Shown piece after piece: positions 1-64,000 of a DNA stretch of 64,000 bases. Source of the stretch: Sulfolobus sp. A20 (GTDB lineage: Archaea > Thermoproteota > Thermoprotei_A > Sulfolobales > Sulfolobaceae). The stretch is from positions 434,001 through 498,000 of the forward strand of contig NZ_CP017006.1 in NCBI RefSeq assembly GCF_001719125.1. The letters run 5' to 3'. Both the position numbers and the translations under genes were made by a program. Below the pieces are notes generated by a model, which worked only from the letters and a program-made list of their open reading frames with translations, was not told the DNA's origin and searched no databases. How positions within the stretch are numbered: the first letter of the stretch is position 1; each line of letters opens with the position of its first letter.

Positions 1-310
1 TTCCTAATCTTCTCTTTATGAACGCGCCTAACATATCTCCTACTAATGCAGAAAAGGACTCAACAAAAGAAATAAGAATCCAATCAAATGACAATAATTT
101 GGAAATAATTAAACCCGTAGTAGTGCCGAAAGTTAAACCAATAATTAATCCTTCGAAAGTTTTCCCATCTCCTAATATTCTTCTCTTATCAAAGAAACTC
201 TTTCCTAGATCGACCGGCGTTCCTTTCTTAATAAATGGCGCACTTCCATTTGCAGTTAGGGCTGGCAAATAATATATTATGCTTATTAATAATTGTAATA
301 TTAAAGACAT
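1..310 (-). CDS. carS: CDP-archaeol synthase (3' part only, runs off window start)
   Basis: The minus strand read from an ATG at 308-310 gives an open frame to the window edge (about 103 residues). It begins with a membrane segment ([20 protein letters not shown]). Next come the family hallmarks: G-T-P-V-D-L-G-K near residue 30 and [12 protein letters not shown] near residue 45, followed by further hydrophobic segments. This matches the DUF46/CarS family, which transfers CMP from CTP to 2,3-di-O-geranylgeranylglyceryl phosphate in the membrane, the last common step before archaeal polar head groups are added. The start overlaps the end of the upstream ATPase gene by 10 bp, so the two are probably co-transcribed. 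The C-terminal third lies outside the window. Confidence 0.88.
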
Positions 311-828
311 CCGACTACACCTTTATCGGTTATCTTAAACTTGCATCTCCTTAAATAACCTATAATATATTGTTTAGTTAACCTTAATACATCATCAGAT
401 AATTTTCTCATTAATTTTTCTCCTGCTACTCTGTTGCTAGAAGAAGACTGCCAGAGAAGCAAAACTCTGGAACAAGATTTTGAAATTGATCTTAACACTA
501 CAAGATTTCTCAATAATTCTAAAGGATCATGATTAATTCTATATAAAGAATTAATAGTATCCACTATTATCAGTCTTGGTTTATATTCAATAGCCCTAAG
601 TATTGCATTTTGTAGTTCATAGTTGTTATTTACAGAGGCAAAATATACTCCCTCACCTACTCTGATTTTCTCTAGTCTTGCCTCATAATTGGTTCCCTCA
701 GTGGATATAAACACTGAAGGTCTAAGTTTTAACGCGACTTCTAAAGCCAAAGCAGTCTTCCCAACACCAGCCTCCCCATATATCGAAACCAACTTGCCCC
801 TTTCAAATATGAAAGATAAGATATCCAA
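301..828 (-). CDS. RecA/RadA-paralogue P-loop ATPase
   Basis: A 175-residue single-domain RecA-fold ATPase. The Walker A motif GEAGVGKT lies at residues 18-25. A Walker B strand (RLIIVDTI) lies near residue 87, followed by a SLYR segment typical of RadA/KaiC-type ATPases. It lacks the N-terminal helix-hairpin-helix domain of true RadA and is shorter than RadB, so it belongs with the crenarchaeal RadA paralogues, some of which modulate recombination or act as single-domain RecA-like proteins. The start is a TTG at 826-828. The 3' end overlaps carS. The divergent neighbour begins only 33 bp away, so the two promoters must be very compact. The exact function is unknown. Confidence 0.75.
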
Positions 829-861
829 AGTTTAAATCTCCTAATAATGCTATAACTATAT

Positions 862-1395
862 GTGAAAATAAAAAATGTATCAATAACTACTGATTCACCA
901 AAAATATATAGAGAATTCTTAAGCGAGTTAAAAAAACGTAACGTGAAGCTTAGCGAGAAAGGAGAGGTTAACATTACAGTAAATAATGTTAGAACAAAGG
1001 AAGATTTCCTCAAGGCATTAGGAAAGATTATAGCGTTATCAAGGGGAAAAGAGGAGTTCAATGAGTTACTTATAGGTATAGATACTAACTCTTCTTATCT
1101 TAGCATAGCTGTAATACTTGATGGAGAAGTAATAGAATGTCATAAAGCCCCTAATATTTCCTCATTAATCAAACTATTAAGCGAAGTATTACTAATTTAC
1201 CCAGCAAGAAGAAAAATAATTGGTGTTGGAGTGGGTAATAGTTATGGTAGGGATGTTTATGAAATACTTTGCAAAATTTTTGACAACGTAAAATATGTCG
1301 ATGAGAAACATACGAATTTGAAAACTCATTTTAATCAACTGAGCGATAGAGACTTGAGAGCAGCTTATAGTATAGCATTAAGGGCTTCATCATGA
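862..1395 (+). CDS. Conserved crenarchaeal protein, possible RNase H-like fold
   Basis: A 177-residue protein starting at GTG 862. I do not recognise a named family. Residues 1-60 are lysine-rich and mixed alpha/beta. The second half opens with a hydrophobic strand ending in an acidic residue (LLIGIDTN near 68-75), then LSIAVILDGEV and a later IGVGVGNSYGRDV segment. That strand-turn-strand pattern with an early Asp resembles YqgF/RuvC-type RNase H folds, but this is inference. The gene overlaps the downstream polynucleotide kinase by 4 bp (ATGA), which indicates an operon with RNA or DNA end-processing genes. A role in nucleic acid metabolism is plausible and unproven. Confidence 0.6.
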   Translation: MKIKNVSITTDSPKIYREFLSELKKRNVKLSEKGEVNITVNNVRTKEDFLKALGKIIALSRGKEEFNELLIGIDTNSSYLSIAVILDGEVIECHKAPNISSLIKLLSEVLLIYPARRKIIGVGVGNSYGRDVYEILCKIFDNVKYVDEKHTNLKTHFNQLSDRDLRAAYSIALRASS

Positions 1396-2477
1396 AAAAG
1401 GAAATATTGATTGAAGGTCCTTGTGATATAAAGGTGACTGAAGGAGAAATCAGAATAGTTGGGATAAGATTTGAAAGAAATAATTTAGTTAAAATACCAG
1501 AATCTAAGACATATACACTAATTTTTGATGAGAACACGAAGTTCGAAATGAACTGTAAAGTATTAAATACTGATTTGTCTCTCAATTGGGATGAAGTAGC
1601 AGAACAAATAAGCCAGACAGGTGGTTCAGTTCTACTCTTAGGGGATATAGATTCTGGAAAAACATATTTTACTAATCTAATTTCCAATTTATCTGTCCCT
1701 TTTATCAAAATAATTGATGCCGATGTAGGACAGTCTTCACTATTTTTGCCAACGTTCGTATCATCAGCTACCCCAACAGTGACTTCTCTTGATATCGAAT
1801 ATTACAAGTACAATGATTTAGAATTTTTTGGGGACATAACTCCTTCTACTAATCCTCGTCTACACGTTTCCAAGATTTTAAGAATTTATGAAAAAGAACC
1901 GCACCAGAAGATTACTGTTATAGATACTGATGGATGGATCCATGGATTAAAAGCAATGCTACATAAATTTGAATTAATCTATTCAATTGATCCAGATTAT
2001 ATAATAACATTTGATACGAGAATTAGAGATATACTGCCTCTAAATTATAGGAATAGAGTAAAAATATTAAATAAGGTTGGTCTTCATAAAGATAAAAACA
2101 GGAGGAAAATAAGTAGAGTATTGAAGTATAAGAGATATTTTGAAAGCGATGCAAAATTAGTTACATTATCTTCAGAAGATATTATAGGCATATCGTTATC
2201 AGATATTTTGTACAATAGTTGGGGAGAGTATTTACAGTTATCAGTTGAAAGTCCTTGTTTAGGATACTATATAGATTCTGAAACATTAAAAGGAGCCTTA
2301 GTAGGTATTATAGATAGGGGAAGAGTTATAGGAGCTGCTATCCTAAGGGAGATAAGTGGTAATTATATTAAGTTACTTACTAAAGCAGACAAATTTAGCG
2401 GGGTAATATTAGGGTATATAAGCCTAAATCATAAATTTGAAGAAAGAAGAATTAGGTTTAGGAAATGCGAAAAATAA
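1392..2477 (+). CDS. Clp1/Grc3-type polynucleotide 5'-hydroxyl kinase
   Basis: A 361-residue protein. An N-terminal beta-rich region (residues 1-75) precedes a P-loop GDIDSGKT at 84-91 and the segment DADVGQSS near 110, both typical of the Clp1/NOL9/Grc3 kinase family. Archaeal members phosphorylate the 5'-OH of RNA, and often DNA, using NTP, and are thought to act in tRNA and rRNA end healing. The C-terminal part (from about 290) forms the small family-specific domain. It overlaps the preceding gene by 4 bp and the following thymidylate kinase by 13 bp, so the three form one transcription unit. Confidence in the family is good; the precise RNA substrate is unknown. Confidence 0.82.
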   Translation: MKKEILIEGPCDIKVTEGEIRIVGIRFERNNLVKIPESKTYTLIFDENTKFEMNCKVLNTDLSLNWDEVAEQISQTGGSVLLLGDIDSGKTYFTNLISNLSVPFIKIIDADVGQSSLFLPTFVSSATPTVTSLDIEYYKYNDLEFFGDITPSTNPRLHVSKILRIYEKEPHQKITVIDTDGWIHGLKAMLHKFELIYSIDPDYIITFDTRIRDILPLNYRNRVKILNKVGLHKDKNRRKISRVLKYKRYFESDAKLVTLSSEDIIGISLSDILYNSWGEYLQLSVESPCLGYYIDSETLKGALVGIIDRGRVIGAAILREISGNYIKLLTKADKFSGVILGYISLNHKFEERRIRFRKCEK

Positions 2478-3034
2478 TTGCGATAGAGGGTATAGACGGC
2501 TCTGGAAAGACTACGTTATCTAATATGCTAAAGGATTATCTTACACTTAAAAAGGGTTTAAGGGTTATAGTAACAAGAGAGCCGTTTTCTGAAGAAATAA
2601 TAAACCTTATAGAAAAATTAGGTTGGAAAGACCCTATTACACTAACATTATTATTTGCTGCAGACAGAGCAATCCATATCAACTGGTTATCTAAGCAAGA
2701 CGCTGATGTGTTTATTCTTGATAGATATTATTTTTCAAGCATTGCATACCAAGGAGCTTTAAGCGGAGATGAAGATTGGATTAAAGTGGTGAATTCTAAA
2801 TTTCCTAAACCAGATATAGGGATACTTCTAGATTTACCAGTTGAAATAGCTTTATCAAGAATAATTAAAAACGACAAATTTAATTTTAACGAAAAGATCT
2901 CTAGTTTATCTAAGGTCAGAGAAAAGTATTTAGAATTAGCAAAAGAATATGGACTTTATGTTATTGATGCAACTAGAGAGAAAGAAAAAATACTACAAGA
3001 TGTAATACATATTATAGAGAATCATTTGCTCTAA
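2465..3034 (+). CDS. tmk: Thymidylate kinase
   Basis: A 189-residue protein with the dTMP kinase P-loop [10 protein letters not shown] (residues 8-17), the DR(Y/H) motif in [13 protein letters not shown] near residue 90, and a TREP motif near residue 37. It phosphorylates dTMP to dTDP with ATP in the cytoplasm, feeding dTTP synthesis. Length matches the family. It starts inside the end of the kinase gene upstream (13-bp overlap). Its 3' end overlaps the convergent UPF0148 gene by 23 bp. Some Sulfolobus genomes carry two thymidylate kinase paralogues, and this window does not show whether a second exists. Confidence 0.9.
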
Positions 3035-3368
3035 GTTTCTTTAACCTTTCCAACGCGTCTAGATACCTTATAATCTGCAAAAGGCTTTCAGAATCTGATG
3101 GGTCTTCTTTAACTTTCTTCGCATTAGAGTATAGTCCACTAATCAGTATACTCTCTATCTCCTCTAACTCAAGTTTCTTTTTTACTGACTTCTCTTCTTC
3201 TTCGTTCTTGACAACATACACTTTACCGTGTGTCGGGCAAACTATATCACCATTTTTTAATCTAAACAACGGCATTTTACATAATGGACAAGCTTCTTCT
3301 AGCATAGTGGCGCCTTGCCTTAATAAATCGGCAGCTCTTTTCACTCCCTCTTCCGTCTGATTTGTCAT
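3012..3368 (-). CDS. UPF0148 / SSSCA1-family zinc-ribbon protein
   Basis: A 118-residue protein with an N-terminal helical segment and a zinc ribbon built from C27-x2-C30 and C44-x2-H47 (CPLC...CPTH). A charged coiled-coil stretch (residues 55-75, rich in Glu and Lys) and a helical C-terminus follow. This is the archaeal family related to the Sjogren syndrome/scleroderma autoantigen 1 (UPF0148). Its function in archaea is not established; the zinc ribbon suggests nucleic-acid or protein binding. It is divergently transcribed from the UPF0147 gene with a 57-bp gap that must hold both promoters. Its 3' end overlaps tmk on the other strand. Confidence 0.82.
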
Positions 3369-3425
3369 AAATAAATCTTAAACTCTCTACTATTAAAAGT
3401 AAATATGGGGTGATAAGAGATTTCG

Positions 3426-3689
3426 ATGCCTTACGACAATGAGGCTAAGATAAAACAAGCAGTAATTTTATTACAAAAAATTGTTAATGATACCAGTGTG
3501 CCAAGAAATATTAGAAGAGCTGCAACGGATGCAATACGAAATTTGCAGGATTCAGCTTTGAGTCCAGCAGTTAGGGCAGCAAACGCTATCGGTATTCTCG
3601 AGGATATTAGTCAAGATCCTAATATGCCTACCCACGCAAGGATATCAATATGGAATGTTGTTTCAATTTTAGAGACAGTTAAGGACTAG
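3426..3689 (+). CDS. UPF0147 family protein
   Basis: An 87-residue all-helical protein. The sequence from [13 protein letters not shown] through [14 protein letters not shown] to [17 protein letters not shown] matches the archaeal UPF0147 family, whose function is unknown. The pattern suggests a small HEAT-like helical bundle. The region just upstream (about 3406-3425, ending gataagagatttcg) is AT-rich with no strong Shine-Dalgarno, consistent with a leaderless or short-leader transcript. It stands alone between a divergent gene and the tRNA-Leu gene. The tRNA promoter begins right behind its stop codon. Confidence 0.85.
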
Positions 3690-3722
3690 TTTTTTAAATA
3701 GATATGTTCTAAATTATAGTGT

Positions 3723-3807
3723 GCGGGGGTGCCCGAGCTAGGTCAAAGGGGGCAGGCTTAGGCCCTGCTGGCGAAGGCCTGCACGGGTTCAAATCCCGTC
3801 CCCCGCA
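3723..3807 (+). tRNA. tRNA-Leu (UAG)
   Basis: A complete cloverleaf: acceptor GCGGGGG pairs with CCCCCGC, followed by discriminator A. The anticodon stem GCAGG/CCTGC encloses the loop CTTAGGC, giving anticodon UAG (reads CUA). There is a long leucine-type variable arm and a GGGTTCAAATCCC T-arm. It has no intron. CCA is not encoded. A TATA-like TTTTTTAAAT at 3691-3700 lies about 25 bp upstream. A run of T follows the gene. Confidence 0.96.
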
Positions 3808-4175
<368 letters not shown>

Positions 4176-4216
4176 TTATGAATAATCTATAATCTTAACT
4201 CTTTAAAAATTTTCCT

Positions 4217-6124
4217 TTAGGCCACTCTTAAACTATCAAGAATGTTAGGCGTGTAGATATTTGGCTTATATCCTAATCTATTCTCTTCTTTAATGTAGTT
4301 TGCAAAAGATCTAATTGATGAAGCTTCTCCATGGTTTAATATAACATTTTTAGGTTTAGGCTGTATATTCCTTAGGAACGCTAACAGCTGTCTTCTGTCT
4401 GAGTGTCCGGAGAATCCTTCTATAGCTTTTATTTCCATACCAATTTTTATGTTTTCAACTCTACCATCTCTATCAATGATTTGAATCTCTTTAGCTCCAT
4501 CTCTTACTTTTCTCCCTAAAGTTCCCTCAGCTTGATAGCTTACAAACACTATTGAATTTTTACTATCCGGTGCTAGAGCTTTAAAGAACTCTAAGGCAGG
4601 TCCCCCATTAAGCATTCCGGAAGTGGCTATTATTATCGAGGGTTCTCCTTGTGCTATGTCCTCTTTAAACCCTTCAATCCTTTTGAAGAACTCTGAAGTA
4701 AATGGATTTTCGTCTTTATACAGAATAGAGTCTCTTACCTCCCTTCCTAACCATTCTGGGTAAGCATTGTGAAGAGCAGTAACTTCATCAACTAATCCTG
4801 TTACATATACTGGCACTTCTGGAATTAGTTTCTTCTTCATCATGTCGTTTATAACCAGCATTATTTCTTGTCCCCTGCCAACAGCTAGGACGGGTATTAA
4901 TACCTTTCCTCCTTTTGTTAAGGTCTTATTTATCACTTCCAAAAGTTCAAGTTCAGACTCTTCTCTATTCTCTTGTTCTTTAGCCCCATATGTAGTTTCC
5001 ATTATTAGTGTATCGACTCTTGGGAACTCATCATTTGCTTTATCCAATAACCTAGTTCTGGCGTATTTGAAGTCTCCAGAATATACTATATTATGCTTTC
5101 CATCACCAATATGCAAATGCGCTATTGCTGAACCTAAAATATGTCCTGCGTTATAGAACGTTAGCCTAATATCTGGTGCGATATCTGTAACTTCTTCATA
5201 ATCGAGAGTGATAGTGTGTAATAGCTCTTTTCTCACTTCTTTAGCTGAATAAGGTGTAGGTCTTCCTTCTCTTTCTGCTATATCTAAGGAATCCAACTGC
5301 ATCAATGCCATAATATCCCTAGTTGGTGGCGTTGCATAAACTGGTCCTTCGTATCCATATTTAAATAAAAATGGTATCATTCCACAGTGATCTAAGTGAG
5401 CATGTGTCACTACAACGGCGTCAAGTTCTTCTAACTTTAACTGATCTAACATTGGGTAAAGTCTCTCACCTTGTGTCACGCTAGGATTTAATCCTACATC
5501 TAATAATACTCTACTCTCTGGGGTTTCAACTAATACTGCTGATCTTCCTACTTCCTGAAAACCTCCTAAAGCCGTTATTCTGACGTAGCCGTTGCTAAAA
5601 AGTAGTTCTCTATGTATTCTTTCACCAAATGTTCTAAGCATCTTAGCTCTGTATTCAGTCTCGTTATAAATATGTGTTAATATGCTCTCGTATGTTCTAG
5701 ATTTTAATGGAGGGTCTCTTACTATCACTGGTCTCCAGTAGGTTTCTGCAAATATTTTTTGTTGAATTAGTCCTCCTTTACCTATTACTAACCCTGGTTT
5801 TTTTGCTTTTATCAATACCTCTCCTAATTCATCGTCAAATTTTATTTCTGTAACTTGAGCTTCTTGAGGAACTAAATTCTTTATTATCTCTACAACTTCT
5901 TTTTCGTCTTTTCTAACACTGCTATCAGCTTTAATTACTATTCTCTTCTTTATTTCTTTAGCTATCTTCCTTATAGTTTCATTTTTTTCTAAAGCTAATG
6001 CTGGTTTCTTTACATAAATAGCTATCTCTGGTCCTTCATAATCTATTCTAGTTATTCCAAGATCTTTTAACTCATTATATATAGAAGCTACTATGCTCAT
6101 TCTGCTTGATACCAAACTATTCAC
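4217..6124 (-). CDS. aCPSF1/FttA beta-CASP ribonuclease with KH domains (archaeal termination factor)
   Basis: A 635-residue protein. Two N-terminal KH domains occupy residues 1-140, the second with GKGG at 115-118. They are followed by a metallo-beta-lactamase core with HAHLDH at 241-246, an ETTYG segment, a beta-CASP insert, and the C-terminal [10 protein letters not shown] and NHGEASS motifs. This is the archaeal homologue of CPSF73: a zinc-dependent endo/5'-3' exonuclease shown in methanogens and Thermococcus to cut nascent RNA and terminate transcription (FttA/aCPSF1). Length matches the family. The start is uncertain between Met1 and Met9. It is divergent from egsA with 72 bp between. 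It has its own promoter and no operon partner. Confidence 0.95.
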
Positions 6125-6196
6125 CAGCTTAGAAGAAGCTATTAACTAGAGTTATGTATGCTAATTTTTAATATTTAAATCTTCTCTTTAATATCT

Positions 6197-7252
6197 GTGG
6201 TTAGTAAAGAGCATGTAATAAGTTTACCTAGGAGAGTATTAGTTGGTAATAATATTATAGAAAATATTCCAATCTATTTTAGTCAATTGGACTTAAAACC
6301 TCCTTATCTTATAGTAACTGGTGAGAAATATACTAAAGAAATTGCTGAGAAGATTGCTGAGAATTTCCCTAAAGATATTTCGTATGAGGTTGTAGTTATC
6401 CGTGACGCAAGTTTAGATTCAGTTTATTATGTAGAGGAATTAGTAAAGAGAATAAACGCTAAGGTTTTGCTGGGTATTGGTGGAGGAAAGGTAATTGACG
6501 TTGCCAAGTATGTTTCTTTCAGGAATAATCTAGAATTCATTAGCATTCCTACTTCTCCCTCTCATGATGGTATTACGTCACCTTTTGCCTCAATTAAGGG
6601 TTTATCTAAAGCTGTTTCTGTGAAGGCTAAGGAACCTCTAGCTATCATCGCAGATATTGAAATTTTAAGCTCAGCACCAAGGCGCCTAATCAACGCTGGT
6701 ATAGGAGATACTATTGGAAAAATAATATCTGTGAGGGATTGGAAGCTAGCTTCAAAAATAAGGGGAGAATATTATGGAGATTACACTGCATCGTTGTCAC
6801 TGATGTCAGCTAAACATGCGTTTCAATGTACAAGGATAATTAATAAGGACATAAAATATGGTACAAGAATGCTAATGGAGGCACTAATCAGTAGTGGTGT
6901 AGCAATGGGAATGGCTGGTAGTACTAGACCTGCAAGCGGATCAGAGCATTTGTTCGCACATGCAGTAGAGATATTAGAGCCTGAGAAAGCATTACACGGC
7001 GAATTAGTAGGATTAGGTACTATTATGATGGCTTATTTGCACAATATAAATTGGAGAACAATTCGAAGGAGATTAAAGAAAATAGGATTTCCGGTCAAAG
7101 CTAAGGAGTTAGGATTATCAGATGAGATAGTTATAAAGGCCTTAACTATTGCACACACAATAAGGCCTGAAAGATATACAATTTTAGGGGATAGAGGTTT
7201 AACGTGGAATTCAGCTGAGAAAATAGCTACAATAACAGGAGTTATTGACTAG
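6197..7252 (+). CDS. egsA: sn-Glycerol-1-phosphate dehydrogenase
   Basis: A 351-residue protein of the archaeal G1PDH family. It carries the glycine-rich [13 protein letters not shown] segment near residue 95, [17 protein letters not shown] near 115-130, and the later metal-binding histidine regions GSEHLFAHA and LHGELVGLG. It reduces dihydroxyacetone phosphate to sn-glycerol-1-phosphate with NAD(P)H and zinc, setting the stereochemistry of archaeal membrane lipids. It starts at GTG 6197. An AT-rich tract (attttttaatatttaaat) lies 15-35 bp upstream as likely promoter, giving a short-leader or leaderless message. Its 3' end overlaps the convergent FKBP gene by 11 bp. Confidence 0.95.
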
Positions 7253-7967
7253 TTTGGCTTTGTTCTGGATAAAATGTGGACTTCGAATACTGCTGAATAA
7301 ATTGAACTGTGTAGTCTTGAGATACATAATTAATTATCTCGTAAGCCAAGTAATAGAGATTAAGTTGAAGATTTTGTAATAAGTAAAGATCCTTTGATAA
7401 ATTGATGATAACATTCTTCTTTTCGTCATTTATTTCAACACTAAGGTTCTTTAAATTAGTTTGTCCAAATCTTCTTTCGATCAGTGCCATAATCTTATCT
7501 TTAGGAGTCTCAAGTACTTTCACAACCTTAACATCATACACTAACGATCTTCCAGCTAATGGATGATTAAGATCTAATATAACTCTCCCTCCACTGACAC
7601 TCCTTATCGTAGCTAAGCTTCCATCTGATAATCTTACAATCATGTTAGGTGCTGGTCTTATTCCTTGCCTTCTCAACTCTCCTAGGGATATCGTCTTTAT
7701 TTTAGTGTTATCTCTCTCACCATAAGCTTTTTCTGGAGGGATTTCAATAGTTTTTTGTTCATTAAGATTAAAGTTATACAGCGCCTCCTCTAATCCTCTC
7801 AATATTCTATTTTCTCCTAAAATTACAAGTTTTGGTCCATATGTTTCATTTTCATCATATATGTTAGCTTTTTTTGCTTCTTCTACATTAGTTGTATCAA
7901 TTATTTCTCCGGTATCTTTTACTCTTGCTGTATATTCTATATAAATAAAATCTTTATCTTTAAACAT
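7242..7967 (-). CDS. FKBP-type peptidyl-prolyl isomerase (SlyD-like)
   Basis: A 241-residue protein. Residues 1-95 form the FKBP domain split by an insert-in-flap region (starts [18 protein letters not shown]; continues [15 protein letters not shown]), and [19 protein letters not shown] closes the fold near 135-155. A C-terminal extension of about 85 residues, ending in a Gln-rich tail, follows, as in the long archaeal FKBPs. It catalyses cis-trans isomerisation of prolyl bonds and has chaperone activity. The ATG lies at 7965-7967. It is transcribed divergently from ahcY across 146 bp. The GlnSer-rich tail is the least conserved part. Confidence 0.9.
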
Positions 7968-8076
7968 TATTAGCCCTATGAATAGTTAAGATCAAGGTTT
8001 TTAAAACTAGTGAAACAGTAGCTACAATAATATAGTTACTCAACTAATAATGATTAAATATTCTGTCCCTATAAGT

Positions 8077-8106
8077 AGTTTTATAACTATTAAATAACTT
8101 AGGTGG
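8077..8106 (+). promoter_or_regulatory. Promoter and ribosome-binding site of ahcY
   Basis: A TATA-like AGTTTTATAACT lies at 8077-8088. An AGGTGG Shine-Dalgarno at 8101-8106 sits 7 bp before the ATG at 8114. The purine-rich site fixes the ahcY start. The sequence 7968-8076 must also hold the promoter of the divergent FKBP gene. Confidence 0.6.
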
Positions 8107-8113
8107 TTCTGAA

Positions 8114-9364
8114 ATGAAATATAAGGTAAAAGATATCTCGTTAGCAGACATGGGTAAAAGGCAAATCGAGTGGGCTGAGATTCATATGCCAGCCTTATTA
8201 GAGATAAGAAAAAGATTTGCCGTTGAGAAGCCACTCACTGGTATTCGTGTGAGCGCAGTTCTGCACGTTACAAAGGAAACGGCAGCTTTAGTTAGAACAT
8301 TAAAAATAGGAGGAGCCGAGGTTGCATTGGCAGCTAGTAATCCACTGTCCACTCAAGATGAAGTAGCAGCAGCATTAGCCAATGATGATATTTATGTGTT
8401 TGCATGGAAGGGTGAAAATGAAAACGAATATTACGAGAATATAGAAAATATAACAAAAATACATCAACCTGATATAGTTATGGATGATGGCGGAGACTTG
8501 CATGCATATCTTCATGAAAAATTAACTGACATAAAAGTAATTGGAGGTACTGAGGAAACCACTACTGGCGTAGTTAGGTTAAAGGCAATGGAAGAGCAAG
8601 GTGTTCTGAAATATCCTGTCGTAGCAGTAAACAATGCCTACACTAAATATCTATTTGATAACAGATATGGTACGGGTCAGAGCGCTATTGATGGCATACT
8701 AAGAGCTACCAATATTTTAATAGCTGGAAAGGTTGCTGTAGTAGCAGGTTATGGCTGGGTAGGAAGAGGTATAGCAAACAGACTAAGGGGTTTAGGTGCT
8801 AGAGTAATAGTTACAGAAGTGAATCCGATCAGGGCTTTAGAGGCAGTAATGGACGGGTTTGAGGTTATGCCTATGTCAAGCGCTGCTAAAGTAGGAGAAA
8901 TGTTTGTAACTGCCACTGGTGGTCTTAACGTAATTGGTATACAGCATATTCTAGAGATGAAGAACGGTGCAATTCTTGCTAATGCAGGACATTTCAACGT
9001 GGAAATAGATGTCAAGGGGCTGAAAGAAGTAGCAAAGAGTGTAAAGAATATAAGGCCTTATGTTGATGAATATGAACTCCCTAATAACAAGAAAGTGTAT
9101 TTATTAGCTGAAGGCAGATTAGTTAATTTAGCTGCAGCAGAGGGACACCCTAGCGAGGTTATGGACATGAGTTTCTCTAACCAAGCGTTAGCGGTAGAGT
9201 ATCTTGTAAAGAATAGGGGTAAACTATCAAATAAAGTATATAATGTACCAGAGGAATTAGACTACCAAGTAGCTAAGATAAAATTAAAGACTATGGGCAT
9301 ACAGATAGATGAGCTCACTGAGGAGCAAAAGGAGTATATGAAACAATGGAAATATGGTACGTAA
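8114..9364 (+). CDS. ahcY: S-adenosyl-L-homocysteine hydrolase
   Basis: A 416-residue protein matching archaeal adenosylhomocysteinase. It has the substrate-domain segments [10 protein letters not shown] and [16 protein letters not shown] near residue 145, and an NAD-binding Rossmann loop [11 protein letters not shown] near residue 212. The C-terminus is shorter than the eukaryotic one, as in other Sulfolobus enzymes. It hydrolyses S-adenosylhomocysteine to adenosine and homocysteine, relieving inhibition of the many methyltransferases encoded nearby. It has a good Shine-Dalgarno (AGGTGG). The gene is monocistronic, followed by tRNA-Met 48 bp downstream. Confidence 0.96.
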
Positions 9365-9412
9365 AAATGTAAGCGTAAGTCTTAAAAACAAGATTTTTGT
9401 TGATATATTTGT

Positions 9413-9499
9413 GGGCCCGTAGCTCAGCTAGGTAGAGCGCTCGGCTCATAAGAGCGCTGAGAAACCGAGTGGTCCGGGGTTCAAGTCCCCGCGGGCCCA
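9413..9499 (+). tRNA. tRNA-Met (CAU), elongator type, with 13-nt intron
   Basis: The acceptor GGGCCCG pairs with CGGGCCC plus discriminator A. The anticodon stem CTCGG/CCGAG encloses CTCATA, a 13-nt insert (AGAGCGCTGAGAA) and the final A, giving the spliced loop CTCATAA and anticodon CAU. The insert sits at the canonical 37/38 position. G1:C72 and the lack of three consecutive G:C pairs at the base of the anticodon stem argue for the elongator rather than the initiator; a CAU tRNA-Ile is a less likely alternative. A TATA-like CTTAAAAA lies about 27 bp upstream. Confidence 0.9.
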
Positions 9500-9550
9500 C
9501 CTTGATGCCGCAGATTATACTTTTTAAGCTTCTGCTTCAGAATTGTATTT

Positions 9551-9635
9551 GCGGGGGTGCCCGAGCTAGGTCAAAGGGGGTAGGCTCAGGCCCTACTGGC
9601 GAAGGCCTGCACGGGTTCAAATCCCGTCCCCCGCA
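9551..9635 (+). tRNA. tRNA-Leu (CAG)
   Basis: It is identical in acceptor, D-arm, variable arm and T-arm to the tRNA-Leu at 3723-3807, and differs only in the anticodon arm. Stem GTAGG/CCTAC encloses loop CTCAGGC, giving anticodon CAG (reads CUG). No intron. A TATA-like TTTTTAAGC at 9521-9529 lies about 25 bp upstream. Confidence 0.95.
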
Positions 9636-9957
9636 TGCTTTTCCCAAATTTATTATAATGAAATCATAAAGTTACAAAAAATTCTGACAGTAATTCCATT
9701 TTTAGAGTGCTAGTATACACTTGAGAGCTTCTAGACTTCTATTTACGGCATTTGTCACTTTCTTTAGTACGATAATTCTCATTGAGGATTTGATACTTAG
9801 ATTATTATTACCGGATGTTTTTGATTTCTCGAGTTAAAATATAAGTTATAGTAGTCACTTATTAATCTCCTTCCCTCTAGGCAATGAATTTTAGCCTCTA
9901 TCTGTATCACTAAACTAAAAAGACTGGCGCGCGTATCCTTCTGACCTCCTCCCCGTC
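9636..9957. other. Non-coding flank with TnpB-element end hairpin
   Basis: About 320 bp with no gene. The last 25 bp (about 9937-9962) hold a compact inverted repeat (CCTCCCC...GGGCGAGG around the TnpB stop). It resembles the conserved right-end sequence that follows tnpB in Sulfolobus IS200/IS605-group elements, the region from which TnpB guide (omega) RNAs derive in characterised systems. The rest is AT-rich and featureless. Confidence 0.5.
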
Positions 9958-10525
9958 CTAAAGGGCGAGGGTTCTACTTAGGTCCAAAGCATTACTCCCC
10001 TTTACGGGAGTTATTCCGTTAGATGTTACTAAGAAAGACAATGGCTTTTTCAACGTTACTACTACTTTCTTTACTCCCATTTTCATAATATTCAAATCAC
10101 CATTAACATCACTATGCAACTTGTGGGATAAAGGACAATTAATAACTCTCCTAGGTCTCCTAGCCACCTCTACTTCATGATAAGTACAGAGCCTAGAAGT
10201 ATTATATTCAACGACGAGAAACACCTTTATACTCATAAAGCTTATTCACTATAACTCATATTAATTTACGATAAGACCAAATATTTTGAAGTAAACTTAT
10301 TACCCTTATCTTGAGAAATGAAGTAAGGATAACCAACAAAGACCGTTAAAACGCCTAGTTGCCATAACGTTCTGGCTAAGTGGGAAGCTAGAGTCCTATA
10401 ATAGTGCATTAGCCTACGGCAAAGCTTTACGAAGACCATTTCCCTTAACACCTCTTCCTTAGCGTCAAACTCTTGAACCCTTTCCGTTAACGACTTCGGC
10501 CTATCTAGTCCAGCAATCCTCTTCC
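9958..10525 (-). pseudogene. Decayed TnpB (OrfB) gene of an IS200/IS605-group element
   Basis: Two adjacent minus-strand frames carry pieces of one TnpB. The N-terminal piece (10525-10266) has LTERVQEFDAKEEVLRE, KLCRRLMHYYRTLASHLARTLW and the RuvC-region GYPYFISQDKGNKFTS. The C-terminal piece (10236-9958) has VVEYNTSRLC, the degenerate zinc-finger/RuvC III segment INCPLSHKLHSDVNGDLNIMKMG, and the family's closing KGSNALDLSRTLAL. A frameshift after KFTS and further damage separate the pieces, and the first 150-200 codons are missing. The 5' end is cut by the 220-bp element. No tnpA is present. The gene cannot make a working nuclease. Confidence 0.85.
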
Positions 10526-10745
10526 GTGTGTGGACAACAATTTCGTCCAACTGTAAATTTTTTACTTAAGCGATGGATTTAGAGTATATTGTGGAAGAAT
10601 ATTTTCAGCCATCTTGCTATTGTGTTTCTCGTTGATTTAAGTGCTAGGAAATCAAACCCGTTCTCGCCCTAATAAATAACTCTAAAAATACTTTTCCACA
10701 ATAAAGAAAATTCAATTTATATCAACCAAATTGTTGTCCACACAC
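10526..10745. mobile_element. 220-bp MITE-like element with perfect 18-bp terminal inverted repeats
   Basis: The ends are GTGTGTGGACAACAATTT (10526-10543) and its exact reverse complement (10728-10745). It has no coding capacity. Both terminal arms (about 100 bp each) match the arms of the 656-bp element at 53283-53938, including CTAAAAATACTTTTCCAC near the right end, so this is an internally deleted relative. The flanks (CCTCTTCC left, GTTAATGT right) do not form a target duplication. The tnpB sequence on the left does not resume on the right, so DNA was lost or rearranged at the insertion. Confidence 0.85.
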
Positions 10746-10882
10746 GTTAATGTACGTTGCAATGATATTTCTTCTAGTTTTCGAGGCTTACATTTTAGAT
10801 GATTTTTTAGTATCTTGCAATAATCTTACGATTTTCCTCAATAAGTTTGAATTAATAACTTTTTGATCAGTCTATAATTAAG
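10746..10882. other. Non-coding spacer between the MITE-like element and tRNA-Leu
   Basis: AT-rich sequence with no recognisable gene, guide RNA or TnpB remnant. It shows that the tnpB reading frame does not continue past the inserted element. Confidence 0.5.
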
Positions 10883-10991
10883 TGCGGGGGACGGGATTTG
10901 AACCCGTGCAGGCCTTCGCCAGCGGATCTCTTATTTTTATGGGGCCTAGATCTTAAGTCCGCCCCCTTTGACCAGGCTCGGGCACCCCCGC
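10883..10991 (-). tRNA. tRNA-Leu (UAA) with 24-nt intron
   Basis: On the minus strand: acceptor GCGGGGG with CCCCCGC plus discriminator A. The anticodon stem GCGGA/TCCGC holds CTTAAG, a 24-nt insert and a final A, giving the spliced loop CTTAAGA and anticodon UAA. The insert is at the usual 37/38 site and can form a bulge-helix-bulge. The body is nearly identical to the other two tRNA-Leu genes. On the minus strand a TATA-like ACATTTAAGG lies near 11020-11030, about 28 bp upstream. Confidence 0.92.
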
Positions 10992-11085
10992 AATATTTGC
11001 ATATAGTATACCTTAGTTATACCTTAAATGTTTTTCCAACAAAAATCTTAATTATGTGTTATATAATGGTTATGAAGGGATTAGT

Positions 11086-11388
11086 ATGGTTAAGCATTCC
11101 AAAGGATATAGAACGAGATCAAGAAATTTATTAAGAAAGAATCCTAGGGAAAGAGGAGCAGTTCCTCCTTTGAGTAGGCTAATGTACACTTATAATCTGG
11201 GTGACCAAGTGGTTATAAAGATAAACTCTTCGGTACATGCGGGTATGCCACATAGAAGATATCAAGGTAAAGTAGGAAAAATAGTTGGGAGAAGAGGAAG
11301 GGCATATGAGGTTTCTGTTACTTTAGGTGAAAAGGAAAAGGTTTTAATCATTAGGCCAGAACACCTAGTTCCTTATAAGGTGAGCTGA
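11086..11388 (+). CDS. rpl21e: 50S ribosomal protein L21e
   Basis: A 100-residue protein beginning MVKHSKGYRTRSRNLLRK, the standard L21e start, which is why the ATG at 11086 is preferred over an upstream in-frame ATG. The basic N-terminus and the KOW/SH3-like core (GDQVVIKINSSVHAGMPH; YQGKVGKIVGRRGRAYEV) are intact. It is a structural protein of the large subunit. It opens a cluster with Rpo4 (3-nt gap), DUF655, KsgA, HemK-type methylase and TrmJ, a gene order common in archaea that links translation, transcription and rRNA modification. Confidence 0.95.
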   Translation: MVKHSKGYRTRSRNLLRKNPRERGAVPPLSRLMYTYNLGDQVVIKINSSVHAGMPHRRYQGKVGKIVGRRGRAYEVSVTLGEKEKVLIIRPEHLVPYKVS

Positions 11389-11391
11389 AAA

Positions 11392-11733
11392 TTGTCATCT
11401 ATTTACGTTGTTGAAGAGCATTACATTCCCTATTCTGTAGCTAAAAAATTATTATCAGACGTTATAAAGTCAGGTGTTTCTTCTAATTTGTTGCAAAAGA
11501 CTTTTGATTATTTAAATGATGTGGAAAAATGTAGTGCAGAAGATGCTGAGAAGTTGATGGAAGAGCTTAAAAGTATTGTCAGTAGGGAGGATATCAGAGC
11601 TGTTATAGCTAGCATTTGTCCTACAACTGCTGATGAGGTTAGAAGTATTCTTATAATGGATGCTGGTAAGACGTATACTTCAGAAGATATACAGAAGATA
11701 GTTGATTTAATAAGGAAATACGTGAAGAGTTGA
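11392..11733 (+). CDS. rpo4: RNA polymerase subunit Rpo4 (F)
   Basis: A 113-residue protein matching archaeal RpoF/Rpb4: N-terminal [14 protein letters not shown], a central helical region, and the HRDC-like C-terminal part with [12 protein letters not shown] near residues 75-90. With Rpo7 it forms the stalk of RNA polymerase, which helps promoter opening and binds emerging RNA. It starts at TTG 11392, 3 bp after the L21e stop, inside one operon. Length is typical. The family assignment is secure. Confidence 0.93.
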
Positions 11734-11775
11734 GTTTTTACTTTTAAAATATACATTATTTATTCGGGACACAAA

Positions 11776-12399
11776 TTGCAAAGAAAGAGGATGGTAAGAG
11801 AACGTATAGTATATGTTTTGGACTATATGAGAGAAGGTAATCCTCTGGATAAACATAAGTTTCATAGGGACAAACCGTTAATTCAAGCTATTGGTGAGGA
11901 TTACTTCTTGTTATTAGAGCTTACTTTGCGTTCATTCAATTTAAACTTTTCACCAGAGCAGAGGATAGATTTAGAATCTGAACAAGAAGTAAAAGTGGAT
12001 GGGCATATAGTTTATGACGATCTTACCTCCCTATCTAAAGAGAACTTACCTAGAGTAGTACAAAAAATAGTAAGAGAGAAAGAGAGGGCATTCGTAGAAT
12101 TTTTTAATAAAGCTGAACCGCTTACATTAAAGTTGCACGCATTGGAACTTTTACCGAATATAGGTAAAAAAACATTAAGAGTAATCTTAGAGGAAAGGAA
12201 AAAGAAACCCTTTGAGAGTTTTAAGGATATCGAGGATAGAGTAGGGGTTAAAGATATAGTATCAATAATAGTAGAAAGGATTATAAATGAGGTTAAAGGT
12301 GAAGAGAAATATTACTTATTTGCGTATCCAATAGTGGATGAAAATAAAAAAACTGAACAACAACTTATCTACGTGGGTTATCTTGAAAAGTTAAGGTGA
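11776..12399 (+). CDS. DUF655 helix-hairpin-helix protein
   Basis: A 207-residue protein of the archaeal DUF655 family. It begins at TTG 11776 and has a short N-terminal beta domain (ERIVYVLDYMREG). A helix-hairpin-helix DNA/RNA-binding segment (ALELLPNIGKKTLRVILEER) lies near residues 123-142, followed by KKPFESFKDIEDRVG. Its biochemical role is not established. Its constant position between rpo4 and ksgA in archaea suggests a nucleic-acid role tied to transcription or rRNA maturation. Its end overlaps ksgA by 4 bp. Confidence 0.85.
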   Translation: MQRKRMVRERIVYVLDYMREGNPLDKHKFHRDKPLIQAIGEDYFLLLELTLRSFNLNFSPEQRIDLESEQEVKVDGHIVYDDLTSLSKENLPRVVQKIVREKERAFVEFFNKAEPLTLKLHALELLPNIGKKTLRVILEERKKKPFESFKDIEDRVGVKDIVSIIVERIINEVKGEEKYYLFAYPIVDENKKTEQQLIYVGYLEKLR

Positions 12400-13052
12400 G
12401 ACTTTCACAAGTATTTCTTAAGGATAGAAGTGTCATTAATAAGTTCCTTACTTATGTAGATTATAGTAAAAGGCCTATAGTTGAGATAGGGTGCGGAAAG
12501 GGGAATATTACTAAGTTTTTAAAACCTGATTTATGCATAGAGATAGATGGCAGGTTAATCAAATACTTAAGGGATTATAACTTGATAATAGGAGATGGAA
12601 GAAATCTTCCTATAATTAGGGGGCAAATCGTCTCCTCATTACCTTATGACATAACTTCTGATTTCTTTAAGGAAGTAGCTAAATTAGATCAAGTAAGAAG
12701 ATTAGTTTTAATACTTCAGAAAGATTTCGTTGATAAGTTAGTAAATGATCCAACTTACATTTCCTTTTTAGTTAATTTCTTTTACAATATAAACGTTAGG
12801 GATGTTATTCCCCCTCAATCATTTGTTCCTATGCCTAAAGTTTATTCAATAATAACTATATTTGATCGAATTAGGGACTATAATGATAATATCATCAAAA
12901 TTATTGAGTGTGTAAGCAAGTATAGAAATAAAAGCATACGCAAAGTTTCTAAGTTGTGCGGGTTTGATTCAGAAAGTGAGTTAAGAGTGAGGGATTTCAA
13001 ACCTTGTCAAGTCATAGAATTATTGAATTCCATGGGATTAAACTATGCGTAA
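12396..13052 (+). CDS. ksgA: KsgA/Dim1 rRNA adenine dimethyltransferase (short form, variant motif IV)
   Basis: A 218-residue SAM-dependent methyltransferase starting at GTG. It keeps the family opening LSQVFLKD and motif I VEIGCGKGNIT (near residues 29-39). Motif IV reads SLPYDI where most KsgA/Dim1 proteins have NLPY. The C-terminal helical domain is reduced, so it is 40-60 residues shorter than bacterial KsgA. The family dimethylates two adjacent adenines in the helix 45 loop of 16S rRNA. It overlaps DUF655 by 4 bp, and the HemK-type gene starts inside its last 49 bp. The Asn-to-Ser change is discussed as a finding. Confidence 0.87.
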   Translation: MRLSQVFLKDRSVINKFLTYVDYSKRPIVEIGCGKGNITKFLKPDLCIEIDGRLIKYLRDYNLIIGDGRNLPIIRGQIVSSLPYDITSDFFKEVAKLDQVRRLVLILQKDFVDKLVNDPTYISFLVNFFYNINVRDVIPPQSFVPMPKVYSIITIFDRIRDYNDNIIKIIECVSKYRNKSIRKVSKLCGFDSESELRVRDFKPCQVIELLNSMGLNYA

Positions 13053-13600
13053 ATGAGCAAGTATATGAGCCAGCGGATGATACGGAATTAATTCTTGACA
13101 TGATTAATGTTAGTACAGGTGAGAAAGTCATTGACGTTGGTTCTGGTACCGGAATTTTAGGCATTTATACAATTAAGAGAGGAGCCAAGGTGGTTTTTAT
13201 AGATATTAATCCTTATGCTGTAGAAGCTACTTTATGCTCTTTGCGGATAAATGGTATAGATTCAATTAAGTATGATATTGTAAATTGTGATTTACTTACG
13301 TGTTTAAGAAGCTTTAAATTTGATACGATAGTGTTTAATCCTCCGTATCTTCCATTTGAGGAGTATGATAAATGGATAGGCTATAGTTGGTCCGGGGGTA
13401 AAGACGGCAGCGAAGTTATTTTAAGGTTTCTAAAAATTGCTACAGCGAGAAGAATATATTTGGTTTTTTCCTCGCTAAGTAACGAAGATTTAATATTAAG
13501 CACTATTGAAAATAAAGGATACTCAGTCTTGCAGAAGCGTGAGAAAGTATTTGGATATGAAAGAATAGTAACTTTAGAGTTGATAAAGTATGTGGATTAG
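13004..13600 (+). CDS. HemK/PrmC-like N5-glutamine methyltransferase (Mtq2 type)
   Basis: A 198-residue methyltransferase with the motif order of archaeal/eukaryotic Mtq2: YEPADDTELILD near residue 20, motif I VIDVGSGTGILG near 42, and the diagnostic NPPYLP near 105. Mtq2 with Trm112 methylates the GGQ glutamine of release factor aRF1/eRF1, and such proteins can modify other substrates too. It starts at TTG 13004, deep inside ksgA (49-bp overlap, different frame), and ends 11 bp inside trmJ. The start could lie slightly downstream, since no other good codon precedes the conserved part. Confidence 0.87.
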   Translation: MSSHRIIEFHGIKLCVNEQVYEPADDTELILDMINVSTGEKVIDVGSGTGILGIYTIKRGAKVVFIDINPYAVEATLCSLRINGIDSIKYDIVNCDLLTCLRSFKFDTIVFNPPYLPFEEYDKWIGYSWSGGKDGSEVILRFLKIATARRIYLVFSSLSNEDLILSTIENKGYSVLQKREKVFGYERIVTLELIKYVD

Positions 13601-14309
13601 GGTAGTTCTAGTAGAGCCGGAAGGTGAATATAATATTGGTTTTGTGGCTAGACTATGTAAGAACTTTGCAGTTGATGAGCTTTATATCGTTAATCCTAGG
13701 GTTAGTGTTCAAGAAGCCTTTAGGTTCTCCGCAGGAGGTGCTGATTTTTTAGAAAGAGCTAAAATTATTAAAAGTTATGATGAGGCTATTAGTGACGTAG
13801 ATATTAAGATAGCCACCTCAAGTATTGCTGATAATAAGGGAGATATCTTAAGGAAATCGGTTAGACCATGGGAGATTTTGCCTTTAATTCAGGATAAGAA
13901 AGTCGCAATAATCTTTGGGAGGGAGAGCGTAGGGTTGACTAGAGAAGAAATATTTAAGGCTGATTTTCTCATGTATATTCCGGCTAATCCTAGCTATCCT
14001 GTTCTTAATTTGTCTCATGCTGTAGGTATTATCTTATACGAAATTTGGAAATTTAAGTCTCTTAATACTAATAATATTGGTAATCAAACTATTTCAGAAA
14101 AATCTATAAAATTAATAGATAAATATTCTAAAGATCTCTATGAGTTACTGAAGAGAACTGATGATGATTATAAAATGTACATCGCATTGAAGAGGTCTTT
14201 AGTAAGAGGTATAAAGGATGAAGAGGAGGCTAGAGTCATAATTCATTTTCTGAGAAAACTTTATACCAGAATAATCCACAATGATAAGGAGATGGGTAAT
14301 GTCAGCTAA
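13590..14309 (+). CDS. trmJ: tRNA (cytidine/uridine-2'-O-)-methyltransferase TrmJ
   Basis: A 239-residue SPOUT-class protein. It has VVLVEPEGEYNIGFVARLCKNF at the start, IIFGRESVGLTREE near residues 109-122 and the knot segment PSYPVLNLSHAVGIILYE near 135-152. A helical C-terminal tail is typical of archaeal TrmJ. The Sulfolobus acidocaldarius enzyme is known to 2'-O-methylate C32 of tRNA. It overlaps the preceding methylase by 11 bp and the S3Ae gene by 11 bp, continuing the operon. The assignment is strong for the family; the base preference is inferred from homologues. Confidence 0.9.
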   Translation: MWIRVVLVEPEGEYNIGFVARLCKNFAVDELYIVNPRVSVQEAFRFSAGGADFLERAKIIKSYDEAISDVDIKIATSSIADNKGDILRKSVRPWEILPLIQDKKVAIIFGRESVGLTREEIFKADFLMYIPANPSYPVLNLSHAVGIILYEIWKFKSLNTNNIGNQTISEKSIKLIDKYSKDLYELLKRTDDDYKMYIALKRSLVRGIKDEEEARVIIHFLRKLYTRIIHNDKEMGNVS

Positions 14310-14925
14310 AAGCGGAGCGATAAAAGATAAATGGAAGATGAAGAAGTGGTATACTATAATAGCACCTAAAATTTTCGGTGAAGTACCGTTAGGTTCTACT
14401 CCCGCTTATGATGCAAACTATACAATAGGTAGAAAAGTGGAAACAACACTTTATGACTTAACTGGAGACTTTAGTCAAGTTTACGTTCACTTATACTTCA
14501 AAATCACAAGTTATAGTGGAGATAGGTTGTTAACGATGTTTTATGGTCATGAACTATCAAGAGATTATTTAAGGTCACTAATTAGAAGGAAGAGCTCTAA
14601 AATAAATACTATAGTTGATGTTACTACTAAGGACGGCTACACTGTGAGAGTAAAAGGATTAGTACTAACCACGTATAAATGCCAGCAGGCACAGAAGACG
14701 GCTATTAGAAAAATAATGAGTGAAATATTTTTAAAGAAGGCTAGCGAGCTAACCTTCGATGATTTTGTCCAAGAAGTAGTATTTGGGAAGGTTGCAAATG
14801 AGATATTTAATTCTGCTAAGAAGATATATCCTCTGAGAAAGGCTGAAGTGGAAAAAACTAAAGTTTTGAAAACTCCAGAAAATTTAGGTAAGCAAGTTGA
14901 AAGCAGTAATATTAGCAGCGGGTAA
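14299..14925 (+). CDS. rps3ae: 30S ribosomal protein S3Ae
   Basis: A 208-residue protein from the ATG at 14299 (MSAKSGAIKDKWKMKKWYTI). An in-frame ATG at 14281 exists, but the family start and the GGAG-containing tract before 14299 favour the later one. Conserved S3Ae segments include APKIFGEVPLGSTPA, FKITSYSGDRLLTMFYGHELSRDY and the basic IRRKSSKI. It is part of the small-subunit platform. It overlaps the end of trmJ. The nucleotidyltransferase gene starts inside its last 29 bp. Confidence 0.94.
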   Translation: MSAKSGAIKDKWKMKKWYTIIAPKIFGEVPLGSTPAYDANYTIGRKVETTLYDLTGDFSQVYVHLYFKITSYSGDRLLTMFYGHELSRDYLRSLIRRKSSKINTIVDVTTKDGYTVRVKGLVLTTYKCQQAQKTAIRKIMSEIFLKKASELTFDDFVQEVVFGKVANEIFNSAKKIYPLRKAEVEKTKVLKTPENLGKQVESSNISSG

Positions 14926-16117
14926 AGGTGAAAGATTAGAACCGATAACTCATACTAGACCTAAACCTTTTGTACCTATTCTTGATTATCCTCTTATTTT
15001 AAGAAACATTGAAATTTTGAGAAGATATGTCGACGATATTATAGTCGTTATTAGTCCTGAGCACAAAGATTATTTTAAAACAATTAAAAATATAAAAATT
15101 ATTGAACAAAGCGAAGGTAAGGGTACTGCTTCGGCACTTAGAGCAGTAGAAGGAATCATCAAGGATGAGTTCTTAGTACTTTATGGGGACATTGTATTTG
15201 AAGAGGACGCGATTAAGCAGATTTTGGAATCGAACGGAAATTCCATATTAGCTACACAAGTGAAAGATCCAAGGAATTATGGAGTTATTATTCATAACGC
15301 TGATATGAAGCTAATTAGAATTGTTGAAAAGCCAGAAAATCCTCAGTCTAATCTAATAAACGCAGGCATATATAAATTAGATCAGAATATTTTTTCATTT
15401 ATAGATAAATTGAAACCATCGGTAAGGGGCGAGTATGAACTTACGGACGCAATAAATCAGATATCTGAGAACGTAAAAGTAGTAGCATATCATGGTTTAT
15501 GGATGGATATAGGAAAGCCTTGGGACATAATTGAGATAAATAAGATATTCCTACAAAGGCAGACATTTAGTAAGATCTTAGGAGAGATTGAAGATAACGT
15601 CAAGATAAAAGGAACTGTTATTATCGAGGAGAATTCTAGGATTAAGGCCGGCACATATATTGAAGGTCCAGCATATATAGGTAAGAATTCCACCATAGGT
15701 CCAAACGCATATATACGACCATATACAGTTATTGGGAGTAATGTAAAAATTGGGGCTTTTAATGAAATAAAAGAGAGCATAATAATGGAGGACACAAAAA
15801 TACCTCACTTAAGCTATGTCGGGGATAGTGTGATATGTGAAGATGTTAATTTTGGAGCAGGAACGATTACTGCAAATCTAAGATTTGACGAGAAGGAGGT
15901 TAAGGTTACCATAAAAAATGAAAGAGTTAACAGTAATAGAAAGAAGCTAGGCGCGATTGTTGGAGCACATGTTAGAACTGGAATAAATGTTTCGATATTG
16001 CCTGGAGTAAAAATAGGAGCCTATGCTTGGATCTTTCCAGGGGCTGTAGTAGATAGAGATGTACAACGCGGAGAGTTCTTCTTCCCAAATTACTTAAAAA
16101 GGTTTAGCAGTGCTTGA
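14897..16117 (+). CDS. Bifunctional sugar-1-phosphate nucleotidylyltransferase / amino-sugar acetyltransferase (GlmU-like)
   Basis: A 406-residue protein. Residues 1-225 form a nucleotidyltransferase domain with LAAGKGERLEPITHTRPKPFVPI at 5-27, a GD(I/L)xF-type site (YGDIVFEEDA), and WMDIGKPWDI near 203. From about 235 a left-handed beta-helix of hexapeptide repeats follows (IKGTVIIEEN, IGKNSTIGPN, FGAGTITANLRFDEK). This arrangement matches the characterised Sulfurisphaera tokodaii enzyme ST0452, which makes UDP-GlcNAc or dTDP-glucose and acetylates amino-sugar phosphates. It probably feeds S-layer and pilus glycosylation. It starts at TTG 14897 inside rps3ae. It overlaps the convergent GTPase gene by 24 bp. 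Confidence 0.9.
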   Translation: MKAVILAAGKGERLEPITHTRPKPFVPILDYPLILRNIEILRRYVDDIIVVISPEHKDYFKTIKNIKIIEQSEGKGTASALRAVEGIIKDEFLVLYGDIVFEEDAIKQILESNGNSILATQVKDPRNYGVIIHNADMKLIRIVEKPENPQSNLINAGIYKLDQNIFSFIDKLKPSVRGEYELTDAINQISENVKVVAYHGLWMDIGKPWDIIEINKIFLQRQTFSKILGEIEDNVKIKGTVIIEENSRIKAGTYIEGPAYIGKNSTIGPNAYIRPYTVIGSNVKIGAFNEIKESIIMEDTKIPHLSYVGDSVICEDVNFGAGTITANLRFDEKEVKVTIKNERVNSNRKKLGAIVGAHVRTGINVSILPGVKIGAYAWIFPGAVVDRDVQRGEFFFPNYLKRFSSA

Positions 16118-17323
16118 GACAATCTTAATTACATCTCCATCCTGCAGTTGATATTCTTCTCCAATTCTCATCTTTCTTTTTACATCTATAGCGTACAGAA
16201 AGCCTTTAGCTAAATCTGTGTGAATAGAATACGCTAAGTCTCTTGGATTTGAACCTTTTTTAAGTAAAATTGCATCTGGTAATACATTGCCGTTTTTGTC
16301 GCTAAGCCTTTTCTCATCCTCTACTGGATAAACAACTATCATCTTTAACGCTTCAAATACTGCAACATTTAGGGCTTGTTGAACACCGGTAGAGCCATAA
16401 ACTTCCAAAACATTCTTTCTTATATACTCTAATGCAGATTTTTGTTTTTCACTTATATCCTTTTTTAATATGATAAAATCACTTTCTCCAGGGATGTAAT
16501 GTATAATTCCTGACTTAGCAGCCTTTCTTAACGCTAACTCAGAAATAGCACTAGTAGGGATAATCCATTGATATTTCTTTCTCAGTTTTTCAATATTCCT
16601 TCTAGCTTGAGGCATATCAGACTTATTAGCTGCTATTATCATAGGCTTACTAATGATTCTGAGGACTCTAGCGAAATCTTTTAAATCGGTTTCAGTCCAT
16701 TGTAACAACTTTAAATTTTCAAGCTTTGTTTGTTTTAAAGCTTCAATGATGTGAGATCTGTTCACCGATATTCCAGATAACTTACTTAGCAAAGCTTCAA
16801 CGAGATCTTTTCCCGATAAGTCAGTTGTTCTTGCAAATTTAGCCCAATCTTTATTTATAATGGAGTAGAACCATTCATCAAGTTCATTTTCAATAAACTT
16901 TATATCTTCCTCTGGATCTCTTGAACCCGGTTCTACTGGGAGACCTTCTTCATTAGTCGATCCACTGGCATCAATTACGTGGATAAGGGCATCAGCTTGT
17001 CTTAAGTCATCTAAGAATTTATTGCCTAAGCCCCTTCCTTCATGTGCCCCAGGGATAAGCCCAGCGACATCTACTAGTTTTATTGGTATAAATCTATAAT
17101 TATCTATACAAACTGAATTTTTAGGATTACACTTTACATTAAATTCGGTATGCACGCATCTAACTTTTACATACCCTATTGCTTCATTAGGATTAATAGT
17201 AACGAATGGTCTATCGGCTATTTCTACATCTTTTAGAGTCGCTGCACTAAAGAAAGAACTCTTTCCTACGTTTGTTTTTCCAACTATTCCTATGCTTATC
17301 ATATGATTCTGATTAGTGGACAC
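16094..17323 (-). CDS. OBG/YchF-related GTPase with C-terminal TGS domain
   Basis: A 409-residue P-loop GTPase. The G1 site GKTNVGKSS lies at residues 15-23, the G3 region [19 protein letters not shown] near 85-103, and the G4 site ANKSDMPQA near 225-235. A TGS domain (residues 325-405, with [22 protein letters not shown]) ends the protein. It belongs to the archaeal/fungal Ygr210 branch of the YchF family, which associates with ribosomes and may hydrolyse ATP as well as GTP. A stretch with four cysteines or histidines ([17 protein letters not shown], near 54-72) is a lineage-specific insertion that could bind metal. It is divergent from L15e with 40 bp between. Confidence 0.9.
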
Positions 17324-17363
17324 TTTTATTAATTAGTTGTTTAGCTAATAATTTGGATAAAAG

Positions 17364-18014
17364 ATGGCATTATCAATGTACCACCATGTAGAGAATACGT
17401 GGCAATCTGATGAGTGGAAAAAAAGTGTGATAAGGCAGAGATTAATTGAATGGAGAAAACAGCCCTCTATCGTTAGAATTGTTAAACCTACGAGATTAAA
17501 TAGGGCCAGAGCCTTAGGCTATAAGGCCAAACAAGGCTTCATAGTAGTTAGAGTAAGGGTTAGAAGGGGAGGTTCAAATAAGATAAGACCAAATAAAGGT
17601 AGAAGACCTAAAAGGATGGGTGTTTATGGTTATTCTCCATCTAAGGGATACAGATGGATAGCTGAGGAGAAAGCGGCAAGAAAATATCCTAACTTAGAAG
17701 TTTTAGGCAGTTACTACGTTGCAGAAGATGGTTTGTATAAATATTACGAAGTAATTCTTGTTGATCCATCTCATCCAGTAATAAAGAACGATCCTAATTT
17801 AAAGTGGCTTCAAGATCCCGCTAATAGGCGTAGAGTTTTCAGAGGTTTAACATCAGCGGGTAAGAAAGTTAGAGGATTAAGGAAAGCTAGAGGACTAAAA
17901 GGAACTACTAGGTACAAGTGGAATAAGAAAATTAAAGAAAGGGAAGAGAAGAAGCGTCATGAAGCTAACAAGTATAATAGGTTACAAGAGTACGATAGGA
18001 TACCAGGAAAGTAA
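17364..18014 (+). CDS. rpl15e: 50S ribosomal protein L15e
   Basis: A 216-residue, strongly basic protein with all L15e landmarks: [43 protein letters not shown], and the C-terminal [26 protein letters not shown]. It sits in the large subunit. It is the first gene of the exosome/RNase P superoperon, and the next gene begins 2 bp after its stop. This gene order (L15e, COG1325, Rnp3, Rnp2, PsmA, SBDS, Rrp4, Rrp41, Rrp42, L37Ae) is one of the most conserved in Archaea. Confidence 0.96.
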
Positions 18015-18016
18015 TC

Positions 18017-18466
18017 ATGAGAGTGAATCAAGCTATTGTTTCAATATTTGTCCATGAAACGGAAGATTATAACAGAATAATTAGCTCTGTGGAAAATTTT
18101 TTTGCTCCTTCTATTTTAAGTTCGAAAAAGAGCGAAACAATAGTTACTGGCCATTATAAGAATAAAATAATAATTATTGAATACAAGTTTGACAGAAAAA
18201 ATAGTAATGATCTTTTGAAAACTATTCTTAGTAAGATGGAACCTACAGATTTAATGTTCCTTTTCGCTACGTTTGAATCCCACTGGGATTCTCGTAAATT
18301 ATATCTGAGATTTGATAAACAAAGGATTATAGCTGAGAATAGGCTAGTTTTAAAGGAGGGGGACGATATAATAAGAGTTGTATTATCTTTTAATGATTCC
18401 TTTGAAAACATAAAGGAGGAGTTTAGAAAAGTTGTTAGTGATAGAACCATGTATACTAAATTCTGA
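18017..18466 (+). CDS. COG1325 exosome-operon RNA-binding protein
   Basis: A 149-residue protein of the COG1325 (DUF54) family: N-terminal VSIFVHETEDYNRIISSVENFF, central GHYKNKIIIIEY, and the segment LYLRFDKQRIIAENRL. It is predicted to be an RNA-binding protein distantly related to the exosome's partners; no activity has been shown. Its place between L15e and the RNase P subunit Rnp3 is conserved. The family assignment rests on motif order and context. The Rnp3 frame begins 35 bp before its stop codon. Confidence 0.82.
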   Translation: MRVNQAIVSIFVHETEDYNRIISSVENFFAPSILSSKKSETIVTGHYKNKIIIIEYKFDRKNSNDLLKTILSKMEPTDLMFLFATFESHWDSRKLYLRFDKQRIIAENRLVLKEGDDIIRVVLSFNDSFENIKEEFRKVVSDRTMYTKF

Positions 18467-18992
18467 CGTTTTCCCTTATGCTCAAAAACTGGGATATAAC
18501 TTAACTTTCGCTGAGGATGGCAAAGTAGGTATTAAGAGGATTACCATTAGGACTGATAGTATCGATGCACTAAGGAGAACTCTGGCAAATCTCAAAAGGG
18601 AAAGAAAACAGTTAATTTTCATAAAACCTCTATCTTTAGATTCTCTAAGGTATTCCATTATTGATAAACGTGTAAACGTAATTGTTATAGATGGGGAAAA
18701 TATAAAAGTCCTTAAAAAAACTATGCTAAATTTAATTAGGTTTCATAATAAATTTGTTGAAGTTCCTCTAAAATCCTCAAGAATAGTAGTTTACAGAATG
18801 CTGATGTATGCCTATAAATGGATTCCGAATGTAATTTTCTCCTCTTATGCCGAAGACTATAATGAGTTATGGAGTCCAATTTCTAAAATAGATTACCTAA
18901 ATATTCTTGGGGCTGATGAAGAGGAAGCTTTTAAGTTTGCACTTTTAAATCCGATAAAGTTGTTAAATGAATATATGGCAATTAGGACTTGA
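18432..18992 (+). CDS. rnp3: RNase P protein component 3 (Rpp30)
   Basis: A 186-residue protein with the TIM-barrel-like Rpp30 pattern: [22 protein letters not shown] at the start, [15 protein letters not shown] near residue 75, LLIRF-type strands, and the closing [19 protein letters not shown]. It pairs with Rnp2 (Pop5) and activates the catalytic domain of RNase P RNA, which removes 5' leaders from pre-tRNA. It starts at TTG 18432 within the COG1325 gene. It runs 26 bp into the rnp2 frame. It is shorter than euryarchaeal Rnp3, typical for Sulfolobales. Confidence 0.88.
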
Positions 18993-19398
18993 CGTTATAA
19001 TAATTGTTTGGCTAGTTACTCTCACATTCTTGTATATTTCAAGAAAGCTATTAAATGTAAAGATTGTAAAAAATAAAAAAATTTCTAAGTCAAAGAGATA
19101 CATTGTATTTTATGTTATATCAGATAAAAATGTGAAAGGAATTGACGTGGAGAAAGAAATACGTAAGGCGGTTAAGGAACTATTAGGGAGCATATGGTTA
19201 GAAATAGCTAATCCTAGAGTGATATTCTTCAGAGAGGACACTCAAGAGGGCATTATATCGACCAATAGAGCTGGGTATAAGGTTGTAATAGCTAGTATAC
19301 CTTTAGTGAAGGAAGTTAGTGGAACTAAGGCACTTGTGGTGCCCAGAAGAACAACGAGTAGTTTAAAAAGGGCGAAAAAGATAATTGGTATTAAATGA
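18967..19398 (+). CDS. rnp2: RNase P protein component 2 (Pop5), with hydrophobic N-terminal extension
   Basis: A 143-residue frame. The Pop5 core begins near residue 42 ([11 protein letters not shown]) and continues through [45 protein letters not shown] and the closing [15 protein letters not shown]. Before the core, residues 7-27 ([19 protein letters not shown]) form a clear hydrophobic helix not needed for the Pop5 fold. A downstream TTG near 19030 would give a protein without most of it, so the start is uncertain. The stop codon (TGA 19396-19398) lies inside the box C of the C/D RNA candidate that follows. Confidence 0.85.
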
Positions 19399-19447
19399 TG
19401 AAGCCGCTCCAGACTGCGAAGTGATGATCTCTGCGACGAGCTGAACA
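19392..19447 (+). ncRNA. Candidate C/D box guide RNA
   Basis: Box C ATGATGA is at 19395-19401. A 12-nt guide (19402-19413) precedes a degenerate D' box CTGC at 19414-19417. After a 3-nt spacer comes box C' GTGATGA at 19421-19427, a 13-nt guide (19428-19440) and box D CTGA at 19441-19444. Box spacings are those of archaeal 2'-O-methylation guides. The flanks TATT and AATA can close a short terminal stem. It overlaps the rnp2 stop codon and lies just before the psmA TATA box, so it is probably processed from the operon transcript. Targets were not identified. Confidence 0.72.
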
Positions 19448-19450
19448 ATA

Positions 19451-19460
19451 TTTTTAAAAT
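19451..19460 (+). promoter_or_regulatory. TATA box of psmA
   Basis: TTTTTAAAAT at 19451-19460 lies 33-42 bp before the psmA ATG at 19493, giving a predicted short leader. It implies that psmA and the downstream exosome genes can be transcribed separately from the L15e/RNase P genes. Confidence 0.5.
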
Positions 19461-19492
19461 TAGGGACTACTTAGTATTTGATGGGATAATAT

Positions 19493-20218
19493 ATGGCATT
19501 TGGACCAGCAGCAATGGGATACGATAGAGCCATAACTATATTTTCACCAGACGGATCTCTATATCAAGTAGATTATGCATTTGAAGCAGTTAAGAAAGGT
19601 TGGACAGCTATAGGGTTAAAGTCAAAGAACGGTGTGGTAATAGCTAGTGAAAAAAGGCGTGCTCAAAATCTTCTTGATGTCGACAATATAGAGAAGGTCT
19701 TTTTAATAGATGATCACGTAGGCTGCAGCTTTGCCGGTTTAGCGTCTGATGGTAGAGTTCTTATCGATTATGCTAGAAATATGGCGTTACAACACAGATT
19801 GATTTATGATGAGCCAATAAGTATAGATTACCTAACTAAAGCCGTTGCTGACGTGAAACAAATGTACACTCAACACGGTGGCGTAAGACCTTTCGGTGTG
19901 GCTTTAGTAATAGCAGGTATAGATAAGAGCACGGCTAAACTTTACATGACTGAGCCCAGTGGACAATTTATGCCATATTATGCTGTTGCTATAGGTCAAG
20001 GTTATTATACGGCAACTGAGTTCTTGGAAAAGAATTACAAAGAAGATATGAGTATGGATGAAACTATACTTTTGGCTTTAAGGGCATTGATGTCTACCTT
20101 AAAACCTAATGAGAGATTAACTCCTAGCACAGTTGAAATAGGATATGCGTCTACACAGACTGGCGTATTTCTTAAGATGACCAATGAGGAGAAAAGCACA
20201 TATTTACAGAAATTATAA
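19493..20218 (+). CDS. psmA: Proteasome alpha subunit
   Basis: A 241-residue protein matching archaeal alpha subunits. The gating N-terminus ends at MGYDRAITIFSPDGSLYQVDYAFEAVKKG, and GVVIASEKRRAQNLL and FAGLASDGRVLIDYAR follow. Alpha subunits form the outer heptameric rings of the 20S core and control entry of unfolded protein; they lack the catalytic Thr of beta subunits, and this one does. The ATG follows a separate TATA box. Its position inside the exosome superoperon is conserved and links protein and RNA turnover. Confidence 0.96.
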   Translation: MAFGPAAMGYDRAITIFSPDGSLYQVDYAFEAVKKGWTAIGLKSKNGVVIASEKRRAQNLLDVDNIEKVFLIDDHVGCSFAGLASDGRVLIDYARNMALQHRLIYDEPISIDYLTKAVADVKQMYTQHGGVRPFGVALVIAGIDKSTAKLYMTEPSGQFMPYYAVAIGQGYYTATEFLEKNYKEDMSMDETILLALRALMSTLKPNERLTPSTVEIGYASTQTGVFLKMTNEEKSTYLQKL

Positions 20219-20239
20219 GATAAAAGGTGAAGTTTTTTT

Positions 20240-20941
20240 ATGGCTAAGGAGCGTGATTATGTAGTAGTTAAGTATGAAGCTCAAGGTGAAAGATTTGAAA
20301 TTTTAGTTAAGCCAAAAGAAGCGTTAGCTTTCAGAAGTGGCAAGAGTATTAGTTTATCGGATATAGTTATTTCGGATACCATCTATAAAGATGTTAAAAA
20401 GGGGCTTAAAGCCTCACCATCTTCACTAAAGAAAGTTTTTGGCACTACAGATTTTGAGACAATTGTTAAGGAAATTTTAATGAAGGGCGAGTTACCAGTA
20501 ACAACCGAGCAACGAAAGGAAATGGTTGAGACTAAAAGGAAGCAAATAATAGATTTTATTCATAGGAATGCCGTTGACCCAAAGACTAATTTACCTATAC
20601 CCCCAACAAGGATAGAAATAGCAATGCAACAAGCAAGGGTTCAAATAGACTTAAATAGAGATGTTGAATCTCAAGCAATGCAGATAGTGAAAGAGATTTC
20701 TAGAATAATACCTATAAAGATTGCGAGAGCTTTAATCAGTATTAAGGTTCCATCTCAATATAGTTCGAAAGTTAAATCACAGCTTCATAATTTAGGAGAT
20801 GTTAAAAAGTCGAATTGGTTAGAAGATGGGACATTAATAGCCGAATTAGAAATACCTGCTGGTGCTCAGCAAGAAGTTATAGATAAATTAAATGGATTAA
20901 CTAAAGGTGAAGTAGAAGTAAAAGTTATACAAGTGAGATGA
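20240..20941 (+). CDS. sbds: SBDS-family ribosome maturation protein
   Basis: A 233-residue protein with the three SBDS domains in order. The FYSH domain covers residues 1-90 (YVVVKYEAQGERFEILVKPKEAL, with ASPSSLKKVFGTTDFETIVKEIL); the helical domain covers 95-165 (RKQIIDFIHRNAVDPKTNLPIPPTRIE); and a C-terminal ferredoxin-like domain follows. With EF-2-like GTPases, SBDS releases the anti-association factor IF6 from the 50S subunit. It starts at ATG 20240 and is 1 bp apart from Rrp4, so it is clearly co-transcribed with the exosome genes. Confidence 0.95.
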   Translation: MAKERDYVVVKYEAQGERFEILVKPKEALAFRSGKSISLSDIVISDTIYKDVKKGLKASPSSLKKVFGTTDFETIVKEILMKGELPVTTEQRKEMVETKRKQIIDFIHRNAVDPKTNLPIPPTRIEIAMQQARVQIDLNRDVESQAMQIVKEISRIIPIKIARALISIKVPSQYSSKVKSQLHNLGDVKKSNWLEDGTLIAELEIPAGAQQEVIDKLNGLTKGEVEVKVIQVR

Positions 20942-20942
20942 G

Positions 20943-21683
20943 ATGAGCCAACAAAAAATTTTGTTACAACCTCGATCAATAGTAGTTCCCGGCGAATTAA
21001 TAGCTGAAGGAGATTTTCAGATTCCATGGAGTCCATATGTCTTGAAAATTGGCAATAAGTACTATTCAACAATAGTAGGATTATTTGATGTTAAAGATTC
21101 GCAATTTGAAATAATACCCTTGGAAGGGTCGTATTATTATCCTAAAGTAGGGGATATTGTAATCGGTTTAATAGATGATATAGAGATATATGGATGGATC
21201 GTTGACATTAAAGCCCCATATCATGCCTACTTGCCCGCATCTAATTTGCTGGGTAGACCTGTTACGCCGGGTGAAGATTTAAGGAAATATCTAGATATTG
21301 GAGATTATGTAATAGCTAAAGTCGAAAACTACGATAGAACTATTGATCCAGTTCTTTCAGTTAAGGGAAAGGATTTAGGCAGAGTAACCTCAGGAATTGT
21401 AGTTGATATTATGCCGGTAAAAGTACCTCGTGTAATAGGTAAAAATAGGAGTATGTATGAAACATTAACGTTAGAAAGTGGATGTAGTATGTTAGTAGCT
21501 AATAATGGGAGGATCTTAGCTAATTGTCCTTCCCAGCTAGCTGAAAAAGTTCTAATTGAGGCTATACGAAAGATTGAAAGTGAGTCACATATAAAAGGAT
21601 TAACTGATAGAATTAAGAAATTCATACAAGAAAAACTGGGTGAAAAAGGTGCTTCAAATTCAGAAACCACGATTAATTCTTGA
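20943..21683 (+). CDS. rrp4: Exosome RNA-binding subunit Rrp4
   Basis: A 246-residue protein. An N-terminal domain ([12 protein letters not shown]...) is followed by an S1 domain (residues 60-135, [35 protein letters not shown]) and a KH domain (about 150-215, with [22 protein letters not shown]). Three Rrp4 subunits, or Csl4, cap the Rrp41-Rrp42 hexamer and guide RNA into the pore, conferring poly(A) preference. It starts 1 bp after SBDS. The rrp41 frame begins inside its last 45 bp. Confidence 0.95.
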
Positions 21684-22386
21684 TGACGGAAAAAGACTAG
21701 ATGGTAGAAAGGCAGATGAATTAAGAAATATAAGAATAGAATTAGGCGTTTTGAAAAATGCTGATGGTTCTGCTATATTTGAGATGGGTAATACAAAAGT
21801 AATAGCTGCAGTCTACGGACCTAAAGAAATGCATCCTAGACACTTATCTTTACCAGATAGGGCTGTATTAAGAGTCAGATATCATATGGCTCCATTTTCC
21901 ACCGATGATAGGAAAAACCCTGTGATGAGTAGAAGAGAAATAGAGTTATCGAAAGTTATACGTGAAGCGCTTGAATCAGCTGTGCTAGTTGATTTATTCC
22001 CTAGAACGGTTATAGATGTATTCACAGAAGTATTGCAAGCTGATGCAGGATCAAGATTAGTGTCATTGATGGCTGCTTCTATGGCTTTAGCTGACGCAGG
22101 AATACCTATGAAAGATCTAATAGCAGGTGTTGCAGTAGGCAAAGCAGATGGAGTGATAGTATTAGACTTAAACGAGCCTGAAGATATGTGGGGAGAGGCA
22201 GATATGCCTATCGCGATAATGCCTTCATTAAATCAAGTTACTTTATTTCAGCTTAATGGAAATATGAGTCCAGACGAATTTAGACAAGCCTTGAATCTAG
22301 CTATTAAGGGTATAAACGTTATATATAACCTTGAGAAGGAGGCGTTAAGATCTAGATTTATAGAATTCAAGGAGGAGGGAGTATAA
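21640..22386 (+). CDS. rrp41: Exosome catalytic subunit Rrp41
   Basis: A protein of up to 248 residues with the RNase PH fold: [44 protein letters not shown], the phosphate-binding [14 protein letters not shown], and the acidic active-site segment [16 protein letters not shown]. It carries the phosphorolytic 3'-5' exonuclease site of the archaeal exosome, working with Rrp42. Two GTG starts are possible, at 21640 and 21649; the second gives MLQIQKP and is closer to known Sulfolobus proteins. It overlaps rrp4 by 35-44 bp and is followed by rrp42 after 2 bp. Confidence 0.96.
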
Positions 22387-22388
22387 TT

Positions 22389-23216
22389 ATGTCTGCAACG
22401 CCTTCTAATCAAAACGTAATCCCAATTATAAAGAAAGAAAGTATTATAAGCCTATTTGATAAAGGCATTAGACAAGATGGAAGGAAATTAAACGAGTATA
22501 GGCCAATTTCTATTACTGTTGATTACGCTAAGAAGGCCGATGGGTCTGCTTTGGTAAAACTGGGAAATACGATGGTTTTAGCCGGTGTAAAATTAGAGCT
22601 AGGTAAGCCATATGAAGATACTCCAAATCAAGGAAATTTAATAGTTAATGTGGAACTCTTACCACTAGCTTATGAAACTTTTGAACCTGGTCCTCCAGAT
22701 GAAAATGCGATAGAATTGGCTAGGGTAATAGATAGAAGTTTAAGGGATTCAAAGGCTATCGATTTAACAAAGCTTGTCATTGAGCCAGGTAAAAGTGTAT
22801 GGACTGTTTGGTTAGACGTCTACGTATTAGATTATAATGGTAATGTATTAGACGCGTGTATGTTAGCATCAATTGCTGCTCTATATAATACATCTGTGTA
22901 TAAGGTAGAGCAGTCTAATGGATCAATATCTATTAATAAGTCAGAAAAAATAGGAAAATTACCCATGAACTACCCTGTGGTTTCTGTATCACTAGGTAAG
23001 GTAGATAAATACTTAGTGGTTGATCCAGATTTAGAGGAGGAATCGATAATAGAAGCTAAGATTTCATTTTCATATACAGCTGATTATAAAATAGTGGGTA
23101 TACAGAAATCTGGAAAGGGAAGTTTACTGATACAAGATATAGATCAAGCCGAGAATATAGCACGGGTAGCAGCAGCTAAGTTAATAGAAGAACTTAAAAA
23201 GCAATTAAATATTTAG
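22389..23216 (+). CDS. rrp42: Exosome structural subunit Rrp42
   Basis: A 275-residue RNase PH-fold protein. It begins with GIRQDGRKLNEYRPISI near residue 24 and contains LVKLGNTMVLAGVKLELGKPYEDTPNQG and WTVWLDVYVLDYNGNVLDA. It lacks the catalytic acidic cluster of Rrp41 but contributes to the shared RNA-binding site of the hexameric ring. A GGAGGGAGTATAATT tract precedes the ATG at 22389. The gene follows rrp41 by 2 bp and precedes L37Ae by 15 bp, in the conserved order. Confidence 0.95.
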   Translation: MSATPSNQNVIPIIKKESIISLFDKGIRQDGRKLNEYRPISITVDYAKKADGSALVKLGNTMVLAGVKLELGKPYEDTPNQGNLIVNVELLPLAYETFEPGPPDENAIELARVIDRSLRDSKAIDLTKLVIEPGKSVWTVWLDVYVLDYNGNVLDACMLASIAALYNTSVYKVEQSNGSISINKSEKIGKLPMNYPVVSVSLGKVDKYLVVDPDLEEESIIEAKISFSYTADYKIVGIQKSGKGSLLIQDIDQAENIARVAAAKLIEELKKQLNI

Positions 23217-23231
23217 ATAAGGTGAAAGAGT

Positions 23232-23444
23232 ATGGGTAAGGTAACTGGTATAGCTGGGAGATTTGGGCCAAGATATGGATCTACGATAAGAAAGAAATGG
23301 AAAGAAATAATGGAGAGAAGGTATCAAGATCATCAATGTCCTTATTGTAAGACAGCTGGAAAAGTTGTTAGGTTGGCATCTGGCATTTGGTATTGTAGGA
23401 AATGTGGAGCAAAGTGGGCAGGGCTTGCATATACGCCCTATTAA
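23232..23444 (+). CDS. rpl37ae: 50S ribosomal protein L37Ae
   Basis: A 70-residue protein beginning [22 protein letters not shown], with a zinc ribbon made of CPYC (near residues 36-39) and CRKC (near 55-58). It binds 23S rRNA in the large subunit. A GGTGAAAG ribosome-binding site lies at about 23220-23227. It is the last ribosomal protein of the exosome superoperon, and the Brix protein probably starts inside its last 20 bp. Confidence 0.95.
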
Positions 23445-23946
23445 CGTTATTATAACATCTTCGCGGGATGCTAATATTAGAGTTAGGAACTTTTTAAACA
23501 CGTTAGAAATTGTTATACCCGATTCTCTAAAGATAAATAGAGGTAGAAGGGATTTAAAGGAAATTTTTGCATTAGCATTATCCCTTCATTCCCCATATTT
23601 ACTATTAATCAGTACACTAAAAGGTAATCCATATAAGATGATACTTTACGATTTAGTAATGCTCTCACCCAAGTATATATTTAAGATTAGAGGAATTTCT
23701 CTTCCTTCCGATTTTGGTATAACGTTAAATGAGATAGAGAGAGGCTCCATATGTATTTTATACAATACTTGTGCTTTCGTCAAAGATTTTATACTAGATC
23801 TTGGATATCCGATTTTGTCAGAGTCTAAGAATAATTGTAAAATTCTATCATTTTTTAAACAAGTTGACAGTAATCTTTGTGAGGTCACTTTTATGGATAA
23901 AAATAATAATAAGTTCTTAAGAATTTCTTTAGAATTATGGCACTAG
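23425..23946 (+). CDS. Brix-domain ribosome biogenesis protein
   Basis: From a TTG at 23425 this gives about 173 residues. The archaeal single-domain Brix protein pattern is visible: [47 protein letters not shown], then a beta-alpha core ending in [19 protein letters not shown]. Related eukaryotic proteins (Imp4, Rpf1, Rpf2) help 60S and 40S assembly and bind rRNA. The frame is open further upstream through rpl37ae, so the exact start is inferred. It overlaps L37Ae by 20 bp and Pcc1 by 10 bp. Confidence 0.82.
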
Positions 23947-24179
23947 TAGAGATTAAGTTAAAAGATGAAGCAGACGATGCAGAGAAATTTAAGAATATTG
24001 AAGATATTATTTATAATTCAATAATAATTGAGAAAATAGATACGAAATATGTTAAAATTGAGAGAGATCCTCTTAGAATTATAATTAACTCGCCTACACT
24101 AACAAGGACAAGAGCTATAATGAACTCTTATATACTCTGGTTATATACAATTCTAAAGTCATTGGAAGAGGTGAAATGA
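23937..24179 (+). CDS. pcc1: KEOPS complex subunit Pcc1
   Basis: An 80-residue protein matching archaeal Pcc1: beta-strand [22 protein letters not shown], then [32 protein letters not shown]. Pcc1 forms the dimer core of KEOPS with Kae1, Bud32 and Cgi121, which makes N6-threonylcarbamoyladenosine at position 37 of ANN-decoding tRNAs. It overlaps the Brix gene by 10 bp and prefoldin beta by 4 bp (ATGA). In Sulfolobales it is usually found here. Confidence 0.83.
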
Positions 24180-24562
24180 GTTTGGCTGAAAAATTACCCC
24201 CAGAAGTTCAAACCCAATTAGCGAAATTTCAACAATTGAAAAACCAATTAGATAGATTACTGTTAGAGAAATCTACGATAGAAAACGAGCTAAGGGAAAT
24301 TAACAGAGTCTTAGACGAGTTAGCTAATCTTACAGCTGAGGCTACAATTTATAAGATAGTTGGTAATTTATTGGTTAAGTCGGATAAGGCTTCCGTAGAA
24401 AAGGAATTAAATGATAGAAAAGAATTACTAGAATTAAGATCACGTACATATCAGAAACAAGAAAGTATATTAAGGAAACAGCTTGAGGATCTCCAAGCAA
24501 AGATCAACGAGATGTTGTCTAAATATTATCCACAAGGAGGGCAATCGGGTATAAAAGCCTAG
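24176..24562 (+). CDS. pfdB: Prefoldin beta subunit
   Basis: A 128-residue protein with the prefoldin beta architecture: two long coiled-coil helices (residues 8-50 and 80-120, with heptads such as [26 protein letters not shown]) joined by a short beta hairpin ([14 protein letters not shown]). With the alpha subunit it forms a hexameric jellyfish-shaped chaperone that hands unfolded proteins to the thermosome. The ATGA overlap with pcc1 makes translational coupling likely. The superoperon ends after this gene. Confidence 0.92.
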
Positions 24563-24585
24563 GAAAAGATTAATTATATTGACCT

Positions 24586-25299
24586 ATGGTAATTAGAATT
24601 TATGTTGATGATAGAGAGAAAGCAAGCGGTATACCAGAGTTACTTAAAGAATTAGGCTTAATAGTAATATTTAGCCAACTTGAAGTTGCTGACTACGTAG
24701 TGGCAGATGGTGTTGCTATAGAGAGAAAATCTGTGCCTGATTTAATTAACTCTATTTTTGATAAAAGATTTTTTGATCAGATTTCTAGGTTATCAGATTC
24801 CTACAGAGTCCCAATACTGATACTGGAGGGTGATATTAACTTAATTAGAAAAATAACTGATAGATGGAAGGCAATAAATAACGCGTTAATTTCACTCACA
24901 CTAGATTATGATGTAAAAGTGATCTACTCTAGAGACAAAAGAGATACATCAGAAATATTAAAGAAATTAGCTGAAAAATTTCAGTTATCTTCGGAGAACT
25001 ATAATAGAAAGATTAATCTCCATAACAAATCAAAGCTGAATAGTGTGAGTGATATTCAATTATACATTGTTGAATCATTACCTAGTGTGGGTACGATACT
25101 AGCTGAAAGATTATTAAATAGATTTGGAACTATTCAGAATATTTGTAATGCTTCAATTTCTGAACTGGAAAAAGCTCTTGGAAGTAGAAAAAAAGCTGAG
25201 GAAATATATAAGATTTTAAGGACTTATTATTCACAAACTAATACAGATAATAAATCTGAAGATAAAAAGAAAGGTTCTTCATTGTTCGATTATCTTTAG
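24586..25299 (+). CDS. xpf: XPF/ERCC4-family structure-specific nuclease (short crenarchaeal form)
   Basis: A 237-residue protein. The ERCC4 nuclease domain occupies residues 1-135 with the catalytic ERKSVPD (ERK at 46-48, D at 52) and early acidic residues in YVDDREK. Tandem helix-hairpin-helix motifs follow (about 150-205: VESLPSVGTILAERLLNRFGTI). It ends with KKGSSLFDYL, which fits the PCNA-interacting peptide known in Sulfolobus XPF. It lacks the helicase domain of euryarchaeal Hef. It cuts 3' flaps and fork structures when bound to PCNA. It begins 23 bp after prefoldin and may be part of that transcript. Confidence 0.93.
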   Translation: MVIRIYVDDREKASGIPELLKELGLIVIFSQLEVADYVVADGVAIERKSVPDLINSIFDKRFFDQISRLSDSYRVPILILEGDINLIRKITDRWKAINNALISLTLDYDVKVIYSRDKRDTSEILKKLAEKFQLSSENYNRKINLHNKSKLNSVSDIQLYIVESLPSVGTILAERLLNRFGTIQNICNASISELEKALGSRKKAEEIYKILRTYYSQTNTDNKSEDKKKGSSLFDYL

Positions 25300-25366
25300 A
25301 TTTTTTAGATTGATTTTTGTGCATTACCTTTTAATATGTGTCTTAATAAGTTTATGTGCAAGAAGT

Positions 25367-25372
25367 AGGTGG
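25367..25372 (+). promoter_or_regulatory. Shine-Dalgarno fixing the TTG start of aEF-2
   Basis: AGGTGG lies 6 bp before TTG 25379. It supports this unusual start codon for a very abundant protein. A TATA-like CTTTTAATATG at about 25329-25339 precedes it, giving a short leader. Confidence 0.6.
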
Positions 25373-25378
25373 TTTTAG

Positions 25379-27589
25379 TTGCCTAGGTATAAGACAGTAG
25401 AGCAAGTACTCAGCTTAATGAAGGATAGAACGAGAGTACGTAATATAGGGATAATCGCCCATGTCGATCATGGAAAGACTACTACCAGTGATACTTTATT
25501 AGCAGCCTCTGGAATAATTTCACCAAAAGTGGCTGGTGAGGCATTAGCGTTAGACTATCTGAATGTAGAGCAACAAAGAGGAATCACAGTGAAGGCTGCA
25601 AACATAAGTCTATATCACGAAGCAGAAGGCAAAGGATATGTAATTAACTTAATCGATACACCAGGCCACGTTGATTTTAGTGGAAGAGTTACAAGAAGTT
25701 TAAGAGTTCTTGACGGTTCGATAGTTGTTGTTGATGCAGTTGAGGGTATAATGACACAAACTGAAACTGTTCTAAGACAGAGTCTGGAAGAAAGAGTTAG
25801 GCCAATACTATTTGTAAATAAGGTTGATAGATTAGTAAAGGAGTTAAAGTTAAGCCCACAAGAAATGCTAAATAGATTACTAGATATAATAAGGCAATTT
25901 AACAATTTAATTGACATGTATGGAGAGCCAGAGTTCAAAGAAAAATGGATGATAAATCCACAAGCGGGTAATGTAGTTTTCGGTTCAGCCAAAGACAAAT
26001 GGGGGTTTAGTTTACCTATGGCACAGAAGAAAGGAATTAACATGAAGCATGTAATTGATGCATATACTGCCTCTGATAAATCCAAAATTGAGGAGCTAGC
26101 CTCACAAGTTCCAATCCACGAAGCTTTACTTGATGCGGCAATCAAATTCGTTCCTAATCCTCTAGAGGCGCAAAAGTACAGAATTCCTAAGATCTGGAAA
26201 GGTGACTTAGATAGCGAAGTGGCTAAGGCAATGTTAAATGCAGATCCTAACGGACCAGTAGTTTTCATGATAACAGATATGAAAGTGGATCCACACGCAG
26301 GTTTAGTAGCAACCGGTAGAGTATTCTCTGGAACTCTCAGATCTGGGGAAGAATTATGGTTAGTTAACGCAAAGACTTCGCAGAGAATTTTACAAGTAAG
26401 TCTATATATGGGACCGACAAGAGAGCTTGCGGAAGAGATACCAGCAGGAAATATTGCAGCAGTATTAGGCTTAGATAGAGCTAGATCAGGTGAGACTGCT
26501 ATATCTGTAGCCTTTAATTCAGTTCAAGGAAGTTTTGAAAGACTTCATTATATCTCGGAACCAGTAGTAACAATAGCAGTAGAGCCTAAGAATCCAAAAG
26601 ATTTAACAAAGATGATTGATGCATTAAGGAAATTAAGTATTGAAGATCCAAACTTAGTAGTCAAAATAAATGAAGAAACAGGCGAATATCTGTTATCTGG
26701 CATGGGATTCCTTCACTTAGAAGTATCGTTACAACTATTGAGAGAAAACTATGGTATTGATGTAGTAACAACACCACCAATAGTAGTATATAGAGAAAGC
26801 ATAAGAGCCAAGAGTCAAGTATTTGAAGGGAAGTCACCAAATAAGCATAACAAGTTCTATTTGAGTGTTGAACCGTTAAATGATAAGACCATTGAGCTGA
26901 TTAGTAATGGAACAATAAGGGAAGATATGGATAGTAAGGAAATGGCTAAAATATTAAGAGATAGTGCTGACTGGGATTATGACGAGGCTAAGAGAATAAT
27001 AGCAATAGATGAAAACGTAAACGTATTTGTTGATATGACAAGCGGTGTGCAACACTTAAGAGAAGTCATTGATACAGTACTTCAAGGTTTCAGGTTAGCT
27101 ATGAGGGAGGGACCACTAGCACATGAACCGATTAGAGGAGTAAAAGTTATAATGCATGATGCTGTAATACATGAAGATCCAGCTCACAGAGGTCCAGCCC
27201 AAATTTACCCTGCAGTAAGGAATTCCATCTTTGCTGGTTTCTTAACGTCAAGACCTACTCTCTTAGAGCCTATCCAAAAACTTGATATAAGAGCCCCAGC
27301 TGACCTGATAGGTAACGTAACAGCAGTAATAACTAGAAAGAGAGGGAAGATCCTCGATGTTTCACAAGTGTCCAATATGTCGAGAATTACCGCAGAGGTT
27401 CCAGTTTCAGAATCTTACGATATGGCAAGCGAGCTAAGAGGTGCAACTGGTGGGAGAGCATTCTGGGGTACTGAATTTAGTAGATGGGCACCAGTACCTG
27501 ATAGTATACTGTTAGATGTAGTAAGTAAGATCAGAGAGAGAAAAGGATTACCAAAAGAGTTACCTAAAGTAGAAGATTTCCTCTCGTGA
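25379..27589 (+). CDS. fusA: Translation elongation factor aEF-2
   Basis: A 736-residue protein with GTPase motifs AHVDHGKT (27-34), DTPGHVDF (about 93-100) and NKVD (about 147). The domain III-V core follows. The diphthamide loop [15 protein letters not shown] near residue 600 has the histidine (about 603) that is converted to diphthamide in archaea and eukaryotes. It drives translocation of tRNA and mRNA on the ribosome. It starts at TTG 25379 with a good Shine-Dalgarno. The HAD phosphatase gene overlaps its stop by 4 bp. Confidence 0.97.
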
Positions 27590-28323
27590 TTATTTTGTCT
27601 TCCGATAATACAATATTCAGCAACGTAAAGGCTGTGTTTTTTGATTTCGATAATACCTTAATTAATTTTGATAGTAGATCAAGAGAGGCTTTAAGGACAG
27701 TTGCTAAGGATATGTATAATTATATTAAAGAAAATTATAGATACGAAATAGATATTACCATAATCCAGAGATTAGTTGATGCTGAAAGTAACAGATTGGA
27801 TAGGGAGGGCGAATATGACAGAAATAAATGGTGGGAAAATGTGCTTAGTCTATTAAACGTAGAAAAAGTAGAAAGGTCTCAATTATATGATTGGACTAGC
27901 CTATATTGGTCGATCGCGGGGCAAACTGAACCTTATGAGGATGCTAAAGAACTTATAGAATATTTAAGTAGCAAAGGTTACAAATTGGGCATAATAACAA
28001 ATAGCGATGGAGAAGGAGGAAATAAAAGTAAGCGATTAAGGAGTTTTCCATTAATTGATAAATTTAATGTTATAATTATTGGAGGGGAAGGAGGTATAAA
28101 ACCTAAACCAAATATTGAACCTTTCATAATTGCTTGTGAAAGGGTATCAGTAAGTCCTAATTCCTGCCTTTTCATAGGAGATGATCCCATAAAAGATTGT
28201 TTAGCGGCGAAGAAAGCTGGTATGTATTCTGTTTTAGTTGATAGAGAAGCTAAGGTGAAGAATGCTGAGTTATACGCAGACTTCGTTGTAACATCTCTTA
28301 CACAGTTAGAGGAATTTCTTTAA
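27586..28323 (+). CDS. HAD-superfamily hydrolase
   Basis: A 245-residue protein with the four HAD motifs: DFDNT (Asp20, Asp22) near the start, IITNSDG near residue 130, the lysine in GIKPKPN near 170, and GDDPIKDC near 196. The helical C1 cap between residues 35 and 115 suggests a small-molecule phosphatase, phosphoglycolate-phosphatase-like. The substrate cannot be told from sequence. It starts with GTG overlapping the aEF-2 stop. Its end overlaps the convergent peptidase gene by 18 bp. Confidence 0.85.
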
Positions 28324-29787
28324 CAATAAGTACAGTTGGTCTGTATATTCATTCGTTACGTCCTCTTTTAATTCATTAAGATAATATGTGAAATAACGAT
28401 AATAAGTACTACTGGATTCTTTAGGTTTTTCTAGGCATTGGAAGTTTTCAATACATATCGTTGATTTTCTCTTTATCATTTCTTCAATCCCATAACTTTT
28501 GTGAAATAGTTTAACGTTTGCATAATTCTCCTCGATATCTAAAATTCCACCGTAAAATTTTAGCAAATTTCTATATACGTAGATATCTTTATCTCTTAAC
28601 CTATCTATTAAATTCACTAGATAAGTCTTTAAAGGTGGATGAGCATATAGCATACTATTTTTAACTTGCTCTATCATGTCATTAAAGTTATAATATATAT
28701 TATTATTTATAATTTTTGATATAATATTCTTAATTAAATTTATATTACCAATTATCTTACTATCATTTGGATCTATTTTGTCAAACTCGCCATGATAGTG
28801 AGGATTATTCTTACTTCCTATGTCTATACTGGGTATACCATTTCTTATGTATGAGTAACTATCAGTATAAATTTCTGGTACGTCAATTATATTAGTAGTA
28901 TATAATCCGCTAAACAAGTCTTTCAAACCCGGAACAGTTTTTATTATAATCTCATACTCACTTATATTATCTAAATTAATATTAATCAAAATATTATCCA
29001 AATCTTCTGAACCTAGATTGCTGAGAAAAGTTCTTGATCCGTAAGACCAAGAGAAAGTGGAAAAGTAAATAGATCCGGATTCCTCAGCGGTATAGGATAT
29101 TAAATGAGTCTCATAAAGATTTGATCTAAATTCTGGTAAAAGTGAAACAGCTAATAAATCGTCCCTTTCGCCAGCTAGCCAATGATCGTGATGGGAGGTT
29201 ATGTGGACCACGGTATTCTCATTTCTAGCGTTAGTTATTCCCTCAATTACATATCCAGTTGCATAAGGATTTATTTCAGACTCAATAATTATTCTGCACT
29301 TACCTCTTATCTTGTTGAAATCACTACTTTTAACATATATAGCAGGTATTGGTGGAGGTGGGCATGGACCATAGTCTAGCATGTTACCATATTTTATTAC
29401 AAACCTTCTATTTTCATTATCTAGAGAAAAAATTACTGCTTTACAGTTAGCTTTAACTGCGTTAATATAGTATTTATTGACCTCAAAGAGACTAGTTATG
29501 TTTACTTTAAGTATTTTATCATTGCACTCACTAAAATTGTCTGAGACGTTTCCTTCTGTATCCGTAGACAAAGAGTAAGGGAAAGATATCGCATCTATTT
29601 TATTTCCTTCGCATTCTACTATTATCTCTTTTTCTCTCCAGTTTAGAACCCTTACGGGAGTGACTCTTATTTCATCGCTTACAAGTTCTAATATTTTCCT
29701 AATCTTGTTCTTGATCTTCTCCTCTTCTTTAGACCCAGCAATTATTTCTCCTTCATCTGACAAGGATTTAAGACGGCTAAAAATCAC
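28306..29787 (-). CDS. M28-family metallopeptidase (aminopeptidase)
   Basis: A 493-residue protein. The N-terminal half carries a PA-like insert. The peptidase core has SHHDHW (residues 198-203), the DD pair at 209-210, AEESG at 234-238 (catalytic Glu plus ligand), LDNIS near 272 and a final His in PHYHGEFD. These are the expected zinc ligands of a di-zinc M28 aminopeptidase. It has no signal peptide, so it is probably cytoplasmic. The C-terminal 150 residues are helical and lineage-specific. It starts at GTG 29785-29787. It is divergent from the DUF447 gene with only 9 bp between. Confidence 0.82.
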   Translation of the reverse strand: MIFSRLKSLSDEGEIIAGSKEEEKIKNKIRKILELVSDEIRVTPVRVLNWREKEIIVECEGNKIDAISFPYSLSTDTEGNVSDNFSECNDKILKVNITSLFEVNKYYINAVKANCKAVIFSLDNENRRFVIKYGNMLDYGPCPPPPIPAIYVKSSDFNKIRGKCRIIIESEINPYATGYVIEGITNARNENTVVHITSHHDHWLAGERDDLLAVSLLPEFRSNLYETHLISYTAEESGSIYFSTFSWSYGSRTFLSNLGSEDLDNILININLDNISEYEIIIKTVPGLKDLFSGLYTTNIIDVPEIYTDSYSYIRNGIPSIDIGSKNNPHYHGEFDKIDPNDSKIIGNINLIKNIISKIINNNIYYNFNDMIEQVKNSMLYAHPPLKTYLVNLIDRLRDKDIYVYRNLLKFYGGILDIEENYANVKLFHKSYGIEEMIKRKSTICIENFQCLEKPKESSSTYYRYFTYYLNELKEDVTNEYTDQLYLLLKKFL

Positions 29788-29796
29788 ATGTAATAT

Positions 29797-30393
29797 ATGA
29801 AAAAGTTCTTAAAAATGTTCTTTCCTTACGACGGAATTTATGAAGTATTATTAGGAACTAATGGAGTTAAGCCTAACTTGAAACCAATAGGAATCATAAG
29901 AAGTGATGTTAACACTATTACTTTAAAAATATACAAAAACACTTTGACATACTCTAACTTGATCATAAATAATAAATGTTCTATAAATATAGTCACTAAT
30001 CCCGAAGTTTTTCTCTCGTCTCTCATTCAGGATTTAAATTTCACCATAGACGATGAATATGGTCTTCCCGTATTAAGAAGTTATAATGTAATTTACGCTG
30101 AATGTAAAAAGATAGATGATAGTAAAGATCCAGCAGTATTCGAATTATTGCCCTTTGACTTAGAAATTAACTCAATGACCATTTCACCAGCTTACAGTAG
30201 GGGTTATGGCATTTTAATAGATTTCTTAGTGAATTACACTAGAGTGGACATTTATGGAGGAAAGGATCTCGAAAAATTATTGGAAATATTAAGCTATGAA
30301 TATGGTGTAATAAAGAAGACAACACCCCACTTGGCTAAGATGTTAGGCGTTATACAGAACACTATGAGATCAAAAGGTTATAAGTTGGACTAG
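29797..30393 (+). CDS. DUF447 family protein (flavin-reductase-like split barrel)
   Basis: A 198-residue protein of the archaeal DUF447 family: FPYDGIYEVLLGTNGVKPNLKPIGIIR at the start, INIVTNPEVFLSSL near residue 65, FELLPFDLEINSMTISPAYSRGYGILIDFLVNYTR in the middle, and a helical C-terminus. The family has a flavin-binding split-barrel fold, but no reaction is agreed. The start codon lies 9 bp from the start of the divergent peptidase, so the two promoters overlap with the coding regions. It is followed by leuB after 13 bp. Confidence 0.78.
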   Translation: MKKFLKMFFPYDGIYEVLLGTNGVKPNLKPIGIIRSDVNTITLKIYKNTLTYSNLIINNKCSINIVTNPEVFLSSLIQDLNFTIDDEYGLPVLRSYNVIYAECKKIDDSKDPAVFELLPFDLEINSMTISPAYSRGYGILIDFLVNYTRVDIYGGKDLEKLLEILSYEYGVIKKTTPHLAKMLGVIQNTMRSKGYKLD

Positions 30394-30406
30394 TCTTTGT
30401 AAATAT

Positions 30407-31420
30407 ATGGTTTTTAATATAGCTGTGATTCCAGGTGATGGGGTAGGTCCAGAAATTTATGCACTAAGTAAGAAAATATTAAGCAAGTTAATAGAATTGT
30501 ATAAACTGGATATGAATTTAATTGAAGTTGAAGCTGGAGATACGGCTTTGAGTAAATATGGTGAAGCTTTGCCTAAGCAAACCCTAAACGTAATAGATAA
30601 GTCTGACGCTATTTTAAAGGGACCAGTAGGGGAAAGCGCAATGGATGTAGTAGTTAAACTTAGGCAAATGTATGATATGTATGCTAATATAAGACCAGCT
30701 AAATCGTTACCTAACGTTCACTCTAAGTTTCAGAACGTTGATTTGGTTATAGTTAGGGAAAATACTGAGGATCTGTATAAGGGCTTTGAATACGTTCCTG
30801 CTAACGGAGTAGCGATAGCTATGAAGATAATAACTGAGTTTGCTTCAAGAAGAATTATAAACGTAGCTCTAAACTATGCTAATAGTAGGAGAAAAAAAGT
30901 TACTTGTGTTCATAAGGCAAATGTTATGAGGGTAACTGATGGTCTTTTTGCTAGAGTTTGCAGAGAGATACTTAAAGGAAAAGTCGAATTTGAGGAAATG
31001 TATGTTGATGCGGCAGCAGCTAATTTAGTGAGAGATCCAACTAGATTTGATGTCATAGTCACTACTAATGTTTATGGTGATATTCTAAGTGATGAGGCGA
31101 GCCAAATAGCCGGAAGCTTAGGTTTGGCACCCTCTGCAAACATAGGCGATGAAAAGTCTATGTTTGAACCAGTACATGGTGCGGCTTTTGATATAGCTGG
31201 AAGGGGGATAGTTAATCCTACTGCCTTCTTGCTTTCAATTTCAATGATGCTCTATCAACTTTATGAGAAATCTAAAAACGTTGCGTATATGTCTGCTCAT
31301 AAGTCATTAGAGAATGCCATATCTGAAGTTTATAAAAGAGGAATTAAGTTAACTCAAGACGTAGGTGGTAACGCTAAGAGTAGTGAGTTCATAGACGAAA
31401 TATACAAATACATACAATAG
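30407..31420 (+). CDS. leuB: 3-Isopropylmalate dehydrogenase
   Basis: A 337-residue protein of the isocitrate/isopropylmalate dehydrogenase family. It has the loop PGDGVGPEI at the start, substrate arginines in KLRQMYDMYANIRPAKS, the RENTEDLYKG segment, VHKANVMRVTDG, the metal-binding YGDILSDEASQ and EPVHGAAFDIAGRG. It closely resembles the characterised IPMDH of Sulfolobus sp. strain 7 (Sulfurisphaera tokodaii). It oxidatively decarboxylates 3-isopropylmalate in leucine synthesis. Homoisocitrate activity is a possible side role, because Sulfolobus makes lysine by the alpha-aminoadipate route. Confidence 0.88.
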   Translation: MVFNIAVIPGDGVGPEIYALSKKILSKLIELYKLDMNLIEVEAGDTALSKYGEALPKQTLNVIDKSDAILKGPVGESAMDVVVKLRQMYDMYANIRPAKSLPNVHSKFQNVDLVIVRENTEDLYKGFEYVPANGVAIAMKIITEFASRRIINVALNYANSRRKKVTCVHKANVMRVTDGLFARVCREILKGKVEFEEMYVDAAAANLVRDPTRFDVIVTTNVYGDILSDEASQIAGSLGLAPSANIGDEKSMFEPVHGAAFDIAGRGIVNPTAFLLSISMMLYQLYEKSKNVAYMSAHKSLENAISEVYKRGIKLTQDVGGNAKSSEFIDEIYKYIQ

Positions 31421-31785
31421 TGGCTTCTCTTTTTAGTATCAAAAATCTCTAGTTTATAGTAGATAAAAATTATCATAACGAAATTTTATATTTTCTAAAA
31501 GAAGTTTTTATGCCATCTTAAAGTTAAGCTATTCTTTATTAGGAAAATATATTTATGGTAATTTAAATAATCGGGTTTGATATGTATTGAGAGAACTGAT
31601 GATCTTCGTAAGTTTGAAGAACACGTTTTAAAATCATTATTATATAATTAAGTAATCTAAAGACAAAGGGAGGCTTTAGCTTAATTGTGATCTAGAGAAT
31701 GATATTTTAGATGTTTTCTATTCAACGTAAACTTTTATAGTCCTCTACAAATCTAATAATGGTTAGGTGAGTCGAATTATCTCGT
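31421..31785. other. 365-bp intergenic region upstream of ileS
   Basis: AT-rich and without a reading frame. A TATA-like ACTTTTATAGTCC at about 31728-31740 and a GGTGAG at 31765-31770 are the likely ileS promoter and ribosome-binding site. An isolated CTGATGA near 31600 does not have the other boxes of a C/D RNA. No tRNA is visible. The long leader space could hold regulation of ileS, but I see no defined riboswitch. Confidence 0.45.
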
Positions 31786-34700
31786 GTGGTTGAGGCTCTG
31801 ATTGGCAACTATGACCCTAAGAGACTCGAAAGTGAGGTAATAAAATTCTGGGAGGATAATAAGATATATCAGAAGCTTAAGTCCGAGGTCAATAAGAGAA
31901 CAGAAAAATTCTTATTTATTGATGGTCCTCCTTATCCGTCTAGTCCAGTTCCACACATAGGCACTATTTGGAATAAGGTAATTAAGGATTGCATACTGAG
32001 GTACGAGAGATTAATGAACAAGAAGGTTCATGATCAACCTGGATATGATACTCACGGTTTACCAATTGAGGTGGCGATTGAAAGACAATTAGGTATCAAG
32101 AATAAACAAGAGATTATAGATAAAATAGGAGTAGAGAATTTCATTAAAAAGTGTAAAGACTTTGCATTAAACAATGCTAATATGATGACCAAGAATTTTA
32201 AGGATATTGGCGTTTTCATGGATTGGGATAATCCTTACTATACTTTAGACCCCGAATATATTAGTTCTTCCTGGAGTGTAGTTAAGAAAGCTTATGAAAA
32301 AGGGTTATTGGGTAAAGGAACCGCTGTATTGCATTGGTGCCCTAGGTGTGAGACTACATTATCAGATTATGAAGTTTCAGAATATAAAGATATAGAGGAT
32401 CCCTCAATATATGTTAAGTTTAAAATTAAAGGCGAAAACAATAAATACTTGTTAATCTGGACTACCACACCTTGGACTATTCCAGCTAACGTATTCGTCA
32501 TGGTCAATAAGGACTATTATTATGTAGACGTGGAGGTAAATGGAGAGATCCTAGTTATTGCTAAAGATAGGGTAGAGTCAGTGATGAAAGAAGCCGGGAT
32601 AACTAATTATAAGATTTTGAGAGTTTATAAGGGAGACGACTTATTAGGCGTTAGGTACGAGCATCCACTTAAGGACTTGATTCCTGCTCAAAGTAATCTT
32701 GAACATTATGTAGTTGATGCTGGTAGTGTAGTGACTTTAAGTGAAGGTACAGGTTTAGTTCATGGTGCTCCTGGTCATGGTGAGGAGGACTTCGAAATAG
32801 GAACAAGGAACGGATTCCCTGTCGTTATGTTTGTAAATGATAAAGGCGAATTTAAGGAAGAAGGAGGGAAATATAAAGGTCTAAACGTCAGAGAAGCAGC
32901 TGAAGTAATAATAAAAGATCTAAGAGAGCATAAAGCGTTATTATATGCAGGTAAAATAGTTCACAGATACCCAGTCTGTTGGAGATGTAAAACTCCATTA
33001 ATTCTTCGTGCAGTTGATCAATGGTTCATCAGAGTATCGAAAATTAAAAATAAGATGTTGGAAGAGATTGATAAGGTCAATTGGATACCAGAGTGGGGAA
33101 AGATTAGAATAGGTAATATGATAAGAGAATTAAGAGACTGGGTAATAAGCAGGCAAAGATTTTGGGGGACTCCTTTACCTATATGGGTTTGTGAAAATTG
33201 TAGTAATGTTATAGTAGTCGGTAGTAAAGAGGAGCTAGAAAAGATTAGTGTTGATCCAGTTCCTAATGATTTACACAAGCCCTATATAGATAATATTAGG
33301 GTGAAATGTAACAAATGTGGCAGTATGGCTAGGAGAGTTCCAGACGTTGCAGATGTGTGGTTTGATAGTGGCGTTGCATTCTTCGCTAGTTTAGGGAAAG
33401 ACTGGGATAAAAAATGGAAGCAAATAGGTCCAGTTGATCTAGTGCTAGAAGGACATGATCAATTAAGGGGATGGTTCTTCAGTCTGCTAAGGACTGGAAT
33501 GATATTACTTGATAAAGCTCCGTATTTGTCAGTATTAGTTCATGGATTCATGTTAGATGAGCAAGGCAGAGAGATGCATAAAAGCTTAGGTAACTATGTT
33601 GAGCCCTCTGTTGTTATAGAAAGATATGGCAGAGATATTTTGAGATTATGGTTATTAAGGAATACGACATGGGAGGATGCTAAATTCTCTTGGAGGTCAT
33701 TGGATTTAGTCAAACGTGATCTGCAAGTGATTTGGAATACTTTTGTTTTCGCTTCGACATATATGAATCTAGATAATTTTGATCCATCTAAATATAATTT
33801 GTCTTATATCATAAAATATGCTAAGATTGAGGACCTATGGTTACTATCACGATTCAACTCCATGTTAAAAATTGTTATAGAGGCAATGAAAGATTATAAA
33901 GTTCATGAATTAGCAAATACATTAGTTAACTTCCTAATAGAGGACGTTAGTAGGTTTTATATAAGGCTAATCAGAAAAAGAGCTTGGGTAGAGGGCAACA
34001 CTGAAGATAAAGTGTCTCTATACTACGTTTTATACTATGTTCTTAAGAATTGGCTCATATTAGCCTCTACAGTAATTCCATTTACAGCTGAGAAAATATA
34101 TCAATCTTTTTGCGTTGATGATAAGAAAGAATCCGTTTCCATGGAAACCATAGGGAAGTATGACGAGTCATTAGTTAATTTAGAACTAGAACAAGCGTTT
34201 AAATTATTAAGAGAGATTAGCGAAGCTTCTTTAAATGCTAGAGCAAAGGCTGGAATTAAGTTAAGGTGGCCTCTATCTAAGGTTTACGTATTTCTGAATG
34301 AGCCTAAGGATATAAGTTATTTAGGAAAAACCAAAGAAGTGTTGTTAAATCTACTAAATGCTAAGGATATTGAGATAGGAGACATTAAAGGATTCAAGAA
34401 TTTCAGTAAATATAAAGTTGAACCGAATAAATCTATCATAGGTAAAGAGTATAAGAGTTTGGCACCTAAGATTATAAAGTATATTGAAGAAAATGGTAAT
34501 GTTATCGCGAGAGACATACTTGATAATAATTCACATAAGACTATGATAGAAGGAAGAGAGATAGTATTAAACTCTTCGCATTTAATTATATCTGAGGAGA
34601 CGATAGAAGGTTACGTTTCAGCTAAATTTGATAAGGGCGTTATAGTTATAAGTAAACAAATTTCTCAAAGGGAAGAAGAGGAGGGTATAGTAAGGGATAT

Positions 34701-34950
34701 TATCAGAAGAATACAGTTCATGAGAAAGAAGTTAGGATTAAATGTAGTGGATTACATACTAGTCTCAATTAAGGTTCCGGAGGAAAGAGGAGATATTATT
34801 GAGCGATGGTCAGATTTTATTAAGAGTGAGACTAGGGCTCTGTCTATTTCAACCAATGAAGCGAAGGGTGATTTACTGCTTGATTGGGACATTGAAGGAG
34901 AAACATATACTATCGGTATAAGCAAGGTAAATAATGATGAAAAGAAGTAA
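31786..34950 (+). CDS. ileS: Isoleucyl-tRNA synthetase
   Basis: A 1054-residue class I synthetase starting at GTG 31786. The HIGH site is PVPHIGTIW (HIGT at 57-60). The editing domain spans roughly residues 190-400. DQLRGWFFS and the KMSKS-like [13 protein letters not shown] near residue 600 follow, then the anticodon-binding helices and a long C-terminal part. CxxC pairs (CPRC, CENC...CNKC near 185 and 465-515) suggest zinc sites. It charges tRNA-Ile and edits valine. The length is normal for archaeal IleRS. Confidence 0.96.
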
Positions 34951-34985
34951 AGTTTTCATTTTTCTCCTTAGCATCTAATAATGGT

Positions 34986-35732
34986 ATGTATCTTTTTCCG
35001 AGAGCTAAACCATTAAATGTAATCCTATTTTTGTCATTATTTGATATAGAAAATTCAATGTTAGAAATCACATCAAAACTATCCTTTATTCTCAGAGTAA
35101 CATGCACGTTTAGAGTTAATGAAATATTCTGGGTAAAGGATTCTAGACATAATGAGAAAATGATGGAGATAGTAGACGATGTCTCCAAATATTTATTGGC
35201 TCCGCCTTATCTTAAAAAATACATCCCATTCAAATCTACTCTAAGGAAAGTTGGTCTTCTAAGCCCTTTGAACGTTCCCTCACATAATGTTAAGAAAACG
35301 TTAGTCGAAGGAGAATTAAGGTTAGGAAGAAAAGGTGATTTTGGATTTAATAGAAAGATAAAAACTAAATCCAAGGTAATTCTTGTCTTAGATTCAATAA
35401 AATTTAATTTTATTCCATATATTAATATATACTATGATGGTATAAGGATGAAATTTATTGAATTCGATGACATATTTAAATTTGATAATATAATAGTAGC
35501 CAGTAGAAGTGGGAAAAATCCCTTAGAAAGTATGCATGAAATTAAAGAGCTTTATAATAATAGAGGTTTGACTCTATTAATAGGCCCTCCTCATGGAAGA
35601 GTTCTTAATAAGCTAGGTGAGAAATATATAAATAGTTCGTACAATTTTGCAATTAATCAAGGCGTTATGGACATAAGGACGGAAGAAGCATTAGCGTACT
35701 CCTTATCTATACTAAATCTGATGTTAAGTTAG
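34986..35732 (+). CDS. SPOUT-class RNA methyltransferase (COG2106)
   Basis: A 248-residue protein. The N-terminal part contains a PUA/OB-like insert (VSKYLLAPPYLKKYIPFKSTLRKVGLLSPLNVPSH near residue 70-105). The C-terminal SPOUT knot reads LTLLIGPPHGRVLNKLGEKY and NFAINQGVMDIRTEEALAYSLSILN. COG2106 proteins lie next to L3 in most archaea and are predicted rRNA methyltransferases, related to yeast/human uridine-N3 methylases (SPOUT1). Only 35 bp separate it from ileS and about 50 bp from L3. The exact start is uncertain because no Shine-Dalgarno is evident. Confidence 0.85.
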   Translation: MYLFPRAKPLNVILFLSLFDIENSMLEITSKLSFILRVTCTFRVNEIFWVKDSRHNEKMMEIVDDVSKYLLAPPYLKKYIPFKSTLRKVGLLSPLNVPSHNVKKTLVEGELRLGRKGDFGFNRKIKTKSKVILVLDSIKFNFIPYINIYYDGIRMKFIEFDDIFKFDNIIVASRSGKNPLESMHEIKELYNNRGLTLLIGPPHGRVLNKLGEKYINSSYNFAINQGVMDIRTEEALAYSLSILNLMLS

Positions 35733-35742
35733 CTTTATAATT

Positions 35743-35750
35743 CTTAAATA
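35743..35750 (+). promoter_or_regulatory. TATA box of the L3 ribosomal superoperon
   Basis: CTTAAATA at 35743-35750 lies about 32-39 bp before the L3 ATG at 35782. It predicts a very short leader for the superoperon. It lies beyond the stop of the SPOUT gene. Confidence 0.5.
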
Positions 35751-35781
35751 ATAGGAGAAATAGCATTAGCGGGGAAGATTA

Positions 35782-36834
35782 ATGGGTCATCGTAAGTTAT
35801 CGTCACCAAGAAGAGGTTCGGCTGGTCTCAGACCTAGGAAGAGAGCATCTGAGTTGCTTCCTACACCTAGGAATTGGCCTCAAGTTAACTTTAATGAACC
35901 TAAACTATTAGGCTTTATAGGATATAAAGTTGGAATGACTCATATTTACTTTATTGATGATTGGCCTAACTCTCCTACAAACGGAAAAGAAATTTATATG
36001 CCAGTTACCGTTGTGGAGACACCACCAATTATTCCCTTATCCATTAGAGCTTATGTCATGGATCCTAAAGGAGAGCCTAGTGTACTAACTGAGTATTGGG
36101 CTTCTATTCCCTCTCAACCAGAGGTATTTAGGAGAATTAAATCTTTCTCTATTTTACAAAAAGATGAGGAGAGTAAGAAAAAATTCCAAGAGAATATGAA
36201 TAAAAGATTTGAGTTAATAAAATCCAATCTTGAAAGGATTTTATACTTTAGAGTTTTGGTAGCAACACAGCCTAGAAAAATTCCGTCGTTAGGAAAGAAA
36301 GCTCCGGATCTAGTAGAAATACAGATTGGAGGAGGGGATAAGGCTAAACAACTGGAGTATTCTTTAAGTATATTAGGTAAGGAAATAAATGTAAAAGATG
36401 TATTTAAGGAGGGTCAATTAGTTGATATAATTGGAGTTACTAAGGGTAAAGGGTTTGCCGGTGTCATAAAGAGATATAATGTTATAGAATTGCCAAGGTG
36501 GCATAAGCATAGAAAGGGAAGTAGAAAAATTGGTACCAGAGGACCTTCATTGGGCACACCTAGTTATACCCCGCAACCTGGTCAATTAGGATTCCATAGG
36601 AGAACTGAATACAATAAGAGAATTTTGAAGATTTCTGATGATCCAAAAGAGATAAACCCGTTGGGAGGATTTGTTAGATATGGGATAGTAAGAAATACGT
36701 TTTTAGTAATACAAGGTTCAGTATTGGGAAGTAAGAAGAGGCCAATATTCTTAAGGTACCCAGTTAGGCCTTCGTATGTTTTTGAAGGGGTGCCTAAGAT
36801 AACTTACGTGAATTTAAACAGTCAACAAGGGTGA
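35782..36834 (+). CDS. rpl3: 50S ribosomal protein L3
   Basis: A 350-residue protein: MGHRKLSSPRRGSAGLRPRKRASELLP at the start, LGFIGYKVGMTHI near residue 45, and the peptidyl-transferase-proximal W-finger region ELPRWHKHRKGSRKIGTRGPSLGTPSYTPQPGQLGFHRRTE near 235-275. It is one of the first proteins to bind 23S rRNA. It opens the L3-L4-L23-L2-S19-L22-S3-L29 segment, with a TATA box just upstream. Confidence 0.96.
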   Translation: MGHRKLSSPRRGSAGLRPRKRASELLPTPRNWPQVNFNEPKLLGFIGYKVGMTHIYFIDDWPNSPTNGKEIYMPVTVVETPPIIPLSIRAYVMDPKGEPSVLTEYWASIPSQPEVFRRIKSFSILQKDEESKKKFQENMNKRFELIKSNLERILYFRVLVATQPRKIPSLGKKAPDLVEIQIGGGDKAKQLEYSLSILGKEINVKDVFKEGQLVDIIGVTKGKGFAGVIKRYNVIELPRWHKHRKGSRKIGTRGPSLGTPSYTPQPGQLGFHRRTEYNKRILKISDDPKEINPLGGFVRYGIVRNTFLVIQGSVLGSKKRPIFLRYPVRPSYVFEGVPKITYVNLNSQQG

Positions 36835-36839
36835 TGTAG

Positions 36840-37643
36840 ATGTACGTGGAACTAGTTCAAAAGAATTCAGCTGTTTTAGATCTAGAAGGAAAAAAAGTAA
36901 AAGATATAGAATTACCATTGATTTTTTCATATCCCGTCAGAAGCGACTTGATAAGACGCGCATACTTATCCTCATTTACGAAATCTTTGCAACCAAAGGG
37001 AAGAGATCCAATGGCTGGAAAGAGGACTACTGCTGAAAGTTTTGGTATAAATTTAGGATTAGCTAGAGTTCCTAGAGTTAAAAACTCTGGAGAAGCCGCG
37101 TTGGCACCAAATACGGTTGGTGGTAGATTAACCTTCCCACCTTCTCCGTTTGAGAAGATTACTGAGGAGATTAATAAAAAGGAAATGAAACTAGCCATAG
37201 TGAGTGCAATAAGTGCCACATCAGAACCTTTATTTGTGAGGAAAAGAGGTCACATATTTAATGAATCATTAATGCTGCCTATAATAGTAGTTGATGATAT
37301 AGTTAATATGAAATCTACAAGCGAAGTTGAAGAGCTATTTAATAAGATAGGAATTTTAGGAGATATACAGAGAGTGAAGGAGAGAATAAAAATAAGATCA
37401 GGGAAAGGAAAAATGAGAGGCAGAAAATACAAGAAACCAATTGGTCCATTAATTGTGATTCATGCTTATAAGGCTCCTATCATTAAGGCCGCTAGAAATT
37501 TAGCTGGGGTTGATGTTGCAAATGCTAAAAATTTAAGCGTTATCCACTTAGCTCCGGGTGCTCATCCAGGTAGGCTTACAATTTATACTGAGTCTAGTTT
37601 ACAGATTCTCCAGAATAGATTAGGTGGAAGATTGGTGATTTAA
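36840..37643 (+). CDS. rpl4: 50S ribosomal protein L4
   Basis: A 267-residue protein with the L4/L1e tentacle sequence [34 protein letters not shown] near residues 52-85 and the basic [16 protein letters not shown] near 185-200. It lines the peptide exit tunnel. It starts 5 bp after L3. L23 starts with the base right after its stop codon. Confidence 0.95.
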
Positions 37644-37889
37644 ATGATTAAGATGGCTCTTTCAACTGAGAAGGCATTAAAATTAATAGAGTCATATAAT
37701 ACGCTAGTATTTATTGTAGATAGAAATGATACTAAAAGAGATGTGAAGAAATATGTGGAGAAGATGTTTAGTGTCAAGGTGGTAAAGGTGAATGTAGTAA
37801 CAACACCTCAAGGTGAGAAAAAGGCATACGTAAGGTTATCTTCTGAGTATAAGGCGAGTGATATAGCACATAGGTTAGGGATATTGTGA
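37644..37889 (+). CDS. rpl23: 50S ribosomal protein L23
   Basis: An 81-residue protein: [59 protein letters not shown]. It sits at the tunnel exit and docks SRP. Two starts are possible, ATG 37644 and ATG 37653; a GGTGAT at 37634-37639 is better spaced for the first. It immediately abuts the L4 stop codon. Confidence 0.94.
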
Positions 37890-37899
37890 GGTGGTATGA

Positions 37900-38616
37900 A
37901 TGGGTAAAAGACTATTACAACAAAGAGCAGGTAAAAATTCACCAAACTTTAGGAGCCCTAGTTGGTTAAGATTAGGTAAGGTCAGGTATCCGAATATAAC
38001 GGGGCACTTTGTTGGAAAGATAATCGATATTCTTCATAACCCAGGTATGAATGAGCCAATAGCCTTAATAAAATTGGAAAATGGAATAAAATTCTATGCT
38101 CCAGCTGTTCAAGGCTATGTAATTGGGCAAAAAATAGAGTTCGGTAAAGGTTCTCAAGTAGTTACTGGAAATATTATTGAGATAGGGGATGCTAATGAAG
38201 GTACAATTGTATGTAACATAGAAGAGAACTTTGGTGATGGTGGAAAATATGCTAGAAGTGCTGGATCTTATGGAGTTGTGATTGGAAAAAGTGGAGATAA
38301 GGTTCTGGTAAGATTACCGTCTGGAAAAATAAAAGCGGTCTCTAATAAGGCAAGGGCTATGGTTGGAGTAATTGCTGGTGGAGGAATTACAGAAAAACCA
38401 TTACTTAAGGCTGGGGCTAATTACCATAAATACAAGGTTAAAGCTAAAAAGTGGCCGATTGTTAGAGGAGTAGCTATGAATGCTGTAGATCACCCTCATG
38501 GTGGTGGTTTGCATCAGAGTGTGAGTAGGTCATCTACTGTATCAAGAAATGCGCCACCTGGAAGAAAAGTCGGACATATAGCTGCAAGGAGAACAGGGAG
38601 GAAGGAAGGAAAGTGA
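37900..38616 (+). CDS. rpl2: 50S ribosomal protein L2
   Basis: A 238-residue protein starting [32 protein letters not shown]. It has the conserved C-terminal [43 protein letters not shown], with the histidine region implicated in peptidyl transfer. It is required for subunit association and tRNA binding. It begins 10 bp after L23 behind a GAGGTGGT ribosome-binding site. Confidence 0.96.
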
Positions 38617-38651
38617 GTTTTTATAAGTTAGTTATGAATAGGTGATAAAAG

Positions 38652-39074
38652 ATGTCAGTAGAATTACCACCTGAATGGAAAAACTATAGATATAGGGGAA
38701 AAAGTATAAACGAGCTAGTTACTATGCCAATGGATGAGTTTATAAAGTTATTACCAGCTAGGCAGAGAAGGTCTTTGAAGAGAGGTTTTACTGACGCTCA
38801 GAGGCGTTTATTAGAAAAAATAAGAAGACATAGGAGGGAAGGAAAGGTTAACAAGACTATAAAGACTCATGTGAGAGATTTAGTGATATTACCGGAGTTT
38901 ATAGGACTTAAGTTAGCTGTATATAATGGCAAGGAGTTTGTAGAGTTTACTGTAACTCCAGAGATGATAGGACATTACCTAGGTGAATATTCGATAACTA
39001 CGAAGAAGGTTGAGCATGGCGAACCAGGTTTAAAGGCTACAAGATCAAGCTTATTCCTAGCCATGAAGGGTTGA
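38652..39074 (+). CDS. rps19: 30S ribosomal protein S19
   Basis: A 140-residue archaeal-length S19: an N-terminal extension ([33 protein letters not shown]) is followed by the core [54 protein letters not shown]. It is located in the small-subunit head. It is preceded by TAGGTGATAAAAG. The 35-bp gap before it is the largest in this part of the operon. Confidence 0.95.
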
Positions 39075-39079
39075 TTAAG

Positions 39080-39553
39080 ATGGGTAACTGGGTTTATCCT
39101 CAATTAAATGTGGATGAGTTAAAGATATCTAAAGCCGTTCTACGAGATGTTCAAGTATCTATAAAGGATTTATACAATGTTTGTAGGGTTATTAGGGGGA
39201 TGAATCTAAATGAAGCTAAAGATTTTTTAAACAGAGTGTTAGAAGAGAAAGAAGCTGTTCCCTATTGGAGATATAATACGGGTGCTTCACATAAGTCAAA
39301 ATTATCACGCAAATGGAAAATAAAAGCTGGTAGGTACCCAAAGAAGGCAATAAAATATGTCTTAAAGTTATTAGAGAATGCTGAGGCTAATGCTTCTAAC
39401 AAGGGATTAGATAGCAGTAAATTAATAATTAGACATTTAGCTGCCCATAAGGGAGTTACTTTAAAGAGATATATGCCTAGGGCATTTGGAAGGGCTACTC
39501 CTAAATACAAGAGAACCTCAAATATTGAAGTTATATTAGAGGAGGTGGAGTAG
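39080..39553 (+). CDS. rpl22: 50S ribosomal protein L22
   Basis: From ATG 39080 the protein has 157 residues and begins [15 protein letters not shown], the usual L22 start in this group; a TTG at 39071 overlapping the S19 stop is the alternative. The conserved tail [36 protein letters not shown] reaches into the exit tunnel. The spacing to S3 is 1 bp. Confidence 0.94.
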
Positions 39554-39554
39554 A

Positions 39555-40232
39555 ATGCCAAATATAAAGAGATATTTTCTAGAGAAATCAATGGTAAAAG
39601 TTATGATTGATGAGTATTTAGCTAAACAGTATTATAATGCAGAATATGCTGGGGTAGAAGTTCTGAAAACGCCAATAGGAACCAGAGTTATAATATATGC
39701 TGGAAGACCTCCGATGATTATTGGGAGGGGAGGAAGAAATATTAAGCAGCTAGCTCAGATTCTTGAGAAAGTTTTCGGTCTCGAAAATCCTCAGATAACA
39801 ATAACTAATGTTGAAAATCCAGAGCTTAATGCCAGAGTTATGGCATTTAGACTAGCAGTTGCATTAGAGAAGGGTTATCATTTCAGAAGGGCAGCATTTA
39901 TAACTATACGAAGAATAATGAATGCTGGGGCTTTAGGATCTGAAGTCATAGTTAGTGGAAAGTTAACTTCGGAAAGAGCTAGATACGAGAAGTTAAAGGA
40001 AGGAATTGTATTTAAGAGTGGGCAACAACTTGAGAAAATGGTCGATAGAGCTATAGCAATAGCTATGCTAAAGCCAGGTATTTATGGAGTAGAGGTCTTA
40101 ATAACAAAACCAAGGAAAATTGAAGATAAGATTACATTAAGAGAAACTCCAGCTGTGCCTCAAGAGGTATCTGTTACTAATGTGTCATTTATTAGTGAGT
40201 CAGGTGAGGAAAAGAAGGAAGGTGAACAATAA
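39555..40232 (+). CDS. rps3: 30S ribosomal protein S3
   Basis: A 225-residue protein. An N-terminal KH domain has the [25 protein letters not shown] loop near residue 57. It is followed by the C-terminal S3 domain ([44 protein letters not shown]). It is at the mRNA entry site. The acidic tail EEKKEGEQ is typical of archaeal S3. The last base of its stop is shared with the L29 start. Confidence 0.95.
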
Positions 40233-40465
40233 TGCCCTTATCTTCAGATGAATTAAGAAAGATGCAAAGAGAGGAGCTTGCTAAAAAGCTTGAGGAATTA
40301 CGAATAGAATTAATTAAACTGAGGGCTCAAGCAAGGATGGGAACTTTAAAGAATACTTCAAGTATAAGGAATACTAGAAAGGATATTGCGAGAATATTGA
40401 CTGTACTTTCTGAGATTAGTAGAAGTTCGTCTCAACAACCTAAATCTGAAAAAGCTAGCTCTTAG
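40232..40465 (+). CDS. rpl29: 50S ribosomal protein L29
   Basis: A 77-residue helical protein: LSSDELRKMQREELAKKLEELRIELIKLRAQARMGTLKNTSSIRNTRKDIARILTVL. It is near the tunnel exit and forms part of the SRP docking platform. It overlaps S3 by 1 bp. In many euryarchaea the initiation factor aIF1 (SUI1) follows L29; here Rnp1 comes next, after 30 bp. Confidence 0.93.
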   Translation: MPLSSDELRKMQREELAKKLEELRIELIKLRAQARMGTLKNTSSIRNTRKDIARILTVLSEISRSSSQQPKSEKASS

Positions 40466-40495
40466 TAATTTTATTTAATAGTAGGCTATTGTATT

Positions 40496-40735
40496 ATGAT
40501 AGATTATATTGGTTCTAGAATAAGGATTTTATATTATACTGATCCTGGTTTAGCTCTAAAAAAAGGGGAAATAGTTTTTGAAACTGAGAGGACATTTCTA
40601 GTTAAGTTAGCTATTAGTAACAGAGTGATAACAATTTTTAAGTCGAATGGAGTATTTGAGATAACTTTTAAAGGTAAGCGTTTTATAATAGGTGGTCACA
40701 AGTTAGTTAGCAAACCATGGAAGAGAGTTAGGTGA
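40496..40735 (+). CDS. rnp1: RNase P protein component 1 (Rpp29/Pop4)
   Basis: A 79-residue protein with the Sm-like beta barrel of Rpp29: YIGSRIRILYYTDPGLALKKGEIVFETERTFLVKL, then KGKRFIIGGHKLVSKPWKRVR. It pairs with Rpp21 on the specificity domain of RNase P RNA. It lies between L29 and S17 as in other archaea. Together with rnp2 and rnp3 at 18,432-19,398, this gives three RNase P proteins in the window. Confidence 0.9.
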   Translation: MIDYIGSRIRILYYTDPGLALKKGEIVFETERTFLVKLAISNRVITIFKSNGVFEITFKGKRFIIGGHKLVSKPWKRVR

Positions 40736-40740
40736 AATAG

Positions 40741-41085
40741 ATGGGATCAAAAGGAAAGTTGATAAAAGATGTCGGTGTTCCAAATGTGAAAGTACCTGAT
40801 AAGACTTGTACTGATGATAATTGTCCTTATCACGGTACATTAAGAGTAAGAGGTGCGATAATGGAGGGAGTATTAGTTAAGAGTAGAGCCCAAAAATCTG
40901 GTGTAGTTGAGAGGCAGTATTTATATTATGATTCTAAATATAAGAGGTATGAAAGAAGAAGAAGTAGAATTCACGTTCACATTCCACCTTGCGTTGAAGT
41001 AAAAGAGGGAGATAAAGTTATAATTGGTGAATCAAGACCTATCTCTAAATCGATTAGTTTTGTAGTACTAGGTAAGGTGAGTTAA
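40741..41085 (+). CDS. rps17: 30S ribosomal protein S17
   Basis: A 114-residue protein. An archaeal N-terminal extension with the cysteine pair [13 protein letters not shown] near residues 19-30 precedes the OB fold ([59 protein letters not shown]). It is a primary 16S rRNA binder. It starts 5 bp after rnp1, and L14 starts 1 bp after it. Confidence 0.95.
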
Positions 41086-41086
41086 A

Positions 41087-41503
41087 GTGCCAGAAAAAAT
41101 TCAGTTTTTAGGAGCTAGAAAAGGTTTAACTCCAGCTATTCAACACTATAGTATTTTGAATGTGGCGGATAATAGTGGAGCTAAAGAGGTTATGGTAATA
41201 GGAATCTATGGATATAGAGGTGTCTTAAGAAGAGTTCCATTTGCAAACATTGCCGATATGATTATGGTGTCGGTTAAAAAAGGAACACCAGAAGTAAGAA
41301 AACAGAAGTTTAGAGCCGTAATAGTTAGGCAACGTATGCCTTATAGGAGGCCAGACGGAACATGGATCTCCTTTGAAGATAATGCAGCGGTAATAATAAA
41401 TCCTGATGGAACTCCAAAGGGAACTGAGGTTAGAGGTCCTATTGCTAGAGAAGCAGCAGAGAGATGGCCTAAAATAGCTAGTATAGCTACATTAGTGATT
41501 TGA
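41087..41503 (+). CDS. rpl14: 50S ribosomal protein L14
   Basis: A 138-residue protein starting at [39 protein letters not shown], then [21 protein letters not shown] and [22 protein letters not shown]. It forms bridge contacts with the small subunit. The GAGGTGA that follows its last codons serves L24. Confidence 0.95.
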
Positions 41504-41507
41504 GGTG

Positions 41508-41909
41508 ATGTTTACGTCTTCTCTTAAGCCTTCTAAACAAAGAAAATCAATCTACACTCTACCTTTGCACGGGAGAAAAAAACTACTTGTTTCAATGGTC
41601 TCAGAAGATATTAGAAATCAGTATGGTATAAGGAGGATTAGTGTTAGGAAAGGCGATACAGTAAGAATTCTCAGAGGGTCGGAGAGTGGGAAAGAAGGCA
41701 AAGTGGTAGAGGTTAATTCTAAAACCGGTAAAGTCGCTATTGAGGGGATCACAAGGAAAAAGGCTGATGGTACTCCCGTTTATAAATGGATTCATGCTTC
41801 TAAATTGATGATTATAAAGTTAGATTTAAGTGATCCGAGACGAAGAGAGAAAATCGAAAAAATTTCTGAGATACGCAAGAAACAATTGGAAAAGGGGGTT
41901 GAGAAGTAA
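41508..41909 (+). CDS. rpl24: 50S ribosomal protein L24
   Basis: About 133 residues from ATG 41508 (an adjacent GTG at 41505 is equally possible): [66 protein letters not shown], a KOW domain. It is an assembly initiator near the tunnel exit. The stop shares one base with the S4e start. Confidence 0.94.
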
Positions 41910-42628
41910 TGACGCATATTACAAGATTTGAGGCACCTTGGTTTTTACCTTTAAGTAAGAAAGAATATAAGTGGACTGTTAGACCTATCGCCGGTCCGCA
42001 TTCAGTTACTACTAGTGTTCCCTTAGCTATAATACTTAGGGATTATCTTAATTTAGCAGAGTCACTAAAAGAAGCTAAGTTTATTATTTCAAGTGGTAAA
42101 GTGCTAGTTGATGGCAGGGTAAGGAAGCATTATAAATATCCCATCGGGATTATGGACGTAATCTCTGTTCCATCTTCAGATTTATACTTTAGGGTAGTCC
42201 CTGACAATATTAGATTCTTAAAATTGATTAAGATAACTAAGGATGAGGCTAATTATAAATACGTTAGAGTGATGAATAAGACAACTGTTAGAGGAGGTAT
42301 TATTCAATTAAATTTAGATGATGGCAGAAATATTCTGCTATCTTCTGAAGAAGCTAAGAAAATTGGAACGTTGTCAACGCTTAAGATAGAAATACCTACT
42401 CAGAAAATAGTGAATATATTTACTATCAACGAAAATTCATATGTAGTAGCTATAGGTGGAAAGAACATTGGTCTTCATGGTATAATACAGAAAATAAGCT
42501 GGAGTAAATATAAGACTAGGAGATATACTATTGTAACTGTTAAAGGTAAGGATGATAAAACTTTTCAAACCAACTTATTAAATATCATGAGTATTGGAAA
42601 TGAAAATCCTGATATGAGGATTGAGTAA
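41909..42628 (+). CDS. rps4e: 30S ribosomal protein S4e
   Basis: A 239-residue protein. The basic N-terminus ([30 protein letters not shown]) leads to the S4-like RNA-binding segment [30 protein letters not shown] near residues 65-95, then the S4e central domain and a KOW. It is a small-subunit protein unique to archaea and eukaryotes. It overlaps L24 by 1 bp. Confidence 0.95.
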
Positions 42629-42629
42629 G

Positions 42630-43163
42630 ATGAGTGAACAAGCAGTTACCCAGAACATTATGAGGAAAATAAAGTTAGTAAAAGTAACTGTGAATATAGG
42701 AGTAGGTGAATCTGGAGATAGATTACAGAAGGCATATCAATTACTTCAAGAATTAACTAATGCAAAGCCAGTATATACTAATGCTAAGAAGACGATAAGG
42801 GAGTTTGGAACAAGAAAAGGTCAACCAATAGGTGTGAAGGTGACACTAAGAAGGGATAAGGCTTATGAATTTTTGAAAAAAGTATTAGAGGCAGTAGGTT
42901 ATAGGATAAAGAAAAGCAGTTTTGACGATAATGGAAACGTAAGTTTCGGAATTGCAGAACATGTCATAATCCCTGGGGCTCGTTATGACCCTGAAGTAGG
43001 CATTTTTGGTATGGATATAGCAATAACTTTAGAGAGAGCTGGATATAGAATTGCAAGAAGAAGGAGAAAGAAGACTAGAGTGCCAAAAAGACATAGAGTA
43101 ACTAAGGAAGAGGCTATAGAGTTCTTGAAGCAGAATTTTGGGATTCAAGTTATAGAAGGGTGA
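42630..43163 (+). CDS. rpl5: 50S ribosomal protein L5
   Basis: About 177 residues from ATG 42630 (GAGGA lies 9 bp upstream; a TTG at 42621 is the alternative). Conserved parts are [68 protein letters not shown] and [31 protein letters not shown]. It binds 5S rRNA in the central protuberance. Confidence 0.94.
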
Positions 43164-43168
43164 ATAAT

Positions 43169-43333
43169 ATGGGTAAATTTAAACCTCCGGCAGAAAGAAG
43201 ATATGGAAAGGGAATTCAAGCTTGTAGAAGATGTGGGAGTAGAGATTCTGTGATACAAAAGTATGGAATATATTTGTGTAGACAATGTTTTAGAGAAGTG
43301 GCTTATGAGTTAGGATTTAATAAGTATTGGTGA
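43169..43333 (+). CDS. rps14: 30S ribosomal protein S14 (54 residues)
   Basis: A very small gene between L5 and S8: ATG 43169-43171 to TGA 43331-43333. The product begins MGKFKPPAERRYGKGIQACRR and has a zinc site of two CxxC pairs (CRRC near residues 19-22 and CRQC near 37-40), ending ELGFNKYW. It matches archaeal S14 in size, position and zinc ligands. It binds 16S rRNA in the head. The spacing is 5 bp from L5 and 6 bp to S8. Confidence 0.95.
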   Translation: MGKFKPPAERRYGKGIQACRRCGSRDSVIQKYGIYLCRQCFREVAYELGFNKYW

Positions 43334-43339
43334 TATAAG

Positions 43340-43741
43340 ATGGTAGTAATAAATCCTTTATCAAACGCTCTCACAACTATATATAATAATGAGATGAGAA
43401 GAAACAAGCAAGCAATAATAATGCCTGCATCCAAGCTAATAATAAACGTGTTAAGAGTTATGCAAAAAGAAGGATATGTAGGTGAGTTTGAGTTCATTGA
43501 TGATGGAAGATGGGGTAAAATAACAGTTCAGTTGCTTGGAAGAATTAATAAATGTGGACCCATTACGCCGAGATATCCATTAACATATAGGCAAATGATC
43601 AATTTACCAGACTATATTAGGCGATACCTACCATCCAAGGAAATTGGCATAATAATAGTTTCTACTTCTAAAGGTGTTATGTCCCATAAAGACGCTTCTA
43701 GGATAAGAACAGGTGGAATTGCTTTAGGTTACGTTTATTAG
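43340..43741 (+). CDS. rps8: 30S ribosomal protein S8
   Basis: A 133-residue protein: [75 protein letters not shown], closing with [30 protein letters not shown]. It is a primary binder of the central domain of 16S rRNA. It is preceded by GGTGATATAAG. Confidence 0.95.
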
Positions 43742-43751
43742 GTGGTCAGAA

Positions 43752-44297
43752 ATGCAAACAGTTGTTTTGAAGGAGGAAATTGATGTTCCAAATAACGTTA
43801 ATGTAAAGATCGATGGATCAAAAGTTACTATTAAGGGTCCAAAGGGAGAAGTTAGTAGAGACTTTAGTTACGTTAAAGGAATTGAGATTAAATTGGGTGA
43901 TAAAAAAATTATCTTAGAGACTACTTTTGCTGATAGACGTAAAAAGGCATTATTCTACACATTACTAAGGCACTTACAAAATATGATTACTGGAGTGACT
44001 AAAGGCTATAGATATTATTTGAAAATAATATACACCCATTTCCCTACTACAGTAAAGGTTGTAGGAGATGAGGTTCAAATTACTAACTTAATTGGCGAGA
44101 AAGTTGTTAGAAAAGCTAAGATTAGTAAAGGAGTGAAGGTTACTATTAAAGGAGAAGATATAGTAGTTGAGGGTTCTGATATTGAGGCTGTTGCACAAAC
44201 TGCATCAAATATTGAATTAGCTTCAAAGATAAGAGGTTTCGACAGACGTGTTTTCTCTGATGGAATATTTTTATATAAAAAAGAGGTGATAGAATGA
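43752..44297 (+). CDS. rpl6: 50S ribosomal protein L6
   Basis: A 181-residue protein with two related alpha/beta domains. The first has [31 protein letters not shown]. The second has [60 protein letters not shown]. It lies near the factor-binding site. It overlaps L32e by 4 bp. Confidence 0.95.
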
Positions 44298-44698
44298 GCG
44301 GTCAATTAAAAACTAAACAATATCGTGAGTTAAGGCAAAGATTAAAAGAAAGGAAACCAGAGTTTCTAAGATATGACGCGGATAAATTCTTCAAGCTAGG
44401 TAGACAAGAGAAATGGAGAAGGCCTTATGGTAGAGATAATAAGACTCGTTTAAAGATAAGAGGATTTCCACCAAAGGTCAGTGTAGGTTACAGATTACCT
44501 AAGGACATAAGGTACTTACATCCAACAGGTTTGAAGAAAGTGATAGTTAATAACGTTGATGAGCTAATTAAGCTTAAAGATCAGAAGGATAATGTAATAG
44601 TGATTATTGGAGGCACGGTTGGATTTAAAAAGAGGTTGGATATTATAAATAAGGCTAAGGAATTGGGAATTAAGGTTTCAAACGAGGGTGTTATGTAA
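44294..44698 (+). CDS. rpl32e: 50S ribosomal protein L32e
   Basis: A 134-residue protein: an N-terminal extension ([30 protein letters not shown]) followed by the conserved core [51 protein letters not shown]. It is large-subunit specific to archaea and eukaryotes. It starts with the ATGA that ends L6. L19e begins directly after its stop. Confidence 0.94.
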
Positions 44699-45154
44699 AT
44701 GAGCGATTTATCTTTTCAGAAGAGACTCGCTGCAGAACTGACCGGAGTGGGAATTAGTAAAGTAAGAATAGCTGAAGGTTTTGAAAGTGAAGTCCAAGAT
44801 GCGCTAACTAGAAGTGACGTTAAGAAATTGATAAAAGAGGGTAAAATAATAATTCTAAGCAAAACAGGTATTAGCAGTGGAAGAGCAAAGGAGAAAAGAA
44901 GGAATAGGAGAATTAAAAGTGAAGGTAAAAAAGAAGGTAGCAGAAAGGGCAGAAAGGGTGCTAGAGCTAGAAGGAAACAGTTATGGGTAAATAGGATAAG
45001 GAAAATTAGGCAGTATCTAAGATGGCTGAGGGATCATGAGGTTATTGATTCGCATACTTATCGTGAGTTATATTTAAGAGCAAAGGGTGGCTCTTTTAAA
45101 GGCGTTTCAGACGTGAGGAGCACATTAATCCAAATGGGTAAAATGAGGGAGTGA
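44699..45154 (+). CDS. rpl19e: 50S ribosomal protein L19e
   Basis: A 151-residue highly basic helical protein: DLSFQKRLAAELTGVGISKVRIA, GRAKEKRRNRRIKSEGKKEGSRKGRKGARARRKQLWVNRIRKIRQYLRWLRDHEVID and SHTYRELYLRAKGGSFKGVSDVRS. It makes an inter-subunit bridge. Zero spacing to L32e and 5 bp to L18. Confidence 0.95.
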   Translation: MSDLSFQKRLAAELTGVGISKVRIAEGFESEVQDALTRSDVKKLIKEGKIIILSKTGISSGRAKEKRRNRRIKSEGKKEGSRKGRKGARARRKQLWVNRIRKIRQYLRWLRDHEVIDSHTYRELYLRAKGGSFKGVSDVRSTLIQMGKMRE

Positions 45155-45159
45155 TTTAA

Positions 45160-45750
45160 ATGGCTCATGGTCCTAATTATAAGGTAAAATTTAGGAGGAG
45201 AAGGGAAGGTAAAACTAATTATTATAAAAGGTATAGTTATGTAGTAAGTAACAAGTTAAGGCTAGTTGTTAGAATAACCAATAAGTATATTGTTGCACAC
45301 ATAAGTAAAGTTGATCCTAAGGGTGATATAACAATAGCGTATGCACATTCTATTGAGCTAGTTAAAAAGTTTGGATGGAAGGGTGATACTAACAACACAT
45401 CAGTTGCTTATCTCACTGGTTACCTGCTTGGAATAAGAGCTTTGAAGAGTGGTGTTCAAGAGGCTGTAGCAGATATTGGACTTCATGTACCAGCTAGGGG
45501 CTCTAGAATATTCTATGTAATAAAAGGTGCTATTGATGCTGGATTAAAAGTGCCTTTAGGGGATGTAGGTATTTTAGATGATCGAATAAAGGGTATTCAT
45601 GTTGCAAAGTATGCGGAAAAGCTAAAGGTGGAGAATCCAGATAAGTTCAATAGATTGTTTTCTAAATACTTAGCGAGGGGGTTAGATCCAGTAAGTCTTC
45701 CCTCTCATTTCGAGGAAACTTTAAATAAAATAAAGACAATGGGTGGTTAA
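45160..45750 (+). CDS. rpl18: 50S ribosomal protein L18
   Basis: A 196-residue archaeal-type L18: GPNYKVKFRRRREGKTNYYKRYSYVVSNKLRLVVRITNKYIVAHI, then LTGYLLGIRALKSGVQEAVADIGLHVPARGSRIFYVIKGAIDAGLKVPLG. It binds 5S rRNA together with L5. It is longer than bacterial L18, as expected. It starts behind GTGATTTAA. Confidence 0.95.
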   Translation: MAHGPNYKVKFRRRREGKTNYYKRYSYVVSNKLRLVVRITNKYIVAHISKVDPKGDITIAYAHSIELVKKFGWKGDTNNTSVAYLTGYLLGIRALKSGVQEAVADIGLHVPARGSRIFYVIKGAIDAGLKVPLGDVGILDDRIKGIHVAKYAEKLKVENPDKFNRLFSKYLARGLDPVSLPSHFEETLNKIKTMGG

Positions 45751-45751
45751 T

Positions 45752-46396
45752 ATGGCAGAAGAAGTTCCGACGATTAATATTGAGGAATGGAAGCCTAGGA
45801 CCTTAGTAGGGAAGATGATTAAGGAAGGGAAAATAACGTCAATAAAGGAATTATATGATAGGAATCTCCCAATAACAGAGCCTGAAATAGTTGATGTATT
45901 ATTACCTAAGCTAAAATATGAGGTTGTTGATATAGCTGTAGTACAAAAACAAACTGATGCTGGAGAGATATCTAGATATAAAGTACTTGTAATAATGGGA
46001 AATATGGATGGTTATGTTAGTATTGGCACCGGCAAGGCTAAGCAACTAAGAGTCGCCATTCAGAAAGCTATTAGAGACGCCAAGATGAACATAATCCCAG
46101 TAAGAAGAGGTTGTGGAAGTTGGCAGTGTACATGTGGTGAGCCTCATAGTCTACCATTTAAAGTAGTGGGAAAGGATGGTAGTGTAAGGATCGAATTATT
46201 ACCAGCCCCTAAAGGGACTGGTTTAGTTGTTGGAAGTAAATTAAAGATTTTGTTAACCTATGCAGGAATAAAGGATGCCTGGTCAATTACTAAAGGGGAG
46301 ACTAGGACTACTGAGAATTTTATAAGAGCTGGGTATAATGCACTTTATAATACTTATAGCTTTGTTACTATGCAAGATTGGGCGAGGAAAAGGTGA
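45752..46396 (+). CDS. rps5: 30S ribosomal protein S5
   Basis: A 214-residue protein from ATG 45752 (MAEEVPTINIEEWKPRT); an upstream GTG at 45743 would overlap the L18 stop and is less likely. The double-stranded-RNA-binding-like domain KYEVVDIAVVQKQTDAGEISRYKVLVIMGNMDGYVSIGTGKAKQLRVAIQKAIRDAKMNIIPVRRGCGSWQCTCGEPHSLPF contains three cysteines. It acts in decoding accuracy and the mRNA entry channel. Confidence 0.95.
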   Translation: MAEEVPTINIEEWKPRTLVGKMIKEGKITSIKELYDRNLPITEPEIVDVLLPKLKYEVVDIAVVQKQTDAGEISRYKVLVIMGNMDGYVSIGTGKAKQLRVAIQKAIRDAKMNIIPVRRGCGSWQCTCGEPHSLPFKVVGKDGSVRIELLPAPKGTGLVVGSKLKILLTYAGIKDAWSITKGETRTTENFIRAGYNALYNTYSFVTMQDWARKR

Positions 46397-46402
46397 TTAC
46401 GC

Positions 46403-46879
46403 ATGGCAGAGTTATTAGCTATAGTTAGAATTAGGGGTTGGGCAAAAGCTCCGTGGTTTGTTAATGAGACTCTTAATTTATTGCGACTGAAGAGAAACTT
46501 TAATGCTATGATATATCCCAGAACTTCTCCAATGCTGGGAATGTTGCAGAAAGCATCTACCCATATAACTTGGGGAGAAATAACTGAGGATACTTTGAAG
46601 CTATTATTAATAAATAGACTTAGGACTAGGAATGGTGAAAAAGTTAGCAACGAGTACCTTAGAAAGGTGCTAAAAATAGAAGATATAGAAACTTTCTCAA
46701 AAGCCCTATATGAAGGCAAGCTGTACTTACATAAGTTGGATGAGTACTTTGATTTACCTTTAACTCTTCATCCACCTAAGGGCGGATTCAAGGGAAGTGT
46801 TAAGAGGCCCTATAAAAATAAAGGGGAATTCGGTTATAGGGGTAAAGATATAAATCAGTTGTTAAGGAGGATGGTGTGA
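46403..46879 (+). CDS. rpl30: 50S ribosomal protein L30
   Basis: A 158-residue archaeal/eukaryotic-length L30 (L7-like): AELLAIVRIRGWAKAPWFVNETLNLLRLKRNFNAMIYPRTSPMLGMLQKASTHITWGEI, ending LDEYFDLPLTLHPPKGGFKGSVKRPYKNKGEFGYRG. It is twice the size of bacterial L30. The spacing is 6 bp from S5 and 1 bp to L15. Confidence 0.95.
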   Translation: MAELLAIVRIRGWAKAPWFVNETLNLLRLKRNFNAMIYPRTSPMLGMLQKASTHITWGEITEDTLKLLLINRLRTRNGEKVSNEYLRKVLKIEDIETFSKALYEGKLYLHKLDEYFDLPLTLHPPKGGFKGSVKRPYKNKGEFGYRGKDINQLLRRMV

Positions 46880-46880
46880 G

Positions 46881-47315
46881 ATGGTAGTTAGGAGAGAGAA
46901 GAAAACTAGAAAATTAAGAGGGTCTAGAACTATGGGATGGGGAATAAGGGGCCAACACAGAGATAGGGGTTCTGAAGGTAGCAGGCAAATAGGAATGCAT
47001 AAGGAGAAGTGGTCATGGGTAGTTAAATATGGCAAAGATTGGTATGGTAAACATGGGTTCAGAAACCCTACATCTAAGAAAGTAAGCGCAATATCTTTAC
47101 GAGAATTGGAGGAGTTAATTGGTAAGGGAACACTAAAAATTGAAGAGGAAAACGGCAAGAAGGTTATAGATCTTAGTAAGTTGGGATATGACAAGTTGTT
47201 AGGTAGTGGAAGATTATCGATTCCATTAACCGTAAGAGTATCAAGGGCTAGTAAAAAGGCTGTAGAAAAAGTGAAGCAAATAGGAGGAGAAATAATATTA
47301 AACCCAACTCAATAA
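46881..47315 (+). CDS. rpl15: 50S ribosomal protein L15
   Basis: A 144-residue protein: VVRREKKTRKLRGSRTMGWGIRGQHRDRGSEGSRQIGMHKEKWSWVVKYGKDWYGKHGF, closing with RVSRASKKAVEKVKQIGGEIILN. It is a late-assembly scaffold protein. It is the last ribosomal protein before secY (16 bp later), as in most archaea. Confidence 0.95.
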   Translation: MVVRREKKTRKLRGSRTMGWGIRGQHRDRGSEGSRQIGMHKEKWSWVVKYGKDWYGKHGFRNPTSKKVSAISLRELEELIGKGTLKIEEENGKKVIDLSKLGYDKLLGSGRLSIPLTVRVSRASKKAVEKVKQIGGEIILNPTQ

Positions 47316-47331
47316 TGTTTTTGAGTAAAGT

Positions 47332-48741
47332 ATGTCATTTATAGACTCATTAGCTAGGCTGGGAGAGTATCTGCCAGCTGTTACTAAGCCGAAGGAGAAG
47401 CCATCTTTGGGTCAAAAATTAGTTTGGTCGATAATTGCAGTAATAGTATATTTGATAATGGCTTCAACTCCCCTATATGGAATAACTTCAACGTCTTTTT
47501 TTAAGAATTTGATACTTGAACAGATTATTTTTGCCTCTACTGCTGGTACTTTAGCCCAATTAGGGATCGGACCAATCATCACGGCTGGATTAATTATGCA
47601 AATTTTAGCTGGTTCTAAGCTTATACAGATTGATTTAAATGATCCGGACGATAGAGTTAGATTCACAGAAGCCCAGAAAGGTTTGGCATTTATATTTATC
47701 CTAGTCGAGTCGGCATTATTTGGGTATGTTTTAGCTCGTACATCCTCGAGTATTGGGGGCTCTATATTATTTATAGCAGGTATTGTGATTCTCCAATTAA
47801 TTGTAGCAACTTTTTTGATATTATTGCTAGACGAAATGATACAGAAAGGCTGGGGATTGGGATCTGGAGTTAGTTTATTCATACTAGCTGGGGTAATGAA
47901 GATAATGTTTTGGGATATGTTTGGGATTGCCAGTGTCAGTTCTCAAAACTTACCGGTAGGATTTTTCCCTGCTCTTATATCTACATTATTATCTCACGGC
48001 AACGTTCTAAATCTATTAGTAAATACTTCGACTAAGGACCCATTTCAGCCAGATTTAGTAGGACTTGTTACGACTATAGTGCTGATAATAATAACGATAT
48101 ACCTGACTACTATGACAATAGAAATACCAGTAACTTCACAAAGATTAAGAGGGATAAGGAGAACTATCCCGTTGAATTTCCTATATGTAAGTAGTATCCC
48201 AGTTATATTTGTTGCTGTTTTAGGTTCTGATATTCAATTGTTTGCATCCCTTGCTGCTTATGTCTCACCTTCAGCCTCAAGTGTCCTTAATGCAATTAGC
48301 GCGGCCTTCTTCTTTCCGCCTCCAAATGTTAGTATTCCTCATAGTGTCTTTGCAATAGTACTTGATCCGATAGGTGCGGTGGAATATACAGTAATTTTTA
48401 TTGTCTTAAGTATATTATTTGGATTATTATGGGTTGACGTAGCTGGATTAGATCCCGCTACACAAGCTCAACAGTTAATAGAGGCTGGAATAGAAATTCC
48501 TGGTGTTCGAAGCAATCCAAAAGTCATTGAGGGAATTCTTAGCAGGTATATTTATCCATTAGCCTTCTTTAGTTCAATTATTGTAGGTGTAATAGCAGTT
48601 GTGGCAACACTTTTAGGGGCATATGGTACTGGTATAGGAATATTATTGGCAGTAACGATAGCTATTCAGTATTATAGCTTATTAGCTTATGAGAGATCTT
48701 TAGAAATGTATCCCATACTGAGAAGGTTAATTGGTGAGTAG
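47332..48741 (+). CDS. secY: Protein translocase subunit SecY
   Basis: A 469-residue membrane protein with the ten transmembrane segments of SecY/Sec61alpha. Plug-region sequence is STPLYGITSTSFFKNLILEQIIFASTAGTLAQLGIGPIITAGLIMQI; the cytoplasmic loop is TIEIPVTSQRLRGIRRTIPLNFLYVSSIPVIF; the tail is LLAYERSLEMYPILRRLIGE. It forms the channel with SecE and Sec-beta, through which the exported protein of the ABC module and S-layer proteins leave the cell. It follows L15 by 16 bp in the classic spc-operon arrangement. Confidence 0.97.
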   Translation: MSFIDSLARLGEYLPAVTKPKEKPSLGQKLVWSIIAVIVYLIMASTPLYGITSTSFFKNLILEQIIFASTAGTLAQLGIGPIITAGLIMQILAGSKLIQIDLNDPDDRVRFTEAQKGLAFIFILVESALFGYVLARTSSSIGGSILFIAGIVILQLIVATFLILLLDEMIQKGWGLGSGVSLFILAGVMKIMFWDMFGIASVSSQNLPVGFFPALISTLLSHGNVLNLLVNTSTKDPFQPDLVGLVTTIVLIIITIYLTTMTIEIPVTSQRLRGIRRTIPLNFLYVSSIPVIFVAVLGSDIQLFASLAAYVSPSASSVLNAISAAFFFPPPNVSIPHSVFAIVLDPIGAVEYTVIFIVLSILFGLLWVDVAGLDPATQAQQLIEAGIEIPGVRSNPKVIEGILSRYIYPLAFFSSIIVGVIAVVATLLGAYGTGIGILLAVTIAIQYYSLLAYERSLEMYPILRRLIGE

Positions 48742-49326
<585 letters not shown>

Positions 49327-49330
49327 AACT

Positions 49331-49774
49331 ATGGAAATAGATATTTTGTATATACTTCTAATATCGTTTTTTTCTAATTTAGTAGTTTATATGATATACA
49401 AGTACTATCTTATGGGAAGAATTTCTAAAGCTATGGATATTGTTGAAAAATATGAGGAGAGATTAAGGAGCGTTAGCTCACCTAAGAGGCGCGAAAAAAC
49501 CTATCGTAAGGTTTCTAAACAACTAGAATCTTATATCTCTACAGTCAGATACTATATGTTTATAAGGTCAATGATACTAGTAGGGATATACATACTAGAT
49601 CTCTTTTTAATACTAATGTACCTTAGCTTCAATATATATTTGCCCTTTTATATACCTTATTTAACACTAAAAACTACGACTGGATACTTAATGCTAAATG
49701 GATCTCTCTTCGTATTTATAGCATCTTACATTCTTTTCACGCCGTTATCTTTAAGGTCAAATTTAAAAGTATAA
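49331..49774 (+). CDS. DUF106 membrane protein (Oxa1/EMC3-related insertase family)
   Basis: A 147-residue protein with three predicted transmembrane segments (about residues 4-25, 80-100 and 120-140) and a positively charged coiled-coil loop between the first two (YEERLRSVSSPKRREKTYRKVSKQLESYI). This matches archaeal DUF106 proteins, homologues of EMC3, GET1 and bacterial YidC, which insert proteins into membranes. Its place next to secY and ribosomal genes supports a co-translational role. The family call rests on topology and context. Confidence 0.78.
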   Translation: MEIDILYILLISFFSNLVVYMIYKYYLMGRISKAMDIVEKYEERLRSVSSPKRREKTYRKVSKQLESYISTVRYYMFIRSMILVGIYILDLFLILMYLSFNIYLPFYIPYLTLKTTTGYLMLNGSLFVFIASYILFTPLSLRSNLKV

Positions 49775-49791
49775 CTAAGTATTTCTTATTA

Positions 49792-50058
49792 ATGCCTAAA
49801 CCAGCTCTACGTTCTAGGTCATTAAGAAGAATATATGTTAAGTTACCTAGTGGAAATACTGAAATACACTATGAAAGAAAGAGGAATGATGCTGCTAAAT
49901 GTGCTATTTGTAAGAAACCTTTACGCGGAGTAAAGACTGATAACTTACATAAATTTAGTAGGACGGAGAAAAGACCTCAAAGACCATTTGGTGGAGTTTT
50001 ATGCCATAGTTGTTTATCCAAAATAATTATACATGAGGTTAGAAAAAATATTATTTGA
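49792..50058 (+). CDS. rpl34e: 50S ribosomal protein L34e
   Basis: An 88-residue protein: PALRSRSLRRIYVKLPSGNTEIHYERKRNDAAKCAICKKPLRGV, with a zinc site formed by CAIC and a second pair CHSC near residues 77-80. It is a large-subunit protein of archaea and eukaryotes. It starts 17 bp after the DUF106 gene, and cmk follows after 16 bp. Confidence 0.94.
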   Translation: MPKPALRSRSLRRIYVKLPSGNTEIHYERKRNDAAKCAICKKPLRGVKTDNLHKFSRTEKRPQRPFGGVLCHSCLSKIIIHEVRKNII

Positions 50059-50074
50059 TTTTTGAGGAGTTTTT

Positions 50075-50635
50075 ATGATTATAGTAATTAGCGGTCCTGC
50101 TGGGAGTGGGAAGACCTCTGTAGCGAGTAGGCTAGCAAAGAGTTTATCCTTTAAGTTGGTTTCTGCAGGAAACTTATTTCGTGAGATAGCTAAAGAGAAA
50201 GATATGGATGTAATAAGTTTAAATAGGGTAGCGGAGTCTGATTTTGAAATAGATAAGTCTGTTGACAGGAGAATTTATGAATATTTATTAAGCGAGAAAG
50301 ATCTGGTCATTGAGTCACATATCGCTGGTTGGTTATTTAGAGAATATGCAAATGTAACGATCTATTTATGGGCTCCTCTTAAAGTTAGAGCAACTAGAAT
50401 TTCTATGAGAGATAATATTCCTTACAACGAAGCATTAATTCAAATCATTAGGAGAGAGTATATGCATTATAGAAGGTTTAAAAAATTTTACGGTATAGAT
50501 ATAAATGATTTATCAGTTTTTGATTTAGTGATAAATACAAACAACATGAGCTTAGATAATGTAGTTAAAGTAATACTTACTTATCTTTTATCAATTTCGT
50601 CTAACTCTGGCTCTATAAAAAATGAAGCCAAGTAA
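50075..50635 (+). CDS. cmk: Cytidylate kinase
   Basis: A 186-residue archaeal CMP kinase: [45 protein letters not shown] at the start, with the P-loop GPAGSGKT at residues 6-13, and [15 protein letters not shown] plus [30 protein letters not shown] later. It phosphorylates CMP and dCMP. A TTTTGAGGAGTTTTT ribosome-binding site precedes it. In many archaea the next genes are L14e and the pseudouridine synthase Cbf5; here the next genes encode the Ced membrane proteins. Confidence 0.93.
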
Positions 50636-50644
50636 TGATAGTAG

Positions 50645-50887
50645 ATGGTAAGTTTAATTCAATTCATTCAGAACCTTGATTCAGAAGTCACTGAAGTAGC
50701 GTGGAGCATATTTATATTAGCATGGGCAATAGGCTGGGCCCTTAGAGGATCACCAATTCCTATATTTAGAGTAAAGAGAACTGGCCAAGATTTAATAGAA
50801 GATGCGATACTTGCTGCATTTTGGATTGCTATAGGTTCTACGGTGTTTTCGTTGATTACTTACTTAGCATCCCAGGTAGGGGGGTAA
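50645..50887 (+). CDS. cedA1: CedA1, small membrane protein / pilin of the crenarchaeal DNA-import system
   Basis: An 80-residue protein with two hydrophobic helices: residues 15-32 (TEVAWSIFILAWAIGWAL) and 55-75 (ILAAFWIAIGSTVFSLITYLA). A short basic loop (PIPIFRVKRTGQDLIED) joins them. Size, topology and position directly before a larger polytopic protein and a second tiny membrane protein match CedA1 of the Ced system (Saci_0567-0569 in S. acidocaldarius). CedA1-type proteins form a VirB2-like pilin in Aeropyrum. The link is from memory of family layout and needs a similarity search. It starts 9 bp after cmk. Confidence 0.75.
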   Translation: MVSLIQFIQNLDSEVTEVAWSIFILAWAIGWALRGSPIPIFRVKRTGQDLIEDAILAAFWIAIGSTVFSLITYLASQVGG

Positions 50888-50894
50888 AAAATAA

Positions 50895-51680
50895 ATGAGT
50901 TATTCTCCCTTTTATATACTATTTTTATCTATGAACATAGCAACTTTAACCTATATTCTAGGAGCATTATTTTACGGTCTTCCAATCCCTGTATATGGCG
51001 TTAAAAAGTGGGGTCCCAGAATGATAAGTGATGCGATATATGCGGGGGTTTGGATAAATATTTATGGGCTTATTATAGTCTTAGCTAACGAATTACAAAA
51101 TTTATTAGGAGTAAATTGGAGTATATTTTATACGTACTTAACTAATTTGGAAGCACAAGCTTTCTATCTAATGTTTGAGTTGAAGAGTATTTACTATACA
51201 TTAGTAAATATTAAAGCCGCGGCGGCAGCTCCAGTGTTTATACCTTTACTTCAGTTCTCCTCATTTATATCAGATATAGTTTTTTTATTACAATTTATTA
51301 TTGATATTGGAGAGTTTGTTCAAAATTCTTTCATGATTTTAATAGCAATAGGTATCTTGCTACTTTCGTTACCGTTTAGAATAGGAAAGGGTATAGGTGG
51401 AAGCTTAATATCGTCATCAATCGTATTTTATATCGGTCTACCCTATTTGCCAATTTTCATGCAGAACATCTATTCCCCACCAACTCAACTACAGTACATT
51501 CCAGTATCTGATTTAAACGTGGTTATAGAGACAATAGTTGGATTAGTCCCATCTCTCGTTATGGCTTTTATAATAATTCCTATAATATATATCAGCATAT
51601 TGGCAGGATTATCGATAGGTTTAGGTAACGCTATTGGTGGTTCCGGTGGAAAAATTCCATTTCCGATAGATTTATTTTAA
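50895..51680 (+). CDS. cedA: CedA, polytopic membrane component of the DNA-import system
   Basis: A 261-residue integral membrane protein with about six to seven predicted helices (starting FYILFLSMNIATLTYILGALFYG; later ISDIVFLLQFIIDIGEFVQ, SFMILIAIGILLLSLPF, VETIVGLVPSLVMAFIIIPIIYISILAGLSIGLGNAIGG). In S. acidocaldarius CedA is needed in recipient cells to import DNA from partners aggregated by UV-induced pili; the ATPase CedB (encoded elsewhere) powers the system. The first two helices and loop (GLPIPVYGVKKWGPRMISDAIYAGVW) are clearly related to CedA1 next door, which suggests a CedA1-type fusion. The spacing is 7 bp from cedA1. Confidence 0.78.
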   Translation: MSYSPFYILFLSMNIATLTYILGALFYGLPIPVYGVKKWGPRMISDAIYAGVWINIYGLIIVLANELQNLLGVNWSIFYTYLTNLEAQAFYLMFELKSIYYTLVNIKAAAAAPVFIPLLQFSSFISDIVFLLQFIIDIGEFVQNSFMILIAIGILLLSLPFRIGKGIGGSLISSSIVFYIGLPYLPIFMQNIYSPPTQLQYIPVSDLNVVIETIVGLVPSLVMAFIIIPIIYISILAGLSIGLGNAIGGSGGKIPFPIDLF

Positions 51681-51689
51681 GGTGATAAA

Positions 51690-51845
51690 ATGAAGAGCTC
51701 AACAGTAATAATATTTCTCTTACTAGCTGACACAATAATTGCGTATATATATCTAAAAAATATTTATTTTGTATTATGGAGTGGCATATTGATAGCAATC
51801 ATATTTCTAATTAATAAATTTATTTTGAAGAAGGTTGAGGGCTAG
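51690..51845 (+). CDS. cedA2: CedA2, 51-residue membrane protein
   Basis: A very short gene: ATG 51690-51692 to TAG 51843-51845, after GGTGATAAA. The product (MKSSTVIIFLLLADTIIAYI..., ending ILKKVEG) has two hydrophobic helices (about 5-20 and 27-43) joined by a short YLKN turn, with a basic C-terminal end. Its position 9 bp behind cedA and its two-helix topology fit CedA2, the third gene of the ced operon. Nothing beyond topology and context supports this. Confidence 0.65.
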   Translation: MKSSTVIIFLLLADTIIAYIYLKNIYFVLWSGILIAIIFLINKFILKKVEG

Positions 51846-51962
51846 ACTGACCTGACTTCTTTTCCTTTCTAACTTCTTTGGTCATAAATAAAGTAGTCCT
51901 TTGTCTTCCTCCCATTTATATCATCAATTAACTATTAATGTTAGAAACATATTATAAATTTT

Positions 51963-52382
51963 ATGAATCCATACGAGTTTTTCGATCACACTGCAGATAT
52001 AGGTATTAGGGCTTATGGAAATTCACTAGAGGAAGCTTTTTCTAACGCTGCCTTAGCTGTTTTCGAAATAATGACTGATACTACTAAAGTACAGCCGTTG
52101 GAATATCGAGAGGTGTTTCTAAATGGATATGATCTCGAAAATTTATTATACAAATGGATAGAAGAGTTGCTATATTACTATGATACCGAATTGATGCTGT
52201 TCAGTAAGTTCGATATTGTAATAAATGAAGAAAATATGGTTTTACAAGGAAAGGCATGGGGAGAGAGGTTTAATGAAGCTAAACATGAAAGAAGAACTCT
52301 AGTTAAAGCCATGACTTATCACGAGATGTCTATACAAAGATCCGATAACAGATTCATAATTACTTTTGTCGTTGATATCTAG
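51963..52382 (+). CDS. Archease
   Basis: A 139-residue protein: YEFFDHTADIGIRAYGNSLEEAFSNAALAVFEIMTD at the start, LYKWIEELLYYYDTE in the middle, and the closing HEMSIQRSDNRFIITFVVDI. Acidic residues (Asp8, the first Asp of DIG, and the final Asp) bind a metal. Archease activates the tRNA-splicing ligase RtcB, which joins exons of intron-containing tRNAs such as those in this window. It is 117 bp from the Ced operon and overlaps the archaemetzincin gene by 23 bp, tail to tail. Confidence 0.92.
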   Translation: MNPYEFFDHTADIGIRAYGNSLEEAFSNAALAVFEIMTDTTKVQPLEYREVFLNGYDLENLLYKWIEELLYYYDTELMLFSKFDIVINEENMVLQGKAWGERFNEAKHERRTLVKAMTYHEMSIQRSDNRFIITFVVDI

Positions 52383-52905
52383 AAATAATATTGGAAATCT
52401 TCATTCTGCAACTTTCGCAAAAGTATTTACTCTTTTTGTCAACGTCTTCTATATTAACGCTAAAATTCATTACGCAACCATGATTTTCACAGTGTCTTAA
52501 ACCTAAGGTATGTCCTACTTCATGAACAACTTCTTTTATAACTCTTTCTGTGAATAAATTCAAATCACTCTCTCTCTTATAAAATTCCTCTCTGAGTCTA
52601 CTAGTGAATATTATGCAATAGTTCTCCACGGCTAGTCCGAAAATAAAGTTATAACCATTAACATATCCATCTGCATCTAACAAAAACACTACTGAGTCAT
52701 ATTTTAAATTATATTCATTTTTTAAATACTTTAGTAATTCAGCAGCATTATACTGCAATCTTTCCCAGTTAAAACTTGATATCGGTAAATATCTTCTAGT
52801 ATCAAGCAATATGTCAACATCAAAACCATATGTATTTAAATGGCTGGATATTTCCTCCAATATACTCTTTTCCATTAACGATAAAGGTATAATGAGAACT
52901 TTCAT
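52360..52905 (-). CDS. Archaemetzincin-like metalloprotease
   Basis: A 181-residue protein with the full archaemetzincin signature: HEVGHTLGLRH at 128-138, C139, C144, M146 (MNFS), and CESC at the end. The first zinc is held by three histidines with a catalytic Glu129, and the second zinc site is a four-cysteine knot unique to this family. There is no signal peptide, so it is probably cytoplasmic. Substrates are unknown. The gene is transcribed alone, its promoter lying in the 52,906-53,000 region. Confidence 0.92.
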   Translation of the reverse strand: MKVLIIPLSLMEKSILEEISSHLNTYGFDVDILLDTRRYLPISSFNWERLQYNAAELLKYLKNEYNLKYDSVVFLLDADGYVNGYNFIFGLAVENYCIIFTSRLREEFYKRESDLNLFTERVIKEVVHEVGHTLGLRHCENHGCVMNFSVNIEDVDKKSKYFCESCRMKISNIISRYQRQK

Positions 52906-53019
52906 ACCTCAAACCTCATATTAACTTTACCATGATATTACAGGCCCTTACATGTATTAGGGTGACGAACTTAGTTTTAATACGGTTGTTTAAAAATTTT
53001 TATCTAACTTAGAGGGAAA

Positions 53020-53115
53020 GGGAGAAAATATAAATGTAGGGACCCCTGGAGACCCTGCTTCATTGGCCCCATATACTCTTTTTTGGGCTCTCCAAGGGTG
53101 TCGCCAGGTCCCCGT
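53020..53115 (+). ncRNA. Candidate structured non-coding RNA
   Basis: A GC-rich island of about 75 bp in AT-rich flanks can form a long hairpin: GGGA (53039-53042) with TCCC (53109-53112); CCTGG (53045-53049) with CCAGG (53104-53108); GAC/CCC of 53050-53055 with GGG/GTC near 53096-53102; TTGG (53063-53066) with CCAA (53092-53095); CCC (53067-53069) with GGG (53085-53087) around an AT-rich loop. A TATA-like sequence sits 25-30 bp upstream of the predicted start. It has no C/D boxes and no terminal ACA, and no similarity I recognise to SRP, RNase P or 5S RNA. Confidence 0.55.
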
Positions 53116-53134
53116 TAAAAATAAAAGGATGAAA

Positions 53135-53144
53135 AATTATAAAG
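53135..53144 (+). promoter_or_regulatory. TATA box of tRNA-Phe
   Basis: AATTATAAAG at 53135-53144 is about 25 bp upstream of the tRNA-Phe 5' end at 53167. Confidence 0.6.
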
Positions 53145-53166
53145 TCTTAGCTAGTACAGATATAGT

Positions 53167-53254
53167 GCCGCCGTAGCTCAGCCCGGGAGAGCGCCCGGCT
53201 GAAGTTTAAAAAGCAGGGACCGGGTTGTCCGGGGTTCAAGTCCCCGCGGCGGCA
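53167..53254 (+). tRNA. tRNA-Phe (GAA) with 14-nt intron
   Basis: The acceptor GCCGCCG pairs with CGGCGGC plus discriminator A. The anticodon stem CCCGG/CCGGG holds CTGAAG, a 14-nt insert (TTTAAAAAGCAGGG) and a final A, giving anticodon GAA. The insert is at the 37/38 position. The T-arm is CCGGGGTTCAAGTCCCCG. The gene lies 20 bp before the target-site copy flanking the 656-bp element. Confidence 0.92.
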
Positions 53255-53282
53255 CTTTAATAAAATCTTTCATTGATGTTAG

Positions 53283-53938
53283 GTGTGTGGACAACAATTT
53301 CATCCACCTCCATAAAATTTTATTCTAACTTATGCTAAATAGATTTCGAGTAAATTGTATTGAAGAATATTTTTAACCATCTCGTTATTGTGTTCTCTGT
53401 TGAGTTCCATGTGGAGTCCATACTTGCTAGTTTTAGGCTTCTGAACACTTACTAAGCTTGCCAAAAGTTTCAATACCATGTTTTAACCAAGAGAATGCCT
53501 TGTAGACTTATCGTGTAACTTTATCCCTCCAATTCTCAAGCTTACATAAACGTGGAAACCACTCTTACATGAAGAACACAACTAGCCTAGACTCGTAATG
53601 CCTAACAACCCATCTCACCATTAACCCTCGACAACGAGTAAATGATCCCCATGCTTAACATCAACCTTAACCTCGTAATTAACATTAGCCAACTTGTGAA
53701 AAACAAGGTAGTGTGAGGTAGTAAAGTCCTTTAGCCTAGCAAGTAAAAGGCTAATACAATCTCGTCCAAGGAGTGGAACCTAGGCTTAAAAGGGTAGAGA
53801 TAATTTGGGTGAGGGCGAGAAAATCAAACCTATTGATATTCTCGCTCCAATAAACAACTCGTCCTCATCCTAAAAATACTTTTCCACGATAAAGAAAATT
53901 CAATTTATATCAAAACAACCAAATTGTTGTCTACACAC
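53283..53938. mobile_element. 656-bp non-autonomous transposable element with 18-bp terminal inverted repeats and 8-bp target duplication
   Basis: The ends are GTGTGTGGACAACAATTT (53283-53300) and the inverted GTGTGTAGACAACAATTT (53921-53938), 17 of 18 matching. GATGTTAG is directly repeated on both sides (53275-53282 and 53939-53946), an 8-bp target duplication. The interior has only decayed minus-strand frames. One 50-codon stretch (53621-53779) carries LVFHKLANVNYEVKVDVKHGD, and a neighbouring frame reads FHSLDEIVLAFYLLG, so this looks like a frameshifted transposase remnant. Both arms match the 220-bp element at 10526-10745. I cannot assign the insertion-sequence family. Confidence 0.85.
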
Positions 53939-54085
53939 GATGTTAGTGAAGTTGCTTTTTTAATTTTTTAAAACAAAAAGCGAGTTAGTTTAAAATGCCT
54001 ATAGGTAATTATTTTGTATTCTAAAAAATTCTTAACTTATTATGATATGTTGTATGGAAATAAAACTTATATTAACACTAAAATA

Positions 54086-54111
54086 TTCACATTCTGAGTC
54101 AGATATGTGAA
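54086..54111. promoter_or_regulatory. Inverted repeat TTCACAT / ATGTGAA upstream of the ABC module
   Basis: TTCACAT at 54086-54092 and ATGTGAA at 54105-54111 form a perfect 7-bp inverted repeat with a 12-bp spacer, a plausible site for a dimeric regulator. It is about 150 bp before the ATPase start. Confidence 0.4.
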
Positions 54112-54182
54112 GACAATGAAAGTGTACATGCTAGTTCATTATATAGTAAGAATTATGAGATATTTAACAATCTCGAATATTG

Positions 54183-54208
54183 TTTTGATATCGAAAACGT
54201 TATCAAAA
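54183..54208. promoter_or_regulatory. Inverted repeat TTTTGATA / TATCAAAA next to the ABC promoter
   Basis: TTTTGATA (54183-54190) and TATCAAAA (54201-54208) are perfect 8-bp inverted halves with a 10-bp spacer. The right half runs into the predicted TATA box, so a bound protein would be expected to block or modulate transcription of the operon. Confidence 0.45.
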
Positions 54209-54242
54209 AACTTATTAGCTTCGTCATTAGACTTCTTCTAAT

Positions 54243-54248
54243 GAGGTG
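54243..54248 (+). promoter_or_regulatory. Shine-Dalgarno that decides the ATPase start
   Basis: GAGGTG at 54243-54248 is 9 bp before ATG 54258. A GTG inside it (54246) is also in frame but would lie within the ribosome-binding site, so the ATG is the better start. Confidence 0.6.
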
Positions 54249-54257
54249 CCGAATAAC

Positions 54258-54962
54258 ATGAATAATGAGGAGATTATAGTAGATGCTGTTGATTTGTCTA
54301 AGGTTTATAAGACTAAGAAGGCTGAGTATGTCGCATTAAGAGGCGTATCACTTAAGGTTAGAAAAGGTGAATTTTTAATAATTGCTGGTCCATCTGGTTC
54401 TGGCAAAACCACTCTCCTTGATTTGATAGGATTACTTGATACACCATCTAGCGGTAAAATTATAATCAATAATATAGACGTTACTAACTTTAATGAAGAT
54501 CAGAGGGCTAATTTCAGAAAGAAGTATATTGGCTTTGTTTTTCAGTCGTATAATCTAATAACATATCTTTCAGTCTTGGAAAATGTTGAGCTGGCTTTAG
54601 CTTCTTTAGGGATACCAGCGTGGAAAAGAAGGGAAAAGGCAGAGGAGATTTTATCATTAATACCCGGTATGTTAGAACTAAAGAATAAAAAACCTAATGA
54701 ACTATCTGGTGGTCAACAGCAAAGAGTGGCTATTGCAAGGGCTCTAGCAAATGATCCTAAAATATTAATCGCTGATGAACCTACTGCAAATCTTGACTCA
54801 AAAACCGGGTTGGCAATAGTAGAATTGATAAGTAAATTGAACAAAGAAAAGAACGTTACTGTTATAATGGCTACACATGACCCAGATATGATGAGATATG
54901 CTGATAGGATAGTTTACATTAGGGATGGTCAAATAGAGAAGGAGGTTGTCCAAAACGAGTAA
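54258..54962 (+). CDS. ABC transporter ATP-binding protein (LolD/MacB type)
   Basis: About 234 residues from ATG 54258 (238 if GTG 54246 is used). It has Walker A GPSGSGKT at 44-51, a Q-loop in FVFQSYNLI, the signature LSGGQQQRVAIARAL near 143-157, Walker B ILIADEPTANLDS and the H-loop ATHD. It belongs to the MacB/LolD/FtsE group, whose ATPases power mechanotransmission through FtsX-type permeases rather than classic substrate import. It overlaps the next gene by 17 bp and is the first gene of a three-gene unit with the exported protein and the permease. The substrate is unknown. Confidence 0.92.
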   Translation: MNNEEIIVDAVDLSKVYKTKKAEYVALRGVSLKVRKGEFLIIAGPSGSGKTTLLDLIGLLDTPSSGKIIINNIDVTNFNEDQRANFRKKYIGFVFQSYNLITYLSVLENVELALASLGIPAWKRREKAEEILSLIPGMLELKNKKPNELSGGQQQRVAIARALANDPKILIADEPTANLDSKTGLAIVELISKLNKEKNVTVIMATHDPDMMRYADRIVYIRDGQIEKEVVQNE

Positions 54963-57513
54963 AGTAGGAATTATTTTGTCCGTTTTAGTTATCTTTTCTC
55001 TTCTTTTTTCATTATCAAATTTAACTAATACTGCATCTGAAGCCTCAGCTGGCTATTTTACCACATCGTCACAATGGTTAGTCTCACCACCGTACGTAGC
55101 ACCTGGAGAGAAACTAGTCCCATTGCAAGTTACACTAGTTTATCACGGTTATACAAATATAACTAACGTTCAGATATATCCAGTGGAGTCTTCACCATTT
55201 ATTGTAACCTCTAATACTCAAACTTACTCTTTCCCGATTATAATACCTGGACAAGAATACACTTTGACCTTCATAGGTAATATCACGCCTAATATACCGT
55301 TAGGAGTATACGACTTTTACATTCAAGTTTATTACACTATTAACGGGATAGAACAAGTTCAAGACGTGACTGTTCAAATCCCTATAATGGGGTATTTACA
55401 ATTCTATGCACAATCTTCAATTTCCGGAATAGTCTTTCCTGGAGAACATGACTTACCGGTAATACTAACAATATTTAACACAGGTAACACTAATGCCTAT
55501 AACGTAACCTTATTTACTAATAGTACGTATCCGATAGATTTCATGGCTAAAGTTACTCATATACCAATAATACAAGCAGGATCCTCTTATTCTGTTCAAC
55601 TGACAGCTAACATATATAATAATGCGAGTATTGGTACTTATCAGATTCCTCTAACAATTTTGGCATATGGGAAATATTATTCATTAAATGTATCGATTTC
55701 GATAAACAGTAATCAAAGCATCGAAGGAGAAATCCTAAATCCAAATATTATATTAAGCGAAGGACCAAACAGTAAAGGAGTTACCTTTCAATTATCCTTA
55801 ATTTATACTGGTCCAGTTAATATAGAGAGTTACTCAGTAGAACTATTACTACCTAAGGGTATAACGAATGTGACCGGAGGAAGCGCTATTTACTTTTTCG
55901 GAGGACTACTACAACCGGAATCAGAAGTATCTATACCAATAAATATTAATATTAATAACGTATCATTAGGTTCTTATTCTATTCCAGTTAAAATCGTTTG
56001 GAATGCTATTGAAGGCGAGGGTTCAGTAGTCAGTATAACTCAGTATTCATCATTCTCCTTGACACTATTAGGTACTTCAAACATCCAAGTAGTTCCTTCA
56101 TCATCCCTTCTCTATGCCGGAACGGTAAATAATATTACCTTAAATATAAGGAACACTGGAAATGGGAACATATACAACTTGTCAATAATGCCCTCAACCT
56201 CAGTTTCAATATTGAATACTTTACCTAAAATTTCTTTACTTAAGCCAAATCAAACAGTAGATATACCTTTACAAATATACGTTCCTTCAAGTTTACAGGG
56301 AGGTAGTATACAGCTTAGCATAACTATAGACTACTTAAATTCTATATATCAACAATCTCAGTATCAAGAGCAAATAGGATTTTATGTTACTCAAATTGTT
56401 CCATCAAATCCAATAATAGCTAGCGTTAATGAGACTCTGATTATACCGGGTGAATCTAATAGTGATGATATTGTCTTAGTTAATACTCTGAACGAAACTC
56501 TCTATAACATCTCAGTTATTTTGACATCTCCACTATACATCAACGCAACTCTATTTAATATTCCAGCGTTAAAACCAAACTCCCTATATTTCATTCCTAT
56601 AACATTATTATCTCAGGATTCTGGAATATATTCCATAAGTGTTTCTATTACATTTTATCAAGAAAATATTCAAAGGCAGGAAGAGTTATCTATTCCTATT
56701 TACGTAGAGCAGATAAATTCACCTTCAATTCCAATACTAATATCTTTCAATACTTCAACTATATTGGAAGGACAAACCCAGGATCTGGAGTTAAAAATAT
56801 CTAATATCTTAAATGAGCCTCTCTACAACGTTACAGTATCGTTATCTACTCAAGGTCAAATTTACTTGAACGATACAAATATTATTATACCAGTTTTAAA
56901 GCCATTACAAAATCTTGAATTTCCTATCCAAGTTTACACCTCAACTTCCGGTATTGTAAGTTTACAAGCTACAGTAACTTATTACCAGTCTGGACAGCTA
57001 AAGACTTTTAACGAGTTATTAAACACTCTATCTGCAGGCTCAGTCAACATTGTGATTACCGGTATTTCATCTGTTCCAACAATAGCTACTCCAGGAGGAA
57101 TAGTATCTATTACCGCTACTATATACAATTTTGGTACTGGTCCAGCAAATGGATTAACCGTTACTGTTTACCCACCTAGAGGAATACAAGTTATTGGAGA
57201 GAATACTTATTATATTGGGAACCTGGGATCTGATACTTCATCAACGTTTACATTTGCGTTTAAGATATTAAATACTACTACACCCGGAAGATATACTATT
57301 CCTATTGTTTACACGTATACTAACAATATAGGTCAAGTCATTCATTCTAATTCTAGCATAACGTTAACAATAGCTAATAGTAGTGGTTTCTTTAGAACTA
57401 CAAGTGCTAAAGATAGGGGTATTGCTATTGATTTACCATTAATCATTATCTTAGTTATTATTGTGATTATTATAGTAATTATAGCCATTTATCTCCTTAG
57501 AGTTAGGAGGTGA
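54946..57513 (+). CDS. Large exported protein with repeated Ig-like domains and C-terminal membrane anchor (COG1361 type)
   Basis: An 855-residue protein. Residues 6-26 are a signal-like hydrophobic segment (VGIILSVLVIFSLLFSLSNL). Then follow about six repeats of roughly 110-130 residues, each with a pattern like (NxGN/NTLNE)xxYNV(S/T), a PxLxPxxxxxxPIxI strand and a GxYxIxVxI strand. These resemble NPCBM/NEW3-like or S-layer-associated (COG1361) Ig folds. A final helix (LPLIIILVIIVIIIVIIAIYLL) with RVRR anchors it outside the membrane. Asn-x-Ser/Thr sites are abundant, as in glycosylated Sulfolobus surface proteins. The TTG start lies directly after GGAGG, an unusually close ribosome site. 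Confidence 0.75.
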   Translation: MSKTSKVGIILSVLVIFSLLFSLSNLTNTASEASAGYFTTSSQWLVSPPYVAPGEKLVPLQVTLVYHGYTNITNVQIYPVESSPFIVTSNTQTYSFPIIIPGQEYTLTFIGNITPNIPLGVYDFYIQVYYTINGIEQVQDVTVQIPIMGYLQFYAQSSISGIVFPGEHDLPVILTIFNTGNTNAYNVTLFTNSTYPIDFMAKVTHIPIIQAGSSYSVQLTANIYNNASIGTYQIPLTILAYGKYYSLNVSISINSNQSIEGEILNPNIILSEGPNSKGVTFQLSLIYTGPVNIESYSVELLLPKGITNVTGGSAIYFFGGLLQPESEVSIPINININNVSLGSYSIPVKIVWNAIEGEGSVVSITQYSSFSLTLLGTSNIQVVPSSSLLYAGTVNNITLNIRNTGNGNIYNLSIMPSTSVSILNTLPKISLLKPNQTVDIPLQIYVPSSLQGGSIQLSITIDYLNSIYQQSQYQEQIGFYVTQIVPSNPIIASVNETLIIPGESNSDDIVLVNTLNETLYNISVILTSPLYINATLFNIPALKPNSLYFIPITLLSQDSGIYSISVSITFYQENIQRQEELSIPIYVEQINSPSIPILISFNTSTILEGQTQDLELKISNILNEPLYNVTVSLSTQGQIYLNDTNIIIPVLKPLQNLEFPIQVYTSTSGIVSLQATVTYYQSGQLKTFNELLNTLSAGSVNIVITGISSVPTIATPGGIVSITATIYNFGTGPANGLTVTVYPPRGIQVIGENTYYIGNLGSDTSSTFTFAFKILNTTTPGRYTIPIVYTYTNNIGQVIHSNSSITLTIANSSGFFRTTSAKDRGIAIDLPLIIILVIIVIIIVIIAIYLLRVRR

Positions 57514-58797
57514 ATGAGCACGAATGGTTTAGATATTATGTGGTTGGCTTATAAGGGACTTGTATCGAGAAAAGCCATAGCAATTTTAGCTATTATAGCA
57601 GTTTTAATTGGGGTTGCTAGCGTTACCACTCTAGTAGCGTTCACGCAAGGAGTAAGTCAATCAATACTCTCAATAGTAGAATCTTTAGGTCCTAACACTA
57701 TATTGATCTTTTCGGGGAGAGGCGAAGGCTTAACGCAAGCTACCGTAGCTACGCTTGAAAGCCTTCCTGGAGTTAGTGCGGTTTATCCAGTAGTGAGTGG
57801 TTTTGGAACGATAGATGTTGAAGGTCAATCAATGGGCGTATCTATTATTGGTATAAATAATTTGTCTCCAATTTTAGGTCAAGTAATTTTAGAGGACGGC
57901 ACAACATATCCACCTGTCACAACTCCTGAAGCCGTAATAGGCTCAGAAGTTGCAAATCCCTTACCTGGGGTATATTTTTCTCCTGGAAGTACAATTACTG
58001 TCGAAATTTCTAGAGGATATAGTGTTCCGCTACAAGTAGTAGGCGTATTATCGCCGTCTGGTGCTAATCCTCTGTCTGATTCCTCAACTACAATATTTGT
58101 CCCTTTAGGTGAAGCTACAGCTATCTTGAACAGAACTACATATAGCGAAATCATAGTAGAAGCTCAGTCAGTAAAAGATGTAAATCAAGTAGCCAATACG
58201 ATTCAGCTTATTTACGGAAACGAACTTAATGTTATAACCGTTCAGCAATTAATAGACACTGTATCTACTATTACTTCTGGTTTTAGTTTCCTGTTAATAG
58301 CTGTAGCTTCGATCTCTCTTTTTGTTGGGGCTGTTGGCATTATGGCAATAATGTTAAGCAGAGTATACCAGAGAATTAGAGAAATAGGTATAATGAAAAC
58401 TTTAGGATTAACTACTAAGGATGTTTTAAGCATATTTTTAGCCGAGTCCGGGATTATTGGTCTTATAGGTGGGGTTTTAGGAATTATCGTCGGACTATTA
58501 GGAACCTCATTTATAGATGTACTCTCTTCAATCACATCTTCCTCAGCTTCTCAACAAAGCTCCTCATTCGGAGGTGGTTTTTCTGGAGGCAGAGGGGGAT
58601 TTAGAGGAGGGTTTGGTGGTGCGTTTGCATCTAGAGGTGCCAATTCTGGAGTATTATTTGCTTTTAAACCAGTTATTTCTATTGAAGCAATTCTAATAGC
58701 GCTAGTAGTAGCCATAGTAGTTAGCTTGATAGCTGGAATTTATCCCGCTTGGAAAGCTTCAAGATTAACAGTAGTAGAGGCTATTAGGAGGGATTAA
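57514..58797 (+). CDS. MacB/FtsX-type ABC permease with Gly/Arg-rich extracellular loop
   Basis: A 427-residue permease: the first membrane helix (about 20-42), an external MacB-PCD-like domain (about 45-240), then three helices (about 255-280, 305-330, 395-415) with the FtsX core RIREIGIMKTLGLTTKDV and YPAWKASRLTVVEAIRRD. Between the third and fourth helices a low-complexity insert (about residues 347-372) has repeated FGGG, GGRGGFRGG and FGG units, facing outside. ATPase, exported repeat protein and permease together resemble a MacAB-like or Lol-like force-transmitting unit, with the repeat protein in the place of MacA. The start ATG abuts GGAGGTGA. Confidence 0.88.
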   Translation: MSTNGLDIMWLAYKGLVSRKAIAILAIIAVLIGVASVTTLVAFTQGVSQSILSIVESLGPNTILIFSGRGEGLTQATVATLESLPGVSAVYPVVSGFGTIDVEGQSMGVSIIGINNLSPILGQVILEDGTTYPPVTTPEAVIGSEVANPLPGVYFSPGSTITVEISRGYSVPLQVVGVLSPSGANPLSDSSTTIFVPLGEATAILNRTTYSEIIVEAQSVKDVNQVANTIQLIYGNELNVITVQQLIDTVSTITSGFSFLLIAVASISLFVGAVGIMAIMLSRVYQRIREIGIMKTLGLTTKDVLSIFLAESGIIGLIGGVLGIIVGLLGTSFIDVLSSITSSSASQQSSSFGGGFSGGRGGFRGGFGGAFASRGANSGVLFAFKPVISIEAILIALVVAIVVSLIAGIYPAWKASRLTVVEAIRRD

Positions 58798-58835
58798 AGA
58801 TAATCTTTTTATTCATTTGTAATTTTTAATTTTAT

Positions 58836-58884
58836 GTGATGATGAGAGGGTCCAATGATTGATGATTGTCGCTGGAAAAACTGA
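58836..58884 (+). ncRNA. Candidate C/D box guide RNA upstream of tRNA-Gly
   Basis: Box C GTGATGA lies at 58836-58842, a D'-like ATGA near 58855, box C' TTGATGA at 58859-58865, a 15-nt guide (58866-58880) and box D CTGA at 58881-58884. The flanks TTTTA (before box C) and TAAAA (after box D) can close a terminal stem. The D' box is degenerate, and the D' side offers a short guide. It precedes tRNA-Gly by about 40 bp, and its end adjoins the tRNA TATA region. Targets are unknown. Confidence 0.58.
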
Positions 58885-58925
58885 TAAAAACTTTTATCCT
58901 ATAGTACTCTATATTTTTTGACATT

Positions 58926-59615
<690 letters not shown>

Positions 59616-61760
59616 TTGCTCATATACGATAAGTACATACCAGTTCCTAGGCAGATAAATGAGGAATTTTGGACAGTAGAAAAGATAGACCATATTAGGA
59701 ATTTATCGTTGACTGGAAAGCCGTATAAAATATTTACTCAAGACTCTAACTCATTGAGAATCTTAGATAAAGTAAGGTTCAAGCTGGATAAGTCTCCTGC
59801 TTTATCAGAAAGTCCAAAGGCTAAGTTAGACTTCGAATTCTCTGGAATACATATGAAGTCTCCCTTATATCTAGGTGACATGTCCTATGGAGCCTTAAGT
59901 GGTAATCCAAATATTGCCATAGCAAAGGCAGCAGATATGACTGAGACATTAGCCGGTACTGGAGAGGGAGGTTTACATCCAGAGGTAGCTAGGTATAAAA
60001 GAATTTTCGTGCAATGGGCTTCAGCCAGATTTGGAGTGGATATAAGAGTATTGACTGCTGGTTCTGGTGTGGTGATAAAAATTGGTCAAGGAGCTAAACC
60101 TGGTATTGGTGGTCATTTACCCGGTAATAAGGTTACTGAACCAATCTCTATGACGCGTAGAATTCCAATAGGTATTGATGCAGTTTCACCAGCTCCTCAT
60201 CATGATATTTACTCTATTGAAGATTTGGGGCAAAGAATAGAGGCTTTGAAGGAGGCTACTGGAAAGCCAGTTTTTGTAAAAGTTGCTGCAACTAATTATA
60301 TTCCTTACGTTGTCTCTGGTATTGCTAGAATGGGGGCTGATGGAGTAATAATAGATGGGCACGGAGCTGGAACAGGAGCTACTCCGGTGGTAATAAGGGA
60401 TAACGTAGGAATACCCATCGAGCTTGCTGTGTCATCAGCAGACACTATTTTAAGACGTGAAGGACTCAGAGAGAAGTTTACAATTATAGCAGCGGGTAGG
60501 GTTTCGTCAGCTACTGATGCTGCTAAATTGATAGCACTAGGAGCTGATCTGGTGAGTGTAGGAACAGCGGCCTTAGTAGCAATGGGTTGCGTTATGGTTC
60601 ACAAATGTCACATTGGGTCATGTCCAACTGGTTTAACTTCAAAGATTGATGGAACAAGGATTTTCAATATTGAATTTGGCGTTAAAACCCTTATTAACTT
60701 TATCAATGGATTTTCATTAGAATTGGCTAATATTCTTGATAATTTAGGGTTAGAATCTATCAAGGATCTTAGGGGAAGAAGAGATCTCCTATATGGTTAT
60801 GGTTTAACTAATGATACTTTACAAATATTAGGTATTGAAGGTACTGAAGAAGACCTTAACCCCAAAATGGGCGAGTTATGGAATAAGAGAATAATCTCTT
60901 ATATGCACGAGTTAATGACTAAGGCAAATCCAGTAATAACTAGTATGGGCAGCACTGCTCCTCCAGATGTTGAGAGACCTGCGAGGATAGTAGATTGGTT
61001 AAGATCTGATGGAGCTCAAGTTACTCGACCTTCCATTGATCCGTACAGAGAGGATATAGATACATCCTTTTATCTTAAAGGAGGAGAGCTATATCTCTCA
61101 CTACCAATAATCTTTGATATTACAGAAGCATCAAGTGAATATAAAGATGCGTTTGCTTGGAGTGCTCTAGCCTTATCCTCTGCAGTTTTTGACTATGTTA
61201 CAATCGATAAGTATTCTGAAGTTTTCATAAGCAATGATGGTAAGGGAATAGCTAAGTGGAATAAAGGAGAACCTGAAGATGACTCTTATTTGTTGATTCC
61301 CAGTGACAAAAATGTTATAGATGATGTGATAGGAATTGGTGTTCCCGGATTTATAATTGATGAGGATCTAGGGAGTGATGATCTAGAGATAGTAGTTAGT
61401 GATCTTGATACAAAATTAAGGGAAGCTGGAATTAGAAATAATTACGATATATTAGCTAAATCAAGTAGGCTTAGACATTCTGCTGATGCTTTTAAAATGG
61501 TTCTGTTAGGAGCTGACTCAGTCATAATGCCCTATTTTGTTTTAGAAAAAGCTATAGGAGAGGGTAATAAGAGCAATCTTGAGGAAAAGGCGTTCAGCTT
61601 AATAAGCGGGATGAAAAAAGAAATAGCCTTACTTGCTGGTGCAGCAGGGGTATATAGCGTTCAGTCTACATTGACGGGTAATAGAGAGCTACTTCGTTCA
61701 ATAAATCTTAACTCGATAATAAGGAACGAGTTAAGGATTAAGTCTGCAGGTGAGTTATAA
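59616..61760 (+). CDS. Glutamate synthase, FMN-binding (GltB2/GlxD-type) subunit
   Basis: A 714-residue protein. From about residue 60 it carries the alpha/beta-barrel synthase domain: [77 protein letters not shown]325-x5-C331-x4-C336 ([12 protein letters not shown]) forms the ligands of the [3Fe-4S] cluster of GltS. It receives ammonia from a partner and 2-oxoglutarate to make glutamate. The glutaminase domain is missing; it is encoded by the next gene. The C-terminal 200 residues form a second, incomplete barrel-like part. The start is TTG. Confidence 0.9.
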
Positions 61761-63736
61761 TGGAATATACCCCTTCTGGTTGTGGTGTTCTAGGTGTTTT
61801 AAGAAAGAGGAATGCCCCTAAGATTGGGGGTGAAGCTGTAGTAAGAGGGATAGATAGAGTAAGATATAGGGGAAGTGATAAAGGAGCTGGATTTGCTGTT
61901 TTTAATCTTCATGATAGGAACTATTACGTTATAAAGACGTTCTATAAAGGTAATCCTAATGAATTAAAAGAGATTCTTTCGGATTACGGAATTTACGTAA
62001 AGGATATTAAGTATGATTATGTTAGGTCAAACCTCTGCGACTGTAACGTTATTACTTTAGGAGATATTAACGAGATAAAGAAGGCTATAAGAAACGTTAA
62101 TGAAATTTTATGGAACCAAGATAGGAAGGGAAGAATATATAGTATAGGTAGTTCTCTTCAAGTGTTTAAGGGTGTTGGATATCCTATCGAAGTGGCTAAG
62201 AAGTATAATGTGGAAAATTTGGAGGGTGATTTATGGTTAGCTCATACTAGACAGCCCACTAATTCACCAGGCTATTTTCCTTTCTGGTCGCATCCATTCT
62301 CTACATTTAATATAGCAATAGTGCATAATGGTGACGTAAGTTCTTTTGGAGCTAACGTGGAGTATCTAAGATCAAGAGGGTTGAGTAGTTTCGTTGGAAC
62401 GGATAGTGAAGTGATAGCGTTTTTATTTGAAGAATTATTATCAGAAGGGTTAACTATCGAAGAAGTTGTGAATATTATTATAAATCCTTCAAGAAGATTT
62501 AACGGGTTGCCAAATCACGTAGATTACTTGTATAGGAATTCCAGGCTAGATGGTCCGTTTACCGCAATTATAGGTTATGATTCTGGTGATGATTTATACT
62601 TAATTGCGATAGCTGATAGGGCTAAGTTCAGACCCGCTATAGTGGGAGAGGACGATTATTATTATTATGTAGCAAGCGAGGAGAATGAGATAAGGGAAAT
62701 AAGTCCTAAAGCTAAGGTATGGACTCTTAAGCCTGGATCATACTTTATAGCGTCGATTAACAAAGGAGTTATTTCTTATGGTAGAAACGAGGAAGAATTA
62801 GGATCATTTTCTCCTCCACCCGTTATGGTCCCAGAAAACTATGACATAAACGCGTACGATATAGGGTACAAGGATCTAAATTACGAAATTTTGAAATTAG
62901 CAATATCTGGGAAGAAAGAGATAACAGTTGCAAATGTTATGGGGCATAGGTATATTGGGATAAATTTACCTGCTAAGGTCATACAAGGACTTAGAATTAA
63001 TCTTTATGGTGTTGTAGGCAATTGTTTAGCTAATCTTAATGAGGGAAACAACTTTTACGTATATGGTAATGTAGCAGATGATTGTTGTGATACGATGCAT
63101 GGCGGAAAGGTGGTAATATATGGTGATGCGAGAGACGTTTTAGGTCAAGCTTTTCAAAATGGTAGAATTTACGTTAGAGGTAATGCAGGAAATAGAGTAG
63201 GTATTCAGATGAGGGAATATAAAGATAAAAAACCATATCTAATAATCGGTGGAATGGTCGATGATTACTTAGGAGAATACATGGCGGGAGGAGCTATAGT
63301 CGTCTTTGGCAAGAATATGAGAAGGGAACCCGTAGGAAATTTTGTAGGAAGCGGCATGGTAGGAGGGAAAATCTATATAAGGGGCAGGGTTTCCCCAGAA
63401 AAGATCGGACTTCAGCCACCAAAGCAAGAAATTAATAAGTTTTTAAAGGCTCTGCTACTAAAAAATCTTATAACGGAAGATCAGTATAACTCTCTCAGTA
63501 GGGAGGAGTACATTGATTTAATAGATAAGTTGGAGGGTAATGCTAAGGAGTATGCCAAGAAGTTGTTCGAAGAGAAAATTGGAATGCCTCATTACGAATA
63601 TAGAGAATTGTCGGAGGAAGAATTCAAAGACCTATTACCAATAATTGAGGATTACTCAAATGAAATGAATGACCATTCATTTCTTGAGTTATTAAAAGAG
63701 AAGTTCACTATAATAACAGCTAGGAAATTAAAGTGA
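61760..63736 (+). CDS. Glutamate synthase, glutaminase plus GXGXG subunit
   Basis: A 658-residue protein. Residues 1-360 form a class II glutamine amidotransferase. Its catalytic Cys is the C8 of SGCGVLGVL, so a seven-residue propeptide must be removed. [14 protein letters not shown] and [14 protein letters not shown] line the site. Residues 400-560 hold the GXGXG beta-helix domain ([54 protein letters not shown]), which in GltB helps channel ammonia. A helical tail follows. It shares the final A of the previous stop codon (TAATG), so the two subunits are co-translated. Its 3' end overlaps the convergent glycosyltransferase gene by 17 bp. Confidence 0.9.
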
Positions 63737-64000
63737 GAATTTTTGACATAAACTTATTCTTAAACGTGACTTTATCGAACCCTAGAGATCTCTTTTTCAT
63801 CTCTCGTCTAATTTCAATATCTCTCTTGTCCTCTATTAGATCCTTTAAAATTTTGGAAGCCTCATCTATGTCAGAATATGAAAATTCAGGTACTATTTCA
63901 TATGCTCCACTCTCCTTAGGTACAATGGGAATAAGGCCAGAGGACATGGCCTCTATCACCGGTATGCCAAAGTGTTCTCCCATAGTCGGGTGAAAGTATA
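63720..64000 (-). CDS. Family 4 glycosyltransferase, C-terminal part (runs off window end)
   Basis: The minus-strand frame is open from the window end to the stop at 63720-63722. It begins inside the sequence [35 protein letters not shown], the EX7E-type nucleotide-sugar site of GT4 enzymes. A helical tail ends [11 protein letters not shown]. The N-terminal domain lies beyond the window. The donor and acceptor are unknown. The end overlaps the glutamate synthase gene. Confidence 0.85.

Follow-up and report, generated by a model that had tools for sequence, protein, structure and literature searches.

What is encoded in the short GC-rich island that sits between an archaemetzincin gene and a tRNA-Phe gene in Sulfolobus sp. 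A20? The island is part of a stretch of 64,000 nucleotides, referred to in the following as the window. On one side it is flanked by the archaemetzincin (peptidase M54) gene on the minus strand (52360-52905), whose product matches Pfam Peptidase_M54 with E=9.8e-44, and on the other by a plus-strand gene for tRNA-Phe (GAA) with an intron (53167-53255). ARAGORN names this tRNA Ala in the window and Phe in nearly all relatives, where it often has an intron as well. No open reading frame of at least 60 codons was found over the island. Rfam 15 yielded no match to it on either strand, at the gathering or at a relaxed threshold, and the same holds for ten relatives. Likewise, the C (RUGAUGA) and D (CUGA) boxes of box C/D sRNAs are absent near the ends of the aligned sequences, and Rfam gives no C/D match at the locus. 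An earlier note, made from the sequence alone, had proposed that positions 53020-53115 form a folded RNA of unassigned kind on the plus strand, with its own TATA box. The fold of the plus strand (116 nt) is slightly worse in energy than that of shuffled sequences (z=+0.95; 170 of 200 shuffles equally good), and the trimmed island folds with a z of about -1 on both strands. As shuffled sequences are at least as stable, the case for such an RNA could not rest on folding energy.

We conclude that the island is almost certainly an H/ACA guide. Overall, we strongly favour a box H/ACA small RNA with one hairpin that lies on the minus strand and has U2599 of the 23S rRNA and U928 of the 16S rRNA as its proposed targets. 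We consider the assignment to the guide class firm and the two targets sound hypotheses, the simplest reading being that both are served.

The first line of evidence is conservation. In a nucleotide search of 60 related genomes, the island turned up in the region upstream of the tRNA-Phe gene across the whole genus and for most of the family. With a covariance model trained on 19 copies, 30 of 31 Sulfolobaceae genomes gave one match each, with E-values from 1e-8 to 1e-22, and the sole genome without a match is 71% complete. A divergent, weak homolog (G047; E=5e-4) comes from another family of the same order. A search of the phylum with the model R2 returned only Sulfolobaceae and G047, which is itself part of R2, so that its recovery there is not independent. 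The ORF-free island that the earlier note had seen is thus not only present and able to form a long hairpin, but also strongly conserved.

The second line of evidence is covariation. For the structure test, 25 distinct copies were cut to their paired parts and aligned without gaps. In the H/ACA structure, 93.2% of the cells are standard pairs, compared with 85.3% in shuffles, and 38 cells carry double-sided changes, compared with 13; none of 500 shuffles reached either value. This shuffle control leaves the relatedness of the copies in, which is removed in a second control with the pairing partners slid by one column, and there the pairing falls to about 60%. The outcome was the same when the apical stem and two divergent copies were included. 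A structured Sulfolobales RNA missing from the standard lists, as had been suspected, is therefore borne out by its conservation across the Sulfolobaceae, its covariation and the lack of an Rfam match, and it came through the covariance search and the check for compensatory changes that had been suggested for it.

The same alignment also bears on the strand. In the same columns, the minus strand keeps standard pairs in 303 of 325 cells and the plus strand in 281 of 325, because U-G pairs of the one become A-C in the other. This better pairing across species indicates that the RNA is encoded on the minus strand. When all copies are placed side by side, the minus strand ends the hairpin with ACA, with one exception (L058). 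The long hairpin can form on the plus strand too, and a folded plus-strand RNA would accommodate that much; we nevertheless regard this reading as scarcely credible, since its pairing is worse and there is neither a conserved promoter nor a conserved ACA on that strand. The TATA-like TTTAAAAATTTTTA (52989-53002) that had been put forward as its promoter is not conserved: TTTA[AT]A occurs near the right distance only in L040, and this upstream stretch is protein-coding in most relatives. The statement that a terminal ACA is missing is true of the plus strand only, at which the earlier reader had looked; on the minus strand, the ACA lies at 53037-53035. The proposed boundaries were close to those of the core RNA (53035-53113). 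Only one of the four helices listed, GGGA/TCCC, belongs to the conserved structure; with CCTGG/CCAGG paired, the pocket described below would be closed, and TTGG/CCAA and CCC/GGG are not conserved pairs.

Read on the minus strand, the 79-nt core hairpin with its ACA box (53035-53113), supported by conservation and covariation in the family, has the order 5'-GGGGACCU-GGCGAC-ACCCUUGGA-(apical part)-AAU-GAAGCAGGGU-CUCCAG-GGGUCCCU-ACA-3', and its 5' end is predicted near 53113-53115. The lower stem is formed by GGGGACCU (53106-53113) and GGGUCCCU (53038-53045). It has eight pairs, of which five are changed on both sides among relatives; about seven to nine are typical of the class. Above it opens a two-stranded pocket of GGCGAC (53100-53105) and CUCC, which together with the following AG forms CUCCAG (53046-53051). 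GCGAC and CUCC are found in all 30 Sulfolobaceae loci as well as in G047, so the pocket is invariant while the stems and the apical loop vary. The upper (GA) stem pairs ACCCUUGGA (53091-53099), which ends in the GA of the K-turn, with GAAGCAGGGU (53052-53061), and both of its strands covary. It is topped by the three-nucleotide K-turn bulge AAU (53064-53062) and an apical C-stem and loop, which together span 53062-53090. In nearly all relatives, the bulge reads NNU with a GA after it. The ACA box (53035-53037) lies below the pocket, exactly 14 nt from its closing pair, where the class has ACA or ANA at 14-16 nt; this distance is the same in 29 of 30 loci, and the box is missing only in L058, the most divergent copy.

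These features agree with the rules described for archaeal H/ACA RNAs, which call for ten layers up to the G-A pairs of the K-turn, an ACA 14-15 nt from the closing pair and a lower stem of 7-9 bp (PMC4652768). Upper stems of exactly ten pairs occur in species such as L010, L012 and L018, and those of L010 and L012, for example, end in G-A/A-G. The stem in the window has nine pairs, a one-base bulge and three G-A pairs; the same arrangement is described for Pab105.1 and Pab19, whose upper stems likewise carry a single bulged base and stacked G-A pairs (PMC4652768). Consequently, the minus-strand RNA displays every structural hallmark of an archaeal H/ACA guide RNA that a sequence can reveal, and the locus is no longer of unassigned kind.

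Among characterized representatives, Pab35, Pab40, Pab105 and Pab19 of Pyrococcus and Afu46 of Archaeoglobus are built from the same single-hairpin unit, with a lower stem, a pocket and a stem of about ten layers up to the K-turn. The H/ACA sRNAs of these two genera also place the ACA 14 nt from the closing pair, as the RNA in the window does, but differ from it in pocket and genomic position. The H/ACA-like RNAs sR203-sR210 of Pyrobaculum are likewise crenarchaeal pseudouridine guides with a K-turn, but their lower stem is truncated, whereas the RNA described here has a full lower stem of 8 bp. A member of the class from the same order of Archaea is Sso1 of S. solfataricus, which guides Psi35 of tRNA-Tyr, as cited in PMC4652768. 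We considered whether our RNA could be Sso1 and set this identity apart after inspecting the pocket and reasoning on the tRNA anticodon loop: a guide of the Sso1 type needs a 3' strand that is complementary to the U33-G34 side of that loop, but CUCC puts U opposite U33 and so cannot guide U35 of tRNA-Tyr.

How might this RNA be transcribed? A TATA-like TTTATA (53138-53143, minus strand) lies about 30 nt upstream of it; read on the plus strand, the same element is the TATA-like element of tRNA-Phe. In 28 of 29 loci, a TATA-like hexamer precedes the RNA by 27-32 nt. It is also 21-26 nt away from the 5' end of the divergent tRNA-Phe, and it is nearly palindromic. On the simplest reading, the H/ACA RNA and tRNA-Phe thus probably share one bidirectional TATA box. 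The idea that the RNA has a promoter of its own therefore holds for the conserved element upstream on the minus strand, but not for the plus-strand TATA box for which it had been formulated.

Downstream, the RNA is followed on the same strand by the archaemetzincin gene, at a distance of 129 nt in the window. In most relatives, an archaemetzincin-like start codon is found 0-18 nt past the ACA, and in L051 and L056 it overlaps the ACA. This arrangement could mean that the RNA acts in cis, as a leader at the 5' end of the archaemetzincin mRNA, with a K-turn and hairpin that are bound by L7Ae and thereby control translation, much as L7Ae of S. acidocaldarius controls its own mRNA via a K-turn in the 5'-UTR (PMC5539422). 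Yet a leader would need neither an invariant pocket nor an ACA at a fixed distance of 14 nt. Moreover, the RNA is intact in L038, L039, L040, L043, L054 and L057, where no adjoining archaemetzincin-like start was found, and also beside the open reading frames of L035, L044, L046 and L051, which have lost the HExxH zinc motif or the Pfam match. As it persists where no such neighbour was found or next to a degenerate one, the RNA appears to be kept for its own sake, and we judge a purely cis-acting leader to be very improbable. A combined role is somewhat less improbable but still unlikely: the guide RNA could double as a 5' leader for this mRNA, with one TATA-like element driving both this transcript and tRNA-Phe. 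Because the ACA abuts or overlaps the archaemetzincin start in most Sulfolobaceae, assembly of the H/ACA particle could then decide on translation, and if this were true, a guide for rRNA modification would be tied to the supply of a tRNA. The degenerate open reading frames of L035, L044, L046 and L051 have kept their place and reading frame and are possibly non-catalytic descendants of archaemetzincin.

Further features of the window concern the tRNA genes and their surroundings. In the AT-rich gap past tRNA-Phe, two near-perfect inverted repeats of 18 nt (53283-53300 and 53921-53938), 620 nt apart, resemble the termini of a small insertion element that has decayed. Rfam finds a tRNA gene at 10883-10991 (minus strand) that ARAGORN misses and another at 9413-9501 (plus strand) that ARAGORN cannot name; both probably contain introns. 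Finally, the C/D box sRNA sR20 (RF01140; 58832-58886, plus strand) is located directly upstream of tRNA-Gly and stands beside tRNA genes in relatives, too.

Which uridines, then, would the H/ACA RNA guide? Its pocket predicts a target of the form 5'-GGAG-U-N-GUCGCC-3'. In our target scans, no rRNA uridine fitted both pocket strands perfectly, and 75 of 500 shuffled pockets reached an equally good top score, which makes for weak target statistics. The two sites that we propose complement each other in this respect. At U2599 of the 23S rRNA (ACAGGGUCGUCGC), which aligns with E. coli 2457 through the GAUAACAGG motif and belongs to the peptidyl-transferase region, the 5' guide GCGAC would form five contiguous Watson-Crick pairs directly after U-N. 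The GUCGC that they involve is identical in all relatives examined. The energy of this 5' duplex, -8.0 kcal/mol, is better than the cutoff of -6 kcal/mol that reportedly sets productive guides apart (PMC4652768). The 3' duplex comprises 3 bp, which drop to 2 bp in G013 and G021 and are three Watson-Crick pairs in G011; a 3' duplex of a single pair is found in one productive guide (PMC4652768). By summed duplex energy, the site ranks 31st.

U928 of the 16S rRNA (UUGGAGUCAACGCC), which corresponds to E. coli 966 in helix 31, takes second place by the same measure among about 706 rRNA uridines. Here, it is the 3' guide CUCCAG that pairs well, with 6 bp in every relative read. On the other side, two bases beside the Psi-C dinucleotide remain unpaired before CGCC forms 4 bp, and the 5' duplex amounts to -7.3 kcal/mol. 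S. solfataricus carries this uridine as m1acp3Psi930 (PMC11698992). At the equivalent position in yeast (Psi1191 of the 18S rRNA), the H/ACA snoRNA snR35 guides the first step towards m1acp3Psi, followed by Nep1 and Tsr3 (PMC7026641). As snR35 is a eukaryotic snoRNA, its likeness to the present RNA lies in the target site, and no homology in sequence is claimed. In G013 and G016, CGCC of the 16S rRNA has changed to CACC, which breaks one of the four 5' pairs while the guide is unchanged. Owing to these mismatches, we weigh U2599 equally with U928 rather than favouring U928 alone. The chances that U2599 is a target appear evenly balanced, and for U928 we would likewise not lean to either side; the two are not mutually exclusive. 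Since the full invariant pocket is explained only if both sites are served, one pocket acting on both U2599 and U928 would be the best reading of the pairing patterns.

The 16S rRNA genes of G016 and G013 (L133 and L134) have helix 31 in the form GGAGUCAACACC instead of the usual GGAGUCAACGCC, next to the hypermodified uridine of the P site. Two other sites were set aside. U852 of the 16S rRNA (helix 27) has the best summed energy of all, but many relatives whose pocket is unchanged have GCCGC in place of its GUCGC, and U2879 of the 23S rRNA is not conserved. An H/ACA guide for some other RNA, such as a tRNA, an mRNA or a different rRNA uridine, would account for the missing perfect match to both pocket strands. 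This strikes us as a less probable outcome, though one with appreciable weight, given that, among the conserved sites that pair best, one is a uridine whose pseudouridylation is known in the group and another a peptidyl-transferase uridine with invariant pairing.

On the preferred reading, the guide would act as its family does. After transcription from the TATA-like element presumably shared with tRNA-Phe, L7Ae would bind the K-turn, and Cbf5, Nop10 and Gar1 would assemble on the upper stem, the pocket and the ACA. The pocket strands would pair with the rRNA on both sides of the U-N dinucleotide, and Cbf5 would convert the target uridine to pseudouridine. Genes for Cbf5 and Nep1 are present in the genome. 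The Cbf5 gene, located outside the window (G000:C1:701178-702154), is split over two frames with a stop codon between them, in keeping with the intron that crenarchaeal cbf5 mRNA is known to contain.

When the class was searched for this pocket as a pattern, the matches outside the Sulfolobaceae were mostly due to chance, apart from one conserved RNA upstream of 16S. This GC-rich candidate of about 85-110 nt is found in another family of the order (L078, L079, L080, L082, L084 and L089) and, in five of these six, precedes the 16S rRNA gene, at a distance of about 380 nt in L078. Its sequence, GCCCGCGGCU...AGCCGCGGGC-ACA, features an invariant 5' block, GGCGAC, CUCC 14 nt before the ACA, a K-turn-like GGAUGAG motif and an extra small hairpin, and Rfam shows only rRNA there. 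It looks like another H/ACA RNA, whose kinship to that of the Sulfolobaceae is not proven.

To our knowledge, Sulfolobales have few known H/ACA guides, and we found no assigned guides for several of their rRNA pseudouridines. The RNA described here is absent from Rfam, and we assign it on comparative evidence without claiming its first discovery. A study of small RNAs in S. acidocaldarius counts two H/ACA RNAs (PMC5539422), one of which may be the present gene. The covariance model fills a gap in Rfam, and the locus offers a worked case of a structured RNA that was overlooked through reading of the wrong strand. The candidate sites are the P-site hypermodification of helix 31, which is shared with eukaryotes and whose first step there depends on snR35, and a uridine of the peptidyl-transferase region. 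A family-wide guide with an invariant pocket thereby provides a testable assignment for two functionally central uridines.
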